Origin: Streptomyces lushanensis | GTDB lineage: Bacteria > Actinomycetota > Actinomycetes > Streptomycetales > Streptomycetaceae | Reading direction: 5' to 3' | NCBI RefSeq assembly: GCF_001700515.1 | Contig: NZ_MAUD01000009.1 | Span: forward strand, 1-64,000 | Length of the DNA stretch: 64,000 nt | In this document: positions 1-64,000 of the stretch, one piece after another | Layout: each line of letters starts with the position of its first letter | Numbering within the stretch: the first letter of the stretch is position 1 | The notes under the pieces: model-generated | Seen by the model: only the letters and a program-made list of their open reading frames with translations | What the model was told of the DNA's origin: nothing | Databases searched by the model: none | Position numbers and translations under genes: made by a program

Positions 1-33
1 CCAGGGGCACCGTTCATCCGGAGGACCTGATTC

Positions 34-804
34 ATGAGCTTCTACCGTGGCGGCCGTCGCCGCTGCAAGGACGACTGCGACTACGACTACAACTACAACA
101 GCAAGTACGGCTACAACTACCAGCAGGGCTACGGCCATTACTGCAACAGGCACCGCGGCGGCTCGGGCTGGACGATAGCCATAACCCTTTGCATCGGTGT
201 CTGGCTGATGGGAAACGGCTCCAAGCAGGTCACTCCGCCGACACCGCCCGCCTCGGAGGCCTTCGACAGCTCCGGCCCCGAATCCGGCTCCAACTCCGGC
301 TCCGGCCCCGACTCCGCGCACCGCGTCGCACCCGCCGCCGCCCCGCTGTCGTCCGCCGCTCCGGTCGCGCTCCGGATCCCCGGAATAAAGGTGGACACGC
401 CGCTCCTGGGGCTGGGACTGGACCGCGACGGCAGCCTGGACGTACCGCCGGCCGGAGTCCGCAATGTCGCGGGCTGGTACAAGGACGGCCCGTCCCCGGG
501 CGCGAAGGGCACCGCGATCATCGCCGGCCATGTCGACAACGCGCGCGGACCCGCCGTCTTCTACAAGCTGGGCACCCTCAGAAAGGGCGAGCGCATAGAA
601 GTGGCCCGCGCGGACGGCCGTACCGCCGTCTTCTCCGTCGACGCCCTTGAGGTCTACGAGAACGCCGACTTCCCCGAGCGAAAGGTCTACGGATCATCCG
701 GCCGGCCGGAGCTACGGGTGATCACCTGCGGCGGCGGCTTCTCGAAGAAGACCGGCTACAAGGGCAACGTCGTGGCGTACGCCCATCTCACCGGCGTGAA
801 ATAG
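34..804 (+). CDS. Class F sortase, membrane anchored, with Tyr/Cys-rich N-terminus
   Basis: 256 aa, ATG start after a GGAGG ribosome site. Sortases are cysteine transpeptidases that act at the outer membrane face. Residues 1-45 are unusually rich in Tyr, Asn, Asp, Gly and Cys. One membrane segment follows at about 46-60, then a Ser/Gly/Pro linker (65-110) and the sortase barrel (111-256). His166 in AIIAGHVD and Cys232 in VITCGGG fit the catalytic His and Cys. The usual Arg after the Cys is not obvious; Lys238, Lys239 and Lys243 lie there instead. The next gene converges on it. No sorting-signal substrate is seen nearby, so the target is unknown. Family call is firm; activity is inferred. Confidence 0.9.
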   Translation: MSFYRGGRRRCKDDCDYDYNYNSKYGYNYQQGYGHYCNRHRGGSGWTIAITLCIGVWLMGNGSKQVTPPTPPASEAFDSSGPESGSNSGSGPDSAHRVAPAAAPLSSAAPVALRIPGIKVDTPLLGLGLDRDGSLDVPPAGVRNVAGWYKDGPSPGAKGTAIIAGHVDNARGPAVFYKLGTLRKGERIEVARADGRTAVFSVDALEVYENADFPERKVYGSSGRPELRVITCGGGFSKKTGYKGNVVAYAHLTGVK

Positions 805-903
805 CCCCTGCGCGCCCCTGCCCACGGGGTCCACGGGGTCCACACGCCCCCCGGGACTCACCCATTCGCACACCCCGTCCGTACACACCCGCACGCCCCG
901 GAC

Positions 904-1686
904 TCACGCGGTCCACTGGTCGAAGGCGAGCTTCGCGACCAGCGAGAGCACCACTACCAGCAGTACCCCGCGCACGAATTCGCTGCCCTTCCTGAGCGCC
1001 GTCCGCGCGCCGAACATCCCGCCCGCCAGATTGAACACCGCCATCAGCGCCGCAAGCCGCCACATCACCGTGCCCTGGTGGGCGAACATGGCGAGCGCCC
1101 CGGCGTTGGTGCAGACGTTCACGATCTTCGCTGTGGCGGAGGCCGTCACCAGATCGAGATGGAGCACAGCAGTGAGGGCCAGCACAAGAAACGTTCCCGT
1201 GCCGGGTCCGAACAGTCCGTCGTAGAAGCCGATCCCGCCGCCCACCAGCACGATCGCCATGACGGTACGCGTCCGGGTGACGGGACCGTCCGGGCGCGCG
1301 GCCCGGCCGAAGGACGGCCGCAGCACCACGAAGGCCGCCACTCCCAGCAGCACCACCATGATCACCGGCCGGAACACCTCACTGCTGATCCCGGCCGCGA
1401 AGAAGGCTCCGGTCATCGAGCCGGCGAGGGCCGCGAGGCCGATCCGTACCGCCGTCCTGACATCGACCGGAGCCTTCCGCAGATAGGTCACCGCCGCGCC
1501 CGAGGTACCGACGATGGCGACCGCCTTGTTGGTGCCGAGGATGTGCGCGGCGGGGACGTGCGGCAGGCCGAGCAGCATCGCGGGCAGAAGCAGCAGCCCG
1601 CCGCCTCCCACCACGGCGTCGATCCAGCCGGCCGCCGCGGCGGCGAGGCAGAGCAGAACGAGCGTGGTCAGCGGTATGTCGGGCAC
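904..1686 (-). CDS. TSUP-family (TauE/SafE) membrane permease
   Basis: About 260 aa, highly hydrophobic, with two related halves. The first contains the Gly-rich WIDAVVGGGGLL motif and the second GGGIGFYDGLFGPGTGTF, both hallmarks of the sulfite exporter TauE/SafE (TSUP) family. Family members export or import small organosulfur or organic anions across the inner membrane; the substrate here cannot be read from sequence. I chose the GTG at 1686 because it directly precedes the first hydrophobic segment; the ribosome site there is weak. It converges on the sortase gene and lies downstream of the xylanase gene on the same strand, but a strong hairpin separates the two. Confidence 0.85.
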   Translation of the reverse strand: MPDIPLTTLVLLCLAAAAAGWIDAVVGGGGLLLLPAMLLGLPHVPAAHILGTNKAVAIVGTSGAAVTYLRKAPVDVRTAVRIGLAALAGSMTGAFFAAGISSEVFRPVIMVVLLGVAAFVVLRPSFGRAARPDGPVTRTRTVMAIVLVGGGIGFYDGLFGPGTGTFLVLALTAVLHLDLVTASATAKIVNVCTNAGALAMFAHQGTVMWRLAALMAVFNLAGGMFGARTALRKGSEFVRGVLLVVVLSLVAKLAFDQWTA

Positions 1687-1750
1687 GGCCGTCAGCCTAT
1701 ATACGGGCGTTCGCGACCGCGCTCGTGCCCTCGGCCCGATCACGAGCCGC

Positions 1751-1783
1751 TGTCCGGACGGCGACGAGGCCGCCGTCCGGACA
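1751..1783 (-). terminator. Probable terminator of the xylanase gene
   Basis: A perfect 13-bp stem (1751-1763 with 1771-1783) around a 7-nt loop, about 100 bp downstream of the xylanase stop. There is no T-tract, as is common for terminators of GC-rich actinomycetes. Short GACGAGCAGACGG-like direct repeats fill the space between 1783 and 1845. Confidence 0.55.
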
Positions 1784-1881
1784 GACGAGCAGACGGATCG
1801 GACAGACGGATCGGCGGACGAGCAGACGAGCAGACGGGCGAGGTGCGAGTGGGTACAGGCGCCGACCGCTACCGCGAGCCG

Positions 1882-3297
1882 CTACGACAGGGCGAGCGTG
1901 CAGGCGGCCCCGTTCAGGGTGAAGGCGCCCGGCGCGGTGTTGCCGCCGCTCCAGGCCCCGTTGAACCCGAAGCCGGCCGAGCCGCCGGGCGCGATCGCCG
2001 CGTTGTGGGCGACGTTCACGGCGGTGGCCTGCGCGCCGGACTGGCTGACAGTGGCGTTCCAGGCCTGGGTCACGCTCTGGCCCGAGGGCCATGTCCAGCG
2101 CAGGGTCCAGCCGTTGACCGGCGAGTTTCCGGTGTTCCTGACCGTCACGGCGGCGGTGAAGCCGGTGTTCCACTGACTCTGGACGGCATAGGTCACGGCG
2201 CACCCGGTGGTGGGTACGGGATCACCGGGGTCGCCGCCGCCTCCGTCCCCGGTCCAGCCGAGCGCCTCCGCGATCCCGTAGTACGCCGGTTTGGGCTGGA
2301 AGCCGGCGTCGTACGGCGTGGCCGCGCCCTCTCCCGGGAAGACGTCCGGGATCCAGGAGTCGGAGTCGGTGAAGCCCCAGACGGTGACCCCCTCGCAGCG
2401 CGCGACGGCGAGGCAGGCGTTGGTGACGGCCTTGAACTCGGTCTTCTGCTGGGCGAGCTTGGCGGCGGTGGCGGGCAGCGTCATCCGGATGTCGAGTTCG
2501 GTGATGGCCACCTCCACACCGAGGTCGGCGAAGCGCTGGAGATTGGCCTGGAGCGTGGCCGGTACCTGGCCGAGGATGAGATGGCCCTGGAAGCCGACGC
2601 CGTCGATCGGTACGCCCTGCGCCTTGAGCCGCTGGACCAGGGAGTACATCCCGTTGCTCTTGGGGCCCGTGCCGTCGGTGTTGTAGTCGTTGATGTACAG
2701 CTTCGCGGCGGGATCGGCGGCGCGCGCGGCACGGAAGGCGTCGGCGATGTACGACTCGCCGAGCTGCGTGTAGAACTTGCTGGTCCTCATGGTGCCGTCT
2801 TCGTTGAGGGGCTCGTTGACGACGTCCCAGTGGTCGATCCGGCCCTTGTAGCGTGTGACCTCGGTGGTGACGTGGTCGTTCATGATCGTGCGCAGCTCGG
2901 TGTTGCTGAAGGAGCCGTTGGCCAGCCAGTTGGGCATCTGGCTGTGCCAGACGAGCGTGTGCCCGCGCACCTGCTGCCCGTTGGCCTCCGCGAAGTTCAC
3001 CACCCGGTCGGCACCCGCCCAGCTGAAGCTGCCGCGGTTCGGCTCGACCGTGCCCCACTTCATCTCGTTGGCGGGAGTGATGGAGTCGAACTGGGCGCCG
3101 GTGATGGCTCCGTACGTACCGCTGAGCTTGGAGGACGTGACGGCGGTGCCGTAGTAGACGCCCTTCGTCGCGGCGAGGTCCCGCAGGACGGGATCCGCGG
3201 CGTGCGCGGGGGCGGCGAGTCCGACCAGGGCGACGGTCGCCGCGGTCAGGGCCGAGACGGCTGTCACGACTCCGGACAAGATCCGAGGTTTTCTCAC
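1882..3297 (-). CDS. Secreted endo-1,4-beta-xylanase, GH10 with CBM2
   Basis: 471 aa. It hydrolyses internal beta-1,4-xylan bonds outside the cell. Order: Sec signal peptide (1-33, ending AHA), GH10 barrel (about 36-350), Gly/Pro linker (about 355-370), then a carbohydrate-binding module of family 2 (372-471), which in this family binds cellulose or xylan. Glu162 in WDVVNEP fits the acid/base and Glu267 in ITELDIR the nucleophile. The GTG at 3297 is preferred because GAGAGGGAC lies just upstream; the reading frame stays open further upstream without a signal sequence. Monocistronic by context. The promoter region carries CGAAA/TTTC motifs like those reported for Streptomyces xylanase genes. 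Confidence 0.95.
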   Translation of the reverse strand: MRKPRILSGVVTAVSALTAATVALVGLAAPAHAADPVLRDLAATKGVYYGTAVTSSKLSGTYGAITGAQFDSITPANEMKWGTVEPNRGSFSWAGADRVVNFAEANGQQVRGHTLVWHSQMPNWLANGSFSNTELRTIMNDHVTTEVTRYKGRIDHWDVVNEPLNEDGTMRTSKFYTQLGESYIADAFRAARAADPAAKLYINDYNTDGTGPKSNGMYSLVQRLKAQGVPIDGVGFQGHLILGQVPATLQANLQRFADLGVEVAITELDIRMTLPATAAKLAQQKTEFKAVTNACLAVARCEGVTVWGFTDSDSWIPDVFPGEGAATPYDAGFQPKPAYYGIAEALGWTGDGGGGDPGDPVPTTGCAVTYAVQSQWNTGFTAAVTVRNTGNSPVNGWTLRWTWPSGQSVTQAWNATVSQSGAQATAVNVAHNAAIAPGGSAGFGFNGAWSGGNTAPGAFTLNGAACTLALS

Positions 3298-3650
3298 GAT
3301 CGTCCCTCTCTCATGTGATTTCGGAAAGTTCACAGAAAGTTTCGAGAGCGCTGTTCGGAACGTAGAGGCGGAGGTGGTGTTCGTCAACGGACGTGGCACG
3401 AGTTCGCGCATCCGGGTACCGCACGTGTTCCTGCCGCCCCACCCGGGCAGACCGACGCCGTACGCCACATCAGGACATGCCCCCTCCGTACGCCACTCCG
3501 GGCCGTGGCGATCCGGGGCCCCATGCCTCGGCTTCGCCTCACCACCCGTTCAACCACCGGCCATGCGCGGCCCCTAGGCTCCTGCGGCGTGCGACCCCGT
3601 GGCGCCGTCCGGCGCCTCGGGACGGTCACCACACCCCCATGGAGCGACCA
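3298..3650. other. Divergent promoter region, xylanase / PhoX-like gene
   Basis: 353 bp between the divergent xylanase and PhoX-like genes. The xylanase side (3300-3360) is locally AT-rich and holds the operator-like sites listed separately. The remainder (3361-3638) is GC-rich; I see no convincing ORF or hairpin there. An in-frame ATG at 3639 precedes the chosen GTG of the PhoX-like gene. Confidence 0.5.
3319..3356 (-). promoter_or_regulatory. Candidate xylanase operators: CGAAA/TTTC sites plus an AGCGCT core
   Basis: In gene orientation 3334-3344 reads CGAAACTTTCT, one base from the CGAAA-N-TTTCG inverted repeat described upstream of Streptomyces xylanase genes. At 3319-3327 a second TTTC/GAAA inverted repeat follows. 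At 3344-3356 GAGAGCGCTGTTC holds the palindromic AGCGCT core seen in LacI-type sugar repressor sites such as CebR boxes, although its flanks match poorly. All sites lie 20-60 bp upstream of the xylanase start. Which regulator binds is not known. Confidence 0.5.
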
Positions 3651-4805
3651 GTGGAACGTCGCAGTTTCCTGCGCGGAGCGGTCATCGGCACTTCTGCCGC
3701 CGCACTCGGCGGCACGTTGTGGCGCGGAGCGGCCATCGCCGCGCCCGCCCAGCCGGGCGCGGGCCCCTATGGAGCACTCGGCGCGGCGGACGCCAACAAC
3801 ATCCGCCTCCCCGCCGGCTTCACCAGCCGGGTGATCGCCCGTTCCGGGCAGCCGGTCACGGGCACGTCGTACACCTGGCACAGCGCGCCCGACGGCGGCG
3901 CCTGCTACGCCGACGGCACCGGCTGGATCTATGTCTCCAACTCGGAGATCGACCCGTCGGGCGGCGCGAGCGCGGTCCGTTTCTCCGCCACCGGCGCGAT
4001 CACCGGGGCGTACCGGATCCTCTCCGGCACCCGGCAGAACTGCGCGGGCGGCAAGACACCGTGGAACACCTGGCTCTCCTGCGAGGAGGTGGACCGCGGC
4101 TATGTCTACGAGACCGACCCGTGGGGCGCGAAGGCGGCGGTACGGCGGGACGCCATGGGCCGCTTCAAGCACGAGGCCGCCGCGGCCGACCCGGTCCGCA
4201 AGACGATCTATCTGACCGAGGACACCACGGACGGCTGCTTCTACCGCTTCACCCCCACCATCTGGGGCGATCTGTCGTCGGGCCGTCTTGAGGTGCTCGT
4301 CGCGGGTACGGCCACCAGCGGCCCGGTGACCTGGAAGACCGTGCCCGACCCCACCGGTGCCACCGCCACCCGTAACCAGGTCTCGGGCGCCAAGCGCTTC
4401 AACGGCGGCGAGGGCTGCTACTACGCGGACGACACCTGCTGGTTCACCACCAAGGGCGACAATCGCGTCTGGCAGTACAACGTGGCCGCCGGGACCATCG
4501 AGCTGGCCTACGACGACTCGCTGGTGTCCGGTACGGCGCCGCTGACCGGTGTCGACAATGTGACCGGTTCCTCGTCCGGCGATCTCTTCGTCTCCGAGGA
4601 CGGCGGGAACATGGAGATCTGCGTCATCACACCGAACGACGTCGTGGCGCCGTTCCTGCGGATCGGCGGCCAGTCCGGCTCCGAGATCACCGGACCGGCC
4701 TTCTCGCCCGACGGCAAGCGGCTCTACTTCTCCAGCCAGCGGGGCACCAGCGGCAGTTCGTCGGCCGGTATCACCTACGAGGTGACCGGGCCGTTCCGCG
4801 CGTAA
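3651..4805 (+). CDS. PhoX-family (DUF839) secreted phosphatase-like protein, Tat exported
   Basis: 384 aa. A twin-arginine motif (RRSFLRG) at residues 3-9 and a hydrophobic stretch to about residue 30 indicate Tat export. The rest looks like a DUF839/PhoX beta-propeller: repeated Asp/Gly-rich blades, acidic EEVDRGYVYETD and the closing FSPDGKRLYFSSQRG. PhoX enzymes are calcium/iron phosphomonoesterases, but full-length PhoX is considerably longer, so the activity is only inferred. The GTG at 3651 is chosen because GGAG lies 6 nt upstream; an ATG at 3639 is the alternative. Its 3' end overlaps the convergent regulator gene by 31 bp. Confidence 0.75.
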   Translation: MERRSFLRGAVIGTSAAALGGTLWRGAAIAAPAQPGAGPYGALGAADANNIRLPAGFTSRVIARSGQPVTGTSYTWHSAPDGGACYADGTGWIYVSNSEIDPSGGASAVRFSATGAITGAYRILSGTRQNCAGGKTPWNTWLSCEEVDRGYVYETDPWGAKAAVRRDAMGRFKHEAAAADPVRKTIYLTEDTTDGCFYRFTPTIWGDLSSGRLEVLVAGTATSGPVTWKTVPDPTGATATRNQVSGAKRFNGGEGCYYADDTCWFTTKGDNRVWQYNVAAGTIELAYDDSLVSGTAPLTGVDNVTGSSSGDLFVSEDGGNMEICVITPNDVVAPFLRIGGQSGSEITGPAFSPDGKRLYFSSQRGTSGSSSAGITYEVTGPFRA

Positions 4806-5815
4806 CGCCCGTCGCTCTTCCGCGCGGAGCGCCCGTCCGCGGTGGCGCCGCCCCTCAGCAGGGCGGCGCCCAGTGGTGTGAGGGTGTGCAGTACGGCATT
4901 GCCGTGGCGCAGGGTGACCACGAGCCCCGCCTCGCGCAGCACGCAGGCGTGCTGGCTCGCGGAGGCGAGTGACACCCCCGTCCTGCGGGCCAGTTCGCTG
5001 GTCGTGGAGCCGTGTCCGATGGCCCGCAGGACCGCCGAGCGGGTGTGGCCGACGAGCCGGCCGAGCGAGGGCCCGGGGCGCTCATTGACGGCCGGCGCGT
5101 CGGAGTGCGTCACGGGATAGACCAGCACGGGCGGCAGCGTCGGGTCCCGGTGGACGACGGGTGTGCCGCGGCAGAAGAAGGACGGCTGGAGGAGCAGCCC
5201 CCGTCCGTCCAGGCGCAGTTCGCGGTCGACCGGATAGTCGGCCTCCAGCACCGGGGAGCGCCAGCGCAGCATCGGGGGCAGCGTGCCGAGGAGTTCGTCG
5301 GCGCCGCCGTCGAGCAGGGCCCGGCCGCGCAGCGCGCGGTCCGCCTCGGTCCTGGCGCGGATGTGCGGCCAGTACGGCTCTATCGCGGCCCGGTGGTACG
5401 TACGCAGCGCGTCGACGAGCGCGCCGAGCCGGGCGGCCCCGGGCCCGGGGCCGCCCCCGTGACCGTCCCCGTGGTGGCCGGCCCCGGCCCGCTCGACCGC
5501 GAGCAGGGCGAGCTCGGCGCGGACCCGTTCGGGCGGGGTGGCGCGCAGCGCGTCGAGGCCCGTCTCCAAACCGGCCCGCCCTTCGGCGGGCGTCAGGAAA
5601 TCCGGGAAATAGCCGCGCCGTGGCACCAGGGCGGAGATCGGTGCTGTTTCGCCTTTCAACCTGGCCCGCGTTTCCTTGCGCCATTCCCCGAAGGCAAGAG
5701 GACCTCGCCGATCCCTTATTCGATGAAAACTGAGAATCGTTTCCCAGAGCGGATCGGGACCGGCGGCCATCCGGACCCCGCCGAGGTCCTTCCCGGTGAA
5801 ATGAATACGCAGCAT
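4775..5815 (-). CDS. DUF5937-type winged-helix regulator, ArsR-like HTH
   Basis: 346 aa starting MLRIHFTGKDLGGVR. The N-terminal two thirds resemble the DUF5937 actinobacterial domain of unknown function. A C-terminal winged helix-turn-helix (about 260-330) contains STTSELARRTGVSLASASQHACVLREAGLV, interrupted only by my reading limits; it is typical of ArsR-like regulators. No metal-binding Cys cluster is visible, so a metal sensor is unlikely. The start at ATG 5815 matches the usual beginning of the family; upstream in-frame codons look non-coding. It overlaps the end of the PhoX-like gene. Target genes are unknown. Confidence 0.8.
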   Translation of the reverse strand: MLRIHFTGKDLGGVRMAAGPDPLWETILSFHRIRDRRGPLAFGEWRKETRARLKGETAPISALVPRRGYFPDFLTPAEGRAGLETGLDALRATPPERVRAELALLAVERAGAGHHGDGHGGGPGPGAARLGALVDALRTYHRAAIEPYWPHIRARTEADRALRGRALLDGGADELLGTLPPMLRWRSPVLEADYPVDRELRLDGRGLLLQPSFFCRGTPVVHRDPTLPPVLVYPVTHSDAPAVNERPGPSLGRLVGHTRSAVLRAIGHGSTTSELARRTGVSLASASQHACVLREAGLVVTLRHGNAVLHTLTPLGAALLRGGATADGRSARKSDGRYARNGPVTS

Positions 5816-6306
5816 CGAATCCCCACCTGTTTGCATCCACAATCTCCCCCGACACCGAGTATGCATGCCATCACAGCCGGTTACCACGGTGTTTCAGCCA
5901 CAGTTGAAACGCATCGCGGCCGGTACGTCCCAACCGAAAAGCTGTACCGCGTCGGGCATGAAACCCGGACGGCCGAATAGGCGCGGCGAAGGCCGTGGGG
6001 GGCTTTGCCCGCCCGGCGGCGGTCGGTCGGGGTTGCGGCTCCATGTCCGGCTCTCGAAAAGGGAGCGCGGTCGGTGGGTGGGGATCCACCGGCCGTGCTC
6101 CACCGTGCCGGAGGAGCCGCCCGTAAGGCATTACTCAATGTGCTTGAAGAAAACGTGTGCCCGCCGAATGGGCGGAGAATCGACGAAGGGACGGGCGCCT
6201 CCGCACGGGCACCCGCCCCTTCATCGTGTTCCGGAGCCGCCCGCCGGGTCGGCGAGGGTCGGGTGACCGGCGACCGGCTCCGGGGTCCGTGTCCGGCGGC
6301 GACCGC
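5816..6306. other. 491-bp gap without a convincing gene
   Basis: Between the DUF5937 regulator start and the ppdK stop. It contains the regulator promoter region (5816-5900, with an ATGCATGC-type palindrome near 5860) and the ppdK terminator hairpin at 6185-6222. Short ORFs on both strands at 5870-6270 have no ribosome site and no recognisable protein features. I see nothing else in it. Confidence 0.5.
6185..6222 (-). terminator. Terminator of ppdK
   Basis: In minus-strand RNA a 15-bp stem (6208-6222 with 6185-6199) forms completely if two G-U pairs are allowed, with an 8-nt loop. The same bases on the plus strand give two mismatches, so the hairpin is oriented for the ppdK transcript, whose stop is 85 bp upstream. 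Confidence 0.6.
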
Positions 6307-9033
6307 CTACCGCGAGTCGCTGCCCGCCGAGGCCGCCGCCGCGCGGCCCGCCTCCAGCCGCGCCACCGGGATACGGAACGGCGAGCAGGAGACGTAGTCC
6401 AGGCCCACCTCGTGGAAGAAGTGCACCGACTCCGGGTCGCCGCCGTGCTCACCGCAGACGCCCAGCTTCAGTCCGGGCCGGGTGGCGCGCCCCGCCTCCA
6501 CCGCGCTCCGTACGAGCGCGCCCACACCGTCCCGGTCGATCGTCTCGAACGGCGAGACGCCGAAGATGCCCTTCTCCAGGTACGCCGTGAAGAAGCTCGC
6601 CTCCACGTCGTCGCGGGAGAAGCCCCAGACGGTCTGGGTGAGATCGTTCGTGCCGAAGGAGAAGAACTCGGCGGCCTCCGCGATCTGCCCCGCCGTCAGC
6701 GCGGCACGCGGCAGCTCGATCATCGTGCCGAGCGCCAGGGTGAGTTCGACGCCGGTGGCGGCCTCCACCTCGGCGATGACCTGCTCGGCCTCGTCGCGGA
6801 CGATCTCCAGCTCCTGGACCGTACCGACGAGCGGGATCATGATCTCGGCCCGCGGATCCCCCTTGGCGTTCTTGCGTTCGGCGGCGGCCTCCGCGATGGC
6901 CCGTACCTGCATGGCGAACAGCCCCGGGATGACCAGCCCGAGCCGTACCCCGCGCAGACCGAGCATCGGGTTCTGCTCATGGAGCTTGTGCACGGCCTGG
7001 AGGAGGCGCAGATCGTTCTCGTTGTGGTCCTTGCGGGCCTCGGCGAGCGCGACCCGTACGGACAGTTCGGTGATGTCGGGAAGGAACTCGTGCAGCGGCG
7101 GATCGAGCAGCCGGACCGTCACGGGCAGCCCGTCCATCGCCTCGAACAGCTCGATGAAGTCCTTCTTCTGGAGCGGCAGGAGCGCGCCGAGCGCCGCTTC
7201 GCGCTCGTCGTCCGTGTCGGCGAGGATCAGCTTCTCGACCATCTCGCGGCGCTCGCCGAGGAACATGTGCTCCGTACGGCACAGTCCGATGCCCTGGGCG
7301 CCGAAGCGCCGGGCGCGCAGCGCGTCCTCGACGTTGTCGGCGTTGGCGCGCACCCGCAGCCTGCGACGGCGGTCCGCGTAGGCCATCATCCGGTGGACGG
7401 CCTCGACCAGTTCGTCGGCGTCGTCGGCGCCGGCGTGCATCCGGCCCTCGAAGTACTCCACCACGGGCGACGGGACGACGGGCACCTCGCCGAGGTAGAC
7501 CTTGCCGGTCGAGCCGTCGATGGAGACGACGTCGCCCTCCTCGACAACGGTCCCGTTCACCGTCATCCGGCGGGCCTTGGTGTCCACCTCCAGCTCCTCG
7601 GCGCCGCAGACACAGGTCTTGCCCATGCCCCGGGCGACGACGGCGGCGTGGGAGGTCTTGCCGCCGCGCGAGGTCAGGATGCCCTCGGCGGCGATCATGC
7701 CGTCGAGGTCGTCGGGGTTGGTCTCCCGGCGGATGAGGATGACCTTCTCGCCCGACCTGGACCATTTGATGGCGGTGTACGAGTCGAAGACCGCCTTGCC
7801 GACGGCCGCGCCCGGCGACGCGGCGATCCCGCGTCCGAGCAGTTCCCGCTTGGCGTCCTCGTCGAAGCGCGGGAACATGAGCTGGGCGAGCTGGGCGCCG
7901 TTGACGCGCTGGAGCGCCTCGGCCTCGCCGATCAGCCCCTGGTCGACGAGCTGGGTGGCGATCCGGAAGGCGGCGCCGGCGGTGCGCTTGCCGACCCGGG
8001 TCTGGAGCATCCACAACTGGCCGCGCTCGATGGTGAACTCGATGTCGCACAGATCGCGGTAGTGCGTCTCCAGCGTCTCCATGATGCTCATGAGCTGGTC
8101 GTACGACTTCTTGTCGATGGCCTCCAGATCGGCGAGCGCCACGGTGTTGCGGATGCCCGCGACGACGTCCTCGCCCTGGGCGTTCTGGAGGTAGTCGCCG
8201 TACACGCCCTGCTGGCCGCTGGCCGGGTCGCGGGTGAAGGCGACGCCCGTGCCGGAGTCGGGGCCGAGATTGCCGAAGACCATGGAGCAGACGCTGACGG
8301 CCGTGCCGAGATCGCCGGGAATGCGCTCCTGGCGGCGGTAGAGCCTGGCCCGGTCGGTGTTCCAGGACTCGAAGACCGCGCGGATCGCGAGATCCATCTG
8401 CTCGCGCGGGTCCTGCGGGAAGTCGCGGCCCGCCTCCCGGGTGACGATCTTCTTGAACCGCTCGACCAGCTTCTTGAGGTCCTCGACCGCCAGATCCACG
8501 TCCGTGGCGGCGCCCTTGTCCTGCTTGGCCTCCTCCAGCGCCTCCTCGAAGAGCGCGCCGTCGATGCCGAGCACGGTCCTGCCGAACATCTGGATGAGTC
8601 TGCGGTACGAGTCCCAGGCGAAGCGCTCGTCCCCGGCCTGGGCGGCGAGACCCGCCACGGAGGCGTCGGAGAGGCCGACGTTGAGGACGGTCTCCATCAT
8701 GCCGGGCATGGAGAACTTGGCGCCGGAGCGTACGGAGACGAGCAGCGGATCGTCGTGCTGTCCGAGCTTCTTGGCCATCGTCCGTTCGAGGGCGTCGAGG
8801 TGCGCGCTGACCTCCTCGCGCAGGGTGGCCGGTTCCGTACCGCTGTCGAGGTAGATGTTGCAGGCCTCGGTGGTGATGGTGAATCCCGGCGGAACAGGCA
8901 GCCCGAGGTTGGTCATCTCGGCGAGATTGGCGCCCTTGCCGCCGAGCAGGTCCTTGAGATCCTTGTTGCCCTCGGTGAAGTCATAGACGAATTTCTCGGC
9001 TGAGGCTGAGTGGGGATCAATGTTTTCCGACAC
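6307..9033 (-). CDS. ppdK: Pyruvate, phosphate dikinase
   Basis: 908 aa, the normal bacterial length. It interconverts pyruvate + ATP + Pi with PEP + AMP + PPi, in the cytosol. Order: N-terminal ATP-grasp domain (LLGGKGANLAEMTNLGLPVPPGFTI start; TGVAFTRDPASG), the phospho-histidine domain with GGKTSHAAVVARGMGKTCV carrying the swivelling His, and the C-terminal PEP/pyruvate barrel (GIGLCRTEHMF; FSFGTNDLTQ; GVCGEHGGDP with the catalytic Cys). The GTG at 9033 is preferred because a GGAG lies 9 nt upstream and it gives the family's usual N-terminus. It is monocistronic, with a long structured upstream region and its own terminator. Confidence 0.97.
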   Translation of the reverse strand: MSENIDPHSASAEKFVYDFTEGNKDLKDLLGGKGANLAEMTNLGLPVPPGFTITTEACNIYLDSGTEPATLREEVSAHLDALERTMAKKLGQHDDPLLVSVRSGAKFSMPGMMETVLNVGLSDASVAGLAAQAGDERFAWDSYRRLIQMFGRTVLGIDGALFEEALEEAKQDKGAATDVDLAVEDLKKLVERFKKIVTREAGRDFPQDPREQMDLAIRAVFESWNTDRARLYRRQERIPGDLGTAVSVCSMVFGNLGPDSGTGVAFTRDPASGQQGVYGDYLQNAQGEDVVAGIRNTVALADLEAIDKKSYDQLMSIMETLETHYRDLCDIEFTIERGQLWMLQTRVGKRTAGAAFRIATQLVDQGLIGEAEALQRVNGAQLAQLMFPRFDEDAKRELLGRGIAASPGAAVGKAVFDSYTAIKWSRSGEKVILIRRETNPDDLDGMIAAEGILTSRGGKTSHAAVVARGMGKTCVCGAEELEVDTKARRMTVNGTVVEEGDVVSIDGSTGKVYLGEVPVVPSPVVEYFEGRMHAGADDADELVEAVHRMMAYADRRRRLRVRANADNVEDALRARRFGAQGIGLCRTEHMFLGERREMVEKLILADTDDEREAALGALLPLQKKDFIELFEAMDGLPVTVRLLDPPLHEFLPDITELSVRVALAEARKDHNENDLRLLQAVHKLHEQNPMLGLRGVRLGLVIPGLFAMQVRAIAEAAAERKNAKGDPRAEIMIPLVGTVQELEIVRDEAEQVIAEVEAATGVELTLALGTMIELPRAALTAGQIAEAAEFFSFGTNDLTQTVWGFSRDDVEASFFTAYLEKGIFGVSPFETIDRDGVGALVRSAVEAGRATRPGLKLGVCGEHGGDPESVHFFHEVGLDYVSCSPFRIPVARLEAGRAAAASAGSDSR

Positions 9034-9235
9034 GGGTCTCGACTCCTCGAGGACGCGGTGGCTGCCCTGACGGCGAGGAACATACCCAGATCGAAGGTAC
9101 CTGGGTACGTCCACTTGCCTGTCATACGGCCTTAACCACCCGTCCGCCACCAGATCGAAAGTGGCCCGGGGCCGGGTGGCCCTGTCCCGCGTCTTCACCC
9201 CTCGAAGCGGACATGACCCGCCCATGACACGAGAT

Positions 9236-9247
9236 GCTCATATGAGC
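9236..9247. repeat. 12-bp perfect palindrome, copy 1
   Basis: GCTCATATGAGC, identical to the copy at 9337-9348. It lies about 200 bp upstream of the ppdK start. A perfect 12-bp AT-centred palindrome occurring twice within 113 bp in a very GC-rich genome suggests a protein-binding site. I do not recognise the regulator. Confidence 0.6.
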
Positions 9248-9287
9248 GAAGACATCGACGTCTGAGTTCAGAAAGTGAACACGAAAA

Positions 9288-9310
9288 GGGTGGCGCCAGG
9301 CGCCACCCCT
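9288..9310 (-). terminator. Rho-independent terminator of the ABC-HAD operon
   Basis: On the minus strand GGGTGGCGCC and GGCGCCACCC form a GC-rich stem of at least 10 bp with a minimal loop, followed by TTTTC. It lies about 160 bp downstream of the HAD stop codon and is the best terminator for the five-gene importer operon. Confidence 0.65.
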
Positions 9311-9336
9311 TCCAGTAGTGCAGCCACCCACATCAA

Positions 9337-9348
9337 GCTCATATGAGC
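9337..9348. repeat. 12-bp perfect palindrome, copy 2
   Basis: Second copy of GCTCATATGAGC, 101 bp from the first. The two flank the operon terminator, so copy 2 lies inside the 3' untranslated region of the ABC-HAD transcript and copy 1 in the ppdK upstream region. Confidence 0.6.
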
Positions 9349-9438
9349 CGAGCGCCGATCAAACGTGGCGAGAATCACGCTTCGGTCGGCACTGTGATTC
9401 CAGGATCCGGACGGTCTTCCGGTGCGATGAACACACCC

Positions 9439-9471
9439 GTGACGGATGGCCCGTTACGAACGGTCCGTCAC
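9439..9471 (-). terminator. Hairpin across the HAD stop codon
   Basis: GTGACGGA (9439-9446) pairs with TCCGTCAC (9464-9471), with an inner CCGTT/AACGG stem and a 4-nt bulge. It covers the stop codon at 9468-9470. It could be a first termination or RNA-stability element ahead of the stronger hairpin at 9288-9310. Confidence 0.4.
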
Positions 9472-10199
9472 CGGTGCGGGCCGCGCCCGGGAGCGCAGCC
9501 GCTCAGCACACCGAGGTCGACCTCCTCCAGGCTGTCCGCGAAGTACCGTCCGTCGGCGGGCTCCACGGGCAGCAGCGAGGGCACCACCAGGACCGCGCAG
9601 CCGGCCGCCTGGGCGGAGGCGCTGCCGTCGGGCGAGTCCTCCACGGCGACACACGCTCCGGGCCCGACGCCCAGCCGTTCGGCCGCCGCGCGATAGGGAT
9701 CGGGGTGCGGCTTGGTCCGTACGGTGTCGTCGGCCGAGAGCGTGAAGGCGAAGCCGACACCGGCCAGCGAGCCCGCGACCACCGAGTCCACCACGGCCCG
9801 CGGTGACGCGCTCACCAGGGCGAACGGCACCCGGGCGCCCTCCAGCTCGGCCAGCAGCCGGCGGGCGCCCGGCCGCAGCGGCACGCCCGCCTCCACCCGC
9901 CGGAAGAAGGACCCGGCCAGTTCGGCGGCGACCGTCTCGGCGCACCCGCCGCCGCTGACCGTGACCAGATGAGCGGCGGTGTCGGCGACCGCCCGGCCGA
10001 CGACCTGCGGCGCGTCCGCGTCGGTGAGCCGGTGGCCGAGACCGGCCGCGACCTCGTCCGCCGTCTCCCACCACAGCACCTCGGTGTCCACGAGCGTGCC
10101 GTCCATGTCGAAGAGCACCGCCTCGGGCAGCACCGCCCCGGGCGGGCTCACCTCGTCCGTGCTCACCTCGCCGTTCGTGCTCACCTCCGGCGTACTCAC
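9468..10199 (-). CDS. HAD-superfamily phosphatase, beta-phosphoglucomutase-like
   Basis: 243 aa. Motif I is LFDMDGTLVDTE (nucleophile and acid Asp at about residues 33 and 35), motif II is LVSAS and motif III/IV is KPHPDPY...VAVEDSPDG, giving a complete HAD hydrolase with a helical cap. Such enzymes dephosphorylate sugar or other small phosphates. The GTG start overlaps the ATPase gene stop by 4 bp, so it is translationally coupled to the importer. Residues 4-17 contain a repeated EVST/DEVS segment ahead of the domain. Position as the last gene of the importer operon suggests it acts on the imported substrate or a derivative of it; this is inference. Confidence 0.85.
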   Translation of the reverse strand: MSTPEVSTNGEVSTDEVSPPGAVLPEAVLFDMDGTLVDTEVLWWETADEVAAGLGHRLTDADAPQVVGRAVADTAAHLVTVSGGGCAETVAAELAGSFFRRVEAGVPLRPGARRLLAELEGARVPFALVSASPRAVVDSVVAGSLAGVGFAFTLSADDTVRTKPHPDPYRAAAERLGVGPGACVAVEDSPDGSASAQAAGCAVLVVPSLLPVEPADGRYFADSLEEVDLGVLSGCAPGRGPHR

Positions 10200-11299
10200 G
10201 CGCCCTTGCCCGCGGCCGGCACCACGAGTACCGGGCGCCGCGCCGGCGCGACCGTCGCGCGCACGCCCGGCGTCAGCGCGCCGGCGTCCCGCGACGGTAC
10301 GTCGGACTTGACCGAGCCGCCGCCGGGCAGATCAAGCAGCACACGCGTGACCGAGCCGAAGAAGGACGCGGAGACGACCGTGGCCGTACCGGCCGGATCG
10401 GCGGTGGCGAGGATGTTCTCGGGCCGTATCAGCACCTCCACCTCACGCTCGGCCGGGATCTCGCCGTCCACCGGCAGTTCGGCGCCCGCGACCTCGACCA
10501 GTCCGCCGTCGGTGAGCCGGCCGGGCAGCCGGTTCATCGCACCGACGAACTCGGCGACGAACGGCGTGGCGGGCCGCTCGTACAGCTCGGCGGGCGGCGC
10601 GCACTGTTCCAGTCTGCCCGCGTTGAGCACCGCCACCCGGTCGGCCATGGAGAGCGCCTCCTCCTGGTCGTGGGTGACGAAGATGGTGGTGATGCCCAGC
10701 GAGAGCTGGAGCCGGCGGATCTCCTCGCGCAGAGTGAGCCGCACCTTCGCGTCGAGCGCCGAGAGCGGCTCGTCGAGCAGCAGGACGCGCGGGCGCAGCG
10801 CCAGCGCGCGGGCCAGCGCGACACGCTGCTGCTGGCCGCCGGACATCTGGTGCGGGAAGCGGTCGCCGTGCTGGGGCAGTCCGACCAGATCGAGGAGTTC
10901 GGCGGCGCGGGCGCGCCGCTCGGCGGCGGACACCTTCCGTACCCGCAGCCCGAAGGCCACGTTGTCGCGCGCGTTGAGGTGCGGGAAGAGGCTGTACGAC
11001 TGGAAGACCATGCCGGCGTCGCGCCGGTTGGCCGGCACCCGGGTGATGTCCTCGCCGTCCACCAGCACCTCGCCCGCGTCCGGCTGCTCGAAGCCGGCGA
11101 GGACCCGCAGCGCCGTGGTCTTGCCGCAGCCCGACGGTCCGAGCAGGGCGAGCAGCTCGCCCGGCCTGGCCGTCAGATCCAGGCCGTCGAGGGCGACGGT
11201 GGCACCGAAGGCCCGGCGCAGTCCGCGGAATTCGACCAGGGCGCCGGTGGCCGTGGCCCGCTCCGGCCGCTCGGCGGTCGCTGTGGAGGTGGATGACAT
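10196..11299 (-). CDS. ABC importer ATPase, spermidine/iron/phosphonate-type
   Basis: 367 aa. Nucleotide-binding domain at about 25-260: Walker A GPSGCGKTT, Q-loop FQSYSLFPH, signature LSGGQ-like MSGGQQQRVALARAL, Walker B VLLLDEPLSALD and switch His TIFVTHDQEEA. A C-terminal TOBE-like domain (about 280-365) is typical of the PotA/FbpC/PhnT group of importers. It energises the two permeases encoded just upstream (6-bp gap) and is coupled to the HAD gene by GTGA overlap. The substrate class cannot be fixed from the ATPase alone. Confidence 0.9.
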   Translation of the reverse strand: MSSTSTATAERPERATATGALVEFRGLRRAFGATVALDGLDLTARPGELLALLGPSGCGKTTALRVLAGFEQPDAGEVLVDGEDITRVPANRRDAGMVFQSYSLFPHLNARDNVAFGLRVRKVSAAERRARAAELLDLVGLPQHGDRFPHQMSGGQQQRVALARALALRPRVLLLDEPLSALDAKVRLTLREEIRRLQLSLGITTIFVTHDQEEALSMADRVAVLNAGRLEQCAPPAELYERPATPFVAEFVGAMNRLPGRLTDGGLVEVAGAELPVDGEIPAEREVEVLIRPENILATADPAGTATVVSASFFGSVTRVLLDLPGGGSVKSDVPSRDAGALTPGVRATVAPARRPVLVVPAAGKGA

Positions 11300-11305
11300 G
11301 GGGGT

Positions 11306-12274
11306 CTACTCCTTGCCGGAGACGGAAGAGGCCGCGGGGGCCGGAGCGGTGGAAGGGGCGGAGGCGGCCGGAGGGGCCGGAGCGGCGGCCGAGGAGGCAC
11401 GTGTTCCCGCCCGGGAGAGGACCAGCAGCAGCGCCCAGGTGATCAGCAGGCTGAGCAGGGACACGGCCACCGACATCCGCGCCTCGGCGCCCGAGACGGT
11501 GACGATCCACACCGCGAAGGGCCGGAAGCCGAGCAGCGAGGCGATGGTGAACTCACCGAGCACCAGCGCCAGGGTGAGGAAGGAGGCACCGGCCAGGGAC
11601 GAGCGGAGGTTGGGCAGGATGACCCGCAGGATCACATACGGCCTGCTCGCGCCGCAGTTGCGCGCGGCCTCCACCAGCGTCGGTACGTCGATGGCGCGCA
11701 GCCCGGCGTCCAGCGAGCGGTAGACGAACGGCAGGGCGAGCACCGTGTAGGCGAGGACGAGCACCACGGGGAACGACTCGTTCTGCACCGCGAGGAACGT
11801 CTGGTAGAGCGGCGTACGGGAGAGATGGTCCGGGCCCCAGCGCAGCACCGTGGTGACTCCGGTGACCAGCGCGATCGGCGGCACCACCAGCGGCAGCATG
11901 CAGACGATCTCGACGAGCGGCGCGAGCCTGGGCGCACCGAGCCGTACGGCCACCAGGGCGGGCACGGTGAGCAGCAGCGCCAGAAGGATGGTGGCCGCGG
12001 CGAGCCCGAGCGAGAGCAGCAGGCTCTCGGTGAAGCCCTCGGCGGAGAGGATCCCGGTGTAGGCGTCGAAGGTGAGGCCCTGCCCGGGAATGCGCACCGT
12101 GAAGACGAACGAGGACAGGAGCGGTACGAGAAAGTAGAGCCCGGCCAGGAAGAGCACGGCACCGCGCCAGACGCGCGGGCGGCGCCGGGCACGCGCGGCC
12201 CCGCCGTCCCGTGCCTTCCTCGGAGCGGCGGGCGCGGGCGCTGCCGGGGTGGCGGTGGGGGTCAGTGCAGCCAT
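11306..12274 (-). CDS. ABC importer permease 2
   Basis: 322 aa. It has about six membrane segments and the binding-protein-dependent transport (BPD) inner-membrane domain with the EAA-like loop EAARNCGASRPYVILRVILPNLRSS, which contacts the ATPase. N-terminal 45 residues are Ala/Pro/Arg-rich and cytoplasmic. The ATG at 12274 overlaps the upstream permease gene by 13 bp, implying coupled translation. The Ala/Pro-rich C-terminal tail is longer than usual. It pairs with permease 1 to form the translocation channel. Confidence 0.88.
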   Translation of the reverse strand: MAALTPTATPAAPAPAAPRKARDGGAARARRRPRVWRGAVLFLAGLYFLVPLLSSFVFTVRIPGQGLTFDAYTGILSAEGFTESLLLSLGLAAATILLALLLTVPALVAVRLGAPRLAPLVEIVCMLPLVVPPIALVTGVTTVLRWGPDHLSRTPLYQTFLAVQNESFPVVLVLAYTVLALPFVYRSLDAGLRAIDVPTLVEAARNCGASRPYVILRVILPNLRSSLAGASFLTLALVLGEFTIASLLGFRPFAVWIVTVSGAEARMSVAVSLLSLLITWALLLVLSRAGTRASSAAAPAPPAASAPSTAPAPAASSVSGKE

Positions 12275-13173
12275 CGGGTGCTCCGTCGCTGGAGGGGCAG
12301 ATAGACCGCCATGACCAGGCCGGCGATCACGATCATGTCGAGGCTCAGCGCGAGCGCCACATTCTCCTGACCGACCAGTACGTTGCCGGAGAGCGCGTCC
12401 GCGATCTTCAGGGTGACCAGCGGGACCGAGCCGCCGACCAGCGCGGCGGCGGTGGCGTGCGCGGCGAAGGCGCTGCCGAAGAGCAGGACGAATCCGCCGA
12501 GCAGCGAGGGCGCGAGGACCGGCAGTCCGACATGGCGCCAGAACTGCCAGGAGGTGGCTCCGGCGTTCTGCGCGGCCTCCCGCCACTGCGGGCGCAGACC
12601 GTCCAGCGCGGGCACGCTGACCAGCACCATCAGCGGCACCAGGAAGTAGAGATAGATGATGGTCAGTCCGGTGAAGGAGTACAGATTCCAGCCGAGATCG
12701 TCGAGATGGCCGAGCTGGGTGACCACACCGGAGATACCGAGGGTGGCGACGAACGCGAACGCGAGCGGGATACCGCCGAAGTTGGCGAGCACCCCGGAGG
12801 CGGTGAGCACGCCGTTGCGCAGCACGGTACCGCGCGAGGTGACGACGGCCTGGGCGATCAGCATCCCGAGCACGGTGCCGATCACGGCGGTCAGCGCGGA
12901 GAGTTCGACACTGCCGATGAGGGAGGTGAGATACGGGCCCTGGAGGGAGCGCTGGAGGTGCTCGCCGGTCAGGGCGGTGCCGCCAGTGGCCGGATCGTCC
13001 CTGGTGACGGCCCCGTACAGCAGGGCGCCGACCGGCAGTCCGAAGCAGAGTCCGGCGAAGACGAGCAGCGGGAGGGCGCCGAGCCAGACGCGCGGCGCCC
13101 GCCGCCGACGGCGACTGCCGTCGGCGGCGCCCACCACGGGCGGGGTGGAGACGGTCGGGGTGGGGGCGGTCAT
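12262..13173 (-). CDS. ABC importer permease 1
   Basis: 303 aa, about six membrane segments, BPD permease domain with the EAA loop REAAQNAGATSWQFWRHVGLPVLAPS. Its ATG (13171-13173) overlaps the binding-protein stop codon by one base (TGATG arrangement), so translation is probably coupled. In this importer group the first permease is CysT/PotB-like; the pairing with a CysW/PotC-like second permease fits. Confidence 0.88.
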   Translation of the reverse strand: MTAPTPTVSTPPVVGAADGSRRRRRAPRVWLGALPLLVFAGLCFGLPVGALLYGAVTRDDPATGGTALTGEHLQRSLQGPYLTSLIGSVELSALTAVIGTVLGMLIAQAVVTSRGTVLRNGVLTASGVLANFGGIPLAFAFVATLGISGVVTQLGHLDDLGWNLYSFTGLTIIYLYFLVPLMVLVSVPALDGLRPQWREAAQNAGATSWQFWRHVGLPVLAPSLLGGFVLLFGSAFAAHATAAALVGGSVPLVTLKIADALSGNVLVGQENVALALSLDMIVIAGLVMAVYLPLQRRSTRWLH

Positions 13174-14327
13174 CAGGAGACGGCCTTGTCCCAGTTCTCG
13201 GCGAGGGTGGCGTTGGCCTTGTCCAGCTCGGCGGACTCGGGGAAGGTCGGCGTGCCCTCGACCTGGGGGAGCTTGGCGACAAAGGTCTTGTCGGCCGTGC
13301 CGTCCGTGGTCATGGCGGGCAGCAGCACGGGACGCGCGTAGCCCTTGAGCCAGAGGTTCTGGCCCTCGGCGCTGTAGAGGAACTCCATCCACAGGCGGGC
13401 GGCGGCCGGGTGCGGCGCGTCCTTGTTGATGGCCTGCGAGTAGTACTGCGCGTAGACGCCGTCGCTCGGGATGGCGACCTTCCAGTCCACGCCCTTGGTC
13501 TTGAACTGGTCGGCGTAGCTGGCGTTGAGGTAGTCCCAGTCGATGGAGATGGGCGTCTCGCCCTTCTCGACCGTGGCCGGGGTGGACTCGACGGGGATGA
13601 AGTTGCCGTTCTTCTTCAGCTTGCCGAAGAAGTCGATGCCGGGCTGGATGTCACCGAAGGAGCCCTTGTTGGCGAGGGCCGCCGCGTAGACGCCGCCGAA
13701 GGCCGAACCGGACTTGGTGGGGTTGCCGTTGAGCGCGACCTTGCCCTTGTACTCGGGCTTGAGGAGATCGGCGAAGGTCTCCGGGCAGGTCTTGATACGG
13801 GAGGCGTCACAGCCGATGGAGACATAGCCGCCGTAGTCGTTGAACCAGCGGCCGTCCTTCTCCTTCTGGGCGTCGGGGATCTTGTCCCAGGCCTCGACCT
13901 TGTACGGCGCGAAGAGGTTCTCGGCCGCGCCGCTGCGGGCGAAGGCGATACCGAGGTCGAGGACGTCGGGCGCGCGGTCCTGGCCCTTGCGGGACTTGAC
14001 GGCGGCGATCTCGTCGGAGCTGGAACCGTCCGGGTTCTCGCTGTTGACCTTGATCTTGTACTTGGCCTCGAACGCCTTGATGACCTCGCCGTAGTTCGCC
14101 CAGTCCGGCGGAAGGGCGATCGCGTTCAGCTCGCCCTCCTTCTCGGCGGCGGTGACCAGGTCCTTCAGTCCGCCGAAGTCGGCGGCGGAGGTGGCGGCGG
14201 CGGAGTCGGCGGTCTTGGCGGATTCCTCGGGTGCGGCACCACAGGCGGTGAGCACGGTGAGTGCGGCGGTGCTGAGCGCCAGGGCGGCTGCCAGCCGGCC
14301 GTTGGCGCGGACGCGGATTCGGGTCAC
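13173..14327 (-). CDS. ABC importer substrate-binding lipoprotein
   Basis: 384 aa. Signal peptide with lipobox LTAC (Cys at about residue 29) anchors it outside the membrane. The body is a type 2 periplasmic-binding fold of the iron/spermidine/phosphonate cluster: IALPPDWANYGEVIKAFEAKY start and a DYLNASYADQF segment. The GTG at 14327 is chosen because GGGAG lies 7 nt upstream. It is the first gene of the operon, with a GntR-like operator 33 bp upstream. Candidates for the ligand are an organophosphonate, a polyamine or a metal chelate; no residue set decides this. Confidence 0.85.
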   Translation of the reverse strand: MTRIRVRANGRLAAALALSTAALTVLTACGAAPEESAKTADSAAATSAADFGGLKDLVTAAEKEGELNAIALPPDWANYGEVIKAFEAKYKIKVNSENPDGSSSDEIAAVKSRKGQDRAPDVLDLGIAFARSGAAENLFAPYKVEAWDKIPDAQKEKDGRWFNDYGGYVSIGCDASRIKTCPETFADLLKPEYKGKVALNGNPTKSGSAFGGVYAAALANKGSFGDIQPGIDFFGKLKKNGNFIPVESTPATVEKGETPISIDWDYLNASYADQFKTKGVDWKVAIPSDGVYAQYYSQAINKDAPHPAAARLWMEFLYSAEGQNLWLKGYARPVLLPAMTTDGTADKTFVAKLPQVEGTPTFPESAELDKANATLAENWDKAVS

Positions 14328-14359
14328 GCGGTGTCTCCCGGAGCGAAGAGAGGGTGTCA

Positions 14360-14373
14360 CTTGTTCATACAAG
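14360..14373. promoter_or_regulatory. Candidate GntR operator
   Basis: CTTGT-TCAT-ACAAG, a perfect 5-bp inverted repeat with a 4-nt spacer, in the 275-bp region between the binding-protein gene and the divergent GntR gene. Spacing and AT content match operators of the HutC/UTRA branch of GntR regulators. Placement 33 bp upstream of the binding-protein start suits repression. Confidence 0.5.
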
Positions 14374-14602
14374 CTGGGATCAGTTCGCCCGGTCCAAATG
14401 ACTCGGAAGTGAACGACTCATGGCCATGACGGCACGACCCGAGGAAGACCATCTCGCGCAACTAGCTGGTCAGCACAGCTTTTCGAGGAGAATTAGCGAT
14501 CAAGGGGACATCCTGGGGGCCGGACCCCTGGCGGGACATACGGTTAGAGTGAAGGGCAGGTCCGCGGCGGGTAGGCGCACCTGTGCACAGTTCCGTAATT
14601 CG

Positions 14603-15391
14603 ATGGGGGCAGGCGTGGGCAGTTCGCGGTATCTGGAGATCGCGGAGGCGCTGCGGCAGTCGATCCTGGGCGGCGAGTATCCGGTCGGCGCCCGGCTGCC
14701 CTCGGAGAGCGATCTCGCGGCCCGCTGGTCGGTCTCGCGCGGCACCGTACGGCAGGCCGTGGGGCTGCTCGCCTCGGACGGGCTGATCGGCTCCCGGCAG
14801 GGAGCCCGGCGTGTCGTACTGCGCCAGGAGCGCCGGCACAGCTTCCAGCAGCTCAACAGCTTCGCGCAGTGGGCACAGGCGATGGGCTCCGAGGTCTCCA
14901 GCCGCATCCTCAGCCGTACCGCACGGGCCGCCACCGCCGAGGAGATCGCGCGCCTCGGAGTCGCCCCGGGCAGCGAGGTGCTGTACGTCGTACGGCTGCG
15001 CCGGCTCGACGGCGAGCCGGTGATGGTCGAGCGGACCGCGTACACGGACTGGGTGGCACCGGTCGTCCGCGCGCTGCCCGAGGATGTCGTGTCGATCATG
15101 AACAGCATCGCGGAGAACGCGGACATCGTCGCCCACTACGGCGAGCACCTGATCGACGCCGTCGCGGCGGGCAGCGAGGACGCGCGGCTGCTGCGAGTCC
15201 GCCGGGGCAGCCCGCTGCTGCGCCAGCGCCATCTGACCTACACGGCCGCGGGCCGACCGATCGAGTGGACGGACGACCGCTACCGCGCGGGCAGCGTGGC
15301 CTTCAGTGTGAGCAACTCCGCGGCGGCGGCGCCGCTGGAGCGCCAGGCGGGCCCGGACGTCACACCCCAGCCGCCGCGCCCGGCGGCCTAG
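14603..15391 (+). CDS. GntR-family regulator with UTRA ligand domain
   Basis: 262 aa. N-terminal winged HTH (about 6-75): YLEIAEALRQSILGGEYPVGARLPSE, SVSRGTVRQAVGLLASDGL, G-R. C-terminal UTRA domain (about 95-240) with the V-RLRRLDGEPVMVERT signature binds a small effector. It is divergent from the ABC importer and probably controls it. The start is uncertain: ATG 14603 has a poor ribosome site, GTG 14615 follows GGGGGCAGG and would shorten the protein by four residues. Confidence 0.88.
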   Translation: MGAGVGSSRYLEIAEALRQSILGGEYPVGARLPSESDLAARWSVSRGTVRQAVGLLASDGLIGSRQGARRVVLRQERRHSFQQLNSFAQWAQAMGSEVSSRILSRTARAATAEEIARLGVAPGSEVLYVVRLRRLDGEPVMVERTAYTDWVAPVVRALPEDVVSIMNSIAENADIVAHYGEHLIDAVAAGSEDARLLRVRRGSPLLRQRHLTYTAAGRPIEWTDDRYRAGSVAFSVSNSAAAAPLERQAGPDVTPQPPRPAA

Positions 15392-15490
15392 CACGGGCCC
15401 AGGGCGCGTCGGAGCGCCCGGCGGCAACGGTCACGGGCCACAGGCACGGGCCACGAGCCACAGACACGGGCGACGGCCGCGTCGGAGCGC

Positions 15491-16675
15491 TCAGCCGCCC
15501 GAGGTGTCCAGCTCGGCCTCCGCGCCGACGCCCGCGCAGTCGTACGGGTCCTTCAGCCAGCCGTCCGGCAGGACGACCCGGTTGTTGCCGGACGTACGGC
15601 CGCGCGGCCCGTCCGCGCCGTCGGGCCACGGCTGGTCGAGATCGAGCCCCGACAGCAGCGTGTCCAGCTCGGCGAGGGACGAGGTGACGGCCAGTTCCCT
15701 GCGGAGCTGCGAGCCGACCGAGAAGCCCTTCAGATACCAGGCCACATGCTTACGGAAGTCGATCACGCCGCGCGCCTCGTCCCCGAGCCACTCCCCCAGC
15801 AGCTCGGCGTGGCGCCGCATGACGGCGGCGACCTCGCGCAGCGCCGGGCGCGCCAGAGCGGCCTCGCGGTCTCCGGTCCCGGCCTCCGCGGCCTCGAGGG
15901 CCGCGACCAGATCGGCGAAGAGCCAGGGGCGGCCCAGGCAGCCGCGTCCCACGACGATTCCGTCACAGCCGGTCTCGCGCATCATCCGCAGCGCGTCCCG
16001 CGCCGACCAGATGTCGCCGTTGCCGAGCACCGGGATCTCCGGGACGTGCTCCTTGAGCCGTGCGACAGCGTCCCAGTCCGCCGTACCGCCGTAGTGCTGC
16101 GCGGCCGTCCTGCCGTGCAGCGCGATCGCCGTGACGCCCTCCTCGACCGCGATCCGCCCCGCGTCGAGATAGGTGAGGTGATCGTCGTCGATGCCCTTGC
16201 GCATCTTCATCGTCACGGGCAGCTCCGCGGCGTTGGACACCGCCTCGTGCAGGATCGCGCGCAGCAGCGGGCGCTTGTACGGCAGCGCCGAACCTCCGCC
16301 CTTCCGTGTGACCTTGGGCACCGGGCAGCCGAAGTTGAGATCGATGTGGTCGGCCAGATCCTCGTCCACGATCATCCGGACCGCTTTGCCGACGGTCACC
16401 GGATCCACCCCGTAGAGCTGGATCGAACGCGGGGTCTCGGCCGCGTCGAAGCGGATGAGCTGCATGGTCTTCTCGTTGCGCTCGACCAGCGCCCGGGTGG
16501 TGATCATCTCGCTCACGAACAGCCCTTTGCCTCCGCTGAATTCACGGCACAGCGTCCGGAACGGCGCGTTCGTGATCCCGGCCATGGGCGCGAGCACCAC
16601 CGGCGGGGACACGGTGTGCGGCCCGATGGCGAGCGGAGAGGTGGCGGTGGCGGTCGCGGCGAGTGAAGCGGTCAT
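15491..16675 (-). CDS. dusB: tRNA-dihydrouridine synthase, DusB-type
   Basis: 394 aa. FMN enzyme reducing uridines to dihydrouridine in tRNA. Features: PPVVLAPMAGITNAPFRTLCRE at the N-terminus, the active-site loop LNFGCPVPKVTRKGGGSAL with the catalytic Cys, KMRKGID, ALHGRTAAQHYGG and GNGDIWS for flavin and tRNA contacts. C-terminal helical domain follows from about 270. The ATG at 16675 is preferred over the ATG at 16693 because it follows a GGCGGG and gives the typical N-terminus. Divergent from the MFS gene. Confidence 0.95.
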   Translation of the reverse strand: MTASLAATATATSPLAIGPHTVSPPVVLAPMAGITNAPFRTLCREFSGGKGLFVSEMITTRALVERNEKTMQLIRFDAAETPRSIQLYGVDPVTVGKAVRMIVDEDLADHIDLNFGCPVPKVTRKGGGSALPYKRPLLRAILHEAVSNAAELPVTMKMRKGIDDDHLTYLDAGRIAVEEGVTAIALHGRTAAQHYGGTADWDAVARLKEHVPEIPVLGNGDIWSARDALRMMRETGCDGIVVGRGCLGRPWLFADLVAALEAAEAGTGDREAALARPALREVAAVMRRHAELLGEWLGDEARGVIDFRKHVAWYLKGFSVGSQLRRELAVTSSLAELDTLLSGLDLDQPWPDGADGPRGRTSGNNRVVLPDGWLKDPYDCAGVGAEAELDTSGG

Positions 16676-16719
16676 CCCGCCATTGTCCCGCATGACTCGC
16701 GCAGGACCGAGTCATTAGT

Positions 16720-16731
16720 TAGTCGTACTAT
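16720..16731 (+). promoter_or_regulatory. -10 region and inverted repeat of a leaderless promoter
   Basis: TACTAT (16726-16731) resembles a -10 hexamer and places the transcription start at or next to the ATG at 16738. It overlaps the inverted repeat TAGT-CGT-ACTA (16720-16730). No purine-rich ribosome site precedes the ATG, supporting a leaderless mRNA. Confidence 0.45.
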
Positions 16732-16737
16732 CGACGT

Positions 16738-18201
16738 ATGCCCGAGCTGAGCCACCGGCGGCGCCTCCTTGTCCTCGCCATCTGCTGCATGAGCCTGCTG
16801 ATCGTCAGCCTGGACAACACCGTCCTCAATGTCGCCCTGCCCTCCGTGCAGCGTGAGCTGCACGCCTCCGTCTCCGGGCTCCAGTGGACGATCGACGCGT
16901 ACACGCTCGTTCTCGCCTCGCTCCTGATGCTCTCGGGCTCCACCGCCGACCGGATAGGCCGCCGCCGGGTCTTCAAGACCGGGCTGGTCCTCTTCACACT
17001 CGGCTCGCTGCTCTGCTCCCTCGCGCCCAACCTCGAATCGCTCGTCGCGTTCCGCATGGTGCAGGCCGTCGGCGGCTCGATGCTCAACCCGGTCGCGATG
17101 TCGATCATCACCAACACCTTCACCGAACCACGCGAGCGCGCCCGCGCCATCGGTGCCTGGGGCGCCGTCGTCGGTGTCTCCATGGCGGCGGGGCCGCTGG
17201 TCGGCGGGCTGCTGGTGGAGTCGGTCGGCTGGCGGTCGATCTTCTGGATCAACCTCCCGATCGGGCTCACCGCGCTCCTGCTCACCTGGCGCTACGTGCC
17301 GGAGTCCCGTGCCCCGAAGCCGCGCCGACCCGATCCCGTGGGCCAGCTCCTGGTCATCGGCGTACTCGGCGCGCTGACCTACGCGATCATCGAGGCGCCC
17401 GTGGCGGGGCTGACCTCACCGCGCATCCTGTCGTTCGCCGCCGTCTCGGCCCTCTCCCTGGTCGGTCTCGTGCTGTACGAGCCGAGGCGTGCGGAGCCGC
17501 TGATCGATCTGCGGTTCTTCCGCAGCGCGCCCTTCAGCGGGGCGACCGTGATCGCCGTCTGCTCGTTCGCCGCGCTCAGCGGGTTCCTCTTCCTCAACAC
17601 GCTCTATCTCCAGAACGTACGCGGACTGTCCGCGCTGCACGCCGGGCTCTACATGCTGCCGATGGCGACCCTGACCTTCCTCTGCGCGCCGCTGTCGGGC
17701 CGGCTCGTCGGCAGCCGGGGCCCGCGCCTCTCGCTGCTGGTCGCCGGTACCGCCATGACGGCGAGCGGCCTGCTGTTCGGCACGAGCGACGCGGAGGCGA
17801 CGAACGCGCTGCTGTTCACCGGCTATGTCCTGTTCGGCCTGGGCTTCGGCATGGTGAACGCGCCGATCACCAATACCGCCGTCTCCGGCATGCCGCGCTC
17901 CCAGGCGGGCGTCGCCGCCGCCGTCGCCTCCACCAGCCGTCAGATCGGCGGGACGCTCGGTGTCGCGGTGATCGGCGCGGTGCTGGCGGGCGGAGTGGTC
18001 GGCGCAGCCTCCTCCGCCGCCTACACGGCGAGCTTCACGGACGCGAGCCGGCCGGCCTGGTGGATCATCACCGCCTGCGGTCTGTGCGTCCTGGTCGTCG
18101 GCGCGCTGACCAGCGGCGCATGGGCCCGCGGAACCGCGCGGCACACGGCGGAAAGGCTGGAGCCGGCCGGCGCTCAGACCAGCGCGGGCACCAGATCGTA
18201 G
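16738..18201 (+). CDS. MFS drug exporter, DHA2 (EmrB/QacA) type
   Basis: 487 aa with about 14 membrane segments. Motif A-like loop GSTADRIGRRRVFKTG (about 64-79) and motif C GVSMAAGPLVGGLL (about 146-159) identify a proton-coupled drug/H+ antiporter. The second residue block LDNTVLNVALPSVQREL carries the conserved membrane Asp. There is no ribosome site before the ATG (see promoter entry). The 3' end overlaps the convergent XRE regulator gene by 28 bp. The exported compound is unknown. Confidence 0.9.
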   Translation: MPELSHRRRLLVLAICCMSLLIVSLDNTVLNVALPSVQRELHASVSGLQWTIDAYTLVLASLLMLSGSTADRIGRRRVFKTGLVLFTLGSLLCSLAPNLESLVAFRMVQAVGGSMLNPVAMSIITNTFTEPRERARAIGAWGAVVGVSMAAGPLVGGLLVESVGWRSIFWINLPIGLTALLLTWRYVPESRAPKPRRPDPVGQLLVIGVLGALTYAIIEAPVAGLTSPRILSFAAVSALSLVGLVLYEPRRAEPLIDLRFFRSAPFSGATVIAVCSFAALSGFLFLNTLYLQNVRGLSALHAGLYMLPMATLTFLCAPLSGRLVGSRGPRLSLLVAGTAMTASGLLFGTSDAEATNALLFTGYVLFGLGFGMVNAPITNTAVSGMPRSQAGVAAAVASTSRQIGGTLGVAVIGAVLAGGVVGAASSAAYTASFTDASRPAWWIITACGLCVLVVGALTSGAWARGTARHTAERLEPAGAQTSAGTRS

Positions 18202-19028
18202 AGGCGGTCGAGCCGGGCCCTGGACTCGTCGTCCACCGGGACATAGCTGACCAGCCGGGGCCCCGAGGACGGTCCGAGCCAGAGGTTGGTGTGCTCCAGA
18301 TTGAGCTGTCCCACCCGGGCGTTGACGAACCGCTTGGTCTTGTCGCCGACGGCGACCACTTCGTGCTGCTCCCAGATCTCCCGGAACTCCGAGGAGGCGG
18401 ACCGCAGCCGGCCGAGCAGCGTCTTCCACGCGGGCTCCGCGAGATGCTCGGCCATGGCCGCCCGGAACTTGGCCGCCATCACCCGGATCGTCTCGTCGCG
18501 ATTGCCGAGCGCGGAGCGCCAATCCTCGTTGGTGAAGGCCAGCCACATGCAATTGCGGTCCTCGGGCGCCAGCGCGTCCAGATCGCACATGAGGTGCCCG
18601 TAGGTGCGGTTGTACGCGAGGATGTCGTACCGCCCGTTCTGCACACAGGCCGGGTAGGGCTCAAGACGCTCCAGCATCCGCCGCAGCGCGGGCGTGACGG
18701 TCGGGCAGGGCGTCCCGGGAGCGGGATCGACGGCGCCCGCGAGCGCGAAGAGATGCGCGCGCTCGCTGCGGTCGAGCAGCAGCCCGCGGGCGAGCGCTTC
18801 GAGCACCTGCGCGGAGACCTGGATGGGGCGGGCCTGCTCCAGCCAGGTGTACCAGGTGACACCGACGGCGGAGAGCTGGGCGACCTCCTCCCGCCGCAGT
18901 CCGGGCGTACGGCGCCGGCTCCCGCGGGCGAGACCGACCTGCTCGGGCATGATGCGCTCACGGCGGCTGCGCAGAAAGGCGGCCAGCTCATGGCGGCGGA
19001 TGTCCGTTTCCTGTACAGCCGTGGTCAT
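18174..19028 (-). CDS. XRE-family regulator with MmyB-like ligand domain
   Basis: 284 aa. Helix-turn-helix at about 10-75 with SRRRTPGLRREEVAQLSAVGVTWYTWLEQ split here across the recognition helix, followed by an MmyB-like domain (about 105-275; NRTYGHLMCDLD, WLAFTNEDWR, LWLGPSSGPRLVSYVP) that in this family binds a fatty-acid-like ligand. The ATG at 19028 is the natural start of the domain. Tandem TACCAGG motifs sit 43-80 bp upstream of it and recur upstream of the MFS gene at 19696, so that exporter is its most likely target; autoregulation is also likely. Confidence 0.88.
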   Translation of the reverse strand: MTTAVQETDIRRHELAAFLRSRRERIMPEQVGLARGSRRRTPGLRREEVAQLSAVGVTWYTWLEQARPIQVSAQVLEALARGLLLDRSERAHLFALAGAVDPAPGTPCPTVTPALRRMLERLEPYPACVQNGRYDILAYNRTYGHLMCDLDALAPEDRNCMWLAFTNEDWRSALGNRDETIRVMAAKFRAAMAEHLAEPAWKTLLGRLRSASSEFREIWEQHEVVAVGDKTKRFVNARVGQLNLEHTNLWLGPSSGPRLVSYVPVDDESRARLDRLYDLVPALV

Positions 19029-19070
19029 CCTCCCAGCGTGCCGTATGTCCCGGACCGTTGCCAGGTGGTG

Positions 19071-19107
19071 TGGGTACCAGGATGAGCCCCGTGGATACCA
19101 GGCTGAG
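19071..19107. promoter_or_regulatory. Tandem TACCAGG operator pair upstream of the XRE gene
   Basis: TGGGTACCAGGATGAG (19071-19086) and TGGATACCAGGCTGAG (19092-19107), 13 of 16 bases identical, repeat period 21 bp, i.e. the same face of the helix. A second pair with the same core lies at 19652-19689. Confidence 0.7.
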
Positions 19108-19158
19108 CGGATGGACCGGGCCGGACGGACCCGAGCGGACGGCCCGGGCACATGACGA

Positions 19159-19185
19159 GCGGTGCGCGCGTAAGGCGCGCACCGC
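19159..19185 (-). terminator. Probable terminator of the DUF1918 gene
   Basis: Perfect 11-bp stem (19159-19169 with 19175-19185) around a 5-nt loop, downstream of the small DUF1918 gene and upstream of the XRE promoter. Confidence 0.45.
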
Positions 19186-19309
19186 GTGTGCTCCTTGTCC
19201 CACCGTTGTCCCACCTCTCCGGTCCCACCGCCCGGCCTTCGCCGGCGCTTCACGGGCGCCGGCACCTCACGGACGCCTCAGTGACGTCGCTTCACCCGCG
19301 TACGTCGTC

Positions 19310-19504
19310 TCACCTGTGCTTTCCGCGCGACTCCACCGCCGAGTCGGGCCCCGGCGAGACGATCGACTCATGGCCGTCCTCACCGCGTACCTTGAAGGGC
19401 GGTGTCCCGTTCGGCCCCAGTACCTCCACGATCTCCACGACGCGGTCGTGCTTGCCGACCACCCTGCCGTGCATCACCAGGCGGTCACCCTTGCTTGCTT
19501 TCAT
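19310..19504 (-). CDS. DUF1918 small basic protein
   Basis: 64 aa. It starts MKASKGDRLVMHGRVVG and contains the conserved H-R-VEIVEV-G-PPF-VR pattern of DUF1918, a short SH3-like beta-barrel family common in actinomycetes and of unknown function. GGGAG lies 6 nt before the ATG. It stands alone between the XRE and MFS genes on the minus strand. No functional link to its neighbours can be read from sequence. Confidence 0.85.
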   Translation of the reverse strand: MKASKGDRLVMHGRVVGKHDRVVEIVEVLGPNGTPPFKVRGEDGHESIVSPGPDSAVESRGKHR

Positions 19505-19651
19505 GCCGCACTCCCAAGCCGCTCATCGATGCCCGACCATGTCACCGGCCGTGATCACCAGTGTACGGAATGTCCTGTTCTGTGTCGCCCTGAGCATCTC
19601 GGCGGGACTTCCGGGCATCTCGGCGGGCCTTCCGGTCCGTGCCGGGTAGTT

Positions 19652-19689
19652 CATGTACCAGGATAAAGACACTCTGGTACCAGGGTGAG
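19652..19689. promoter_or_regulatory. Tandem TACCAGG operator pair upstream of the second MFS gene
   Basis: CATGTACCAGGATAAA (19652-19667) and CTGGTACCAGGGTGAG (19674-19689), period 22 bp. The TACCAGG cores match the pair at 19071-19107. The second copy ends 6 nt before the GTG start and its AGGGTGAG would serve as the ribosome site, so binding could block both transcription and translation. Confidence 0.7.
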
Positions 19690-19695
19690 TAGCGC

Positions 19696-21216
19696 GTGAT
19701 CGTGGTAACCGTGAGTACAGCTTCCGCGAAAAACACCCCGGACGCGGCGACAGCCCCGGCGGCTGCCCCGGCCGCCGGCGTGGCCGCTCCGGCCGGGGCC
19801 TCCGGCGGATCCCCCGTCGTCGTCCATGACCATGGTTCGGTGCTCGGCACGCTCGGTCTCTTCACCGTGCTGGTCGGCGCGTCCCTTCCACTGATCGACT
19901 TCTTCATCGTCAATGTCGCCCTGCCGACCATCGACCACGATCTGGCCGCCGGTCCCGCCCTCCTCGAACTGGTGGTGGCCGGATACGGGCTCTCGTACGC
20001 CGTGCTGCTCGTGCTCGGTGGCCGGCTCGGCGACATGTTCGGCCGGCGCAGACTCTTCCTGGCCGGCATGGCGGCCTTCGGCCTCACCTCGCTCGTCTGC
20101 GGCATCGCGCCCAACGCCTGGACCCTGGTCGGCGCCCGGGTCGCCCAGGGCGCCTCCGCCGCGCTGATGCTGCCCCAGGTCCTGGCCACGATCCATGCCG
20201 CCACCGGCGGACAGCGCCGCGCGAAGGCGGTCAGTCTGTACGGCGCCACCGCCGGCCTCTCGATGGTGGCGGGCCAGATCCTCGGCGGCGTACTGGTCTC
20301 CGCGAACATCGCGGGCAGCGGCTGGCGCGCGATCTTCCTGGTCAATGTGCCGGTCGCGCTGCTCGGCCTGGTCCTGGCGTTCCGTTCGGTGCCGGAGACC
20401 CGTTCCCAGCGGCCCGCGCCCATCGACACACCCGGAACGATTCTGCTGGCCGTCTCGCTGGTGACGCTGCTGGCGCCGCTCACGGAGGGCCGGGCGGCCG
20501 GCTGGCCGGTCTGGACATGGATCTCGCTCGCCGCGTTCCCGGCCGCCGCGTACGCCTTCGTCCGCGTGGAGCGGCGGGCCGACCGTCAGGGCAGAACGCC
20601 GCTCGTACCGCCGAGCCTGCTCGCGCTGGTCACGCTCCGCCGCGGACTGACCCTGCTGCTGCCGTTCTCGATCGGCTTCGGCGGCTTCATGTTCGTGATC
20701 GCGATCGCGCTCCAGCAGGGCCTCGGCATGGGAGCGGTGACGGCGGGCATCGCGCTGGTTCCGATGGCGGTGACGTTCTTCGCCGCCTCGCTGGCCGGAC
20801 CTCGGCTGGTACGGCGCTACGGCAGCCTGGTGGTGACGACGGGCGCGGTCTTCCAGATGATCGGCGTCGCCCTGCTGGTGCTCGCCCTCTGGAACCGCTG
20901 GCCCTCGGTCGGCGTGCCGGAGCTGCTGCCCGGCGTCGCGCTGGCCGGTCTCGGCCAGGGCCTCCAACTGCCGGTCATCATCCGGATCGTGCTCTCCGAC
21001 ATCCCGTCGGAGCGGGCCGGGGTGGGCAGCGGAGTCATGGTCACCGGCCAGCAGTCCGCACTGGCGCTCGGGGTGGCGACGCTGGGCTCGCTCTTCCTCT
21101 CGCTGACCGCCGCGACGGGGATGCGGGACGCCCTGGTGATCACCCTGCTGGCGCAGCTCGGACTGATCGTCCTGACGGGACTGCTGAGTCTGCGGCTGCC
21201 GCGTTCGGTGGGCTGA
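19696..21216 (+). CDS. MFS exporter, DHA2 type
   Basis: 506 aa with about 14 membrane segments. After a 50-residue Ala/Pro-rich cytoplasmic start it has DFFIVNVALPTIDHD (TM1), motif A GGRLGDMFGRRRLFLAG and motif C GLSMVAGQILGG. It is a paralogue of the exporter at 16738 but clearly divergent in sequence. GTG 19696 follows AGGGTGAG; GTG 19711 is an alternative with a worse ribosome site. The shared operator motif points to control by the XRE/MmyB regulator. A strong hairpin ends the transcript. Confidence 0.9.
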   Translation: MIVVTVSTASAKNTPDAATAPAAAPAAGVAAPAGASGGSPVVVHDHGSVLGTLGLFTVLVGASLPLIDFFIVNVALPTIDHDLAAGPALLELVVAGYGLSYAVLLVLGGRLGDMFGRRRLFLAGMAAFGLTSLVCGIAPNAWTLVGARVAQGASAALMLPQVLATIHAATGGQRRAKAVSLYGATAGLSMVAGQILGGVLVSANIAGSGWRAIFLVNVPVALLGLVLAFRSVPETRSQRPAPIDTPGTILLAVSLVTLLAPLTEGRAAGWPVWTWISLAAFPAAAYAFVRVERRADRQGRTPLVPPSLLALVTLRRGLTLLLPFSIGFGGFMFVIAIALQQGLGMGAVTAGIALVPMAVTFFAASLAGPRLVRRYGSLVVTTGAVFQMIGVALLVLALWNRWPSVGVPELLPGVALAGLGQGLQLPVIIRIVLSDIPSERAGVGSGVMVTGQQSALALGVATLGSLFLSLTAATGMRDALVITLLAQLGLIVLTGLLSLRLPRSVG

Positions 21217-21280
21217 CGGCGGCTCAGGTCCGGTGCCGTACAGACCGTCGGGCACAGGCCGTCCGGCGCGCCGTGCACGC

Positions 21281-21317
21281 CGACGGGCCCGGACCACGAG
21301 GTGGTCCGGGCCCGTCG
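21281..21317. terminator. Bidirectional terminator
   Basis: Perfect 17-bp stem (21281-21297 with 21301-21317) and a 3-nt loop, between the convergent MFS and DUF6243 genes, 64 bp after one stop and 25 bp after the other. Confidence 0.75.
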
Positions 21318-21342
21318 CCCATCTCCGTGTCGGTGCCGTGCG

Positions 21343-21579
21343 TCAGCCCTGCGCGGCGGATCCCTCGGCGGTCTCCGGGGCCGGAGCGGTGTCCTGTGCG
21401 TCCTCGCCCTCGCCCTGCCCGGCGGCGCGCTCGCGCATCTTGCGCAGCAGCTCCGCCTTCTGGTCGGCCGCGGCCTTGCGGTCGGCGTTACGCGAGGGGC
21501 CGTTGCCCTGCTGGTCGGCGCGGGACAGCTTCTTGCGCTGTCCGCCCACGCCGAGAAGGTTGTTGCGGCTCTTTGCCAC
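21343..21579 (-). CDS. DUF6243-type small protein
   Basis: 78 aa. Basic N-terminus MAKSRNNLLGVGGQRKKLSR, then a charged helix (DRKAAADQKAELLRKMRERAA) and an acidic Pro/Ala/Glu tail. It matches my memory of a streptomycete-restricted family annotated DUF6243; function unknown. The charge pattern would suit nucleic-acid or ribosome binding, which is speculation. The ATG is preceded by GGAGAACCCC. It converges on the MFS gene across a strong terminator. Confidence 0.75.
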   Translation of the reverse strand: MAKSRNNLLGVGGQRKKLSRADQQGNGPSRNADRKAAADQKAELLRKMRERAAGQGEGEDAQDTAPAPETAEGSAAQG

Positions 21580-21743
21580 GGGGTTCTCCCGAAGTGATGA
21601 GAAGTGATCTGCGGATTCGTCGGTGGGGGGCGGGCCGTGACCGCCGCGCTCTCACTCGTAGATCTGGAAGAACATGCCCGTGACGCTACCACCGGCCGGG
21701 ACCGGGACGTAACGCAATTTTGGCGAGCATCGGCCATAGTGAC

Positions 21744-21765
21744 TGACAGAAATTGAAATCTGTCA
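21744..21765. promoter_or_regulatory. Inverted-repeat operator upstream of the aldo/keto reductase gene
   Basis: TGACAGA-N8-TCTGTCA, a perfect 7-bp inverted repeat, 62 bp upstream of the aldo/keto reductase start. The TGACAG-N9-TCTGTC pattern recurs exactly upstream of the TetR gene at 22903-22924. Confidence 0.7.
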
Positions 21766-21827
21766 TCCGTCATGCCATGGTTGCTGTGTCACTCCGATCC
21801 ACCGCGACCTGCATGGAGGAACCCGCC

Positions 21828-22850
21828 ATGACCGCCACTTCCGCCCTCCCCACCCGCCGTCTCGGCACCACCGGCCCGCTGACCGCCGCCCTCGGCCTCG
21901 GCTGCATGGGCATGTCCGCGCTGTACGAGGGAGGCGACCGCGCCGAGTCGATCGCCACCATCCACGCCGCCCTGGACGCGGGCGTCACCCTGCTCGACAC
22001 GGGCGACTTCTACGGCATGGGCCACAACGAGCTGTTGATCAACGAAGCGCTGAGCACCGCTCCGGCCGCCGCGCGTGAACGGGCCTTGACCAGCGTCAAG
22101 TTCGGCGCCCTGCGCGATCCGGACGGCGACTGGACCGGCTACGACGGCCGCCCGGCGGCCGTGAAGAACTTCGCCGCGTACTCCCTGAAGCGTCTCGGCA
22201 CCGACCACATCGACATCTACCGGATCGCCAGGATCGATCCCGGCGTCCCGATCGAGGAGACCGTCGGCGCCATCGCCGAGCTGGTCCAGGCGGGCCATGT
22301 CCGCCATATCGGTCTCTCCGAGGCCGGCAGCGGGACGATCCGCCGCGCGGCCTCCGTGGCCCCGATCTCGGATCTCCAGATCGAGTACTCACTGATCTCC
22401 CGCGGTATCGAGGCCGAGATCCTGCCCACCGTCCGCGAGCTGGGCATCGGTGTGACGGCGTACGGCGTGCTCTCGCGCGGGCTGATCAGCGGTCACTTCA
22501 CCCGCGACCGGGCGCTGGGCCCGACCGACTTCCGTGCGATGAGCCCTCGCTTCCAGGGCGACAATCTCGAACACAATCTCGGGCTGGTGGAATCCCTGCG
22601 GAAGATCGCCGAGCAGAAGGGCGTCACCGTCGCCCAGATCGCCATCGCCTGGGTGCTTTCCCGGGGCGAGGACATCGTGCCGCTCGTCGGCGCGCGCCGA
22701 CGGGACCGGCTGACCGAGGCCATGGGCGCCGTCGGGCTCACGCTGGACGCGGAGGATCTCGCCGCCATCGAGCGCGCGGTGCCGGCGGACGCCGCCGCGG
22801 GCGACCGGTATCCGACCGCGCAGATGGCGCATCTCGACAGCGAGCGATGA
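21828..22850 (+). CDS. Aldo/keto reductase
   Basis: 340 aa, NADPH-dependent carbonyl reductase fold. N-terminal RRLGTTGPLTAALGLGCMGMS, DTGDFYGMG (catalytic Asp and Tyr), TSVKFG (catalytic Lys), HIGLSEAG, QIEYSLISRGIE and VLSRGEDIVPLVGARR (cofactor end). The usual catalytic His of the YxxH region is replaced: the segment reads IYRIARIDP. To my knowledge a subgroup of the family has this change. GGAGGA precedes the ATG at 21828. A TetR gene follows in the same direction, 110 bp downstream, and shares an operator motif. Confidence 0.92.
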   Translation: MTATSALPTRRLGTTGPLTAALGLGCMGMSALYEGGDRAESIATIHAALDAGVTLLDTGDFYGMGHNELLINEALSTAPAAARERALTSVKFGALRDPDGDWTGYDGRPAAVKNFAAYSLKRLGTDHIDIYRIARIDPGVPIEETVGAIAELVQAGHVRHIGLSEAGSGTIRRAASVAPISDLQIEYSLISRGIEAEILPTVRELGIGVTAYGVLSRGLISGHFTRDRALGPTDFRAMSPRFQGDNLEHNLGLVESLRKIAEQKGVTVAQIAIAWVLSRGEDIVPLVGARRRDRLTEAMGAVGLTLDAEDLAAIERAVPADAAAGDRYPTAQMAHLDSER

Positions 22851-22902
22851 CCGCCCACGGCCGGTACGGGCCGCGGCGGCTCGCCCGTCGGGTTGTCGGA
22901 CC

Positions 22903-22924
22903 TGACAGGTAATGTCGTCTGTCG
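22903..22924. promoter_or_regulatory. Operator upstream of the TetR gene
   Basis: TGACAG-N9-TCTGTC at 22903-22923, the same half-sites and spacer as at 21744-21764, 37 bp upstream of the TetR start. Confidence 0.65.
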
Positions 22925-22960
22925 CGTCCCGCCGTACGAGCCACGAAAGGTCGGACATCC

Positions 22961-23629
22961 ATGGCCACCGAGAACCTGACCGCCGAGCGGATCCTCGAAG
23001 CCACGGAGGAGGTGCTGCGCCGATACGGGCCGGCGAAGGCCACGGTCCTCGATGTGGCCCGGGTGCTCGGTGTCAGCCACGGCAGTGTCTACCGCCATTT
23101 CCGCACGAAGGCGGCGCTGCGCGAGGCGGTCACCGCGCGCTGGCTGAGCCGTACGGAAGTGGCGCTGGCGCGGATCACGGAGGGAGCGCGCAAGCCGGAT
23201 CCGGAGCCGGAGGCCGGGCCGGTTACAGAGCCGGGGACCGAGGCGGAGGCCGGGCCGGACGCGGGGCGGGCGCCCGGGCCCGCGCCGGAGAAGCTGCGGG
23301 ACTGGCTGCTGACGCTGTTCGACACCAAGCGTCACAAGGCGGGCGACGATCCCGAGCTGTTCGCGACCTTCTCGGTGCTCATCGACGAGAGCAGCGGGGT
23401 GGTCGACGCGCATCTCACCGAACTCACGCGCCAGCTCACCCGGATCGTCGAGGAGGGCGTGCGGGCGGGCGAGTTCGTCGCGGTGGACCCGGCCGCGACG
23501 GCGGGCGCGGTCTTCGCCGCCACGGCCCGCTTCCATGATCCCGCCTATGCGGCGGAGTGGCAGAAGCCCACGATCGACGACCAGTTCAGCGCCGTCTGCG
23601 ATCTGCTGCTGCGCGGTCTGCGGCCCTGA
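22961..23629 (+). CDS. TetR-family repressor
   Basis: 222 aa. N-terminal HTH (about 7-55) with ERILEATEEVLRRYG, TVLDVARVLGVSHGSVYRHF and KAALREAV. A Pro/Glu/Ala-rich insertion (about 85-110) separates it from the C-terminal ligand and dimer domain (about 112-222). Its promoter and that of the aldo/keto reductase gene carry the same inverted repeat, so it probably represses both. The inducer is likely a substrate of the reductase (inference). Confidence 0.9.
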   Translation: MATENLTAERILEATEEVLRRYGPAKATVLDVARVLGVSHGSVYRHFRTKAALREAVTARWLSRTEVALARITEGARKPDPEPEAGPVTEPGTEAEAGPDAGRAPGPAPEKLRDWLLTLFDTKRHKAGDDPELFATFSVLIDESSGVVDAHLTELTRQLTRIVEEGVRAGEFVAVDPAATAGAVFAATARFHDPAYAAEWQKPTIDDQFSAVCDLLLRGLRP

Positions 23630-23705
23630 GCGGGGCGGCCCGCGAGGACCGTAGCCACGATCCTCGCCTCCGCGGGGCCGCCATGGAGCCCGCGGGCCCC
23701 GCTCG

Positions 23706-23912
23706 TCAGCCGCCGGCCGGGTCCACCGTCGCCTGGTGGGCCTCGGTGAGATGTTCCTGTGCCTTCAGCCAGGGCAGGAACTGCGCGTTCTTCTGCCAGC
23801 CGCAGGTGTCGCAGACCAACGACCGCTGCACACCCGCCTTCTGGACGCGTACGACATGTTCACGTCCGTGCTGATCCCATCTGCTGACCTTGCTGGTGGT
23901 CGTGGACGGCAT
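23706..23912 (-). CDS. Small zinc-finger-like hypothetical protein
   Basis: 68 aa, ATG after AGGAGG. It contains CDTC at about residue 36 and HLTEAH near residue 55, a C2H2-like spacing that could bind one zinc, preceded by a basic strand-rich part (SRWDQHGREHVVRVQKAG). I do not recognise a named family. It is downstream of glyS on the same strand but separated from it by a terminator, so it is probably transcribed alone. Confidence 0.7.
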   Translation of the reverse strand: MPSTTTSKVSRWDQHGREHVVRVQKAGVQRSLVCDTCGWQKNAQFLPWLKAQEHLTEAHQATVDPAGG

Positions 23913-23948
23913 CCGTGCCTCCTGTTGACGCGTGGGCCCAGTGTGCAA

Positions 23949-23985
23949 CGAAGCCCCCGGTTCCGTGGTGGAACCGAGGGCTTCG
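23949..23985 (-). terminator. Terminator of glyS
   Basis: 16-bp stem with one mismatch (23949-23964 with 23970-23985), 5-nt loop, 50 bp downstream of the glyS stop. Confidence 0.65.
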
Positions 23986-24034
23986 AGCCACGACCGTGAC
24001 CGTCGGGAGGTCACCGGCCGCGATCAGCGGTCGG

Positions 24035-25417
24035 TCAGCAGCCCATCAGCCGGCCACCGAGATAGCTCTGGATCTGGTCCAGCGAGACACGCTCCTGCTT
24101 CATCGTGTCGCGCTCGCGCACGGTCACCGCGTTGTCGTCGAGGGTGTCGAAGTCGACGGTCACACAGAACGGCGTGCCGATCTCGTCCTGGCGGCGGTAG
24201 CGGCGGCCGATGGCGCCCGCGTCGTCGAACTCGATGTTCCAGTTGCGCCGCAGGTCCTCGGCGAGGCCCTTGGCCTTCGGCGAGAGCTGCGGGTTGCGGG
24301 AGAGCGGCAGCACGGCCACCTTGACCGGCGCGAGGCGCGGGTCGAGCCGCATCACGGTGCGCTTCTCCAGCACGCCCTTGGCGTTGGGCGCCTCGTCCTC
24401 GTTGTACGCGTCGAGGAGGAAGGCGAGCATCGCGCGGCCGACACCGGCGGCCGGCTCGATCACATAGGGAGTCCAGCGCTCGCCGGCCTCCTGGTCGAAG
24501 TACGACAGATCATGGCCGGACGCCTTGGAGTGCGCGTTCAGGTCGTAGTCCGTGCGGTTGGCGACACCCTCCAGCTCGCCCCACTCGCTGCCGCCGAACG
24601 AGAAGCGGTACTCGATGTCGGCGGTGCGCTTGGAGTAGTGGGAGAGCTTCTCCTGCGGGTGCTCGAACCAGCGCATGTTCTCCTCGCGGAGACCCAGGTC
24701 GCGGTACCAGTTCCAGCGCTGCTCCATCCAGTACTCCTGCCACTGCTCGTCCTCGCCCGGCTTGACGAAGAACTCCATCTCCATCTGCTCGAACTCACGC
24801 GTGCGGAAGATGAAGTTGCCCGGAGTGATCTCGTTCCGGAAGGACTTGCCCACCTGCGCGATACCGAACGGCGGCTTCTTGCGCGAAGTCTGCTGGACCT
24901 GGGCGAAGTTGGTGAAAATGCCCTGCGCGGTCTCGGGCCGGAGGTAGGCGACCGAGCCGGTGTCCTGCGTGGGGCCGAGGTGGGTGGAGAGCAGACCGGA
25001 GAACTGCTTGGGCTCGGTGAAGGTGCCCTTGTTGCCGCAGTTGGGGCAGTTGAGGTCGGCGAGGCCATTCGCGGGGGCCTTGCCGTGCTTCTCCTCGTAC
25101 GCCTCTTCGAGATGGTCCGCGCGGAACCGCTTGTGGCAGGAGGTGCACTCGGTGAGCGGATCGGTGAAGGTCGCGACGTGGCCGGACGCCTCCCAGACCT
25201 CCGTGGCCAGGATCACCGACGAGTCGATACCGACAACGTCCTCGCGCGAGGTGACCATGTAGCGCCACCACTGGCGCTTGATGTTCTCCTTCAGCTCGAC
25301 TCCGAGCGGCCCGTAGTCCCAGGCGGCTTTCTGCCCACCGTAGATCTCACTGGACGGGTAGACGAAGCCACGGCGCTTGCTCAGGTTGACGATGGTGTCG
25401 ATCTTGTCGGCGGCCAC
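24035..25417 (-). CDS. glyS: Glycyl-tRNA synthetase, alpha2 type
   Basis: 460 aa, single-chain class II synthetase that charges tRNA-Gly. Motif 1 region around [12 protein letters not shown]...[19 protein letters not shown], the zinc-like CTSCHKR...CPNCG insert (about 95-150), motif 2 [25 protein letters not shown] (interrupted here for length) and motif 3 [14 protein letters not shown], then the anticodon-binding domain (about 365-460). GTG start at 25417 preceded by GAAGAGAG. Divergent from the zinc uptake operon. Confidence 0.97.
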
Positions 25418-25524
25418 GGTGCTCTCTTCATTACGACGACGACGAACGCGAATGCTTCAGATTAGCGGCGGGCGCACCCCTTCGATCAAATCGGTGCGCG
25501 GGAAGAGACACACCCGCCGCTTGT

Positions 25525-25561
25525 TGACAATCGTTTCCAGCTTTGTTGAAAATGACTGTCA
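25525..25561 (+). promoter_or_regulatory. Tandem Zur-box-like operators over the znuA promoter
   Basis: TGACAATCGTTTCCA (25525-25539) and TGAAAATGACTGTCA (25547-25561), period 22 bp, both near the actinobacterial Zur pattern TGAnAAT...TCA. TTGACA (25524-25529) can serve as -35 and the AT-rich GAAAAT around 25548-25553 as -10, so both boxes cover the promoter and the second runs into the znuA ATG. Confidence 0.65.
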
Positions 25562-26538
25562 TGAACGCACGACGCCTGATACCCACCGCCACCCTCGCCG
25601 GAGCTGTCACGCTCGGCCTGGTGGCGCTGTCCGCCTGCTCCTCCTCCGACGCCGCAGACAAGAAGAGCGGTGACAGGCTCATGGTCACGGCGTCGTTCTA
25701 CCCGATGGAATTCCTGGCCCGGCGGATCGGCGGTGATCATGTCTCGGTCACCACCCTCACCAAGCCGGGCGTCGAACCCCACGATCTTGAGCTGAAGCCC
25801 CGGCAGACCGCCGAACTCGGCGAATCGGACGTCATTCTCTGTCTCAAGGGTATCCAGCCCGCCGTGGACAAGGCCATCGACCAGTCCGGAGTGGGACAGA
25901 TCGTCGACGCGGCCACCCTGACCGCGCTGGAGAAGCACGGCACCGAGGTCGGCCACGCGCACGGCGGCGACGAGCACGGCGCCGACGAGCACGCGGCCGA
26001 GGAAGCCACCCCGGACGGCAACGACCCGCACATCTGGCTCGACCCGGTGAAGTACGCCGAGGTCGCCAAGGGCGTCGGCGCCGCCCTGGAGAAGGCCGAC
26101 CCGGACAACGCGGACGCGTACCGGAAGAACACGGACACGCTGGTCACCGAGCTCGGCGCGCTGGACACCGCGTTCAAGCGGGGCCTCGCGGACACCTCCA
26201 CCAAGACCTTCATCACCACCCACGCCGCCTTCGGCTATCTCGCCGAGCGCTACGGCCTGGCACAGGAGGCGATCGCCGGCATCGACCCGGAGGCCGAGCC
26301 CAGCCCGGCCCGGATCAAGGAACTGGAGACCATCGCGAAGCAGGACAAGGTCAGCACCGTATTCTTCGAGACGCTCGCCAGCGACAAGACCGCCAAGACC
26401 ATCGCTGCGGACTCGGGACTGGAGACGGACGTCCTGGATCCGCTGGAAGGAATTACGGACCGGTCCAAGGGCGATGACTACATCGAGGTCATGCAGGCCA
26501 ACCTCGCCGCGCTGCGAAAAGCACTCGGCGCGAAATGA
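25561..26538 (+). CDS. znuA: Zinc-binding lipoprotein of an ABC importer
   Basis: 325 aa. Signal peptide with lipobox LSAC (Cys at about 24). Cluster 9 (A-1) metal-binding fold: GVEPHDLELKPRQ with a ligand His, a His/Asp/Glu-rich loop (HAHGGDEHGADEHAAEE) typical of zinc members, DPHIWLDPVKY with another His, and THAAFGYLAERYGL. It delivers Zn2+ to the ZnuB channel. No ribosome site precedes the ATG at 25561; an in-frame ATG at 25552 also exists. First gene of znuA-znuC-znuB, with zur following; Zur boxes predict repression by zinc. Confidence 0.93.
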   Translation: MNARRLIPTATLAGAVTLGLVALSACSSSDAADKKSGDRLMVTASFYPMEFLARRIGGDHVSVTTLTKPGVEPHDLELKPRQTAELGESDVILCLKGIQPAVDKAIDQSGVGQIVDAATLTALEKHGTEVGHAHGGDEHGADEHAAEEATPDGNDPHIWLDPVKYAEVAKGVGAALEKADPDNADAYRKNTDTLVTELGALDTAFKRGLADTSTKTFITTHAAFGYLAERYGLAQEAIAGIDPEAEPSPARIKELETIAKQDKVSTVFFETLASDKTAKTIAADSGLETDVLDPLEGITDRSKGDDYIEVMQANLAALRKALGAK

Positions 26539-26570
26539 ACCGGCCGACGGCAGCAACGGAGGCGTGGCGG

Positions 26571-27635
26571 ATGACGGCCAGGGAGAGCGGCGAACAGGCC
26601 CGGGAGGCGCGAGCGCCCGAGGCCACGGCGACGCCCGCCGGCGCGGGCACCCGTCCCACCGGGACCGGGAGCGCCGAAGGCGGAACCGCGCCCGCCGGGA
26701 CCGGGCCGGGCCGGCCGGCTGCCGACCGGACACCGGCGGGCCCGCCCGCGCAGGGCACGTCCAGTGGCTTCCTGCCGGTTCAGAGGACGCGTCGCCCCTC
26801 GACGCCCGGCCCCCGGCGTGCTCCGGAGACGGCCGGGACCACAGCCACCGCGGACGGAGGACCCGCTGCTCAGCGGCCCGCGTCGGTCGTCTCCGTCCGC
26901 GGTGCCACGGCCACGCTCGGCTCCCGCACCGTGCTCTGCGGCATCGACCTCACCGTGCACCGCGGTGAGGTCGTCGCCCTGCTCGGCGCCAACGGTTCCG
27001 GCAAGTCCACCGCCGTACGCGCCGTGATCGGCCAGGTCCCGCTGACCGGCGGCGAGATATCGCTCTTCTCGACGCCGCTGCGCCGCTTCCGCGACTGGGC
27101 GCGTGTCGGTTACGTACCGCAGCGCACCACCGCGGCGAGCGGAGTACCCGCGACCGTCCGCGAGGTCGTCTCCTCCGGCCGGCTCTCCCGTACGAAGTTC
27201 CGCCGGCCCTCCAGGGCCGACCGCGCGGCCGTCCAGGAGGCCATCGAACTGGTCGGACTGGCCGACCGCGCCAAGGACTCGGTGGACGCGCTCTCCGGCG
27301 GCCAGCACCAGCGCGTCCTGATAGCCAGGGCGCTCGCCGCCGGGCCCGAGCTGCTGATCATGGACGAGCCGATGGCGGGCGTCGATCTGGCCAGCCAGGA
27401 CATCCTCGCGGCGACACTGCGCGAGCAGGTGGCCGCCGGTACGACCGTGCTGCTCGTCCTCCATGAACTGGGCCCGCTGGAGCCGCTGATCGACCGCGCG
27501 GTGGTGCTGCGCGACGGCTGTGTGACCCATGACGGGCCGCCTCCGCGGGCCCTGGGCCAGCACGCCCTGCCCGGCCACGATCACGTCCATCCCCACGCGG
27601 CCGGCGAGCCGCTCCGTACAGGACTGCTGACCTGA
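26571..27635 (+). CDS. znuC: Zinc ABC importer ATPase with long N-terminal extension
   Basis: About 354 aa. The ABC domain begins only near residue 105 (SVVSVRGATATLGSRTVLCG): Walker A GANGSGKST, Q-loop YVPQRTT, signature ALSGGQHQRV, Walker B LLIMDEPMAGVD, switch LLVLHELG. The first 100 residues are Ala/Pro/Gly/Thr-rich low complexity, unlike typical ZnuC of about 250 aa. ATG 26571 has GGAGG 8 nt upstream; ATG 26535, overlapping the znuA stop (ATGA), is the alternative. The C-terminus HALPGHDHVHPHAAGEP is His-rich and could bind zinc. Confidence 0.92.
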   Translation: MTARESGEQAREARAPEATATPAGAGTRPTGTGSAEGGTAPAGTGPGRPAADRTPAGPPAQGTSSGFLPVQRTRRPSTPGPRRAPETAGTTATADGGPAAQRPASVVSVRGATATLGSRTVLCGIDLTVHRGEVVALLGANGSGKSTAVRAVIGQVPLTGGEISLFSTPLRRFRDWARVGYVPQRTTAASGVPATVREVVSSGRLSRTKFRRPSRADRAAVQEAIELVGLADRAKDSVDALSGGQHQRVLIARALAAGPELLIMDEPMAGVDLASQDILAATLREQVAAGTTVLLVLHELGPLEPLIDRAVVLRDGCVTHDGPPPRALGQHALPGHDHVHPHAAGEPLRTGLLT

Positions 27636-27637
27636 CC

Positions 27638-28567
27638 ATGGAAATCCTCCAGACCGCGTTCATGCAGCGCGCGCTGATCGCGGCCGTGCTGGTCGGTATC
27701 ACCGCGCCCGCCGTCGGCATCTATCTTGTGCAGCGCCGCCAGGCGCTGATGGGCGACGGCATCGGCCATGTCGCCATGACCGGCGTCGGTCTGGGCTTCC
27801 TGCTCTCCGCCAGCCCGGTGTGGATCGCGACGCTGGTCTCGGTGGCCGGTGCCATCACCATGGAGCTGATCAGGGCGTACGGCCGCACCCGTGGCGACAT
27901 CGCGCTGGCGATGCTCTTCTACGGCGGGATGGCCGGCGGCGTCCTGCTGATCAATCTCGCGCCGAACGGCTCGAACGCCAATCTCAGCTCGTATCTCTTC
28001 GGTTCGCTCTCGACGGTCTCCCCGTCGGACGTGACCGCGATCTCCCTGCTCGCCGCCTTCGTGGTGCTGGTGACGGTGGGGATGCGGCGCCAGCTCTTCG
28101 CGGTCAGCCAGGACGAGGAGTTCGCCCGGGTCACCGGACTGCCGGTGCGTACGCTGAATCTGCTGATCGCGGTCACGGCCGCGGTGACGGTCACCGTCGC
28201 CATGCGGGTGGTGGGGCTGCTGCTGGTCAGCGCGCTGATGGTGGTGCCGGTGGCGGCGGCCCAGCAGATCACCAGGTCGTTCACGGTCACCTTCGTGCTC
28301 GCGGTCGTGATCGGCACGGCGGTGACACTCGCCGGGACGGCCACCTCGTACTACCAGGACGTGCCGCCGGGCGCGACGATCGTGCTGCTGGCGATCGGCG
28401 TCTTCGTGGTGCTGACGGTCCTCGCCACCCCCCTGGCGCGACGGAGGGCCGGGGCGCTGCGGAACGCCGAGGAGGCGGGGCAGAACGTGACCGTCGGCGT
28501 ACCCGGCGTAACACCCCCTCAGGACGGTTCGGGCGGCCGCCGGCCCACGGACGATCTCACGGTCTGA
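27638..28567 (+). CDS. znuB: Zinc ABC importer permease
   Basis: 309 aa, about eight or nine membrane segments of the ABC-3 metal permease family: GIYLVQRRQALMGDGIGHVAMTG near the start and GLLLVSALMVVPVAAAQQ in the core. The ATG is 2 bp after the znuC stop, so translation is probably coupled. A hydrophilic tail of about 45 residues follows the last helix. It forms the channel for ZnuA-delivered zinc. Confidence 0.93.
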   Translation: MEILQTAFMQRALIAAVLVGITAPAVGIYLVQRRQALMGDGIGHVAMTGVGLGFLLSASPVWIATLVSVAGAITMELIRAYGRTRGDIALAMLFYGGMAGGVLLINLAPNGSNANLSSYLFGSLSTVSPSDVTAISLLAAFVVLVTVGMRRQLFAVSQDEEFARVTGLPVRTLNLLIAVTAAVTVTVAMRVVGLLLVSALMVVPVAAAQQITRSFTVTFVLAVVIGTAVTLAGTATSYYQDVPPGATIVLLAIGVFVVLTVLATPLARRRAGALRNAEEAGQNVTVGVPGVTPPQDGSGGRRPTDDLTV

Positions 28568-28651
28568 CCGCGATCCGGCCACGAACTGGCAGAATGGCCC
28601 GAGGGAAGCGGGCAATGCCCGGTGGATTCGGGCAGAGGCAAGGAGGCACCT

Positions 28652-29092
28652 GTGACGACTGCGCCCAGCGGTGGATCGAGCGCGGCCCCCGTGCGCGGCC
28701 GATCGACCCGCCAGCGTGCCGCGGTGGCGGCGGCGCTCGACGAGGTCGACGAGTTCCGCAGCGCGCAGGAGCTCCACGACATGCTCAAGCACCGCGGTGA
28801 CTCGGTCGGACTGACCACGGTCTACCGCACGCTCCAGTCCCTCGCCGACGCCGGCGAGGTCGATGTGCTGCGGACGAACGACGGCGAGTCCGTCTACCGC
28901 CGCTGCTCGACCGGCGACCACCACCACCATCTTGTCTGCCGGGTCTGCGGAAAGGCCGTCGAGGTCGAGGGACCCGCGGTGGAGCAGTGGGCCGAGACGA
29001 TCGCGGCGCAGCACGGCTATGTGAGCGTGGCGCACACGGTGGAGATCTTCGGCACCTGCGCCGAATGCGCGGGCCAGTCCTCACGCAACTAG
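28652..29092 (+). CDS. zur: Zinc uptake regulator, Fur family
   Basis: 146 aa. Winged HTH (about 15-80; TRQRAAVAAALDEVDEFRSA, SVGLTTVYRTLQSLADAGEV), then the zinc-sensing dimer domain: DHHHHLVCRVCGK (regulatory and structural ligands) and CAEC near the C-terminus for the structural zinc. GTG 28652 follows AAGGAGG with 5-nt spacing. It lies 84 bp after znuB, in the same direction, and probably represses the whole cluster through the boxes at 25525-25561 when zinc is sufficient. Confidence 0.93.
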   Translation: MTTAPSGGSSAAPVRGRSTRQRAAVAAALDEVDEFRSAQELHDMLKHRGDSVGLTTVYRTLQSLADAGEVDVLRTNDGESVYRRCSTGDHHHHLVCRVCGKAVEVEGPAVEQWAETIAAQHGYVSVAHTVEIFGTCAECAGQSSRN

Positions 29093-29094
29093 GC

Positions 29095-29112
29095 CCTGTC
29101 CGACCGGACAGG
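29095..29112 (+). terminator. Small hairpin after zur
   Basis: CCTGTCC-GACC-GGACAGG directly after the zur stop. A second CCTGT/ACAGG inverted repeat follows at about 29120-29137. Weak terminator candidate for the zinc operon. Confidence 0.4.
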
Positions 29113-29272
29113 ACCTAGGCCCTGTCCGCGGCACAGGCCCGTTCCCGGCACAGGCCATGTCCGGGACCGCGCCCTTTCCGGCCGCGTGCCGGGCCGGAGC
29201 CCGGTGCCGGGCGGGCGGGCGGCCTGCCCGGCAACCGAGGAGACGGCACCCGGGGACATGGCGCCCGGCGGC

Positions 29273-30109
29273 TCAGTCCTGCGGAAACTCCTCCGCCTCC
29301 GGCTGGTCCGGGTTGGGCAGCGCACCGCCGAAGCGCCGGTCCCTGGAGGCGTATTCGAGGCAGGCCCGCCACAGGTCCCTGCGGTCGAAGTCCGGCCACA
29401 GCACGTCCTGGAAGACCATCTCCGCGTAGCTGCTCTGCCAGATCAGATAGTTGGACGTGCGCTGCTCGCCGCTGGGCCGCAGGAAGAGGTCCACGTCCGG
29501 CATGTCCGGGTAGTAGAGGTACTTCGCGAAGGTCTTCTCGTTGACCTTGGCCGGATCGAGCTTCCCCGACGCCACGTCCGCCGCGAGCGCCTGCGCCGCG
29601 TCCGCGATCTCCGCGCGCCCGCCGTAGTTGACGCAGAAGTACAGCGTCATGGCGTCGTTGTCCTTGGTCTGCTCCTGTGCGACCTGGAGCTCCTGGACGA
29701 CCGACTTCCACATCTTGGGCATCCGGCCGACCCAGCGGATCCGGATGCCCAGCTCGTCCATCTCGTCCCGGCGGCGCCGGATCACATCGCGGTTGAAGTT
29801 CATGAGGAAGCGCACCTCGTCGGGCGTGCGCTTCCAGTTCTCCGTGGAGAAGGCGTACAGGGAGAGGTTCTTGACGCCCATCTCCAGACAGCCCTTGAGC
29901 ACATCGAGGACGACGCCCTCACCGACCTTGTGGCCCTCGGTGCGCGGCAGCCCGCGCTCCTTGGCCCAGCGGCCGTTCCCGTCCATCACGCACGCCACAT
30001 GCCGCGGCACCAGCTCGGCCGGGATCTTCGGCGGGCGCGCGCCCGAGGGGTGCGGTTCGGGCGTCTTGTACTCGCGGCGGGAACGTCCCAGGATTCCGCG
30101 TCGTGCCAT
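29273..30109 (-). CDS. uppS: Isoprenyl transferase (undecaprenyl diphosphate synthase)
   Basis: 278 aa, cis-prenyltransferase that elongates farnesyl-PP with isopentenyl-PP to make the lipid carrier of cell-wall synthesis. Diagnostic motifs: [20 protein letters not shown] (catalytic Asp), [20 protein letters not shown] and [19 protein letters not shown]. It lies 31 bp downstream of recO and probably shares its transcript. It converges on zur. Confidence 0.96.
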
Positions 30110-30140
30110 GCGCTCTCGTCTCCCAAATCTTCTCTACGTA

Positions 30141-30890
30141 TCAGTTCTTCTCTACGTATCTGAGCGAGCGCAGACCGCGCTCCAGGTGCCAGTGCAGATA
30201 GGCGGACACCAGCCCGCTGCCCTCCCTGACATGTCGCGCCTCGCACGCGTCGGCCGTCTCCCAGTCGCCGGTCAGCAGCGCGCTCAGCAGTCCGACGGCC
30301 TCAGCAGAGGGTACGACGCTGCCGGGCACCCGGCAGTCGCCGCATACGACACCGCCCGCCGCCACGGAGAAGAAACGATTGGGCCCGTGAAGTCCGCACT
30401 TGGCGCAGTCGTCGAAGCTCGGCGCGTATCCGTTGACCGCGAGGGAGCGCAACAGAAAGGCGTCCAGGATGAGATGGGGTGCGTGCTCACCGCGGGCGAG
30501 CGTACGCAGCCCGCCGACCAGGAGCAGATACTGCTGGACGGCCGGCTCGCCCTCGTGGTCGGTGAAGCGCTCGGCGGTCTCCAGCATCGCCGTCCCCGCG
30601 GTGTAGCGGGCGTAGTCGGTGACGATGCCGCCACCGTACGGAGCGATGGTCTCGCTCTGGGTGCACAGAGGCAGGCCACGGCCGATGAGCTCGCTGCCGC
30701 GCGCGAAGAACTGCACATCGACATGGGAGAACGGCTCCAGCCGCGCCCCGAACTTGGACTTCGTCCGCCGCACGCCCCGGGCGACGGCGCGGACACGGCC
30801 GTGGCCGCGGGTCAGAAGCGTGATGATGCGGTCGGCCTCACCGAGCTTCTGGGTGCGCAGCACAACGCCGTCGTCCCGGAACAGACTCAT
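30141..30890 (-). CDS. recO: DNA repair protein RecO
   Basis: 249 aa. RecO helps load RecA in the RecFOR pathway. N-terminal OB fold (about 1-80; GVVLRTQKLGEADRIITLLTR), helical middle, and a zinc site formed by CAKCG (about 153-157) and CGDC (about 179-182). ATG at 30890 gives the standard start. Followed by uppS, as commonly found in actinomycetes. Confidence 0.95.
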   Translation of the reverse strand: MSLFRDDGVVLRTQKLGEADRIITLLTRGHGRVRAVARGVRRTKSKFGARLEPFSHVDVQFFARGSELIGRGLPLCTQSETIAPYGGGIVTDYARYTAGTAMLETAERFTDHEGEPAVQQYLLLVGGLRTLARGEHAPHLILDAFLLRSLAVNGYAPSFDDCAKCGLHGPNRFFSVAAGGVVCGDCRVPGSVVPSAEAVGLLSALLTGDWETADACEARHVREGSGLVSAYLHWHLERGLRSLRYVEKN

Positions 30891-31024
30891 GGCCTCATTC
30901 TCCCGCATGCGCGCGGGCCGCCGGGCCGCCCGCACACGGGCCTGGGCGGGCCCGCCCGCCGTGCGCCCGTCATATGCCGCGGGCAGTGGCTCAGGAGGCG
31001 CCCGAGGAGGCGCTCAGAGCGCGC

Positions 31025-31732
31025 TCAGGAGGGTGTTCCCGACGCGGCCAGCAGCAGTCGCTCCGTGTCGTCCGAGCACAGCAGCAGCGCGCCGCCGACG
31101 ATGCTGAGCACCTCGCGCTCCGCCGGGCTGTACGGTCCGTCGGCCACGGCGATCCTGGCGCCCTGGAGCACGATCGACTCCCGGCCCGCCGGGGCGAGAT
31201 GCGGGGCCAGCGGCTCCAGCGCCTCGTGCAGCTCGATGGCGAGCGCGGCGCCGCACGGGCCCGGATCCAGATCCGGGTCCACGACGAACCGGCCGGTGTC
31301 GGCGGCGAGGGCCTCCACCAGATCGGCGAGCCGGCCCTCCGTGCAGTCCTCGAATCCGGCCGCCCGGACGACATGGACCGCGGTCTCCCTGACCGTACGG
31401 GAGGAGATCCCGCCGGCCGCGAGGACGGCGAGCGCGACGGTGTGCACGGCGTCACGGAGCATCACGGAGAAGCGCGTGGTGGTGGGATGATCGAGGATGT
31501 CCGTGCCGAAGTGGGCATGGCAGGCCGTGCATTCGATCACCGGTCCGGCGACCCCGCGCGCGAGCAGCGGAACGCCGAGGACGGTGAACCGGCGACGGCC
31601 GGTGCGTCGGCGGTAGTTGCGGTCGCCCCCGCAGTCGGGACAGAAGAACTCGCCGTCACCGATGGTGTTCCAGGACGTACGAATGCCGCAGATGCACACT
31701 TTTCGGCCGCTTGATCCTTGGGCTGGCAGCAC
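31025..31732 (-). CDS. TerB-like protein with N-terminal zinc ribbon
   Basis: 235 aa. Two Cys pairs at the N-terminus (CICG and CPDCGG, residues about 13-37) form a zinc ribbon; a further CTAC lies near 70. The C-terminal half (about 85-235) is an all-helical TerB/tellurite-resistance-like domain (LAAGGISSRTVRETAV; PAEREVLSIVGGALLL). The GTG at 31732 is chosen because GGAGG lies 8 nt upstream. Upstream of recO on the same strand. TerB domains occur in membrane-stress complexes; its role here is unknown. Confidence 0.8.
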   Translation of the reverse strand: MLPAQGSSGRKVCICGIRTSWNTIGDGEFFCPDCGGDRNYRRRTGRRRFTVLGVPLLARGVAGPVIECTACHAHFGTDILDHPTTTRFSVMLRDAVHTVALAVLAAGGISSRTVRETAVHVVRAAGFEDCTEGRLADLVEALAADTGRFVVDPDLDPGPCGAALAIELHEALEPLAPHLAPAGRESIVLQGARIAVADGPYSPAEREVLSIVGGALLLCSDDTERLLLAASGTPS

Positions 31733-31838
31733 GTCGCGCACCTCCGTAACGCTCCGGCAACATTGCCGCGTTGACGTGATGTTAGCCACATCCCCCCGGC
31801 CCCGTCAGTACCGCGGCGTGAGATCGCCACGACATGGC

Positions 31839-31874
31839 CGAACCCCGCCCACCGTGAACGGTGGACGGGGCTCG
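31839..31874 (-). terminator. Terminator of leuA
   Basis: In minus-strand RNA a continuous 16-bp stem with two G-U pairs (31859-31874 with 31839-31854) and a TTCA loop, 55 bp after the leuA stop. The plus strand has two mismatches, so it is oriented for leuA. Confidence 0.65.
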
Positions 31875-31929
31875 TGAACGCCCAGGTGAACGCGTGGTTC
31901 AGTGGCTCAGGACCGCCGTGCGGACGTCG

Positions 31930-33789
<1,860 letters not shown>

Positions 33790-33808
<19 letters not shown>

Positions 33809-33837
33809 CAGCTAAGGAGAAGCAGCCCGAAACGCAT
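33790..33837 (-). CDS. leuA leader peptide, 15 aa
   Basis: MRFGLLLLSCRGEGL then TAG. Four consecutive leucine codons (CTG CTT CTC CTT), two of them the rare CTT, sit at residues 5-8, and a fifth Leu is the last residue. It ends 90 nt before the leuA start. The composition, position and overlap with alternative RNA stems are those of an amino-acid attenuation leader; no obvious strong ribosome site precedes it (GCTCCCCCACATC upstream), so it may be read from a near-leaderless transcript. Confidence 0.75.
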
Positions 33838-34015
33838 GATGTGGGGGAGCCTAGCCGAGCCTCGCCGTCCGTGCCGGTCCGTATCAGAATGCGGAACCGG
33901 ATCCACCCTCTCCTCGAATCACGAAGGTATTCCCCGGGTGTCCGTAGATCACTCCATTTCAGCAACCTCGGTCGCCATGGGTGCAATCGCCGTGACGGAG
34001 TGCCACATTGCTTTC

Positions 34016-35074
34016 ATGGACGCCATCACCCCTGTTTTCTGCACCATCGTGCCGCCGCATGTGCTGGACAAGCTCGCGAGCGCGGACGATCCGGTCGTCT
34101 CCGGGCCCGCCCGCCGCACCCTGGAGGCCGACTCCGCCCAGCGCACCCGGCGCCGGCTGACGGCGGTCCGCGGCGCCGTGCCGTCGCCGGCCGCCGTGCC
34201 GACGGGAAAGCCGGACCGTGCCATCCACGACTGCCGGCACGGCACGGCCCTGCCGGGCACGAAGGTCCGCGGCGAGGGCGGCGAGCCCGGCAGGGACGCC
34301 ACCGTCAATCGCGCGTACAGCGGCCTCGGCGCCACCTTCGAGCTGCTGCTGACGGCGTACGGCCGTGACTCCCTGGACGGCGCGGGACTGCCGCTGACCG
34401 CCAGCGTCCACTACGACCGGGAGTACGCGAACGCCTTCTGGGACGGCGAGCAGATGGTCTTCGGAGACGGGGACGGGGAGATCTTCCTCGACTTCACGAT
34501 CCCGGTCGATGTGATCGGCCATGAGCTGGCCCACGGAGTCACGCAGTACACCGCCAATCTCAACTACTACGGGCAGTCGGGCGCGCTGAACGAGTCCCTG
34601 TCGGACGTCCTCGGCTCACTGGTCAAGCAGTTCACCCTGGACCAGACCGCCGACCGGGCCGACTGGCTGATCGGGCAGGGCCTGCTCGCGCCGCGCGTCA
34701 CCGGTGTCGCGCTGCGCTCCATGAAGGCACCGGGCACGGCGTACGACGACGATGTGCTCGGCAAGGATCCCCAGCCCGCCGTCATGGACGACTACGTGCG
34801 GACGAACCAGGACAACGGCGGGGTGCACATCAACTCCGGCATCCCCAACCACGCGTTCTATCTGCTCGCCGAGCGGCTGGGCGGAAAGGCGTGGGAGCGG
34901 GCGGGCCGGATCTGGTTCGACGTGCTGACCGGAGGCGAGCTGGCGGCCGACGCGGACTTCGCGGACTTCGCCCGGCTGACCGTCGCGGCGGCGCGGTCGC
35001 GCTTCGGGGACGGGGCGGAGCACGAGGCGGTGGTCAAGGCCTGGTCCCAGGTCGGCGTACCGACAGCGCGGTGA
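34016..35074 (+). CDS. M4 metallopeptidase, protealysin-like
   Basis: 352 aa. Zinc protease with HELAH (about 163-167) and the downstream Glu in ALNESLSD; DNGGVHINSGIPNHAFYLLA carries the proton-donor His. The N-terminus DAITPVFCTIVPPHVLDKLA is the short protealysin-type propeptide, with the cysteine-switch-like PVFC. There is no signal peptide, as in protealysin-like enzymes. The start is uncertain: ATG 34016 has GGAG 15 nt upstream; an ATG at 33977 is in frame. A small inhibitor-like gene follows 50 bp downstream. Divergent from leuA. Confidence 0.9.
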   Translation: MDAITPVFCTIVPPHVLDKLASADDPVVSGPARRTLEADSAQRTRRRLTAVRGAVPSPAAVPTGKPDRAIHDCRHGTALPGTKVRGEGGEPGRDATVNRAYSGLGATFELLLTAYGRDSLDGAGLPLTASVHYDREYANAFWDGEQMVFGDGDGEIFLDFTIPVDVIGHELAHGVTQYTANLNYYGQSGALNESLSDVLGSLVKQFTLDQTADRADWLIGQGLLAPRVTGVALRSMKAPGTAYDDDVLGKDPQPAVMDDYVRTNQDNGGVHINSGIPNHAFYLLAERLGGKAWERAGRIWFDVLTGGELAADADFADFARLTVAAARSRFGDGAEHEAVVKAWSQVGVPTAR

Positions 35075-35124
35075 GACGGGAGCGTCGGCTACCGCGCCCG
35101 CCCCGCAGGCACTAGACAGGAGCC

Positions 35125-35394
35125 ATGCGTATCGAAGTACGTCGTACGGGCGGTTTCGCGGGTATCGAGCGCAGGGCCGAGGTCGACACCTCACACCTGT
35201 CCGACGCCCCCACCTGGCGGGAACTCGCCGAACAGGCCATGACGGACGCCACCCGGGACCCCGGGGCCCCGGTGGTCCCCGACGGCTTCAGCTACCGGAT
35301 CACGGTGGACGACCACGAGTTCCGCTGCGCCGACCCCCACCTCTCCGAGTCCCAGCGCACCCTGATCTCCCGTGTCCTCAAGGAAGGAGCCTGA
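35125..35394 (+). CDS. Emfourin-like protealysin inhibitor
   Basis: 89 aa, starting MRIEVRRTGGFAGIER, with AGGAG 3-4 nt before the ATG. Small beta-rich protein resembling emfourin, the proteinaceous inhibitor encoded beside protealysin in Serratia. Features: GGFAGI near the N-terminus, central acidic helix (TWRELAEQAM), FSYRITVDDHEF and C-terminal helix. It directly follows the M4 protease gene in the same direction, so the pair is probably an intracellular protease with its antidote. Confidence 0.8.
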   Translation: MRIEVRRTGGFAGIERRAEVDTSHLSDAPTWRELAEQAMTDATRDPGAPVVPDGFSYRITVDDHEFRCADPHLSESQRTLISRVLKEGA

Positions 35395-35430
35395 GCGGGA
35401 GACGATCCCTTGAACGGAAGCCCGGAGTGG

Positions 35431-36381
35431 TCAGAAGCCCAGTTTGCGGAGCTGTTTCGGGTCGCGTTGCCAGTCCTTGGCGACCTTGACGTGAAGGTCG
35501 AGAAAGACCGGGGTGCCGAGCAGGGCCTCGATGTGCTTGCGGGACTTGGTGCCGACCTCTTTGAGGCGCTTGCCCTTGGGGCCGATGATGATCCCCTTCT
35601 GGCTGGGGCGCTCGATGTAGACGTTCGCGTGGATGTCCAGGAGCGGCTTGTCCGCGGGGCGGTCCTCGCGCGGGAGCATCTCCTCGACCACCACCGCGAT
35701 CGAGTGCGGGAGTTCGTCCCGTACGCCTTCCAGCGCGGCCTCGCGGATGAGCTCGGCCACCATGACCTGCTCGGGCTCATCGGTGAGATCGCCCTCCGGA
35801 TAGAGCGGAGGGCTCTCGGGGAGGAGCGGGACCAGCAGGTCCGCCAGCAGACCGACCTGCTGGTCGCCGACGGCCGAGACCGGGACGATCTCCGCCCATT
35901 CCAGACCGATCTCCTTGCCGAGCTGATCGATCGCGATCAGCTGTTCGGCGAGCGTCTTGGAGTCGACGAGGTCCGTCTTGGTGACGACGGCGACCTTCGG
36001 CGTCTTCTTGATGGCCGCCAGTTCCTTGGCGATGAACCGGTCGCCGGGACCGAGCTTCTGGTCCGCGGGCAGACAGAAGCCGATCACGTCGACCTCGGCC
36101 CAGGTCGTCCGTACGACATCGTTCAGGCGCTCGCCGAGCAGGGTGCGCGGCTTGTGGAGGCCCGGGGTGTCGACCAGGATGAGCTGGGCCTCGGGGCGGT
36201 GCACGATGCCACGGACGGTGTGCCGGGTGGTCTGCGGCCGGTTCGAGGTGATGGCCACCTTCTGACCGACGAGAGCGTTCGTGAGGGTGGACTTGCCCGC
36301 GTTGGGGCGACCGACGAAGCAGGCGAAGCCCGCCCGGTGGGGGACTTCGGCTGTCTCGGGAGAGGAGGTACGAGCGCTCAT
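35431..36381 (-). CDS. era: GTPase Era
   Basis: 316 aa. Ribosome-assembly GTPase binding the 3' end of 16S rRNA. G1 GRPNAGKST, switch I PQTTRHT, G3 DTPGL, G4 TKTD, then a C-terminal KH domain (about 225-310; IIIGPKGKRLKEVGTKSRKHIE). ATG 36381 is preferred because GGGGAG lies 10 nt upstream; ATG 36390 lies too close to it. Last gene of the phoH-ybeY-CNNM-deaminase-like-era series. Confidence 0.96.
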   Translation of the reverse strand: MSARTSSPETAEVPHRAGFACFVGRPNAGKSTLTNALVGQKVAITSNRPQTTRHTVRGIVHRPEAQLILVDTPGLHKPRTLLGERLNDVVRTTWAEVDVIGFCLPADQKLGPGDRFIAKELAAIKKTPKVAVVTKTDLVDSKTLAEQLIAIDQLGKEIGLEWAEIVPVSAVGDQQVGLLADLLVPLLPESPPLYPEGDLTDEPEQVMVAELIREAALEGVRDELPHSIAVVVEEMLPREDRPADKPLLDIHANVYIERPSQKGIIIGPKGKRLKEVGTKSRKHIEALLGTPVFLDLHVKVAKDWQRDPKQLRKLGF

Positions 36382-36499
36382 GGCGCCCATTCTCCCCGAT
36401 CGTTCACGCTGCGCCGACCAGATCGGCCATGACGGTCACCATCGGGGCGTCCGCCGCGGCCGCCGGCGGACCGCCGCCGGCCGGGCCGCCGCGCGCCGG

Positions 36500-36865
36500 T
36501 CAGCCCGCCTCGACGGTCGCCCGCAGCGTGCCGTCGGGGCGCGCCACCAGGACCGGAGTCCCCGCGCCGCCCAGATCGCGCACGGCCGCGCGGTCCTCGT
36601 CGGACACCGTCTCCGTCTCGGTGACCACGGCCGCCGCCTCCAGTGAGTTCGCTCCACTGGCCACGGCCATCGCGACCGCGGTGCGCAGCGCGCTGAGCTT
36701 GAGGGAGGCCAGTTCCACGGTGCCGGCGACATACGTACGCCCGGTCTCGTCCCGTACGGCCGCGCCCTCCCGTACACCGTTACGGGCGCGGGCGCTCCGG
36801 GCCAGAGTGATGATCTTGCGGTCCTCGGGGCCGAGGCCGGCGCCGGGATCGGTGCTCTCAGTCAT
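36500..36865 (-). CDS. Degenerate cytidine deaminase-like protein
   Basis: 121 aa. Its strand and helix order (GAAVRDETGRTYVAGTVELASLKLSALRTAVAMAV in two adjoining parts) follows cytidine deaminase. The zinc site is missing: where the family has Cys-Ala-Glu this has Ser-Ala-Leu, and no Pro-Cys-x-x-Cys is present (DLGGAGTPV instead). It is therefore unlikely to deaminate cytidine. It lies between the CNNM gene and era on the same strand, a place where a cdd-type gene is common in Streptomyces. A binding or structural role is possible. Confidence 0.75.
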   Translation of the reverse strand: MTESTDPGAGLGPEDRKIITLARSARARNGVREGAAVRDETGRTYVAGTVELASLKLSALRTAVAMAVASGANSLEAAAVVTETETVSDEDRAAVRDLGGAGTPVLVARPDGTLRATVEAG

Positions 36866-37011
36866 GCGTCGAGCATAGGCAGCGGACGCGGAGCCTCCGC
36901 CGACGGGGAGACCCCGGTCGAGTCCTCGGACGTCTCGTTCAGCCCCAGGCACCAGGCCCTCAGTTCCCCCGGGGTCACGCGGCGTCCCCCGGTGTCATCC
37001 GTCCCCCGGGG

Positions 37012-38301
37012 TCACGCGGCGGGCTCCTCCTTGCGCACCGGCTCGACCAGGACCGTGACGATCTTGTTGCGGCGGCCGGCCGGGGACTCCGCCGTCAGCC
37101 GCAGACCGCGCCCGTCGGGCAGCTCCACCTCGGCGCTCGCCCCGGCGATCGGGACCCGGCCCAGCGCCTTCGCCAGCAGTCCGCCGACCGTCTCCACATC
37201 CTCGTCGTCGTACTCGTCGAGCCCGAACAGCTCGCCGAGATCACCGATGTCGAGCCGGGCCGTGACCCGGTAGGAGCCGTCGCCGATCTCCTCGACCGGC
37301 GGCAGTTCACGGTCGTACTCGTCGGTGATCTCGCCGACGATCTCCTCCAGGATGTCCTCGATCGTGACGATGCCGGCCGTGCCGCCGTACTCGTCGATGA
37401 CGACCGCGACATGGCTGCGCTCCTGCTGCATCTCGCGGAGCAGATCACCGGCGTTCTTGGTGTCCGGGACGAAGGCGGCGGGGCGCATCGCCGTGGAGAC
37501 CAGGTCGCTCTCGGAGTCCCGGTTGATATGGGTCTTTCTGACCAGGTCCTTGAGATAGACGATGCCGACCATGTCGTCCTCGTTCTCACCGGTCACCGGG
37601 ATCCGGGAGAAGCCGGAGCGCAGGGCCAGCGTCAGCGCCTGCCGGATCGTCTTGTAGCGCTCGATGCAGACCAGGTCCGTGCGCGGGACCATCACTTCCC
37701 GTACGAGGGTGTCGCCCAGCTCGAAGACGGAGTGGACCATCCGGCGCTCGTCGTCCTCGATGAGGGACTCCTGCTCGGCGAGGTCGACCAGGGCCCTCAG
37801 CTCGGCCTCGCTGGCGAACGGGCCTTTGCGGAAGCCCTTGCCCGGCGTGAGGGCGTTGCCGAGGAGGATCAGCAGCTGCGGGATCGGGCCCATGATCCGG
37901 GCGAGCGGCAGCAGCACGTACGCCGAGGCCGTCGCCGTGTTCAGCGGATGCTGACGGCCGATGGTGCGCGGCGAGACGCCCACCGCGACATACGAGACGA
38001 GGACCATCACCCCGATCGCGACGACCAGTGCCGACCAGGTCTCCTCGAACTCGTTGAGACAGACATACGTCACCAGCACTCCGGCCGCCATCTCGCAGGC
38101 GACCCGGACCAGCAGGGCCACATTCAGATAGCGCGTCGGATCGGCGGCGATCTGCTCCAGCTTGGCCGCGCCGCGCCGCCCGGAGCGGACGGCCTCGGCC
38201 GCGCGGAAGCTGGAGACCCGGGCGAGGCCCGCCTCGGCCGACGCCGCCAGCCAGGCGACGACGACCAGGGCGACCGCTCCGAGGATCAGTTGCGCGGTCA
38301 C
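37012..38301 (-). CDS. CNNM/CorC-type membrane protein (hemolysin family)
   Basis: 429 aa. N-terminal DUF21/CNNM membrane domain with three or four helices (about 1-170), two CBS domains (about 200-320; [18 protein letters not shown] and [13 protein letters not shown]...[26 protein letters not shown], split), and a CorC/HlyC C-terminal domain (about 335-415). Such proteins are linked to Mg2+ transport; the old hemolysin label has no support here. GTG start overlaps the ybeY stop by 4 bp. Confidence 0.93.
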
Positions 38302-38795
38302 GAGACGGTCGGCGCGGGGGACGGACCCGTGAGCCCCTGTTCGGATCGCCAGCCGTCGACGATCGCCGCCTGGAGGCCGAACATCTCGGCCTTCTCGTCC
38401 GGCACTTCGTGGTCGTAACCGAGGAGATGCAGCACACCGTGGACGGTGAGGAGCTGGAGCTCCTCGTCCATGGTGTGCCGCGTCGGGGCTTCCTCGCCCT
38501 GCTTCTTCGCCACCTCCGGACAGAGGACGATGTCACCGAGGAGCCCCTGGGGGGGCTCCTCGTCGTCCTTGACCGGCGGACGCAGCTCGTCCATCGGGAA
38601 GGACATGACATCCGTCGGACCCGGCAGATCCATCCACTGGAGGTGGAGCTGCTCCATGGCCGCCTCGTCCACCACGATCACCGACAGCTCGGAGAGCGGG
38701 TGGATACGCATCCGGGTGAGCGCGTAGCGGGCGACATCGAGGATCGCCTGCTCGTCGACCTCGGTGCCTGACTCGTTGTTGACGTCGATCGACAT
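38298..38795 (-). CDS. ybeY: Endoribonuclease YbeY
   Basis: 165 aa. rRNA maturation and ribosome-quality endoribonuclease. The zinc-binding [11 protein letters not shown] (three His) is intact, and [16 protein letters not shown] is the conserved middle segment. Located 14 bp after phoH and overlapping the CNNM gene by 4 bp, so the three genes form one translational unit. Confidence 0.96.
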
Positions 38796-38809
38796 GGTGC
38801 GCTCTTGTT

Positions 38810-39841
38810 CTACTTCCCGTTTCGGCCGTCGTTGCGGCTGTCGTACTGCTCGTACGCGTCGACGATACGGCCGACGAGCTTGTGCCGTACGACATCCTTC
38901 GAGGTGAGACGGGAGAAGTGCACGTCCTCCACGCCTTCCAGGATGTCCTGGACCTGGCGCAGACCGCTCTTCGTGCCACCGGGAAGGTCGACCTGGGTGA
39001 TGTCACCGGTGATGACGATCTTCGACTCGAAGCCGAGCCTCGTGAGGAACATCTTCATCTGCTCGGGGCTGGTGTTCTGGGCCTCGTCGAGAATGATGAA
39101 CGCGTCGTTGAGCGTGCGGCCCCGCATGTACGCCAGCGGCGCGACCTCGATCGTGCCCGCCGCCATCAGCCGCGGGATCGAGTCGGGGTCGAGCATGTCG
39201 TGCAGTGCGTCGTAGAGCGGGCGCAGATACGGGTCGATCTTCTCGTAGAGCGTGCCGGGCAGGAAGCCGAGCCGCTCACCCGCCTCGACGGCGGGCCTGG
39301 TCAGGATGATCCGGTTGACCTGCTTGGCCTGGAGGGCCTGGACCGCCTTGGCCATGGCGAGATAGGTCTTGCCCGTACCGGCGGGACCGATGCCGAAGAC
39401 GATCGTGTGCCGGTCGATCGCGTCGACATACCGCTTCTGGTTCAGGGTCTTGGGGCGGATGGTCCGGCCCCGGCCGGACAGGATGTTCTGGGTGAGCACC
39501 TCGGCGGGGGTCTCGGGGCCGTCCGCACCGCCGTTCTCGCTCGCCCTGAGCATGGCGATGGAACGTTCCACTGCGTCCTCCGTCATCGGCTGACCGGTGC
39601 GGAGCACCAGCATCATCTCGTCGAAAAGGCGCTGGACGAGCGCGACGTCCGCCGCGCTGCCGCTCGCACTGATCTTGTTGCCCCGGACATGGATGTCCGC
39701 GGCCGGGAACGCCTTCTCGATCACACGGAGCAGGGAATCCCCTGAGCCCAGGACCGTCACCATGGGGTGATTGGCGGGGACGGTGAAGTGGGTACGTGCC
39801 TGCCCCTCCGCGGGGGTCCGGGCTGTAGGTGTCTGAGTCAT
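38810..39841 (-). CDS. phoH: PhoH-family ATPase
   Basis: 343 aa. P-loop ATPase with [12 protein letters not shown] (Walker A, about 148-159), [23 protein letters not shown] (Walker B) and [11 protein letters not shown]. An N-terminal KH-like region (about 30-95) precedes it. PhoH proteins are putative RNA helicases or nucleases coupled to YbeY. ATG 39841 is assumed; ATG 39865 lies one base after GGGAGG and is an alternative. First gene of the ybeY unit. Confidence 0.94.
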
Positions 39842-40059
39842 GGGCCGGCGCTGTGGCCTGCGCATACCTCCCGTTGCAGGGTTCTCGCTGCTCGACAACC
39901 TCTGAGGTACCAGCGTACGGCTCCGCGCTGACAAGCCCCAGGGCTTTTACCCGTGCCGTTCCTGAACCTTGTGGGACACGCCGGGCAAGCCCGCGGTACG
40001 CGCCGGGAAGCGGACGCCCACGACGGGCGTCCGCGGCGGCCGTCCGCGCCGGCCCGCGC

Positions 40060-41196
40060 TCAGCCCGAGCGGCCGAAACCGATGGTCGGTACGGCCCTGC
40101 GCAGCGGCCACGGCCTGCTCGGCGCGGGCAGCAGCTCCTCCAGGAAGGCGTAGCGTCGCAGCGCCGCCGGATCCTGGTCCGAGCAGGCCTGTACGTACTG
40201 CCACCAGGCCGCGACCTCCGACCAGCCGGGCGCGGAGAGCGAGCCGCCGAACTCCTGGACCGAGAGCGCGGCGGTCAGCCCGGCGAAGGCCAGCCGGTCC
40301 GCCAGCGGCCAGTCGGCGAGCGTGCCGGTGACATAGCCCGCCACGAAGACGTCGCCCGCGCCCGTCGGGTCCAGGGCTTCCACCGCGATGGCCGGCACCT
40401 CGGCGGTCTCGCCGGTGGCGCCGTCCACTGCGTACGCGCCCTCGGCGCCCAGCGTGACGACGGCGACCGGCACCCGCTCGGCGAGCAGCCGCGCGGCTGC
40501 CCGGGGACAGTCGGTGCGGGTGTAGCGCATGGCCTCCTCGGCGTTGGGCAGGAAGGCCTCGCAGTGCTCCAGATCGGCCAGCCCCGCGAGATCCCAGCGG
40601 CCCGACTCGTCCCAGCCGACGTCGGCGAAGATCCGCGCGCCGCGGCGGACGGCGCGGGCGATCCATTCGTCGCGGCGGCCCGGGGTGAGCGCGGCGACGG
40701 CGGCGCGGGCGCGCGGCGGGCACTCCGGGAGGGCGTCCTCGGGCGGCGGGGCCTCGTGGCCGTGCGAGACCATCGTCCGCTCGCCCTCGTAGGCCATGGA
40801 GACCGTGACGGGCGAGTGCCAGCCGGGGACGGTGCGGGAGCGGGACAGGTCGACGCCCTCGCCCTGCTCCAACGCGTCCCAGCAGTACTCGCCGTAGTGG
40901 TCGTCGCCGAAGGCCGCCGCGAGCGAGGTGTGCAGTCCGAGGCGGGCGAGCGCGGTGGCCATGTTGGCGATCCCGCCGGGGCTCGATCCCATGCCGCGCG
41001 CCCAGGACTCCGTACCGCGTACGGGCGCGCTGTCCAGGCCCGTGAAGATGATGTCGAGGAAGACCGTGCCCGTCAGATAGACGTCGCAGTCCGGATCGTC
41101 CGGGGCACGCAGCGCGCCGAGGGGATCGACATGCGCGCCGGCATGTGCGGCGTGTTCCGCGGTGTGCTCCAGCGGGTCTCCATTGGGTGTGATCAC
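40060..41196 (-). CDS. PfkB-family carbohydrate kinase
   Basis: 378 aa, ribokinase-like fold. It has GTVFLDIIFTGL, GGIANMATALARLG (substrate loop), and the C-terminal anion-hole motif LDPTGAGDVFVAGYV with the catalytic Asp. The substrate is probably a sugar or nucleoside. GTG start with GGGAG 6 nt upstream. About 40 residues precede the domain, and a tail (SRPWPLRRAV) of 40 follows. It stands between rnz and phoH; an AT-rich palindrome upstream (41316-41337) suggests its own control. Confidence 0.88.
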   Translation of the reverse strand: MITPNGDPLEHTAEHAAHAGAHVDPLGALRAPDDPDCDVYLTGTVFLDIIFTGLDSAPVRGTESWARGMGSSPGGIANMATALARLGLHTSLAAAFGDDHYGEYCWDALEQGEGVDLSRSRTVPGWHSPVTVSMAYEGERTMVSHGHEAPPPEDALPECPPRARAAVAALTPGRRDEWIARAVRRGARIFADVGWDESGRWDLAGLADLEHCEAFLPNAEEAMRYTRTDCPRAAARLLAERVPVAVVTLGAEGAYAVDGATGETAEVPAIAVEALDPTGAGDVFVAGYVTGTLADWPLADRLAFAGLTAALSVQEFGGSLSAPGWSEVAAWWQYVQACSDQDPAALRRYAFLEELLPAPSRPWPLRRAVPTIGFGRSG

Positions 41197-41315
41197 GGCG
41201 GGCTCCCGATCGCGTGCGGATCCGGACAGTCTGCCCGATCCTCGGCGCCGGGGCTGACGCCCGGGATCCCCATGACGGCTGTGTTCACTTCAGCTCGATG
41301 CCATAGCGCATTCAG

Positions 41316-41337
41316 TCGAAACTTGATCAATTTCCGA
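41316..41337. promoter_or_regulatory. Palindromic candidate operator upstream of the PfkB kinase gene
   Basis: A 22-bp near-palindrome: TCGAAA and TTTCCGA flank the perfect core TTGATCAA. It sits in an AT-rich island (41300-41375), unusual in this window, that also holds CGATCG twice. 120 bp upstream of the kinase GTG. Confidence 0.45.
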
Positions 41338-41415
41338 TCGGTTCACCATGAAGAATCGATCGAAATATGACCGACATCGACCGGATCTCTGACCGGATCT
41401 CGGCCCGCGCCGGTC

Positions 41416-42324
41416 TCAGCCGGAGCGCTTCGGCAGCGGCACCCGCACCAGGTCGGCGGCGACGGTCAGTTCACCGTCGAACCCGGCCGCCCGCGCCTGC
41501 CGCTCGAACTCGTCGGGGTCGCCGTAGCGCTGCGAGAAGTGCGTCAGTACGAGATGCCGTACGCCCGCCTCGTGGGCCGCCCGGCCCGCCTGGCCCGCCG
41601 TGAGATGGCCGTGCTCGCTCGCCAGCCGCTCGTCCTCGTCGAGGAACGTCGACTCGATGACCAGCAGATCGCACCCCTCGGCCAGCGTCCGCACGCCGGG
41701 ACAGAGCCGGGTGTCCATGACGAAGGCGAACCGCTGGCCTCTGCGCGTCTCGCTGACGTCGTCCAGCGACACCCCGTTCAGCGAGCCCTCGCGCTGGAGA
41801 CGGCCCACGTCGGGGCCCGCGATACCGTGCTCGGCCAGCAGCGCCGGAAGCATCCGCCGCCCGTCGGGCTCGATCAGCCGATAACCGTACGACTCGACGG
41901 GGTGGGAGAGCCGGTGCGCCTCCAGGGTGTACGCGGGCGTCCGCGCCAGCACTCCGTCGCCGGTGACCGGCGCCTCGGTCAGCGGGACGGTCTCGCGGTA
42001 GGCCGTCGCGTACCGCAGCCGTTCGAAGAAGTGCTGTCCGCTCGCCGGGTAGTGCGCGGTGACGGGATGCGGCACCTGGTCGAGATTGATCCGCTGGACG
42101 ACTCCGGCCAGACCGAGCGAGTGATCACCGTGGAAGTGCGTGACACAGATCCGGTCGATGTCGTGCGCGGCCACCCCGGCGCGCAGCATCTGGCGCTGCG
42201 TGCCCTCGCCAGGGTCGAAGAGCAGGCCCTCGCCGTCCCAGCGCAGCAGATAGCCGTTGTGGTTGCGGTGGCGGGTGGGCACCTGGCTGGCGGTGCCGAG
42301 CACCACCAGTTCTCGTACGGACAA
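41416..42324 (-). CDS. rnz: Ribonuclease Z
   Basis: 302 aa. tRNA 3'-processing endonuclease of the beta-lactamase fold. [11 protein letters not shown] is the zinc motif; [20 protein letters not shown] and [12 protein letters not shown] lie at the N-terminus, [14 protein letters not shown]-like [12 protein letters not shown] and [12 protein letters not shown] near the C-terminus. TTG start, 5 bp after the HIT gene stop, suggests coupling. A later GTG pair at codons 7-8 is too far into the first strand to be the start. Confidence 0.94.
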
Positions 42325-42329
42325 GGCGC

Positions 42330-42689
42330 CTACCCGGGAGGCCAGTTGAAGCCGCGACCGCCCAGCACATGGGCATGGGCGTGGAAGACGGTCTGACCGG
42401 CGCCCGCGCCGGTGTTGAAGACGATCCGGTAGCCGCTGCCGTCGGTCTTGTCCTCGACGGCGACCGCCGCCGCCTCGCGCAGCACGTCGGCGGCGACACC
42501 CGGCTCGGCCGCGGCGAGGCTGCCCGCGTCCGGGTAGTGCACCCGGGGGATGACCAGGACATGGGTCGGGGCCTGCGGATTGATGTCACGGAAGGCGACG
42601 GTGGTCTCGGTCTCCCGGACGACGGTGGCGGGCACCTCCCCCGAGACGATCTTGCAGAACAGGCAGTCGGCCTGTGGTTCTCCGGCCAT
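42330..42689 (-). CDS. HIT-family nucleotide hydrolase
   Basis: 119 aa. Histidine triad [10 protein letters not shown] near the C-terminus, [16 protein letters not shown] at the N-terminus and [17 protein letters not shown] in the middle. HIT proteins of this HINT type hydrolyse AMP-lysine or similar purine phosphoramidates. Followed by rnz after 5 bp. Confidence 0.94.
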
Positions 42690-42740
42690 GATCCGGGCCC
42701 TCCTCGACGCCGCCGGTGATCCGTTCGCTACGGACGCATG

Positions 42741-43820
42741 CTATCCGTCCACGGGCCGCCGTCTGTTGAGAGCCGCCCTGCTGAGCCAGTACGTGAGAAG
42801 CATCCCCCAGAACAGGGGCACGCCCAGTCCGCCGACCAGGCCCGCGCCCGCCGCGGGCAGGGCCACCACGGCCGCCGAGTGCAGCCCCAGCAGTCCGACG
42901 GACACGGCCATCGCCACCACGGGCGGGCAGCGGCGGGCCAGCAGCAGCATCGTCCCGCGCAGCCGCGCGGGCACCCGCCGCCGTGTCCACAGCGCCCATC
43001 CCGCCCAGAGGGCCACGAGCGCGAGGGCGGCGGCCAGTTGGGCCGCCAGGGCGCCGGTCCCGATGTCGCCGGTGCGCGGGCCGACCGTGCCGAGGACGGA
43101 GACCACGAGCCCGGCCAGCGCGACCCAGCGGGCGCCCGCCGCCACGCCCCAGGCCATGGACTCCAGGTTGAACCGGGCGTCCCGGTCCGCCGTGTCGAGG
43201 GCGGCGGCCGTGGCGAACCCCTCCGCCGCCGCGCTCCACGCGCCGCGCCGCCGCCATCGCTGCCCCATGCTCAGCATCGCCAGGTTGTTGTGTGCCTCGC
43301 TGCTCTGCGGATTGAGGCGCAGCGCGGTGCGGTAGGCGAGTTCGGCGGTACGGAAGTCACGCAGCCGGTGGGCGGTGACCCCGACGAGGAAGTGCGCGGC
43401 GTCGTGCTCCGGGGCGAGCTCGGCGGCCCGGCCCGCGACGGCGTACGCCTCCTGGCGGCGGGAGCGGTCGCCGGAGCGGTCCAGGACCCAGGCGAGCGCC
43501 TGGTACGCGCCCCAGAAGAACGGCGCGAGCCGGATCGACTCACGGGCCGCCGCCTCCGCCTCGGCGTACCGGCCCGCGCCGGTGAGCAGCTCGGCGCGCA
43601 CGATCCAGGCGGAGAGCCGGCGCGGATCGGCGCGCAGCGCCTCGTCCACCGCGCGCAGCGCCTCGGCGCGGTCGCCGAGCGCGTGGGTGCAGCGGGCGAG
43701 CAGGACCCAGGCGCGCGCGTCGCCCGGGTGTTCGGCGAGATGGGCGGACACGGTGGCGGCGGCCTGCTCGTGACGGCCCATCTCATGCAGCGCGTCGGCC
43801 CGCTTCAGCGCCTCGCTCAC
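42741..43820 (-). CDS. TPR-repeat membrane protein
   Basis: 359 aa. Residues 1-215 are tetratricopeptide-like helical repeats (ALHEMGRHEQAAATVSAHLAEHPGD; AWVLLARCTHALGDRAEALRAVDEAL and further units). The C-terminal 140 residues hold three or four hydrophobic segments (WVALAGLVVSVLGTVG; LAAALALVALWAGWALW; VVAMAVSVGLLGLHS; GLVGGLGVPLFWGMLL). GTG start without a clear ribosome site, 49 bp after the AAA-ATPase gene, so likely co-transcribed. No named family recognised. Confidence 0.82.
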   Translation of the reverse strand: MSEALKRADALHEMGRHEQAAATVSAHLAEHPGDARAWVLLARCTHALGDRAEALRAVDEALRADPRRLSAWIVRAELLTGAGRYAEAEAAARESIRLAPFFWGAYQALAWVLDRSGDRSRRQEAYAVAGRAAELAPEHDAAHFLVGVTAHRLRDFRTAELAYRTALRLNPQSSEAHNNLAMLSMGQRWRRRGAWSAAAEGFATAAALDTADRDARFNLESMAWGVAAGARWVALAGLVVSVLGTVGPRTGDIGTGALAAQLAAALALVALWAGWALWTRRRVPARLRGTMLLLARRCPPVVAMAVSVGLLGLHSAAVVALPAAGAGLVGGLGVPLFWGMLLTYWLSRAALNRRRPVDG

Positions 43821-43869
43821 CGCGGACGGCCGGCGGCGGCACGGCCCATGGCGCCGGGGCGGCCCGTGC

Positions 43870-45213
43870 TCACAGCTTCCGCTTCTTCTTCAGATAGGCC
43901 AGGAGATCGTCGTACACACCGCCGTCGTTGGCGAACATGGCGACATTGCGGGCCGCCGCGAACCAGGGCTCCGTGGACGGCCGCACGTCCTTGGCCGCCG
44001 CCAGCAGGTCCGTCATATTGATCATGCGGACCGTACCGGTTCGGGCCGAGTCGAGCAGCGCGCTCTCCGCGGCGGAGTCGCACAGATGGGCGAGATCGGC
44101 GCCGGAGAAGTCCTCGGTGACCTTGACCAGCCTGGCCAGGTCCACGGATTCGATGGGCCGGTCGCGCAGGTGGTATCCGAGGATCGCCTCACGGGCGGGC
44201 GCGTCGGGCGGCAGGACGAGCAGGGTGCGGTCGAGCCGTCCCGGCCTGCGCAGCGCGAGGTCCACGTCCCAGGGGACATTGGTGGCGGCGAGCACGAACA
44301 CGCCCTCGTTGACGGCGTCCACGCCGTCGAGCTCGGTGAGGAGCTGGTTCACGGTGTTGCGCATCCCGCTGTGGTGCGTACGGCTCCGCTTGGCGCCCAG
44401 CGCGTCCAGCTCGTCCAGGAACACCACGCAGGGCGCCTGACGGCGGGCGGTCTCGAACACCTCGTGCATGTTGCGCTCGGAGTTGCCGATCCACATGTCC
44501 AGTACGTCGTTGACCGACACGGACAGGAATCCGGCACCCAGTTCGCCCGCGACGGCCCGCGCGACAAAGGTCTTCCCGCAGCCGGGAGGACCGTAAAGAA
44601 GCAGGCCGCCGCGCAGGCTCTTGCCGAACAGCCTGCGCAGTTCGGGATTGCGCAGGGGGGCGAGGAAGGCGGCTTCGAGGCGGTCCTTGACCTCCCGCAT
44701 CCCGCCGACGTCGGCGAGGGTCACGGAGCCGGGCGCGTCGATGTCCCAGGCGGGGACGGAGCCGGCGTCACCGCGGCCGTCGGCGGCGAGAGGGGCCTCG
44801 GTGGCCGGGAGGTCCGCGGGCCGCTCGGAGGTGACGAAGCGCGGCGGGATTGCGTCCTCGATCTGCCGCTCGGCCGCCGTCCAGTCGAATCCGCCCGGCC
44901 CGGAGGGCGGTTGAGGCGGAACGCCCGTCTCCGCGGGGGCCGCCGGGGCCACGGGCGCGGCGGGAACCGCGGGCACGGTCGGCACGGCAGGCGCGGCAGG
45001 CGCTGCCGGCGCGCCCATCGCGCGCAGCATCAACGCCCGCGCGTCGGCGTCCCCCGGCGCGTGCTGAAGCGCCACGGCCGCCTCGGTGACCGCCCGCTCC
45101 GCGTGGCCCGCGGCGAGCAGCAGTTCGGCGAGATGGAGCCGGAGCGGCACATCGTCGGGAGCCGCGGCGACGGCGGCGCGCAGGCTCCGGATCAGCGGAG
45201 ACTCGTCGGACAT
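43870..45213 (-). CDS. AAA+ ATPase with N-terminal TPR-like repeats
   Basis: 447 aa. N-terminal TPR-like helices (about 5-65), an Ala/Pro/Val-rich linker (about 70-120), then one AAA+ module (about 165-420): VGGMREVKDRLEAAFLAPLRNPE, Walker A GPPGCGKT, pore-like DMWIGNSERNM, Walker B CVVFLDELDAL, sensor 1 AATN, arginine finger ALRRPGRLD, sensor 2 GADL. The module is CDC48/FtsH-like, but no protease domain is present. Upstream of the TPR membrane protein gene on the same strand; together they may form a membrane-linked remodelling pair. Confidence 0.88.
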   Translation of the reverse strand: MSDESPLIRSLRAAVAAAPDDVPLRLHLAELLLAAGHAERAVTEAAVALQHAPGDADARALMLRAMGAPAAPAAPAVPTVPAVPAAPVAPAAPAETGVPPQPPSGPGGFDWTAAERQIEDAIPPRFVTSERPADLPATEAPLAADGRGDAGSVPAWDIDAPGSVTLADVGGMREVKDRLEAAFLAPLRNPELRRLFGKSLRGGLLLYGPPGCGKTFVARAVAGELGAGFLSVSVNDVLDMWIGNSERNMHEVFETARRQAPCVVFLDELDALGAKRSRTHHSGMRNTVNQLLTELDGVDAVNEGVFVLAATNVPWDVDLALRRPGRLDRTLLVLPPDAPAREAILGYHLRDRPIESVDLARLVKVTEDFSGADLAHLCDSAAESALLDSARTGTVRMINMTDLLAAAKDVRPSTEPWFAAARNVAMFANDGGVYDDLLAYLKKKRKL

Positions 45214-45325
45214 ACCGTCAGCCTACGAAGCGGCGGTGGGCCGCTGTCCAGCGGGTGGCGAGTACGGGCCGCGATGGTTGGGCGCCGTGGAGAGCGGCGG
45301 CGGGCGGTGAGCGGCGGGCTTCGCC

Positions 45326-45358
45326 GTACGGGCCCGGGCGACAGGTCCCGGGCCGTAC
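45326..45358 (-). terminator. Terminator of rsmE
   Basis: GTACGG/CCGTAC and CCCGGG/CCCGGG stem with one bulged G (45326-45338 with 45347-45358), about 40 bp downstream of the rsmE stop. Confidence 0.5.
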
Positions 45359-45396
45359 CCCCTCAGGCCCGCGTGGCGCTCAAGCCCGCGTACGGC

Positions 45397-46134
45397 TCAG
45401 GACCAGCGGCCCGTGCGGCCGAGCAGCAGCGCCGTGGCCGCCGTCCCCGCGGTCGAGGTGCGCAGTACGGTACGGCCCAGCCGGTACGGCTTCGCGCCCG
45501 CCGCCGCGAACGCCGCCAGCTCCTCCGGGGACACGCCCCCTTCGGGCCCCACCACCAGCACGATCCGGCCACCGGCGGGCAGCGGCGCGGTGGCCAGCGG
45601 TTCGCTGCCCTCCTCGTGCAGGACGGCGGCGAGGTCCGCCTCCGCGAGCAGCGCGGCGACCCCCTTGCCGGTCAGGGGTTCGGTGACCTCGGGAAAGCGC
45701 AGCCTGCGTGACTGCTTGCCCGCCTCGCGCGCCGTGGCCCGCCATTTGGCCAGCGCTCTGGCACCGCGCTCGCCCTTCCACTGGGTGACGCAGCGCGCGG
45801 CCTGCCACGGCACGACCGTGTCGACACCGGTCTCGGTCATCGTCTCGACGGCCAGCTCGCCGCGGTCCCCCTTGGGCAGTGCCTGGACGACGGTGATCCC
45901 GGGCGAGGGCTCCGGCTCGGTCCGTACCTCCCTGACCGCCACCTCCAGCCGGTCCTTGCCCTCGACGGCGGCGACCGTCCCGTACGCGCCGTTGCCCGCG
46001 CCGTCCGTCAGGACGATTTCCTCACCGGCACGCAGCCTCCGCACGGAGACGGCGTGCCGCCCTTCGGGGCCGTCGAGCGTGACCGTGCCCACGCGCAGCA
46101 CGCCGTCCTCGACGACGAAGACCGGAGCGGTCAC
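45397..46134 (-). CDS. rsmE: 16S rRNA (uracil1498-N3)-methyltransferase
   Basis: 245 aa. N-terminal PUA-like domain (about 1-75) and SPOUT/trefoil-knot methyltransferase domain: VQALPKGDRGELAVETMTETGVD, SKQSRR-like GKQSRRLRFPEV, LVVGPEGGVSPEEL (SAM loop) and LGRTVLRTSTAGTAA. GTG start overlaps the stop of the upstream nitronate monooxygenase gene by 4 bp. Confidence 0.95.
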   Translation of the reverse strand: MTAPVFVVEDGVLRVGTVTLDGPEGRHAVSVRRLRAGEEIVLTDGAGNGAYGTVAAVEGKDRLEVAVREVRTEPEPSPGITVVQALPKGDRGELAVETMTETGVDTVVPWQAARCVTQWKGERGARALAKWRATAREAGKQSRRLRFPEVTEPLTGKGVAALLAEADLAAVLHEEGSEPLATAPLPAGGRIVLVVGPEGGVSPEELAAFAAAGAKPYRLGRTVLRTSTAGTAATALLLGRTGRWS

Positions 46135-47234
46135 GAGGCGGTACCCGGGCCGCTGTCCTGGCCGTTGCCCTGGCCGGACGTCAACGAGGCCCTGGTCGCT
46201 TCGAGTTCGGCCTCCAGCACCTCGACGAGCTGGCCCGCGGGCAGCTCACGGGCCATCCGGTGGCCCTGTCCCGCCCAGAGCGCCATCCCCTGCGGATCGC
46301 CCACCCTGGCCGCGGCCTTGCGCAGCCCGGAGGTGAGATGGTGCACCTCCGGGTAGGCGGCCGGGGCGTACGGGCCGTGCTCGCGCATGAAGCGGTTGAC
46401 CAGACCGCGGGCGGGCCGGCCGGAGAAGGCCCGCGTCAGCTCGGTCCGTACGAACAGCGGGCTGGTCATGGCCTGTTTGTGCAGCACGTTCGCACCGGAC
46501 TCCGGGCACACGAGGAACGCCGTACCGAGCTGGGCCGCGTCCGCGCCGGCCGCGAGCGCCGCCGCGATCTGACCGCCGCGCATCAGCCCGCCCGCGGCGA
46601 TGATCGGAAGCTGCACGGCCTCCTTGACCTGGGCGATCAGCGAGAGCAGCCCGATGCCGGCGCCGTCCACGGCCGGATCGTCGCGGTGCGTGCCCTGGTG
46701 CCCGCCGGCCTCGATGCCCTGGACACAGACGGCGTCGGCTCCCGACCACTGCGCGGTCTGCGCCTCCTCGGGCGTGGTCACCGTGACCACGGTGTACGTC
46801 CCGGCACCGGCCAGGGCGTCCAGCGTGGACCGGCTCGGGCAGCCGAAGGTGAAGGAGACGACCGGCACCGGGTCGTCGAGCAGGATCGCGAGCTTGGCCT
46901 CGTAGCCGTCGTCCCGTCCGGCGTCGGGATCGCCGAGCGGTGTCTCGTACCAGGTCGCCTCTCCGGCGAGCTGGTTGCGGTAGACCTCGACGGTCGCGCG
47001 GTCGGCGCTCTGCTGCTGCGGCATGAAGAGGTTGATCCCGAAGGGCTGACCGGTCAGCCCGCGCAGCTGCTTGACCTCTTCGTACATACCGTCCGCCGTC
47101 TTGTACCCGGCGGCGAGGAAACCGAGACCGCCCGCCTCGGAGACCGCCGCGGCGAGCTGGGGGCAGGAGGCCCCACCCGCCATGGGGGCCTGCACGATCG
47201 GATACCGGCAGAGATCGGTCAGTGCGGAGGACAT
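46131..47234 (-). CDS. Nitronate monooxygenase-like flavoprotein
   Basis: 367 aa. FMN TIM barrel of the NMO/2-nitropropane dioxygenase family: YPIVQAPMAGGASCPQLAAAVSEAGGLGFL, VCVQGIEAGGHQG (the conserved His in EAGGH), IIAAGGLMRGGQIAAALAAGADAAQLGTAFL (FMN phosphate loop). It would oxidise alkyl nitronates such as propionate 3-nitronate. ATG 47234 is the domain start; the longer frame upstream runs through a terminator and is not coding. Coupled to rsmE. Confidence 0.92.
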   Translation of the reverse strand: MSSALTDLCRYPIVQAPMAGGASCPQLAAAVSEAGGLGFLAAGYKTADGMYEEVKQLRGLTGQPFGINLFMPQQQSADRATVEVYRNQLAGEATWYETPLGDPDAGRDDGYEAKLAILLDDPVPVVSFTFGCPSRSTLDALAGAGTYTVVTVTTPEEAQTAQWSGADAVCVQGIEAGGHQGTHRDDPAVDGAGIGLLSLIAQVKEAVQLPIIAAGGLMRGGQIAAALAAGADAAQLGTAFLVCPESGANVLHKQAMTSPLFVRTELTRAFSGRPARGLVNRFMREHGPYAPAAYPEVHHLTSGLRKAAARVGDPQGMALWAGQGHRMARELPAGQLVEVLEAELEATRASLTSGQGNGQDSGPGTAS

Positions 47235-47311
47235 GAAGGCATGGTGCCATGCCCTCCGTGACAGCTCCGAATCGGTGTCGTGACTGGCATGTGCCAGGAA
47301 AAAAGCCACGC

Positions 47312-47350
47312 AAAAAGGCCGACGTCCAGAGAAATCCCTGGACGCCGGCC
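47312..47350 (-). terminator. Rho-independent terminator of hrcA-dnaJ
   Basis: 13-bp stem with one mismatch (47338-47350 with 47317-47329), 8-nt loop, followed on the minus strand by TTTTT (47312-47316). Confidence 0.85.
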
Positions 47351-47381
47351 CATGACCTCGGCCACGCGGACGGTTCGCCCG

Positions 47382-47431
47382 CCGGCCGTTGAACGCTTCC
47401 CTCAACCGGGGGAACAGACCCCGCTGCCCGG
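47382..47431. repeat. Partial duplicate of the dnaJ 3' end
   Basis: 44 of 50 bases match 47488-47537, which is the end of dnaJ, at an offset of 106 bp. The copy can be read in minus frame as GLFPRLREAFNGR, beside GLFSRLKDAFNGR of dnaJ, but has no start or stop context of its own. Confidence 0.75.
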
Positions 47432-47484
47432 ACCGACGGCGCCCAGCCGGGGGACCACCCCCGGACCCCCGGCCCGACAACCGC

Positions 47485-48621
47485 CTACCGACCGTTGAAC
47501 GCGTCCTTCAACCGCGAGAACAGACCCTGCTGCCCGGGCTGGAACTGGCCCGTGGGGCGTTCCTCGCCGCGCAGCTTCGCCAGTTCGCGCAGCAGCCGCT
47601 CCTGCTCCGGGTCCAGCTTCGACGGAGTCATCACCTCGACGTGCACGATCAGATCGCCACGGCCGCCACCGCGCAGATGCGTGATGCCACGGCCGTGCAG
47701 CGGGATCGACTGGCCCGACTGGGTGCCCGGCCGTACGTCGATCTCCTCCAGCCCGTCCAGCGTCTCCAGAGGGCACTTCGTGCCCAGCGCCGCCGCCGTC
47801 ATCGGGATGGTGACCGTGCAGTGCAGATCGTCGCCGCGCCGCTGGAACACCGCGTGCGCCAGCTCGTGGATCTCGACGTACAGATCACCGGCGGGACCGC
47901 CGCCGGGGCCGACCTCGCCCTCGCCCGCGAGCTGGATGCGGGTGCCGTTGTCGACACCGGCCGGGATCTTGACCGTGAGCGTACGGCGCGAGCGGATACG
48001 TCCGTCGCCCGCGCACTCGGGGCACGGCGTCGGCACGACCGTACCGAAGCCCTGGCACTGCGGGCACGGCCGCGAGGTCATGACCTGGCCCAGGAAGGAC
48101 CGGGTGACCTGCGAGACCTCGCCGCGGCCACGGCACATGTCACAGGTCTGCGCCGAGGTGCCGGGCGCCGCGCCCTCGCCGGAGCAGGTCGTACAGACCA
48201 CGGCCGTGTCGACCTGGATGTCCTTCGTCGTACCGAAGGCCGCCTCGTTGAGATCGATCTCCAGCCGGATCATCGCGTCCTGGCCGCGCCGCGTCCGCGA
48301 CCGCGGGCCGCGCTGCGACGCCGTACCGAAGAACGCGTCCATGATGTCGGAGAAGTTGCCGAAGCCACCGGCTCCGAAGCCGCCGGGGCCACCGCCGCCG
48401 TTGGCCGAGAGCGGGTCGCCGCCGAGGTCGTAGACCTGTTTCTTCTGCGGGTCCGACAGCACCTCGTACGCCGCGTTGATCTCCTTGAAGCGCTCCTGCG
48501 TCTTGGGATCGGGATTGACATCCGGATGCAGCTCGCGCGCGAGCCGCCGGAATGCCTTCTTGATCTCGTCCTGAGATGCGTCGCGGCGTACGCCGAGTAC
48601 GGCGTAATAGTCCGTGGCCAC
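47485..48621 (-). CDS. dnaJ: Chaperone DnaJ (second copy type)
   Basis: 378 aa. J domain (1-70) with HPD at about 33-35, Gly/Phe-rich region (about 75-100), zinc-finger domain with four CxxCxGxG units (CTTCSGEG, CDMCRGRG, CPQCQGFG, CPECAGDG; about 140-205), and the C-terminal substrate-binding domain (210-360). Co-chaperone of DnaK. It starts at the base after the hrcA stop, so it is co-translated and under HrcA/CIRCE control, as for the hrcA-linked dnaJ of Streptomyces. Its 3' end is partly duplicated downstream. Confidence 0.96.
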   Translation of the reverse strand: MATDYYAVLGVRRDASQDEIKKAFRRLARELHPDVNPDPKTQERFKEINAAYEVLSDPQKKQVYDLGGDPLSANGGGGPGGFGAGGFGNFSDIMDAFFGTASQRGPRSRTRRGQDAMIRLEIDLNEAAFGTTKDIQVDTAVVCTTCSGEGAAPGTSAQTCDMCRGRGEVSQVTRSFLGQVMTSRPCPQCQGFGTVVPTPCPECAGDGRIRSRRTLTVKIPAGVDNGTRIQLAGEGEVGPGGGPAGDLYVEIHELAHAVFQRRGDDLHCTVTIPMTAAALGTKCPLETLDGLEEIDVRPGTQSGQSIPLHGRGITHLRGGGRGDLIVHVEVMTPSKLDPEQERLLRELAKLRGEERPTGQFQPGQQGLFSRLKDAFNGR

Positions 48622-49638
48622 TTACGACTCCGCCAGGATCTGTCCGACGTAACGTGCCACTGCGCGTACCGCTCCCATCGTTCCGGGGTAGTCCATGCGG
48701 GTCGGTCCGACCACGCCGAGTTTGGCGACTGCCTCGTCGCCCGAACCGTAGCCGACCGCGACGACGGACGTGGAGTTGAGTCCCTCATGGGCGTTCTCGT
48801 GCCCGATACGTACGGTCATGCCGGGATCCTTGGCCTCGCCGAGCAGCTTGAGGAGCACCACATGCTCCTCCAGCGCCTCCAGCACCGGCCGGATGGTCAG
48901 GGGGAAGTCGTGTCCGAAACGGGTGATGTTGGCCGTACCGCCGATCATCAGCCGCTCCTCGGTCTCCTCGACCAGGGTTTCGAGCAGGGTCGCGAGCACG
49001 GTGGACACCACACCGCGGTCCTCCTGCTCGAACGAGTCGGGCAGGTCCTGCACGAGCTGCGGGACATCCGCGAAGCGGCGCCCGACGATCCGGCTGTTGA
49101 GCCGGGCGCGCAGATCCGCGAGCGAGGTCTCGCCGAAGGGCGCGGGAGCGTCGACCATACGCTGCTCGACCCGTCCCGTGTCCGTGATCAGGACGAGCAT
49201 CAGCCGGGCGGGCGCGAGCGCCAGCAGCTCCACGTGCCGCACCGTCGAGCGGGTCAGCGAGGGATACTGGACCACGGCGACCTGCCGGGTGAGCTGCGCC
49301 AGCAGCCGTACCGTGCGGCCCACGACGTCGTCCAGATCGACGGCGCCGTCCAGGAAGTTCTGGATGGCACGGCGCTCCGGTGAGGAGAGCGGCTTCACAC
49401 CGGCCAGCCTGTCGACGAAGAGCCGGTAGCCCTTGTCGGTCGGGATGCGTCCCGCGCTGGTGTGCGGCTGGGCGATGAAGCCCTCGTCCTCCAGCACCGC
49501 CATGTCGTTGCGGACGGTCGCCGGTGAGACACCGAGCTTGTGGCGCTCGGTGAGCGCCTTGGAGCCCACGGGCTCCTCGGTGCCGACATAGTCCTGGACG
49601 ATGGCGCGCAGCACCTCGAGTCTGCGTTCGCTGAGCAT
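48622..49638 (-). CDS. hrcA: Heat-inducible repressor HrcA
   Basis: 338 aa. N-terminal winged HTH ([25 protein letters not shown] split; [22 protein letters not shown], then [20 protein letters not shown]), GAF-like inserted domain and dimer domain. It represses CIRCE-controlled chaperone genes. ATG 49638 has GGAGG 8 nt upstream; the codon at 49647 overlaps that site and is rejected. A CIRCE lies 81 bp upstream, so it represses itself and dnaJ. Confidence 0.96.
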
Positions 49639-49718
49639 GGCGCACACCTCCAGCTCTGGTCGTCGTTCCGGGCCCGGTACTCACTTCTTGGCCTGTTCGG
49701 CGCTCTTCCAAGCACGTG

Positions 49719-49745
49719 TTGGCACTCGCTCACGGGGAGTGCCAG
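49719..49745. promoter_or_regulatory. CIRCE element
   Basis: TTGGCACTC-N9-GAGTGCCAG, matching the consensus TTAGCACTC-N9-GAGTGCTAA at 15 of 18 positions with the exact 9-nt spacer. It is the HrcA operator of hrcA-dnaJ. Another GCACTC follows at 49745-49750. Confidence 0.93.
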
Positions 49746-49867
49746 CACTCCCCCCGTAAGTGTACGGCCGTGGGGTACGCCGGGAGCAAGGGCGGCCGAA
49801 CACGATACCGCCCGATCGGGCCCGTCGGCGGCGGCGGTGTTTCCGTAGCGTCCCGTAGCGTCCTGGT

Positions 49868-50650
49868 ATGGACGTCTGCTGGGAAGAACACGGCTGGGAG
49901 CGGCTGGCAGCCGGAGTGGGACGGCGGCGGCTGCCGGGGTGGGACGCGACGGCCGGACTGGTCGTCGGCGCGGACGCCGTGCTGCTGTACGACACGGGCT
50001 CGACGGTCCGTGAGGGCACCGGACTCGGGGCGGAGGTGCGGGCGCTGCTGGGCGGCGGCCGGCATGTGACGCACATCGCACTCAGCCATCCGCACTTCGA
50101 CCATGTGCTGGGGACGGCCGCGTTTCCGGGGACGGAGGTGTACGGGGCGGTGGGCACGGCGCGGCTGCTGTCGGCGGGCGGCCCGGGGCCGTCGGGTCTG
50201 TACGAGGAGGCCGTGCGCCTGGGGGCGGACGCGGCGGAGACGGCACGGGCGGTGGAGGTGCTGGTGCCGCCCCGGCACGAGGTGTCGGGGCTGCTCACCC
50301 TGGAGCTGGGCGGTGGCCGGCGGGCGGTGCTGGTGAACGCCGGTCCGGGTCATACGGCGCACGATCTGGCGATGCTGGTGCCGGAGACCTCGGTGGGCGC
50401 TCCGGCCGGCGCCTCGGCGGGCGCTCCGGCGGCCCGCTCCGTGGTCTTCTGCGGCGATCTGGTGGAGGAGTCCGGTGAGCCGCAGGCGGGGCCTGACGCG
50501 ATCCCGGCCCGCTGGCCGCCCGCCCTGGACCGGCTGCTGGCGCTGGGCGGCGAGGACGCGGTGTACGTACCGGGACATGGCGCGGTGGTGGACGCGTCGT
50601 TCGTACGGGCACAACGCGACGCGCTGGCGGCGCGGTTCGGGGTGTCGTAG
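49868..50650 (+). CDS. MBL-fold metallohydrolase
   Basis: 260 aa. SHPHFDH (about 77-83) supplies the first zinc ligands, NAGPGHTAHDL the next His, CGDLVEESG the bridging Asp and VPGHGAVVD the last His. Substrate unknown; the layout fits a small hydrolase of the glyoxalase II-like group. A Gly/Ala/Pro loop (about 178-190) is a local insertion. It precedes the DUF3097 gene by 33 bp in the same direction and diverges from hrcA. Confidence 0.88.
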   Translation: MDVCWEEHGWERLAAGVGRRRLPGWDATAGLVVGADAVLLYDTGSTVREGTGLGAEVRALLGGGRHVTHIALSHPHFDHVLGTAAFPGTEVYGAVGTARLLSAGGPGPSGLYEEAVRLGADAAETARAVEVLVPPRHEVSGLLTLELGGGRRAVLVNAGPGHTAHDLAMLVPETSVGAPAGASAGAPAARSVVFCGDLVEESGEPQAGPDAIPARWPPALDRLLALGGEDAVYVPGHGAVVDASFVRAQRDALAARFGVS

Positions 50651-50683
50651 CCGTACCGGCCCGTGCGGCCTATCGTCTTGCGA

Positions 50684-51514
50684 ATGCGTAGCTACAGCCC
50701 CGATCTGACGCCTCCGTGGAAGAAGTCCACGCCCGCGCCCGAGGTTCCGGCGGAGCCGGATCCGGATCTGGTGGTCGAGGAGGTGTCGACGGGCTTCTGC
50801 GGTGCGGTGGTCCGCTGTGAGAAGACGGCGGAGGGCCCGACGGTGACGCTGGAGGACCGGTTCGGGAAGCACCGGGTCTTTCCGCTGGTTCCGGGCGGTT
50901 TTCTGCTCGACGGCCGGGTGGTCACGCTGGTGCGCCCGGCGGCGGCGGGGCCGGCCCGCCCGGCCCGTACGGCTTCCGGGTCGGTGGCCGTGTCCGGGGC
51001 CCGTGCGCGGGTGGCGCGGGCGGGCCGTATCTACGTCGAGGGCCGGCACGACGCCGAGCTGGTGGAGAAGGTGTGGGGCGACGATCTGCGTATCGAGGGC
51101 GTGGTCGTCGAGTATCTGGGCGGTGTCGACGATCTCCCGGCCGTCGTGGCCGACTTCGCCCCGGCACCGGACGCGCGGCTGGGTGTGCTGGTCGACCATC
51201 TCGTACCGGGCTCGAAGGAGTCCCGTATCGCGGCGGCGGTGACCGGCCCCGACGTGCTGGTGGTGGGCCATCCCTACATCGACGTCTGGGAGGCGGTGAA
51301 ACCGTCGTCGGTGGGCATCGTGGGATGGCCCTCGGTCCCCAGGGGCGAGGACTGGAAGACGGGCGTCTGCCGCGCGCTGGGCTGGCCGGAGAACACGGGA
51401 GCGGCATGGCAGTACGTACTGTCCCGGGTCCGGACCTTCCGAGACCTTGAACCGGCGCTGCTGGGCAGGGTGGAAGAACTGATCGACTTCGTCACGGCCG
51501 GCGGTGACGTTTGA
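50684..51514 (+). CDS. DUF3097 family protein
   Basis: 276 aa. Starts MRSYSPDLTPPWKK, as the actinobacterial DUF3097 family does. After an Ala/Pro/Arg linker (about 85-100) the C-terminal part has RIYVEGRHDAELVEKVWGDDLR, which resembles the acidic Glu motif of Toprim domains, followed by LVDHLVPGSKE and GHPYIDVWEAVKP. Function unknown; nucleic-acid cleavage or transfer is a guess based on the Toprim-like part. Probably in one transcript with the MBL-fold gene. Confidence 0.85.
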   Translation: MRSYSPDLTPPWKKSTPAPEVPAEPDPDLVVEEVSTGFCGAVVRCEKTAEGPTVTLEDRFGKHRVFPLVPGGFLLDGRVVTLVRPAAAGPARPARTASGSVAVSGARARVARAGRIYVEGRHDAELVEKVWGDDLRIEGVVVEYLGGVDDLPAVVADFAPAPDARLGVLVDHLVPGSKESRIAAAVTGPDVLVVGHPYIDVWEAVKPSSVGIVGWPSVPRGEDWKTGVCRALGWPENTGAAWQYVLSRVRTFRDLEPALLGRVEELIDFVTAGGDV

Positions 51515-51643
51515 CCGGGGGAAGCGTCCCGAACTCCGAGGTGGCCGGCTCGACACGAGCAGATCCAGGGGTACGGGGTCGCCGAACCGTCTCGGATTCA
51601 CCCCGGCGAGTGATCAGTCCGGGAGCGGTCGGTCCGCGGGCGG

Positions 51644-52876
51644 TCAGTCCACCAGGTCTCTGACCACCGCGTCCGCCAGCAGGCGGCCCCGTAGCGTCAG
51701 GACGGCGCGGCCCTCCTCGTACGGGCCCGGCTCCAGGAGGCCGTCGGCCAGGGCTCGGCGGGAGGCGGTCAGGCCGTCCGGGCGCAGGAGGGAGAGTTCG
51801 CAGCCGGCGGACAGGCGCAGCTCCAGCAGGACGCGTTCCACCCGGCGGTCCTCCGCCGAGAGGATCTCCCGGCCGGCCCCGGGCGAGCGGCCCTCCGCCA
51901 GCGCCGCCGCGTACGCGCCCGGGTGCTTGACGTTCCACCAGCGCACGCCGCCCATATGGCTGTGCGCGCCGGGGCCCGCGCCCCACCAGTCCGCGCCGCG
52001 CCAGTACAGCTCGTTGTGCAGACAGCGGGCCGCCTCCGAGGTGGCCCAGTTCGACACCTCGTACCAGGAGAAGCCCGCCTCCGCCAGCACCGCGTCCGCG
52101 ATCAGGTACCGGTCCGCGTGCTCGTCGTCGTCCGTCATCGGGACCTCGCCGCGCCGGATCCGCCGCGCCAGTCCCGTGCCCTCCTCCACGATCAGCGCGT
52201 ACGCCGAGACATGGTCCGGCCCGGCGCCCACCGCCGCCGCCAGCGAGTCACGCCAGTCGTCGTCGCTCTCCCCCGGCGTCCCGTAGATCAGATCGAGGTT
52301 CACGTGCTCGAACCCGGCCGCGCGGGCCTCCGTGACGCACTCCTCGGGCCGTCCGGGCGTGTGCGTACGGTCCAGGACCTTCAGCACGTGCTGCTTCGCG
52401 CTCTGCATCCCGAAGGAGATCCGGTTGAAGCCGCCCTCCCGCAGCGCCGCCAGATAGGCCGGATCCACCGATTCCGGATTCGCCTCCGTGGTGATCTCCG
52501 CATCGTCCGCGAGGCCGAACTCGTCCCGTATCGCGCCGAGCATCCGCACGAGGTCCCCGGCCGCGAGCAGTGTGGGCGTACCGCCGCCGACGAACACCGT
52601 ACGGACCTGCCTCGGATCGTCGCCCAGTACCTTCCTGGCGAGCCGTATCTCGTCGGCGAGCGTCTCGGCGTAGTTGTCGCGGGAGGCCAGCACACCTCCC
52701 GAGCCGCGCAGCTCGGTCGCCGTGTACGTGTTGAAGTCGCAGTAGCCGCAGCGGGTCGCGCAGTACGGAACGTGCAGATAGAAGCCGAGCGGCCGGTCGG
52801 CCGAGCCAGTCAGCGCGTGCGGTGGCAGCGCTCCGGTCTCGGGCATCGGGTCACCGTCGGGCAGTGCGGAAGGCAT
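51644..52876 (-). CDS. hemW: HemW-like radical SAM protein
   Basis: 410 aa. The 4Fe-4S motif CATRCGYC with Phe next to it (CDFNTY) and YLHVPYC identify the HemN/HemW group. TVFVGGGTPT, TEANPESVD, RISFGMQS and LIYGTPGE are the SAM and barrel motifs. The short N-terminus and CxxxCxxC followed by DF fit HemW, a heme chaperone, rather than the oxygen-independent coproporphyrinogen oxidase HemN; the sequence alone does not prove this. Confidence 0.92.
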   Translation of the reverse strand: MPSALPDGDPMPETGALPPHALTGSADRPLGFYLHVPYCATRCGYCDFNTYTATELRGSGGVLASRDNYAETLADEIRLARKVLGDDPRQVRTVFVGGGTPTLLAAGDLVRMLGAIRDEFGLADDAEITTEANPESVDPAYLAALREGGFNRISFGMQSAKQHVLKVLDRTHTPGRPEECVTEARAAGFEHVNLDLIYGTPGESDDDWRDSLAAAVGAGPDHVSAYALIVEEGTGLARRIRRGEVPMTDDDEHADRYLIADAVLAEAGFSWYEVSNWATSEAARCLHNELYWRGADWWGAGPGAHSHMGGVRWWNVKHPGAYAAALAEGRSPGAGREILSAEDRRVERVLLELRLSAGCELSLLRPDGLTASRRALADGLLEPGPYEEGRAVLTLRGRLLADAVVRDLVD

Positions 52877-52974
52877 ACCGCCCAGTGTCCCGTACCGGAC
52901 GGGTTGTCCGTGTCACGCCGGGAGCGGTCACTCCGCCCGAGGCCGTCCTCAGGGCCGGGAGCGGTCGCTCCGCC

Positions 52975-53046
52975 CGAGGGGTCATCGCGAGTCGAGGGGT
53001 CGTCCCGAGTCGAGGCGTCGTCCCGAGTCGAGGCGTCAACGCGCCC
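52975..53046. repeat. Four 18-bp tandem repeats
   Basis: Units at 52975, 52993, 53011 and 53029, near consensus CGAGGGGTCGTCCCGAGT; the second and third differ by one base. They lie just past the SpoIIE phosphatase stop. A GGAGCGGTCACTCCGCC-type inverted segment recurs at about 52921, 52959 and 53048. Confidence 0.8.
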
Positions 53047-53053
53047 GGAGCGG

Positions 53054-55201
53054 TCATTCCGCCTGGAGCACCAGCAGCGCCAGATCGTCCCCCGGCGGTG
53101 TGTCACCGAATTCGTGCACCGCCCGCCGTATCCGGTCCGCGACGCCCTGTGCCGACAGCCCCACGCACTGCGCCAGCGCCTGCGCGAGCCCGTCGCCGTC
53201 GTCGAACATCCGCGGCCCCGAGCGCCGCTCCGTCACACCGTCGGTGACACAGAGCAGCGTGTCACCGGGCTCCAGCTGGAACGTACGGCTCTCGTACGCG
53301 ACGTTCTCGACGACCCCGAGCAGCAGCTGCGGCTCCGCGGCCGGCCGTACCGTCCCGTCGGGCCGCAGGAGCAGCGGCAGCGGATGGCCGGCGCTCGCGA
53401 GCGTGCACCGTACGCCGCCGCCCTCGCCCGGCAGCGGCATCAGCTCTCCGTACAGCAGCGACAGGAAGCGCGGCTGGCCGCCCTCCGTCGCCCCGGGGAC
53501 GGCGCCGGGTCTGCCGAGCGGGGGACCGGCCGCGGCTGCCGCCGCGACCATCAGGGACGCGGATTCCGCCGCCTCGGTGGCGTCGTCCAGGAGCAGCCGG
53601 TTGAGCCGGTCGAGGACCGCGCCGACGCGGTACCCCTCGCGGGCCAGCAGCCGCAGCCACGGGCGGGCGAGTCCGGTGACGACGGCCGCCTCGGGGCCGC
53701 TGCCCTGGACGTCGCCGAGCATGAAGCACCAGCGGTCGCCCGGCGGGCACGGGAAGACGTCGTAGAAGTCGCCGCCCGCGAGACCCTCGTCACTCGGTTC
53801 GTACACCAGGGAGCTGGCGACACCGGGGATCCGCGCGACCTGGCTGGGCAGCAGGCCGCGCTGCAGGACCCGGCTGATGGTGACCTGGCGGGTGTAGCGG
53901 CGGGCCGCGCCGATGGCGAGGGCGACGCGTCGCGCGAAGTCCTCGACCAGGGCGGTGACATCGTCGGGCACGCCGGTCCCGCCGGGGCGGCCGAGCATCA
54001 GGGTGCCGAGCGCGCGCCCGTTGGCGACAAGCCGGCAGGCGAGCGCCGAGCCCTCCCCCGGCCCGCCGCCCGCTCCGGCCTCCGTCCCGGCCTCTGTCCC
54101 GGCCTCCGTCCCGGACTCCGCGTCCGCGCCGCCGGACGTCTCCGTACCGCCCGCAGCATCCGCACCGCCCGTATCGCCCGTATCGCCCGCACCATCCGCA
54201 TCGGACGCCTCGCCGTTTCCCACACCCCAGCCGCCCGGCCACGGCACCCGCACCGGGCCGCCCCTCGGCAGATCGGGCAGCCGCGGCGGGTCCTTCTCCA
54301 GGACCGCGCGCAGTTCGCCGGTTCTGGACTCGTCGGCGTGCCAGACGCGGGCGAGCCGTGGCGCCGTGCCCGCCTGGACGCTCTCGGCGTCCAGCCACAC
54401 CGCGCACCAGTCGGCGAGCCGCGGCACCAGCAACTGCCCGGCGAGCGCCGCGATCAGGTCCTCGTCGAGCTGGCCCGCGAGCAGTTCCGAGGCCTCGGCG
54501 AGAAAGGAGAGCGCGCCGCGGCCGACCCAGTCGGGATCGTCCCGTACGGAGCGCCGCGACGAGGGCGCGAGGATCTCCGCGGCGCGCAGTCCCCTGCGCA
54601 GCGCGGGTTCGGCGGGCTGGCCGGGCCCCGCCTCCCTTCCTTCGAGGGGCAGGCGGGCCCAGACGGTCTTGAGCCCGGGACGGTAGGTGATGCCCCACCG
54701 GTCGGCCAGGGAGGCGACGAGCTGCAGCCCTCGGCCGTACTCCGGAGTGCCGGACGGCGCCTGGCCCCGGGCGTCGCTCTGGATGGCGCGTGCGGGATGG
54801 TGATCCGATATCTCCAGAACCAGGGCGGCCGGCTCCTCCCCCGTCCCCGAGGGGTCCTCGGCCGCCGCCTCGTGGCGGCAGAGCAGTTCGACGGTGGTCC
54901 CGGCGTGCACGACCGCGTTGGTGACCAGTTCGCTGACGATGACCGCCGCGTCGTCCGCGAGCAGATCGGTGCTGTGCCGCCCCGGCGGGCATCCCCCGTC
55001 GCCCCGGCAGAAGGTGCAGGTGGCCAGCTTTCCCTGGCTGGTCCAGTCGGCCAGCGTCGCGCGTACGAACCGGCGCGCGGCCGACGGCGCGAGCGGGTTC
55101 CCGGGCAGGCTGGTACGTGATGTCGACCGCGCGTCCTGTCGTAACGGCACCTCGGGTGCCGAACGGTGCAGCGACTCGCGCGGAATCGGAATGGGCCCCA
55201 C
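53054..55201 (-). CDS. SpoIIE-type phosphatase with N-terminal anti-sigma-like ATPase domain
   Basis: 715 aa. Order: RsbW-like HATPase domain (about 40-200; VSELVTNAVVHAG, YGRGLQLVASLADRWG), GAF-like sensor (about 235-470) interrupted by a Gly/Ala/Thr/Glu-repeat linker, and a C-terminal SpoIIE PP2C phosphatase (about 500-715; GGDFYDVF, LGDVQGSGPEAA, VTDGVTERR, DDLALLVL). Such proteins control anti-anti-sigma phosphorylation. A CTFCRGDGGC cluster (62-71) could bind metal. GTG 55201 has AGGAG 5 nt upstream. Leu20 is TTA, so translation should need the bldA tRNA. Divergent from a response regulator. Confidence 0.92.
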   Translation of the reverse strand: MGPIPIPRESLHRSAPEVPLRQDARSTSRTSLPGNPLAPSAARRFVRATLADWTSQGKLATCTFCRGDGGCPPGRHSTDLLADDAAVIVSELVTNAVVHAGTTVELLCRHEAAAEDPSGTGEEPAALVLEISDHHPARAIQSDARGQAPSGTPEYGRGLQLVASLADRWGITYRPGLKTVWARLPLEGREAGPGQPAEPALRRGLRAAEILAPSSRRSVRDDPDWVGRGALSFLAEASELLAGQLDEDLIAALAGQLLVPRLADWCAVWLDAESVQAGTAPRLARVWHADESRTGELRAVLEKDPPRLPDLPRGGPVRVPWPGGWGVGNGEASDADGAGDTGDTGGADAAGGTETSGGADAESGTEAGTEAGTEAGAGGGPGEGSALACRLVANGRALGTLMLGRPGGTGVPDDVTALVEDFARRVALAIGAARRYTRQVTISRVLQRGLLPSQVARIPGVASSLVYEPSDEGLAGGDFYDVFPCPPGDRWCFMLGDVQGSGPEAAVVTGLARPWLRLLAREGYRVGAVLDRLNRLLLDDATEAAESASLMVAAAAAAGPPLGRPGAVPGATEGGQPRFLSLLYGELMPLPGEGGGVRCTLASAGHPLPLLLRPDGTVRPAAEPQLLLGVVENVAYESRTFQLEPGDTLLCVTDGVTERRSGPRMFDDGDGLAQALAQCVGLSAQGVADRIRRAVHEFGDTPPGDDLALLVLQAE

Positions 55202-55494
55202 TGCGGCTCCTGATCCCGTTCTGGTGTTGTGCCACTTACGATCCCGACAGAGTGACAGACGGAGGGCGTCCATATGCGCCGAGTCATCGAAGTGGGCCGA
55301 TATTTGCCTGGAGTTGGTGAACGGCCGAGGTCCGGCGGAGTCCTCGGGGACGGACGGTATGGCTGAGGACACGGGTTGACAACGCGGCGGCCAAACCCCG
55401 GGTAACGACGTGCGAAACCGCGCCGGACGGAGCAGTCTTGCCCCGCTGGCCGACAGCCGAGGGCCGAGGGCCGAGGGCCGACAAGGAGAGCCGG

Positions 55495-56079
55495 ATGAGC
55501 AGGTCAACAGCCACCGTGGAACGCGCGACCATCCTTCTCGTGGACGACATGGAGGACAACCTCGACGCGCTGGAAGCGGTCCTCGGCTCCCTGGACGTGA
55601 CACTCGTACGGGCCCGTTCGGGCGAGGAGGCGATGGAGGAACTGCTGCGGCAGCCGTTCGCGCTGGTCCTGCTGGACGTCCGTATGCCCGGCATGGACGG
55701 TTTCGAGACGGCTTCCCGGATCAAGCGGCTCGACCACGCCAAGGACGTCCCCATCATCTTTCTGAACGGACCGGAGTCCGACAGCGGTTACGCGTTCCGC
55801 GGGTACGCAACGGGCGCGGCGGACTTCCTGACCAAGCCGTTCGACCCGTGGGTGCTGCGGGCCAAGGTCGGTGTCTTCCTCGATCTGCACCGGAAGAACG
55901 AGCAGTTGGAGCGGATGCTGGCGCGTGAGCAGGAGCATCTCGGGGAGATCGCGGGCCGGCTGTCGTCGATCGAGGAGGAGTTACGGCGCCGCGCGCCGCA
56001 CGATCTGGCGGCGCTGGGGCAGCAGCTCACGCGCATAGGCGACACCCTGGGCGAACTGCGCCGCGAGCGGGCCCGGTAG
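55495..56079 (+). CDS. Response regulator receiver with C-terminal coiled coil
   Basis: 194 aa. Receiver domain 10-130: acidic pair Asp17/Asp18, phosphoacceptor Asp61 (LLLDVRMPG), Lys114 (LTKPFDP). The switch Thr/Ser is Asn91 (FLNG). Residues 133-190 form a charged coiled coil, with no DNA-binding domain. AAGGAGAG precedes the ATG. Leu163 is a TTA codon at 55981-55983. TTGACA at 55376-55381 is a possible -35. Divergent from the SpoIIE phosphatase, with which it may form a partner-switch pathway (inference). Confidence 0.9.
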   Translation: MSRSTATVERATILLVDDMEDNLDALEAVLGSLDVTLVRARSGEEAMEELLRQPFALVLLDVRMPGMDGFETASRIKRLDHAKDVPIIFLNGPESDSGYAFRGYATGAADFLTKPFDPWVLRAKVGVFLDLHRKNEQLERMLAREQEHLGEIAGRLSSIEEELRRRAPHDLAALGQQLTRIGDTLGELRRERAR

Positions 56080-56148
56080 GGCGTCGCCCGGGCGCCGCTC
56101 ACGCCCCGTGCCATCCGGCCCGGGGCCCGCGCGCCGGGCGGTGCCCGC

Positions 56149-58038
<1,890 letters not shown>

Positions 58039-58133
58039 GACATCCTCCGGGCCCGCGCGCAGCGCTGCGTGACTGATCCGACCGACTGGTGTGACGGTGA
58101 CTGGGTGTGATGGTTGACCAGGGTGCGACCGAC

Positions 58134-58157
58134 GAGTAACTAACTGGTGAGTAACTA
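58134..58157. repeat. GAGTAACTA direct repeat upstream of the acyl-CoA ligase gene
   Basis: Two identical 9-bp copies (58134-58142 and 58149-58157), 15 bp apart, about 100 bp upstream of the ligase start in a locally AT-rich segment. Candidate operator or promoter element; a nearby GATCACTGATC-type repeat lies at about 58161-58172. Confidence 0.45.
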
Positions 58158-58320
58158 CGGGATCAGTGATCAGACTAGAGGCCGCCCCGCCGGTACGTAA
58201 GGGGCAGTGGGGCGCCGCTTCAAAAGGAACCCGCCCGAGCGCGCCCCGTACACCCGTACGCCCGTCGCGCGGCGCCACCCGTCCGGGCGCGGCGCCACCG
58301 GTCCACGGGGGACGGGCGGA

Positions 58321-60192
58321 CTACTTCTTCCCCTTGCCTCCGCCGGACTCGTCACTGGACAGCACCGCGATGAAGGCCTCCTGCGGCACCTCCACGCTGC
58401 CGACCATCTTCATCCGCTTCTTGCCCTCCTTCTGCTTCTCCAGCAGCTTCCGCTTACGGGAGATGTCACCGCCGTAGCACTTGGCGAGGACGTCCTTGCG
58501 GATGGCGCGGATCGTCTCGCGGGCGATCACCCGGGAGCCGATGGCCGCCTGGATGGGCACCTCGAAGGCCTGACGCGGGATCAGCTCGCGCAGCTTGGCG
58601 ACCAGCCGGACGCCGTAGGCGTAGGCCTGGTCCCGGTGGGTGATGGCCGAGAAGGCGTCGACCTTGTCGCCGTGCAGGAGGATGTCGACCTTGACGAGCT
58701 GGGCCGTCTGCTCGCCGGTGGGCTCGTAGTCGAGTGAGGCATAGCCCCGGGTCTTCGACTTGAGCTGGTCGAAGAAGTCGAAGACGATCTCGGCGAGCGG
58801 CAGCGTGTAGCGGATCTCGACGCGGTCCTCGGAGAGATAGTCCATACCGAGCAGCGTGCCGCGCCGGGTCTGGCAGAGCTCCATGATCGAGCCGATGAAC
58901 TCGCTCGGGGCGAGGATCGTGGCCCGTACGACCGGCTCGTGCACCGAGTCGATCTTTCCCTCGGGGAATTCGCTCGGATTGGTGACGATGTGCTCCTTGC
59001 CGTCCTCCATCAGCACGCGGTAGACGACATTGGGAGCGGTGGCGATCAGGTCGAGGCCGAACTCGCGCTCCAGCCGCTCACGGATCACATCGAGATGCAG
59101 CAGTCCGAGGAAGCCGACGCGGAAGCCGAAACCGAGGGCCGCGGAGGTCTCCGGCTCGTAGACCAGCGCCGCGTCGTTGAGCTGGAGCTTGTCGAGGGCG
59201 TCGCGCAGCTCGGGGTAGTCCGAGCCGTCCAGCGGATAGAGGCCGGAGAACACCATCGGCTTGGGGTCCTTGTAGCCGCCCAGCGCCTCGGTCGCGCCTT
59301 TGTTCAGGGTGGTGATCGTGTCACCGACCTTGGACTGGCGCACGTCCTTCACACCCGTGATCAGATAGCCGACCTCGCCGACGCCGAGACCGTCCGCCGG
59401 AAGCATCTCCGGCGAGTTCGTACCGATCTCCAGGAGCTCGTGCGTGGCGCCGGTGGACATCATCCGGATCCGCTCGCGCTTGTTGAGCTGGCCGTCGATG
59501 ACTCGTACATAGGTCACGACTCCGCGGTAGGAGTCATAGACGGAGTCGAAGATCATCGCGCGGGCAGGCGCGTCCGCGACACCGACCGGCGCCGGGACGT
59601 CCGCCACGACCCGGTCGAGCAGGACGTCCACGCCGACGCCCGTCTTCGCCGACACCCTGAGGACGTCCTCGGGCCGGCAGCCGATCAGATTGGCCAGTTC
59701 CTCGGAGAACTTCTCCGGCTGGGCGGCCGGCAGGTCGATCTTGTTCAGCACCGGGACGATGGTGAGGTCGTTCTCCATCGCCAGATAGAGGTTGGCGAGG
59801 GTCTGCGCCTCGATGCCCTGAGCGGCGTCCACCAGGAGGATCGTGCCCTCGCAGGCCGCGAGGGAACGGGACACCTCATAGGTGAAGTCCACATGGCCCG
59901 GCGTGTCGATCATGTTGAGGATATGGGTCTTGCCCTGGTCCTCACCCGTACGGGGAGCCCAGGGCAGCCGGACCGCCTGGGACTTGATCGTGATACCGCG
60001 CTCGCGCTCGATGTCCATGCGGTCGAGGTACTGGGCGCGCATCTGCCGCGAATCGACGACTCCGGTCAACTGGAGCATCCGGTCGGCGAGCGTCGACTTG
60101 CCGTGGTCGATGTGCGCGATGATGCAGAAGTTGCGGAGCAGCGCCGGGTCCGTACGACTCGGCTCTGGCACGTGGGTAGGGGTCGCGGGCAC
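58321..60192 (-). CDS. lepA: Elongation factor 4 (LepA)
   Basis: 623 aa. Translational GTPase that acts on stalled or mistranslocated ribosomes. G1 AHIDHGKST, switch [14 protein letters not shown]3 DTPGHVDF, G4 NKIDLP; domains II, III and V, then the LepA-specific C-terminal domain with [17 protein letters not shown] and the basic [16 protein letters not shown] tail. GTG 60192 with AGGA 6 nt upstream. Divergent from rpsT. Confidence 0.97.
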
Positions 60193-60401
60193 GCAGGGTC
60201 CTGATTCTTGAGACGCGCGGCGTCTCGTCTCGGGTCGACTCGGATCGATACGTAGCCTCCATCGTCCCATGGGTGCGGGACTGCGCCCGGTTTGGGCGGG
60301 TCGGAGGGTGGCTGGTAGCGTGGTGAGCTGTGTCTCGTGCCGTCTCGGCGCGGGACGGGTTCAGTTAGTGATTCATCAAAGCTGAAAAGGCTGTATTAAA
60401 C

Positions 60402-60668
60402 GTGGCGAACATCAAGTCCCAGATCAAGCGGAACAAGACCAACGAGAAGGCACGCCTGCGCAACAAGGCTGTCAAGTCGTCGCTCAAGACCGCGATCCGC
60501 AAGGCCCGTGAGGCCGCTGCCGCGGGCGACGTCGAGAAGGCCTCCGTGGCCGCTCGTGAGGCCTCCCGCAAGCTCGACAAGGCTGTCTCGAAGGGCGTCA
60601 TCCACAAGAACGCCGCCGCCAACAAGAAGTCGGCGCTGGCCTCCAAGGTCGCTTCCCTCCAGGGCTGA
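60402..60668 (+). CDS. rpsT: 30S ribosomal protein S20
   Basis: 88 aa, highly basic helical protein of the 30S subunit: [25 protein letters not shown] at the start (in two parts) and [20 protein letters not shown] start; AAAAGG 11 nt upstream is the ribosome site. Monocistronic, with two hairpins downstream. Confidence 0.97.
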
Positions 60669-60784
60669 GCCGCTCATCGGTCATCTGGTCACGTGGTTCG
60701 ACAGCCTTGAACCGGTCTCTTGACCGCCTGACCGCCGGAAGGGACCCAGCGGGCCCTCTCTACCGCTCCTGACCGGCACTCCCA

Positions 60785-60823
60785 AACTCGCACGCGACTG
60801 CGTTCGCCACGCGGGTGCGAGTT
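60785..60823. terminator. Terminator 1 after rpsT
   Basis: AACTCGCAC (60785-60793) pairs perfectly with GTGCGAGTT (60815-60823); inner bases extend it with a few mismatches. 117 bp after the rpsT stop. Confidence 0.5.
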
Positions 60824-60844
60824 CACCGCACCGATTGACGTCGA

Positions 60845-60883
60845 GGCCCCGGCGCCGTCCTTCCCCAGGACGGCGCCGGGGCC
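60845..60883. terminator. Terminator 2, bidirectional
   Basis: Perfect 16-bp stem (60845-60860 with 60868-60883) and a 7-nt loop, between convergent rpsT and holA. Confidence 0.65.
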
Positions 60884-61030
60884 TTCGTCATGTCCGCGGG
60901 GCTCTTCGGCGCCGCGCGTTCCGTCGGCTCCGCGGGGTGCGGGGCGCGGCTCTTCGGCTCCGCCGATGTCCCCGGCGGGCGGGGCCCCGCCGACCGGGCC
61001 GCCGGCCGGCGGCCGTGCGGCCAGCGGCCG

Positions 61031-62023
61031 TCAGCCGGCCCGGCCGGAGCGCGCGGCGCGGGCGATCGCGACAACCGCCTTCTCCAGCGCGTACTCCGGA
61101 TCGTCACCGCCGCCCTTGACGCCCGCGTCGGCCTCGGCGACGGCCCGCAGCGCCGTCGCCACTGCGTCCGGAGTCCAGCCGCGCATCTGCTGACGCACCC
61201 GGTCGATCTTCCACGGCGGCATTCCCAGCTCGCGGGCGAGATCCGCGGGCCTGCCGCCGCGCGCGGACGACAGCTTGCCGATCGCCCGTACTCCCTGGGA
61301 GAGGGCGCTGGTGATCAGGACGGGAGCCACTCCCGTCGACAGCGACCAGCGCAGCGCTTCGAGGGCATCGGCCGCCCTTCCCTCCACCGCGCGGTCGGCG
61401 ACGGTGAAGCTGGAGGCCTCGGCGCGGCCCGTGTAGTAACGGCCGACGACCGCCTCGTCGATCGTGCCCTCGACATCGGCGGCGAGCTGGGAGACGGCGC
61501 TCGCCAGCTCGCGCAGATCACTGCCGATCGAGTCGACCAGCGCCTGGCATGCCTCCGGGGTGGCCGAGCGGCCCAGCGCGCGGAACTCGGAACGGACGAA
61601 GGTGAGCCGCTCGGCGGGCTTGGTCGTCTTGGGACAGGCGACCTCCCGGGCGCCCGCCTTGCGCGCGGCGTCCAGCAGCGCCTTGCCCTTGGCACCTCCC
61701 GCGTGCAGCAGGACGAGTGTGATCTCCTCGGCGGGAGCGTCGAGATAGGACTTGACGTCCTTGATCGTGTCGGCGGAGAGATCGTGCGCGTTCCGTACGA
61801 CCACGACCTTGCGCTCGGCGAAGAGCGAAGGGCTGGTCAGCTCGGCGAGAGTGCCGGGCTGGAGCTGGTCGGAGGTGAGGTCGCGGACGTCCGTGTCGGC
61901 GTCGACGGCGCGGGCCGCCGCCACCACCTGCTGCACGGCGCGGTCGAGCAGCAGGTCCTCCTGGCCCACGGCCAGGGTGAGCGGGGCGAGGAGGTCGTCG
62001 GGGGAAGACTTTCTGGTGGCCAT
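61031..62023 (-). CDS. holA: DNA polymerase III subunit delta
   Basis: 330 aa, clamp-loader delta subunit. N-terminal Rossmann-like part starts PLTLAVGQEDLLLDRAV, with VVVVRNAHDL and LVLLHAGG; middle helical domain EVACPKTTKPAERLTFVRSEF; C-terminal collar domain ALEALRWSLSTGVAPVLITSAL. ATG 62023 gives the usual N-terminus (MATRK); frame upstream is not conserved-looking. Converges on rpsT. Confidence 0.93.
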   Translation of the reverse strand: MATRKSSPDDLLAPLTLAVGQEDLLLDRAVQQVVAAARAVDADTDVRDLTSDQLQPGTLAELTSPSLFAERKVVVVRNAHDLSADTIKDVKSYLDAPAEEITLVLLHAGGAKGKALLDAARKAGAREVACPKTTKPAERLTFVRSEFRALGRSATPEACQALVDSIGSDLRELASAVSQLAADVEGTIDEAVVGRYYTGRAEASSFTVADRAVEGRAADALEALRWSLSTGVAPVLITSALSQGVRAIGKLSSARGGRPADLARELGMPPWKIDRVRQQMRGWTPDAVATALRAVAEADAGVKGGGDDPEYALEKAVVAIARAARSGRAG

Positions 62024-62084
62024 CGCGGTCCAGCATCGCACGCACCACCGACAGCCGACGACGCCCGCTCGGCGCCGGCACACC

Positions 62085-62170
62085 GGTCGGCGGATCCGTC
62101 ACAGGTCCGTCGGCGGGTGGGTCACAGGTCCATCGGCGGATCCGTCAGCGGGTGTGTCAGCGGGTGTGTC
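62085..62170. repeat. Degenerate tandem repeats upstream of holA
   Basis: Three diverged units beginning GGTC(CRT)CGGCGG and ending GTCACA or GTCAGCG (starts at 62085, 62104, 62127), then GGTGTGTC twice with a 12-bp period. They fill the space between holA and the small gene upstream. Confidence 0.65.
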
Positions 62171-62194
62171 GCCGCACGCGTCCGTGGACGCCGG

Positions 62195-62443
62195 TCAGTC
62201 CGCCTCTTCCCGCCAGCCGTCCCAGTCCGCCACGAACGCGTCCAGCGCCGCGCCGTCCACCCGCGCCTCCGGGTCCTCCACGACCACCAGCCACTGGGCG
62301 TCCTCGGCGTCGTCCTCGCCGGCCAGGGCGTCCCGTACCAACTGCGGTTCCTCGGTTACGCCGAACCGCTCGCCCAGCGCCTCCGCCACCTCCTCGGCGG
62401 CGTCGCGGTCGGGCAGCACCAGCACATGTCTCACATCGCTCAC
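62195..62443 (-). CDS. Small acidic hypothetical protein
   Basis: 82 aa, GTG start at 62443. Predicted mixed alpha/beta: HVLVLPDRDAAEEVAEALGERFG, an acidic middle (LAGEDDAEDAQ), WLVVVEDPE and a Trp-rich acidic C-terminus. The pattern strand-helix-strand-helix suggests a ferredoxin-like fold. I do not recognise the family. It lies upstream of holA on the same strand. Confidence 0.7.
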   Translation of the reverse strand: MSDVRHVLVLPDRDAAEEVAEALGERFGVTEEPQLVRDALAGEDDAEDAQWLVVVEDPEARVDGAALDAFVADWDGWREEAD

Positions 62444-62509
62444 GGCCGTATTCTCCCAGCCGGTCCCGGCCGCCCGGGGACGGGTACTCGGCCGCCGGAG
62501 CGGATGCGC

Positions 62510-63394
62510 TCAGCTCTTGGGGACGATCTGGATATCCATCTCGATCTTGATGCTGGAGCCGACGACCGCGATGCCACGCGCGAGCATGGACTGCCAGTTG
62601 ACGGTGTAGTCCTCGCGGTGCAGCTCGGTGGTGGCGCGGACGGCCGCACGGGTCTCGCCCTCCATGCCGTTGCCGATACCGAGGTACTGGGTGTCGAGCG
62701 TGATCGTACGGGTGACGCCGTGGAGCGTGAGCGCGCCGGTGATCGCCCAGTTGTTGCCGCCCCGGTGCGCGATGCGGTCGCTGTAGAACTCCAGCGTCGG
62801 GTAGTTGGCCACATCGAGGAAGTCGGCGGAGCGCAGATGGTCGTCGCGCATCTGGACGCTGGTGTCGATCGACGCGGCGCCGATGACGACATGCATCGCG
62901 GACTGGTCCATGGTGTCGCCGATCCTGATCGCGCCGGCGAAGTTGTCGAACCGGCCGTGCACACGCGCGAGTCCGATGTGCCGGGCGACGAAACCGATCC
63001 GGGAGTGAGCCGGTTCGATCTCCCATTCCCCGGGCGTGGGCAGCGGCAGCGAAGGGGCTATCTGGAGCGTGATGTCCCCGAGGCCACCGGAGTCCCCTCC
63101 GTCGGTGACATACACGTTGCTCCGGTACGGGGTGAAGCTCGCGGCCGAGATCGCCAGCCGGTACTCCCCGAAGGGGACCATCGCCACGATCGTGCCGAAG
63201 GGATCGGTCTCGCCGCTCACGACCTTACGTCCGTTGCTGTCACTCACCGTGAACTCGCCGCGTGCCACGGGCTCGTTGACCGGGTCGAGGACACGGCAGC
63301 TCAGCAGACCGGCACCGGGTGGCACCGACAGCCCGGAGAGTGCGTGGTTTCTCTGCTGAGTGGCCGTCCGTCGGCCGATAAGGCGCGTGATCAT
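62510..63394 (-). CDS. YceI-domain protein with N-terminal CarboxypepD-reg-like domain
   Basis: 294 aa. Residues about 28-105 form a carboxypeptidase regulatory-like beta sandwich (LSCRVLDPVNEPVARGEFTVSD; FGEYRLAISA). Residues 120-290 are a YceI lipocalin-like domain: WEIEPAHSRIGFVARH, VHGRFDNFAG, HLRSADFLDVANYPTLEF, LTLHGVTRTITLD. YceI proteins bind isoprenoid-type lipids. No signal peptide is evident, so it may be cytoplasmic. ATG 63394 has only a weak ribosome site. Confidence 0.85.
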   Translation of the reverse strand: MITRLIGRRTATQQRNHALSGLSVPPGAGLLSCRVLDPVNEPVARGEFTVSDSNGRKVVSGETDPFGTIVAMVPFGEYRLAISAASFTPYRSNVYVTDGGDSGGLGDITLQIAPSLPLPTPGEWEIEPAHSRIGFVARHIGLARVHGRFDNFAGAIRIGDTMDQSAMHVVIGAASIDTSVQMRDDHLRSADFLDVANYPTLEFYSDRIAHRGGNNWAITGALTLHGVTRTITLDTQYLGIGNGMEGETRAAVRATTELHREDYTVNWQSMLARGIAVVGSSIKIEMDIQIVPKS

Positions 63395-63541
63395 GGTGTG
63401 TACGTACCCCTGTGCGATCGGGCTCTGCGGGGCCGCGCGCGGCCGGACATCCTTGGCTGGGCGGCGACCCTTGACGAGTAGGCATTCGACCACCCATGCG
63501 CCGTTCGAGGCAAACGTACGGACAGGTAGCGAACTCGGCTA

Positions 63542-64000
63542 CTACACGCCACCGACAGGAGGTTGCCGGAGCTCCGGGACCCGGTCGAATCGCAGCCCGA
63601 AGTGGTCACGGTAGGCGGTCAGGATCTCCTTCTCCCCCTCCAGCGGCCGCTCCTGGCGCTCGCCGTGCGCGGTGGTGACGAGCCGGTCGCCGCTGAGCGT
63701 GACACGGCCCTCCTCGGTCCGCCGCGAGCACACGAGCGAGCCGCTGAAGTGCGAGTCCGGTGACGTACGGTGATACCAGGCCCCGGCCCGGAAGTCGGCG
63801 AGCACACGAGGGCGCGTCTCGACGCGGTACCGCGCCGTGCCGTCGCGCAGAACCTCCAGGTCGCCCTCGGCCGTCTCGGCGATACGGAACGTCCCGGCCG
63901 GATCCTTCTGATCGCCGCGCTCGTCCAGATCGAGGGGGTACAGGCTGTGGTCGCCGAAGCCGACATCGGTGAGCCAACGCCGAACGGTGCGCGCCTCCTC
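63542..64000 (-). CDS. Arylamine N-acetyltransferase, C-terminal part (5' end outside window)
   Basis: The last 152 codons are visible; the frame is open to the window edge. WLTDVGFGDHSLYPLDL carries the family's catalytic Asp context, DPAGTFRI and FSGSLVCSRRTEEGRVTLSG follow, and the C-terminus ends near LRFDRVPELRQPP, as in NAT enzymes that move acetyl groups from acetyl-CoA to arylamines. The catalytic Cys and His lie at or beyond the edge, so activity cannot be judged. Confidence 0.85.
   Translation of the reverse strand, partial: EEARTVRRWLTDVGFGDHSLYPLDLDERGDQKDPAGTFRIAETAEGDLEVLRDGTARYRVETRPRVLADFRAGAWYHRTSPDSHFSGSLVCSRRTEEGRVTLSGDRLVTTAHGERQERPLEGEKEILTAYRDHFGLRFDRVPELRQPPVGGV

Follow-up and report, generated by a model that had tools for sequence, protein, structure and literature searches.

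The paired TACCAGG motif found beside an XRE regulator gene and an MFS exporter gene of Streptomyces lushanensis is likely to mark an operator/promoter module shared by the two genes, through which the regulator would repress both until a ligand releases it. This reading draws on the conservation of the motif with the gene pair, its confinement to the locus, a promoter-like geometry with locked start codons and complementary losses in its two copies. The locus lies within a stretch of 64,000 nucleotides of contig NZ_MAUD01000009.1 (hereafter the window). The regulator, an MLTR (MmyB-like) XRE protein, is encoded on the minus strand (18174-19028, ATG at 19028), and a DUF1918 gene occupies positions 19310-19504 of the same strand (PF08940, 2.1e-23), between the two copies of the module. 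The DHA2-like MFS exporter is encoded on the plus strand, probably at 19711-21216 (MFS_1, 1.9e-43, for the frame from 19696). On the other side of the regulator, positions 15491-18201 hold a dihydrouridine synthase gene and a second MFS gene, which runs convergently to the regulator gene and overlaps the end of the latter; both genes recur there in many relatives.

TACCAGG was located on the plus strand at 19075, 19096, 19656 and 19678, with periods of 21 and 22 bp. The four copies in two pairs reported in a preliminary description were thus recovered within the stretches it had named, and they are real, beyond chance. The heptamer by itself is unspecific, occurring 13 times in the window against 2.4 expected, nine of these outside the four sites. 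Another copy, at 18850-18856, falls within Trp-Tyr codons of the regulator helix-turn-helix (HTH) and is probably due to coding constraint. The genome-wide search proposed earlier gave a divided answer. The composite pattern CTGGT-N16/17-CTGGTA-N9-CCYGG had two matches in the 7.54-Mb genome, both at the locus, and none in a reversed-pattern control, while the 22-bp direct repeat CTGGTA-N16-CTGGTA with at most one mismatch was not enriched (9 sites against 19 in the reversed control). The view of the copies as simple tandem operators was abandoned on this ground. Each unit instead consists of an outer CTGG box at a -35 position and a central box, and on the regulator side a third element had been overlooked, CCTGGCAA (minus strand, 19058-19065). 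The elements are designated A, the palindrome CTGGTACCAG; B, the central CTGGTA; and C, the element within CCTGGCAA.

In relatives the module typically occurs as a single copy common to both divergent genes, CTGGTACCAG-N7-TTATC-CTGGTA-N9-CCTGGCAA. An MFS relative divergent from the regulator match, within 500 bp, was present in 79 of 80 homologous loci. The core TACCAG-N12-CTGGTA with at most one mismatch was found in 63 of the 80 windows upstream of the regulator (exactly in 45), as against 1 of the 1782 other windows taken from these loci. One-mismatch cores extend to a Kibdelosporangium, a Serratia and a Xanthomonas genome. The remaining 17 loci, with 2-5 mismatches, count against our preferred explanation; in Amycolatopsis loci CTGGTACCAG is present, yet 2-3 mismatches occur at the core spacing. 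A profile of 95 loci reads CTGGTACCAG-AGTGTCCTTATC-CTGGTA-CAAGCACTA-CCTGGCAAC. These 95 were selected from 109 by a core with at most two mismatches, so that the conservation of TACCAG and of CTGGTA, element B included, is partly built in; the selecting string excluded the start codons, the -10 boxes and element C. The other 14 loci were left out of the geometry counts, and the core seems to be misplaced, through a wrong anchor, in L064, L068 and L076. A pattern search across the genus gave matches in 140 of 392 genomes; some of the matches listed are an unrelated recurring 41-mer.

The preliminary description had named a motif common at unrelated promoters as grounds for rejection. Such a reading, or one of chance repeats, could appeal to the 13 heptamers in the window and to the unenriched one-mismatch direct repeat, but it has next to no probability in view of the locus-only composite pattern, the enrichment of the core upstream of the regulator (63/80 against 1/1782) and the locking of the start codons described below. 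The motif therefore stands, as first proposed, as a conserved cis-element of the regulator/exporter pair present at both promoters.

The outer CTGG boxes appear to be placed like the -35 boxes of adjacent leaderless-type promoters. On the exporter strand the 95 loci follow CTGGTA-N18-SANNST-N7-start, with A and T each in 94% of loci at hexamer positions 2 and 6; in the window the -35-like box is formed by 19674-19679 of the perfect palindrome A (19674-19683, plus strand) and the -10-like box is GATCGT at 19698-19703. The regulator strand follows CTGG(C/A)A-N18-CANNCT-N6-ATG, CTGGCA being typical (A 84%, T 83%); here element C supplies CTGGCA at 19059-19064 (minus strand), exactly 18 nt before the -10-like box CACGCT (19035-19040, minus strand), whose CANNCT form is conserved 6 nt before the ATG. 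Homology-confirmed in-frame starts fall within offset 36-38 on the exporter side in 93 of 95 loci (82 at 37) and on the regulator side in 78 of 95 (67 at 36), and 74 of the 95 show the strict geometry on both sides. Since in-frame starts sit at this locked offset, both mRNAs look leaderless, and on both sides the -10 box stands 6-7 nt before the start codon, as expected of leaderless actinobacterial promoters. The regulator start at 19028 and the distances given for it were upheld. The exporter start had been placed wrongly; it is probably GTG 19711 (conserved offset 37) rather than 19696, because the starts of relatives hold the fixed offset and the codon at 19696 is GCG in a sister genome. 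The supposed overlap of the second exporter copy with a ribosome site is likewise unsupported, the exporter gene appearing leaderless. A simple sigma-70 scan passed no promoter at the locus and the -10 boxes are poor, which counts against our explanation. A different exporter promoter, TTGCCA-N17-GATAAG on the strand opposite C, was dropped, as start codons are locked to A instead; in addition, just two of the eight exporter-side copies retain TTATC. Among MLTR paralogues, L160, L161 and L162 begin with CTGG-N4..5-ATG, with a -10-like box ahead of it, which would fit a general use of leaderless promoters in this family.

The exact 18-nt spacing on both sides would also suit promoters of a special sigma factor, with boxes that the regulator does not bind at all. 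We regard this as very improbable: the regulon of such a factor would be wider, the ATG-terminated pattern of the regulator promoter was matched once in the genome, at the locus (and once in the reversed-pattern control), and the composite pattern is confined to the locus. Moreover, element B belongs to neither promoter, yet it is retained in every copy at the loci with two operators.

In the window and in sister genome G028, whose regulator is 96% identical, the module is present in two copies around the DUF1918 gene. G016 also carries two copies, with a different insert between them, G412 has two separated by about 3.3 kb of other genes, and in G020, G135, L006 and L007 they form close tandems. 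The exporter -35 half, CCAG of A, was kept in 8/8 exporter-side and 0/8 regulator-side copies of these eight loci, CCTGG at C in 0/8 and 8/8 respectively, and B in 8/8 of both. TTATC fails to distinguish the copies (2/8 vs 0/8), which counts against our explanation. In the window the regulator-side copy has B at 19075-19080, kept across loci, and a degenerate A, CTGGTATCCA (19092-19101), with the left half retained and the right half, the exporter -35, lost. By the comparison of two-operator loci the exporter-side copy has a degenerate C, CCGGCA (19640-19645), and, by this comparison and the 95-locus profile, an intact B (CTGGTA, 19656-19661); all four lie on the minus strand. G000, G028, G016, G020 and G135 were found as double matches, among the matches listed, with a pattern demanding CTGGT at the left of A, CTGGTA at B and CCYGG at C, which builds in the retention of B and of the left half of A for those five. 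G412 was included for its exporter-side likeness to G016 and its CCCGG, and L006 and L007 were spotted in the homologous loci and the tree. As the eight rows are related and partly selected by pattern, no significance is claimed for the complementary loss.

The tree joins the window and G028 in one supported pair and places G016, G020, G135 and G412 in another supported clade of nine rows that also holds single-operator loci. As the window and G028 thus stand apart from the clade that contains the remaining labelled cases, duplication appears to have arisen at least twice. The tree's count of three changes scored L006 and L007, which belong to the nine-row clade, as not tandem, and left out G249. 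CCTGG at C was kept in 0/5 two-operator and 81/90 single-operator loci; beyond those five, no second copy was seen by eye in the loci lacking strict regulator geometry. CCCGG at C is associated with two-operator loci and was rejected as a diagnostic of split loci, being present in the single-operator L145-L150, L155 and L011 (L145-L150 and L155 having been fetched because of their CCCGG). G249 (L179) has its regulator and exporter about 15 kb apart; A, B and a C of the CCCGG form adjoin the exporter, and beside the regulator a sequence resembling B (CGGGTA), C and the spacing of -10 box and ATG were recognised by eye.

Overall, the pair of units would seem to derive by duplication from one ancestral operator, with later divergence of the halves. 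It might be argued that the copy beside the regulator is decaying, a leftover of the duplication, and that the exporter-side copy alone is functional, given the broken A palindrome of the former and its spacing of 21 instead of 22. This is unlikely, as the sister genome keeps the left half of A, B and C on that side together with the -10 box and ATG spacing, and the other two-operator loci likewise keep the left half of A, B and C. The DUF1918 gene between the copies is probably a passenger: it recurs there in G028, whereas no DUF1918 match was obtained at E 1e-4 in the 80 homologous loci. It is the only one found in its genome (E 0.001), and 29 of 31 genomes searched, including this one, have at least one match. 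As described before, the gene has no motif copy of its own, yet it adjoins the exporter-side copy in the DUF1918/exporter intergenic region.

The regulator has an XRE-type N-terminal HTH domain (HTH_31, 9.7e-9, over the cut-off) and an MLTR ligand-binding domain matched over its full length, 1-168 (PF17765, 8.5e-48). No PDB relative was retrieved by sequence at E 0.01, while the AlphaFold model (mean pLDDT 85.5, pTM 0.62) returned 3PXP as its best Foldseek match (E 4.6e-11, probability 1.00), with a TM-score of about 0.48 and an rmsd of 11.3 over the whole chain. In 79 of 80 relatives the regulator gene is divergent from its putative target; in the window the DUF1918 gene intervenes. The HTH stretch RRTPGLRREEVA...TWYTWLEQ is invariant or almost invariant across the 19 regulators aligned, whose identity goes as low as 48%. 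It is equally invariant in rows where the core string fails, L071 and L077 among them, so that the HTH and the motif are not closely coupled, a point against our explanation. The exporter is classed only as MFS, DHA2-like, its best NCBIfam match, the EmrB-type DHA2 family TIGR00711, remaining below the cut-off (152.4 vs 230.2 bits).

The genome of the window contains 17 MLTR matches. Exact half-sites occur upstream of three, the window's own included (the upstream estimate being unreliable for L174 and L175), and an operator common to the whole MLTR family is thus unsupported. One of the three, the C289 paralogue (L157/L170), is a 45% identical MLTR regulator divergent from an MFS gene; its operator conserves B and C, with the right half of A altered to TAACGAG. 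Cross-talk or insulation between the two switches is possible.

We propose that the ancestral state was a single module of about 40 bp between the genes, in which two leaderless promoters would point away from each other. Their -35-like boxes, CTGGTA on the exporter side and CTGGCA on the regulator side, would themselves be copies of the operator half-site, accompanied by the central CTGGTA. MLTR dimers on the module would mask both promoters, and the regulator would thereby repress the exporter and its own gene, until a ligand in the PAS-like domain frees it and allows pump synthesis. The simplest reading is occlusion, because a protein bound at A and C would lie over both -35 positions, with B between them. 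The cooperativity of this binding, as first proposed, is likewise an inference. In S. lushanensis the module would then have been duplicated, and the copies, now flanking the DUF1918 gene, would each retain the common sites and the -35 box of their own gene and lose that of the other. The recognition helices of MltR span about 10 bp (according to the accessible text of PMC3406030), which would exceed the spacing of the halves of the 10-bp palindrome; this counts against our explanation, the seating of a dimer on A being less straightforward.

The same boxes could conversely be read as sites of an activator, the regulator binding CTGG boxes that replace a good -35 and recruiting RNA polymerase to one or both weak promoters. 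In both promoters the -35 and -10 boxes are indeed poor and the -35 position carries operator-like sequence; self-activation by such a regulator is known from CI of phage lambda. MmyB, the namesake of the MLTR family, is described as a positive regulator, an activator of the methylenomycin genes, in the accessible text of PMC10717218. Activation nevertheless seems rather unlikely here, since the XRE regulator MsrR represses its divergent MFS gene (PMC7532634, accessible part); that A reaches beyond the -35 into the spacer is a further, weak argument. A bolder proposal has, in our estimate, somewhat less than an even chance: the half-site of the regulator would itself be the -35 box of both leaderless divergent promoters, in a mirror-symmetric switch whose duplication repeatedly admits foreign genes, each copy being pared to the promoter it serves. 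At either promoter a single protein would then recognise the very sequence used by the polymerase, and, if so, these loci would be a natural dissection of half-site against promoter served.

The module provides a precise and cheap binding test, and from it the start codons of both genes can be predicted across many species. The operator duplications form a natural series for relating lost boxes to promoter function. No operator sequence of an MLTR regulator linked to an exporter was found in the literature matches listed, in which subscription papers are thinly covered, although such genes are numerous, with the 17 MLTR matches in this genome. Nor is the operator named in the accessible text of PMC3406030, PMC7532634, PMC12565409, PMC10717218 and PMC5625687.

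Among known systems, lambda OR resembles the module in layout, with several related sites set between a pair of divergent promoters that include the regulator's own; unlike in OR, the boxes are spaced by 22 and 16 bp and coincide with -35 positions. In domain architecture the regulator resembles MltR Caur_2278 (PDB 3PXP), with an XRE domain and a PAS-like ligand domain. According to the accessible text of PMC3406030, MLTR genes are often divergent from their likely target and are linked to antibiotic-related and SDR/MDR genes, the partner here being an MFS exporter, and MmyB uses pseudo-palindromic B-boxes. A close counterpart in gene layout, and a precedent for the proposed control, is the MsrR/MFS divergon of Corynebacterium glutamicum, in which the XRE regulator MsrR, of 240 aa, binds the intergenic region and represses itself and the divergent MFS gene (PMC7532634, accessible part). 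MsrR senses through Cys62; the first cysteine of the window regulator is residue 108 in its own numbering, and because none precedes it a switch of the MsrR type is unlikely here.
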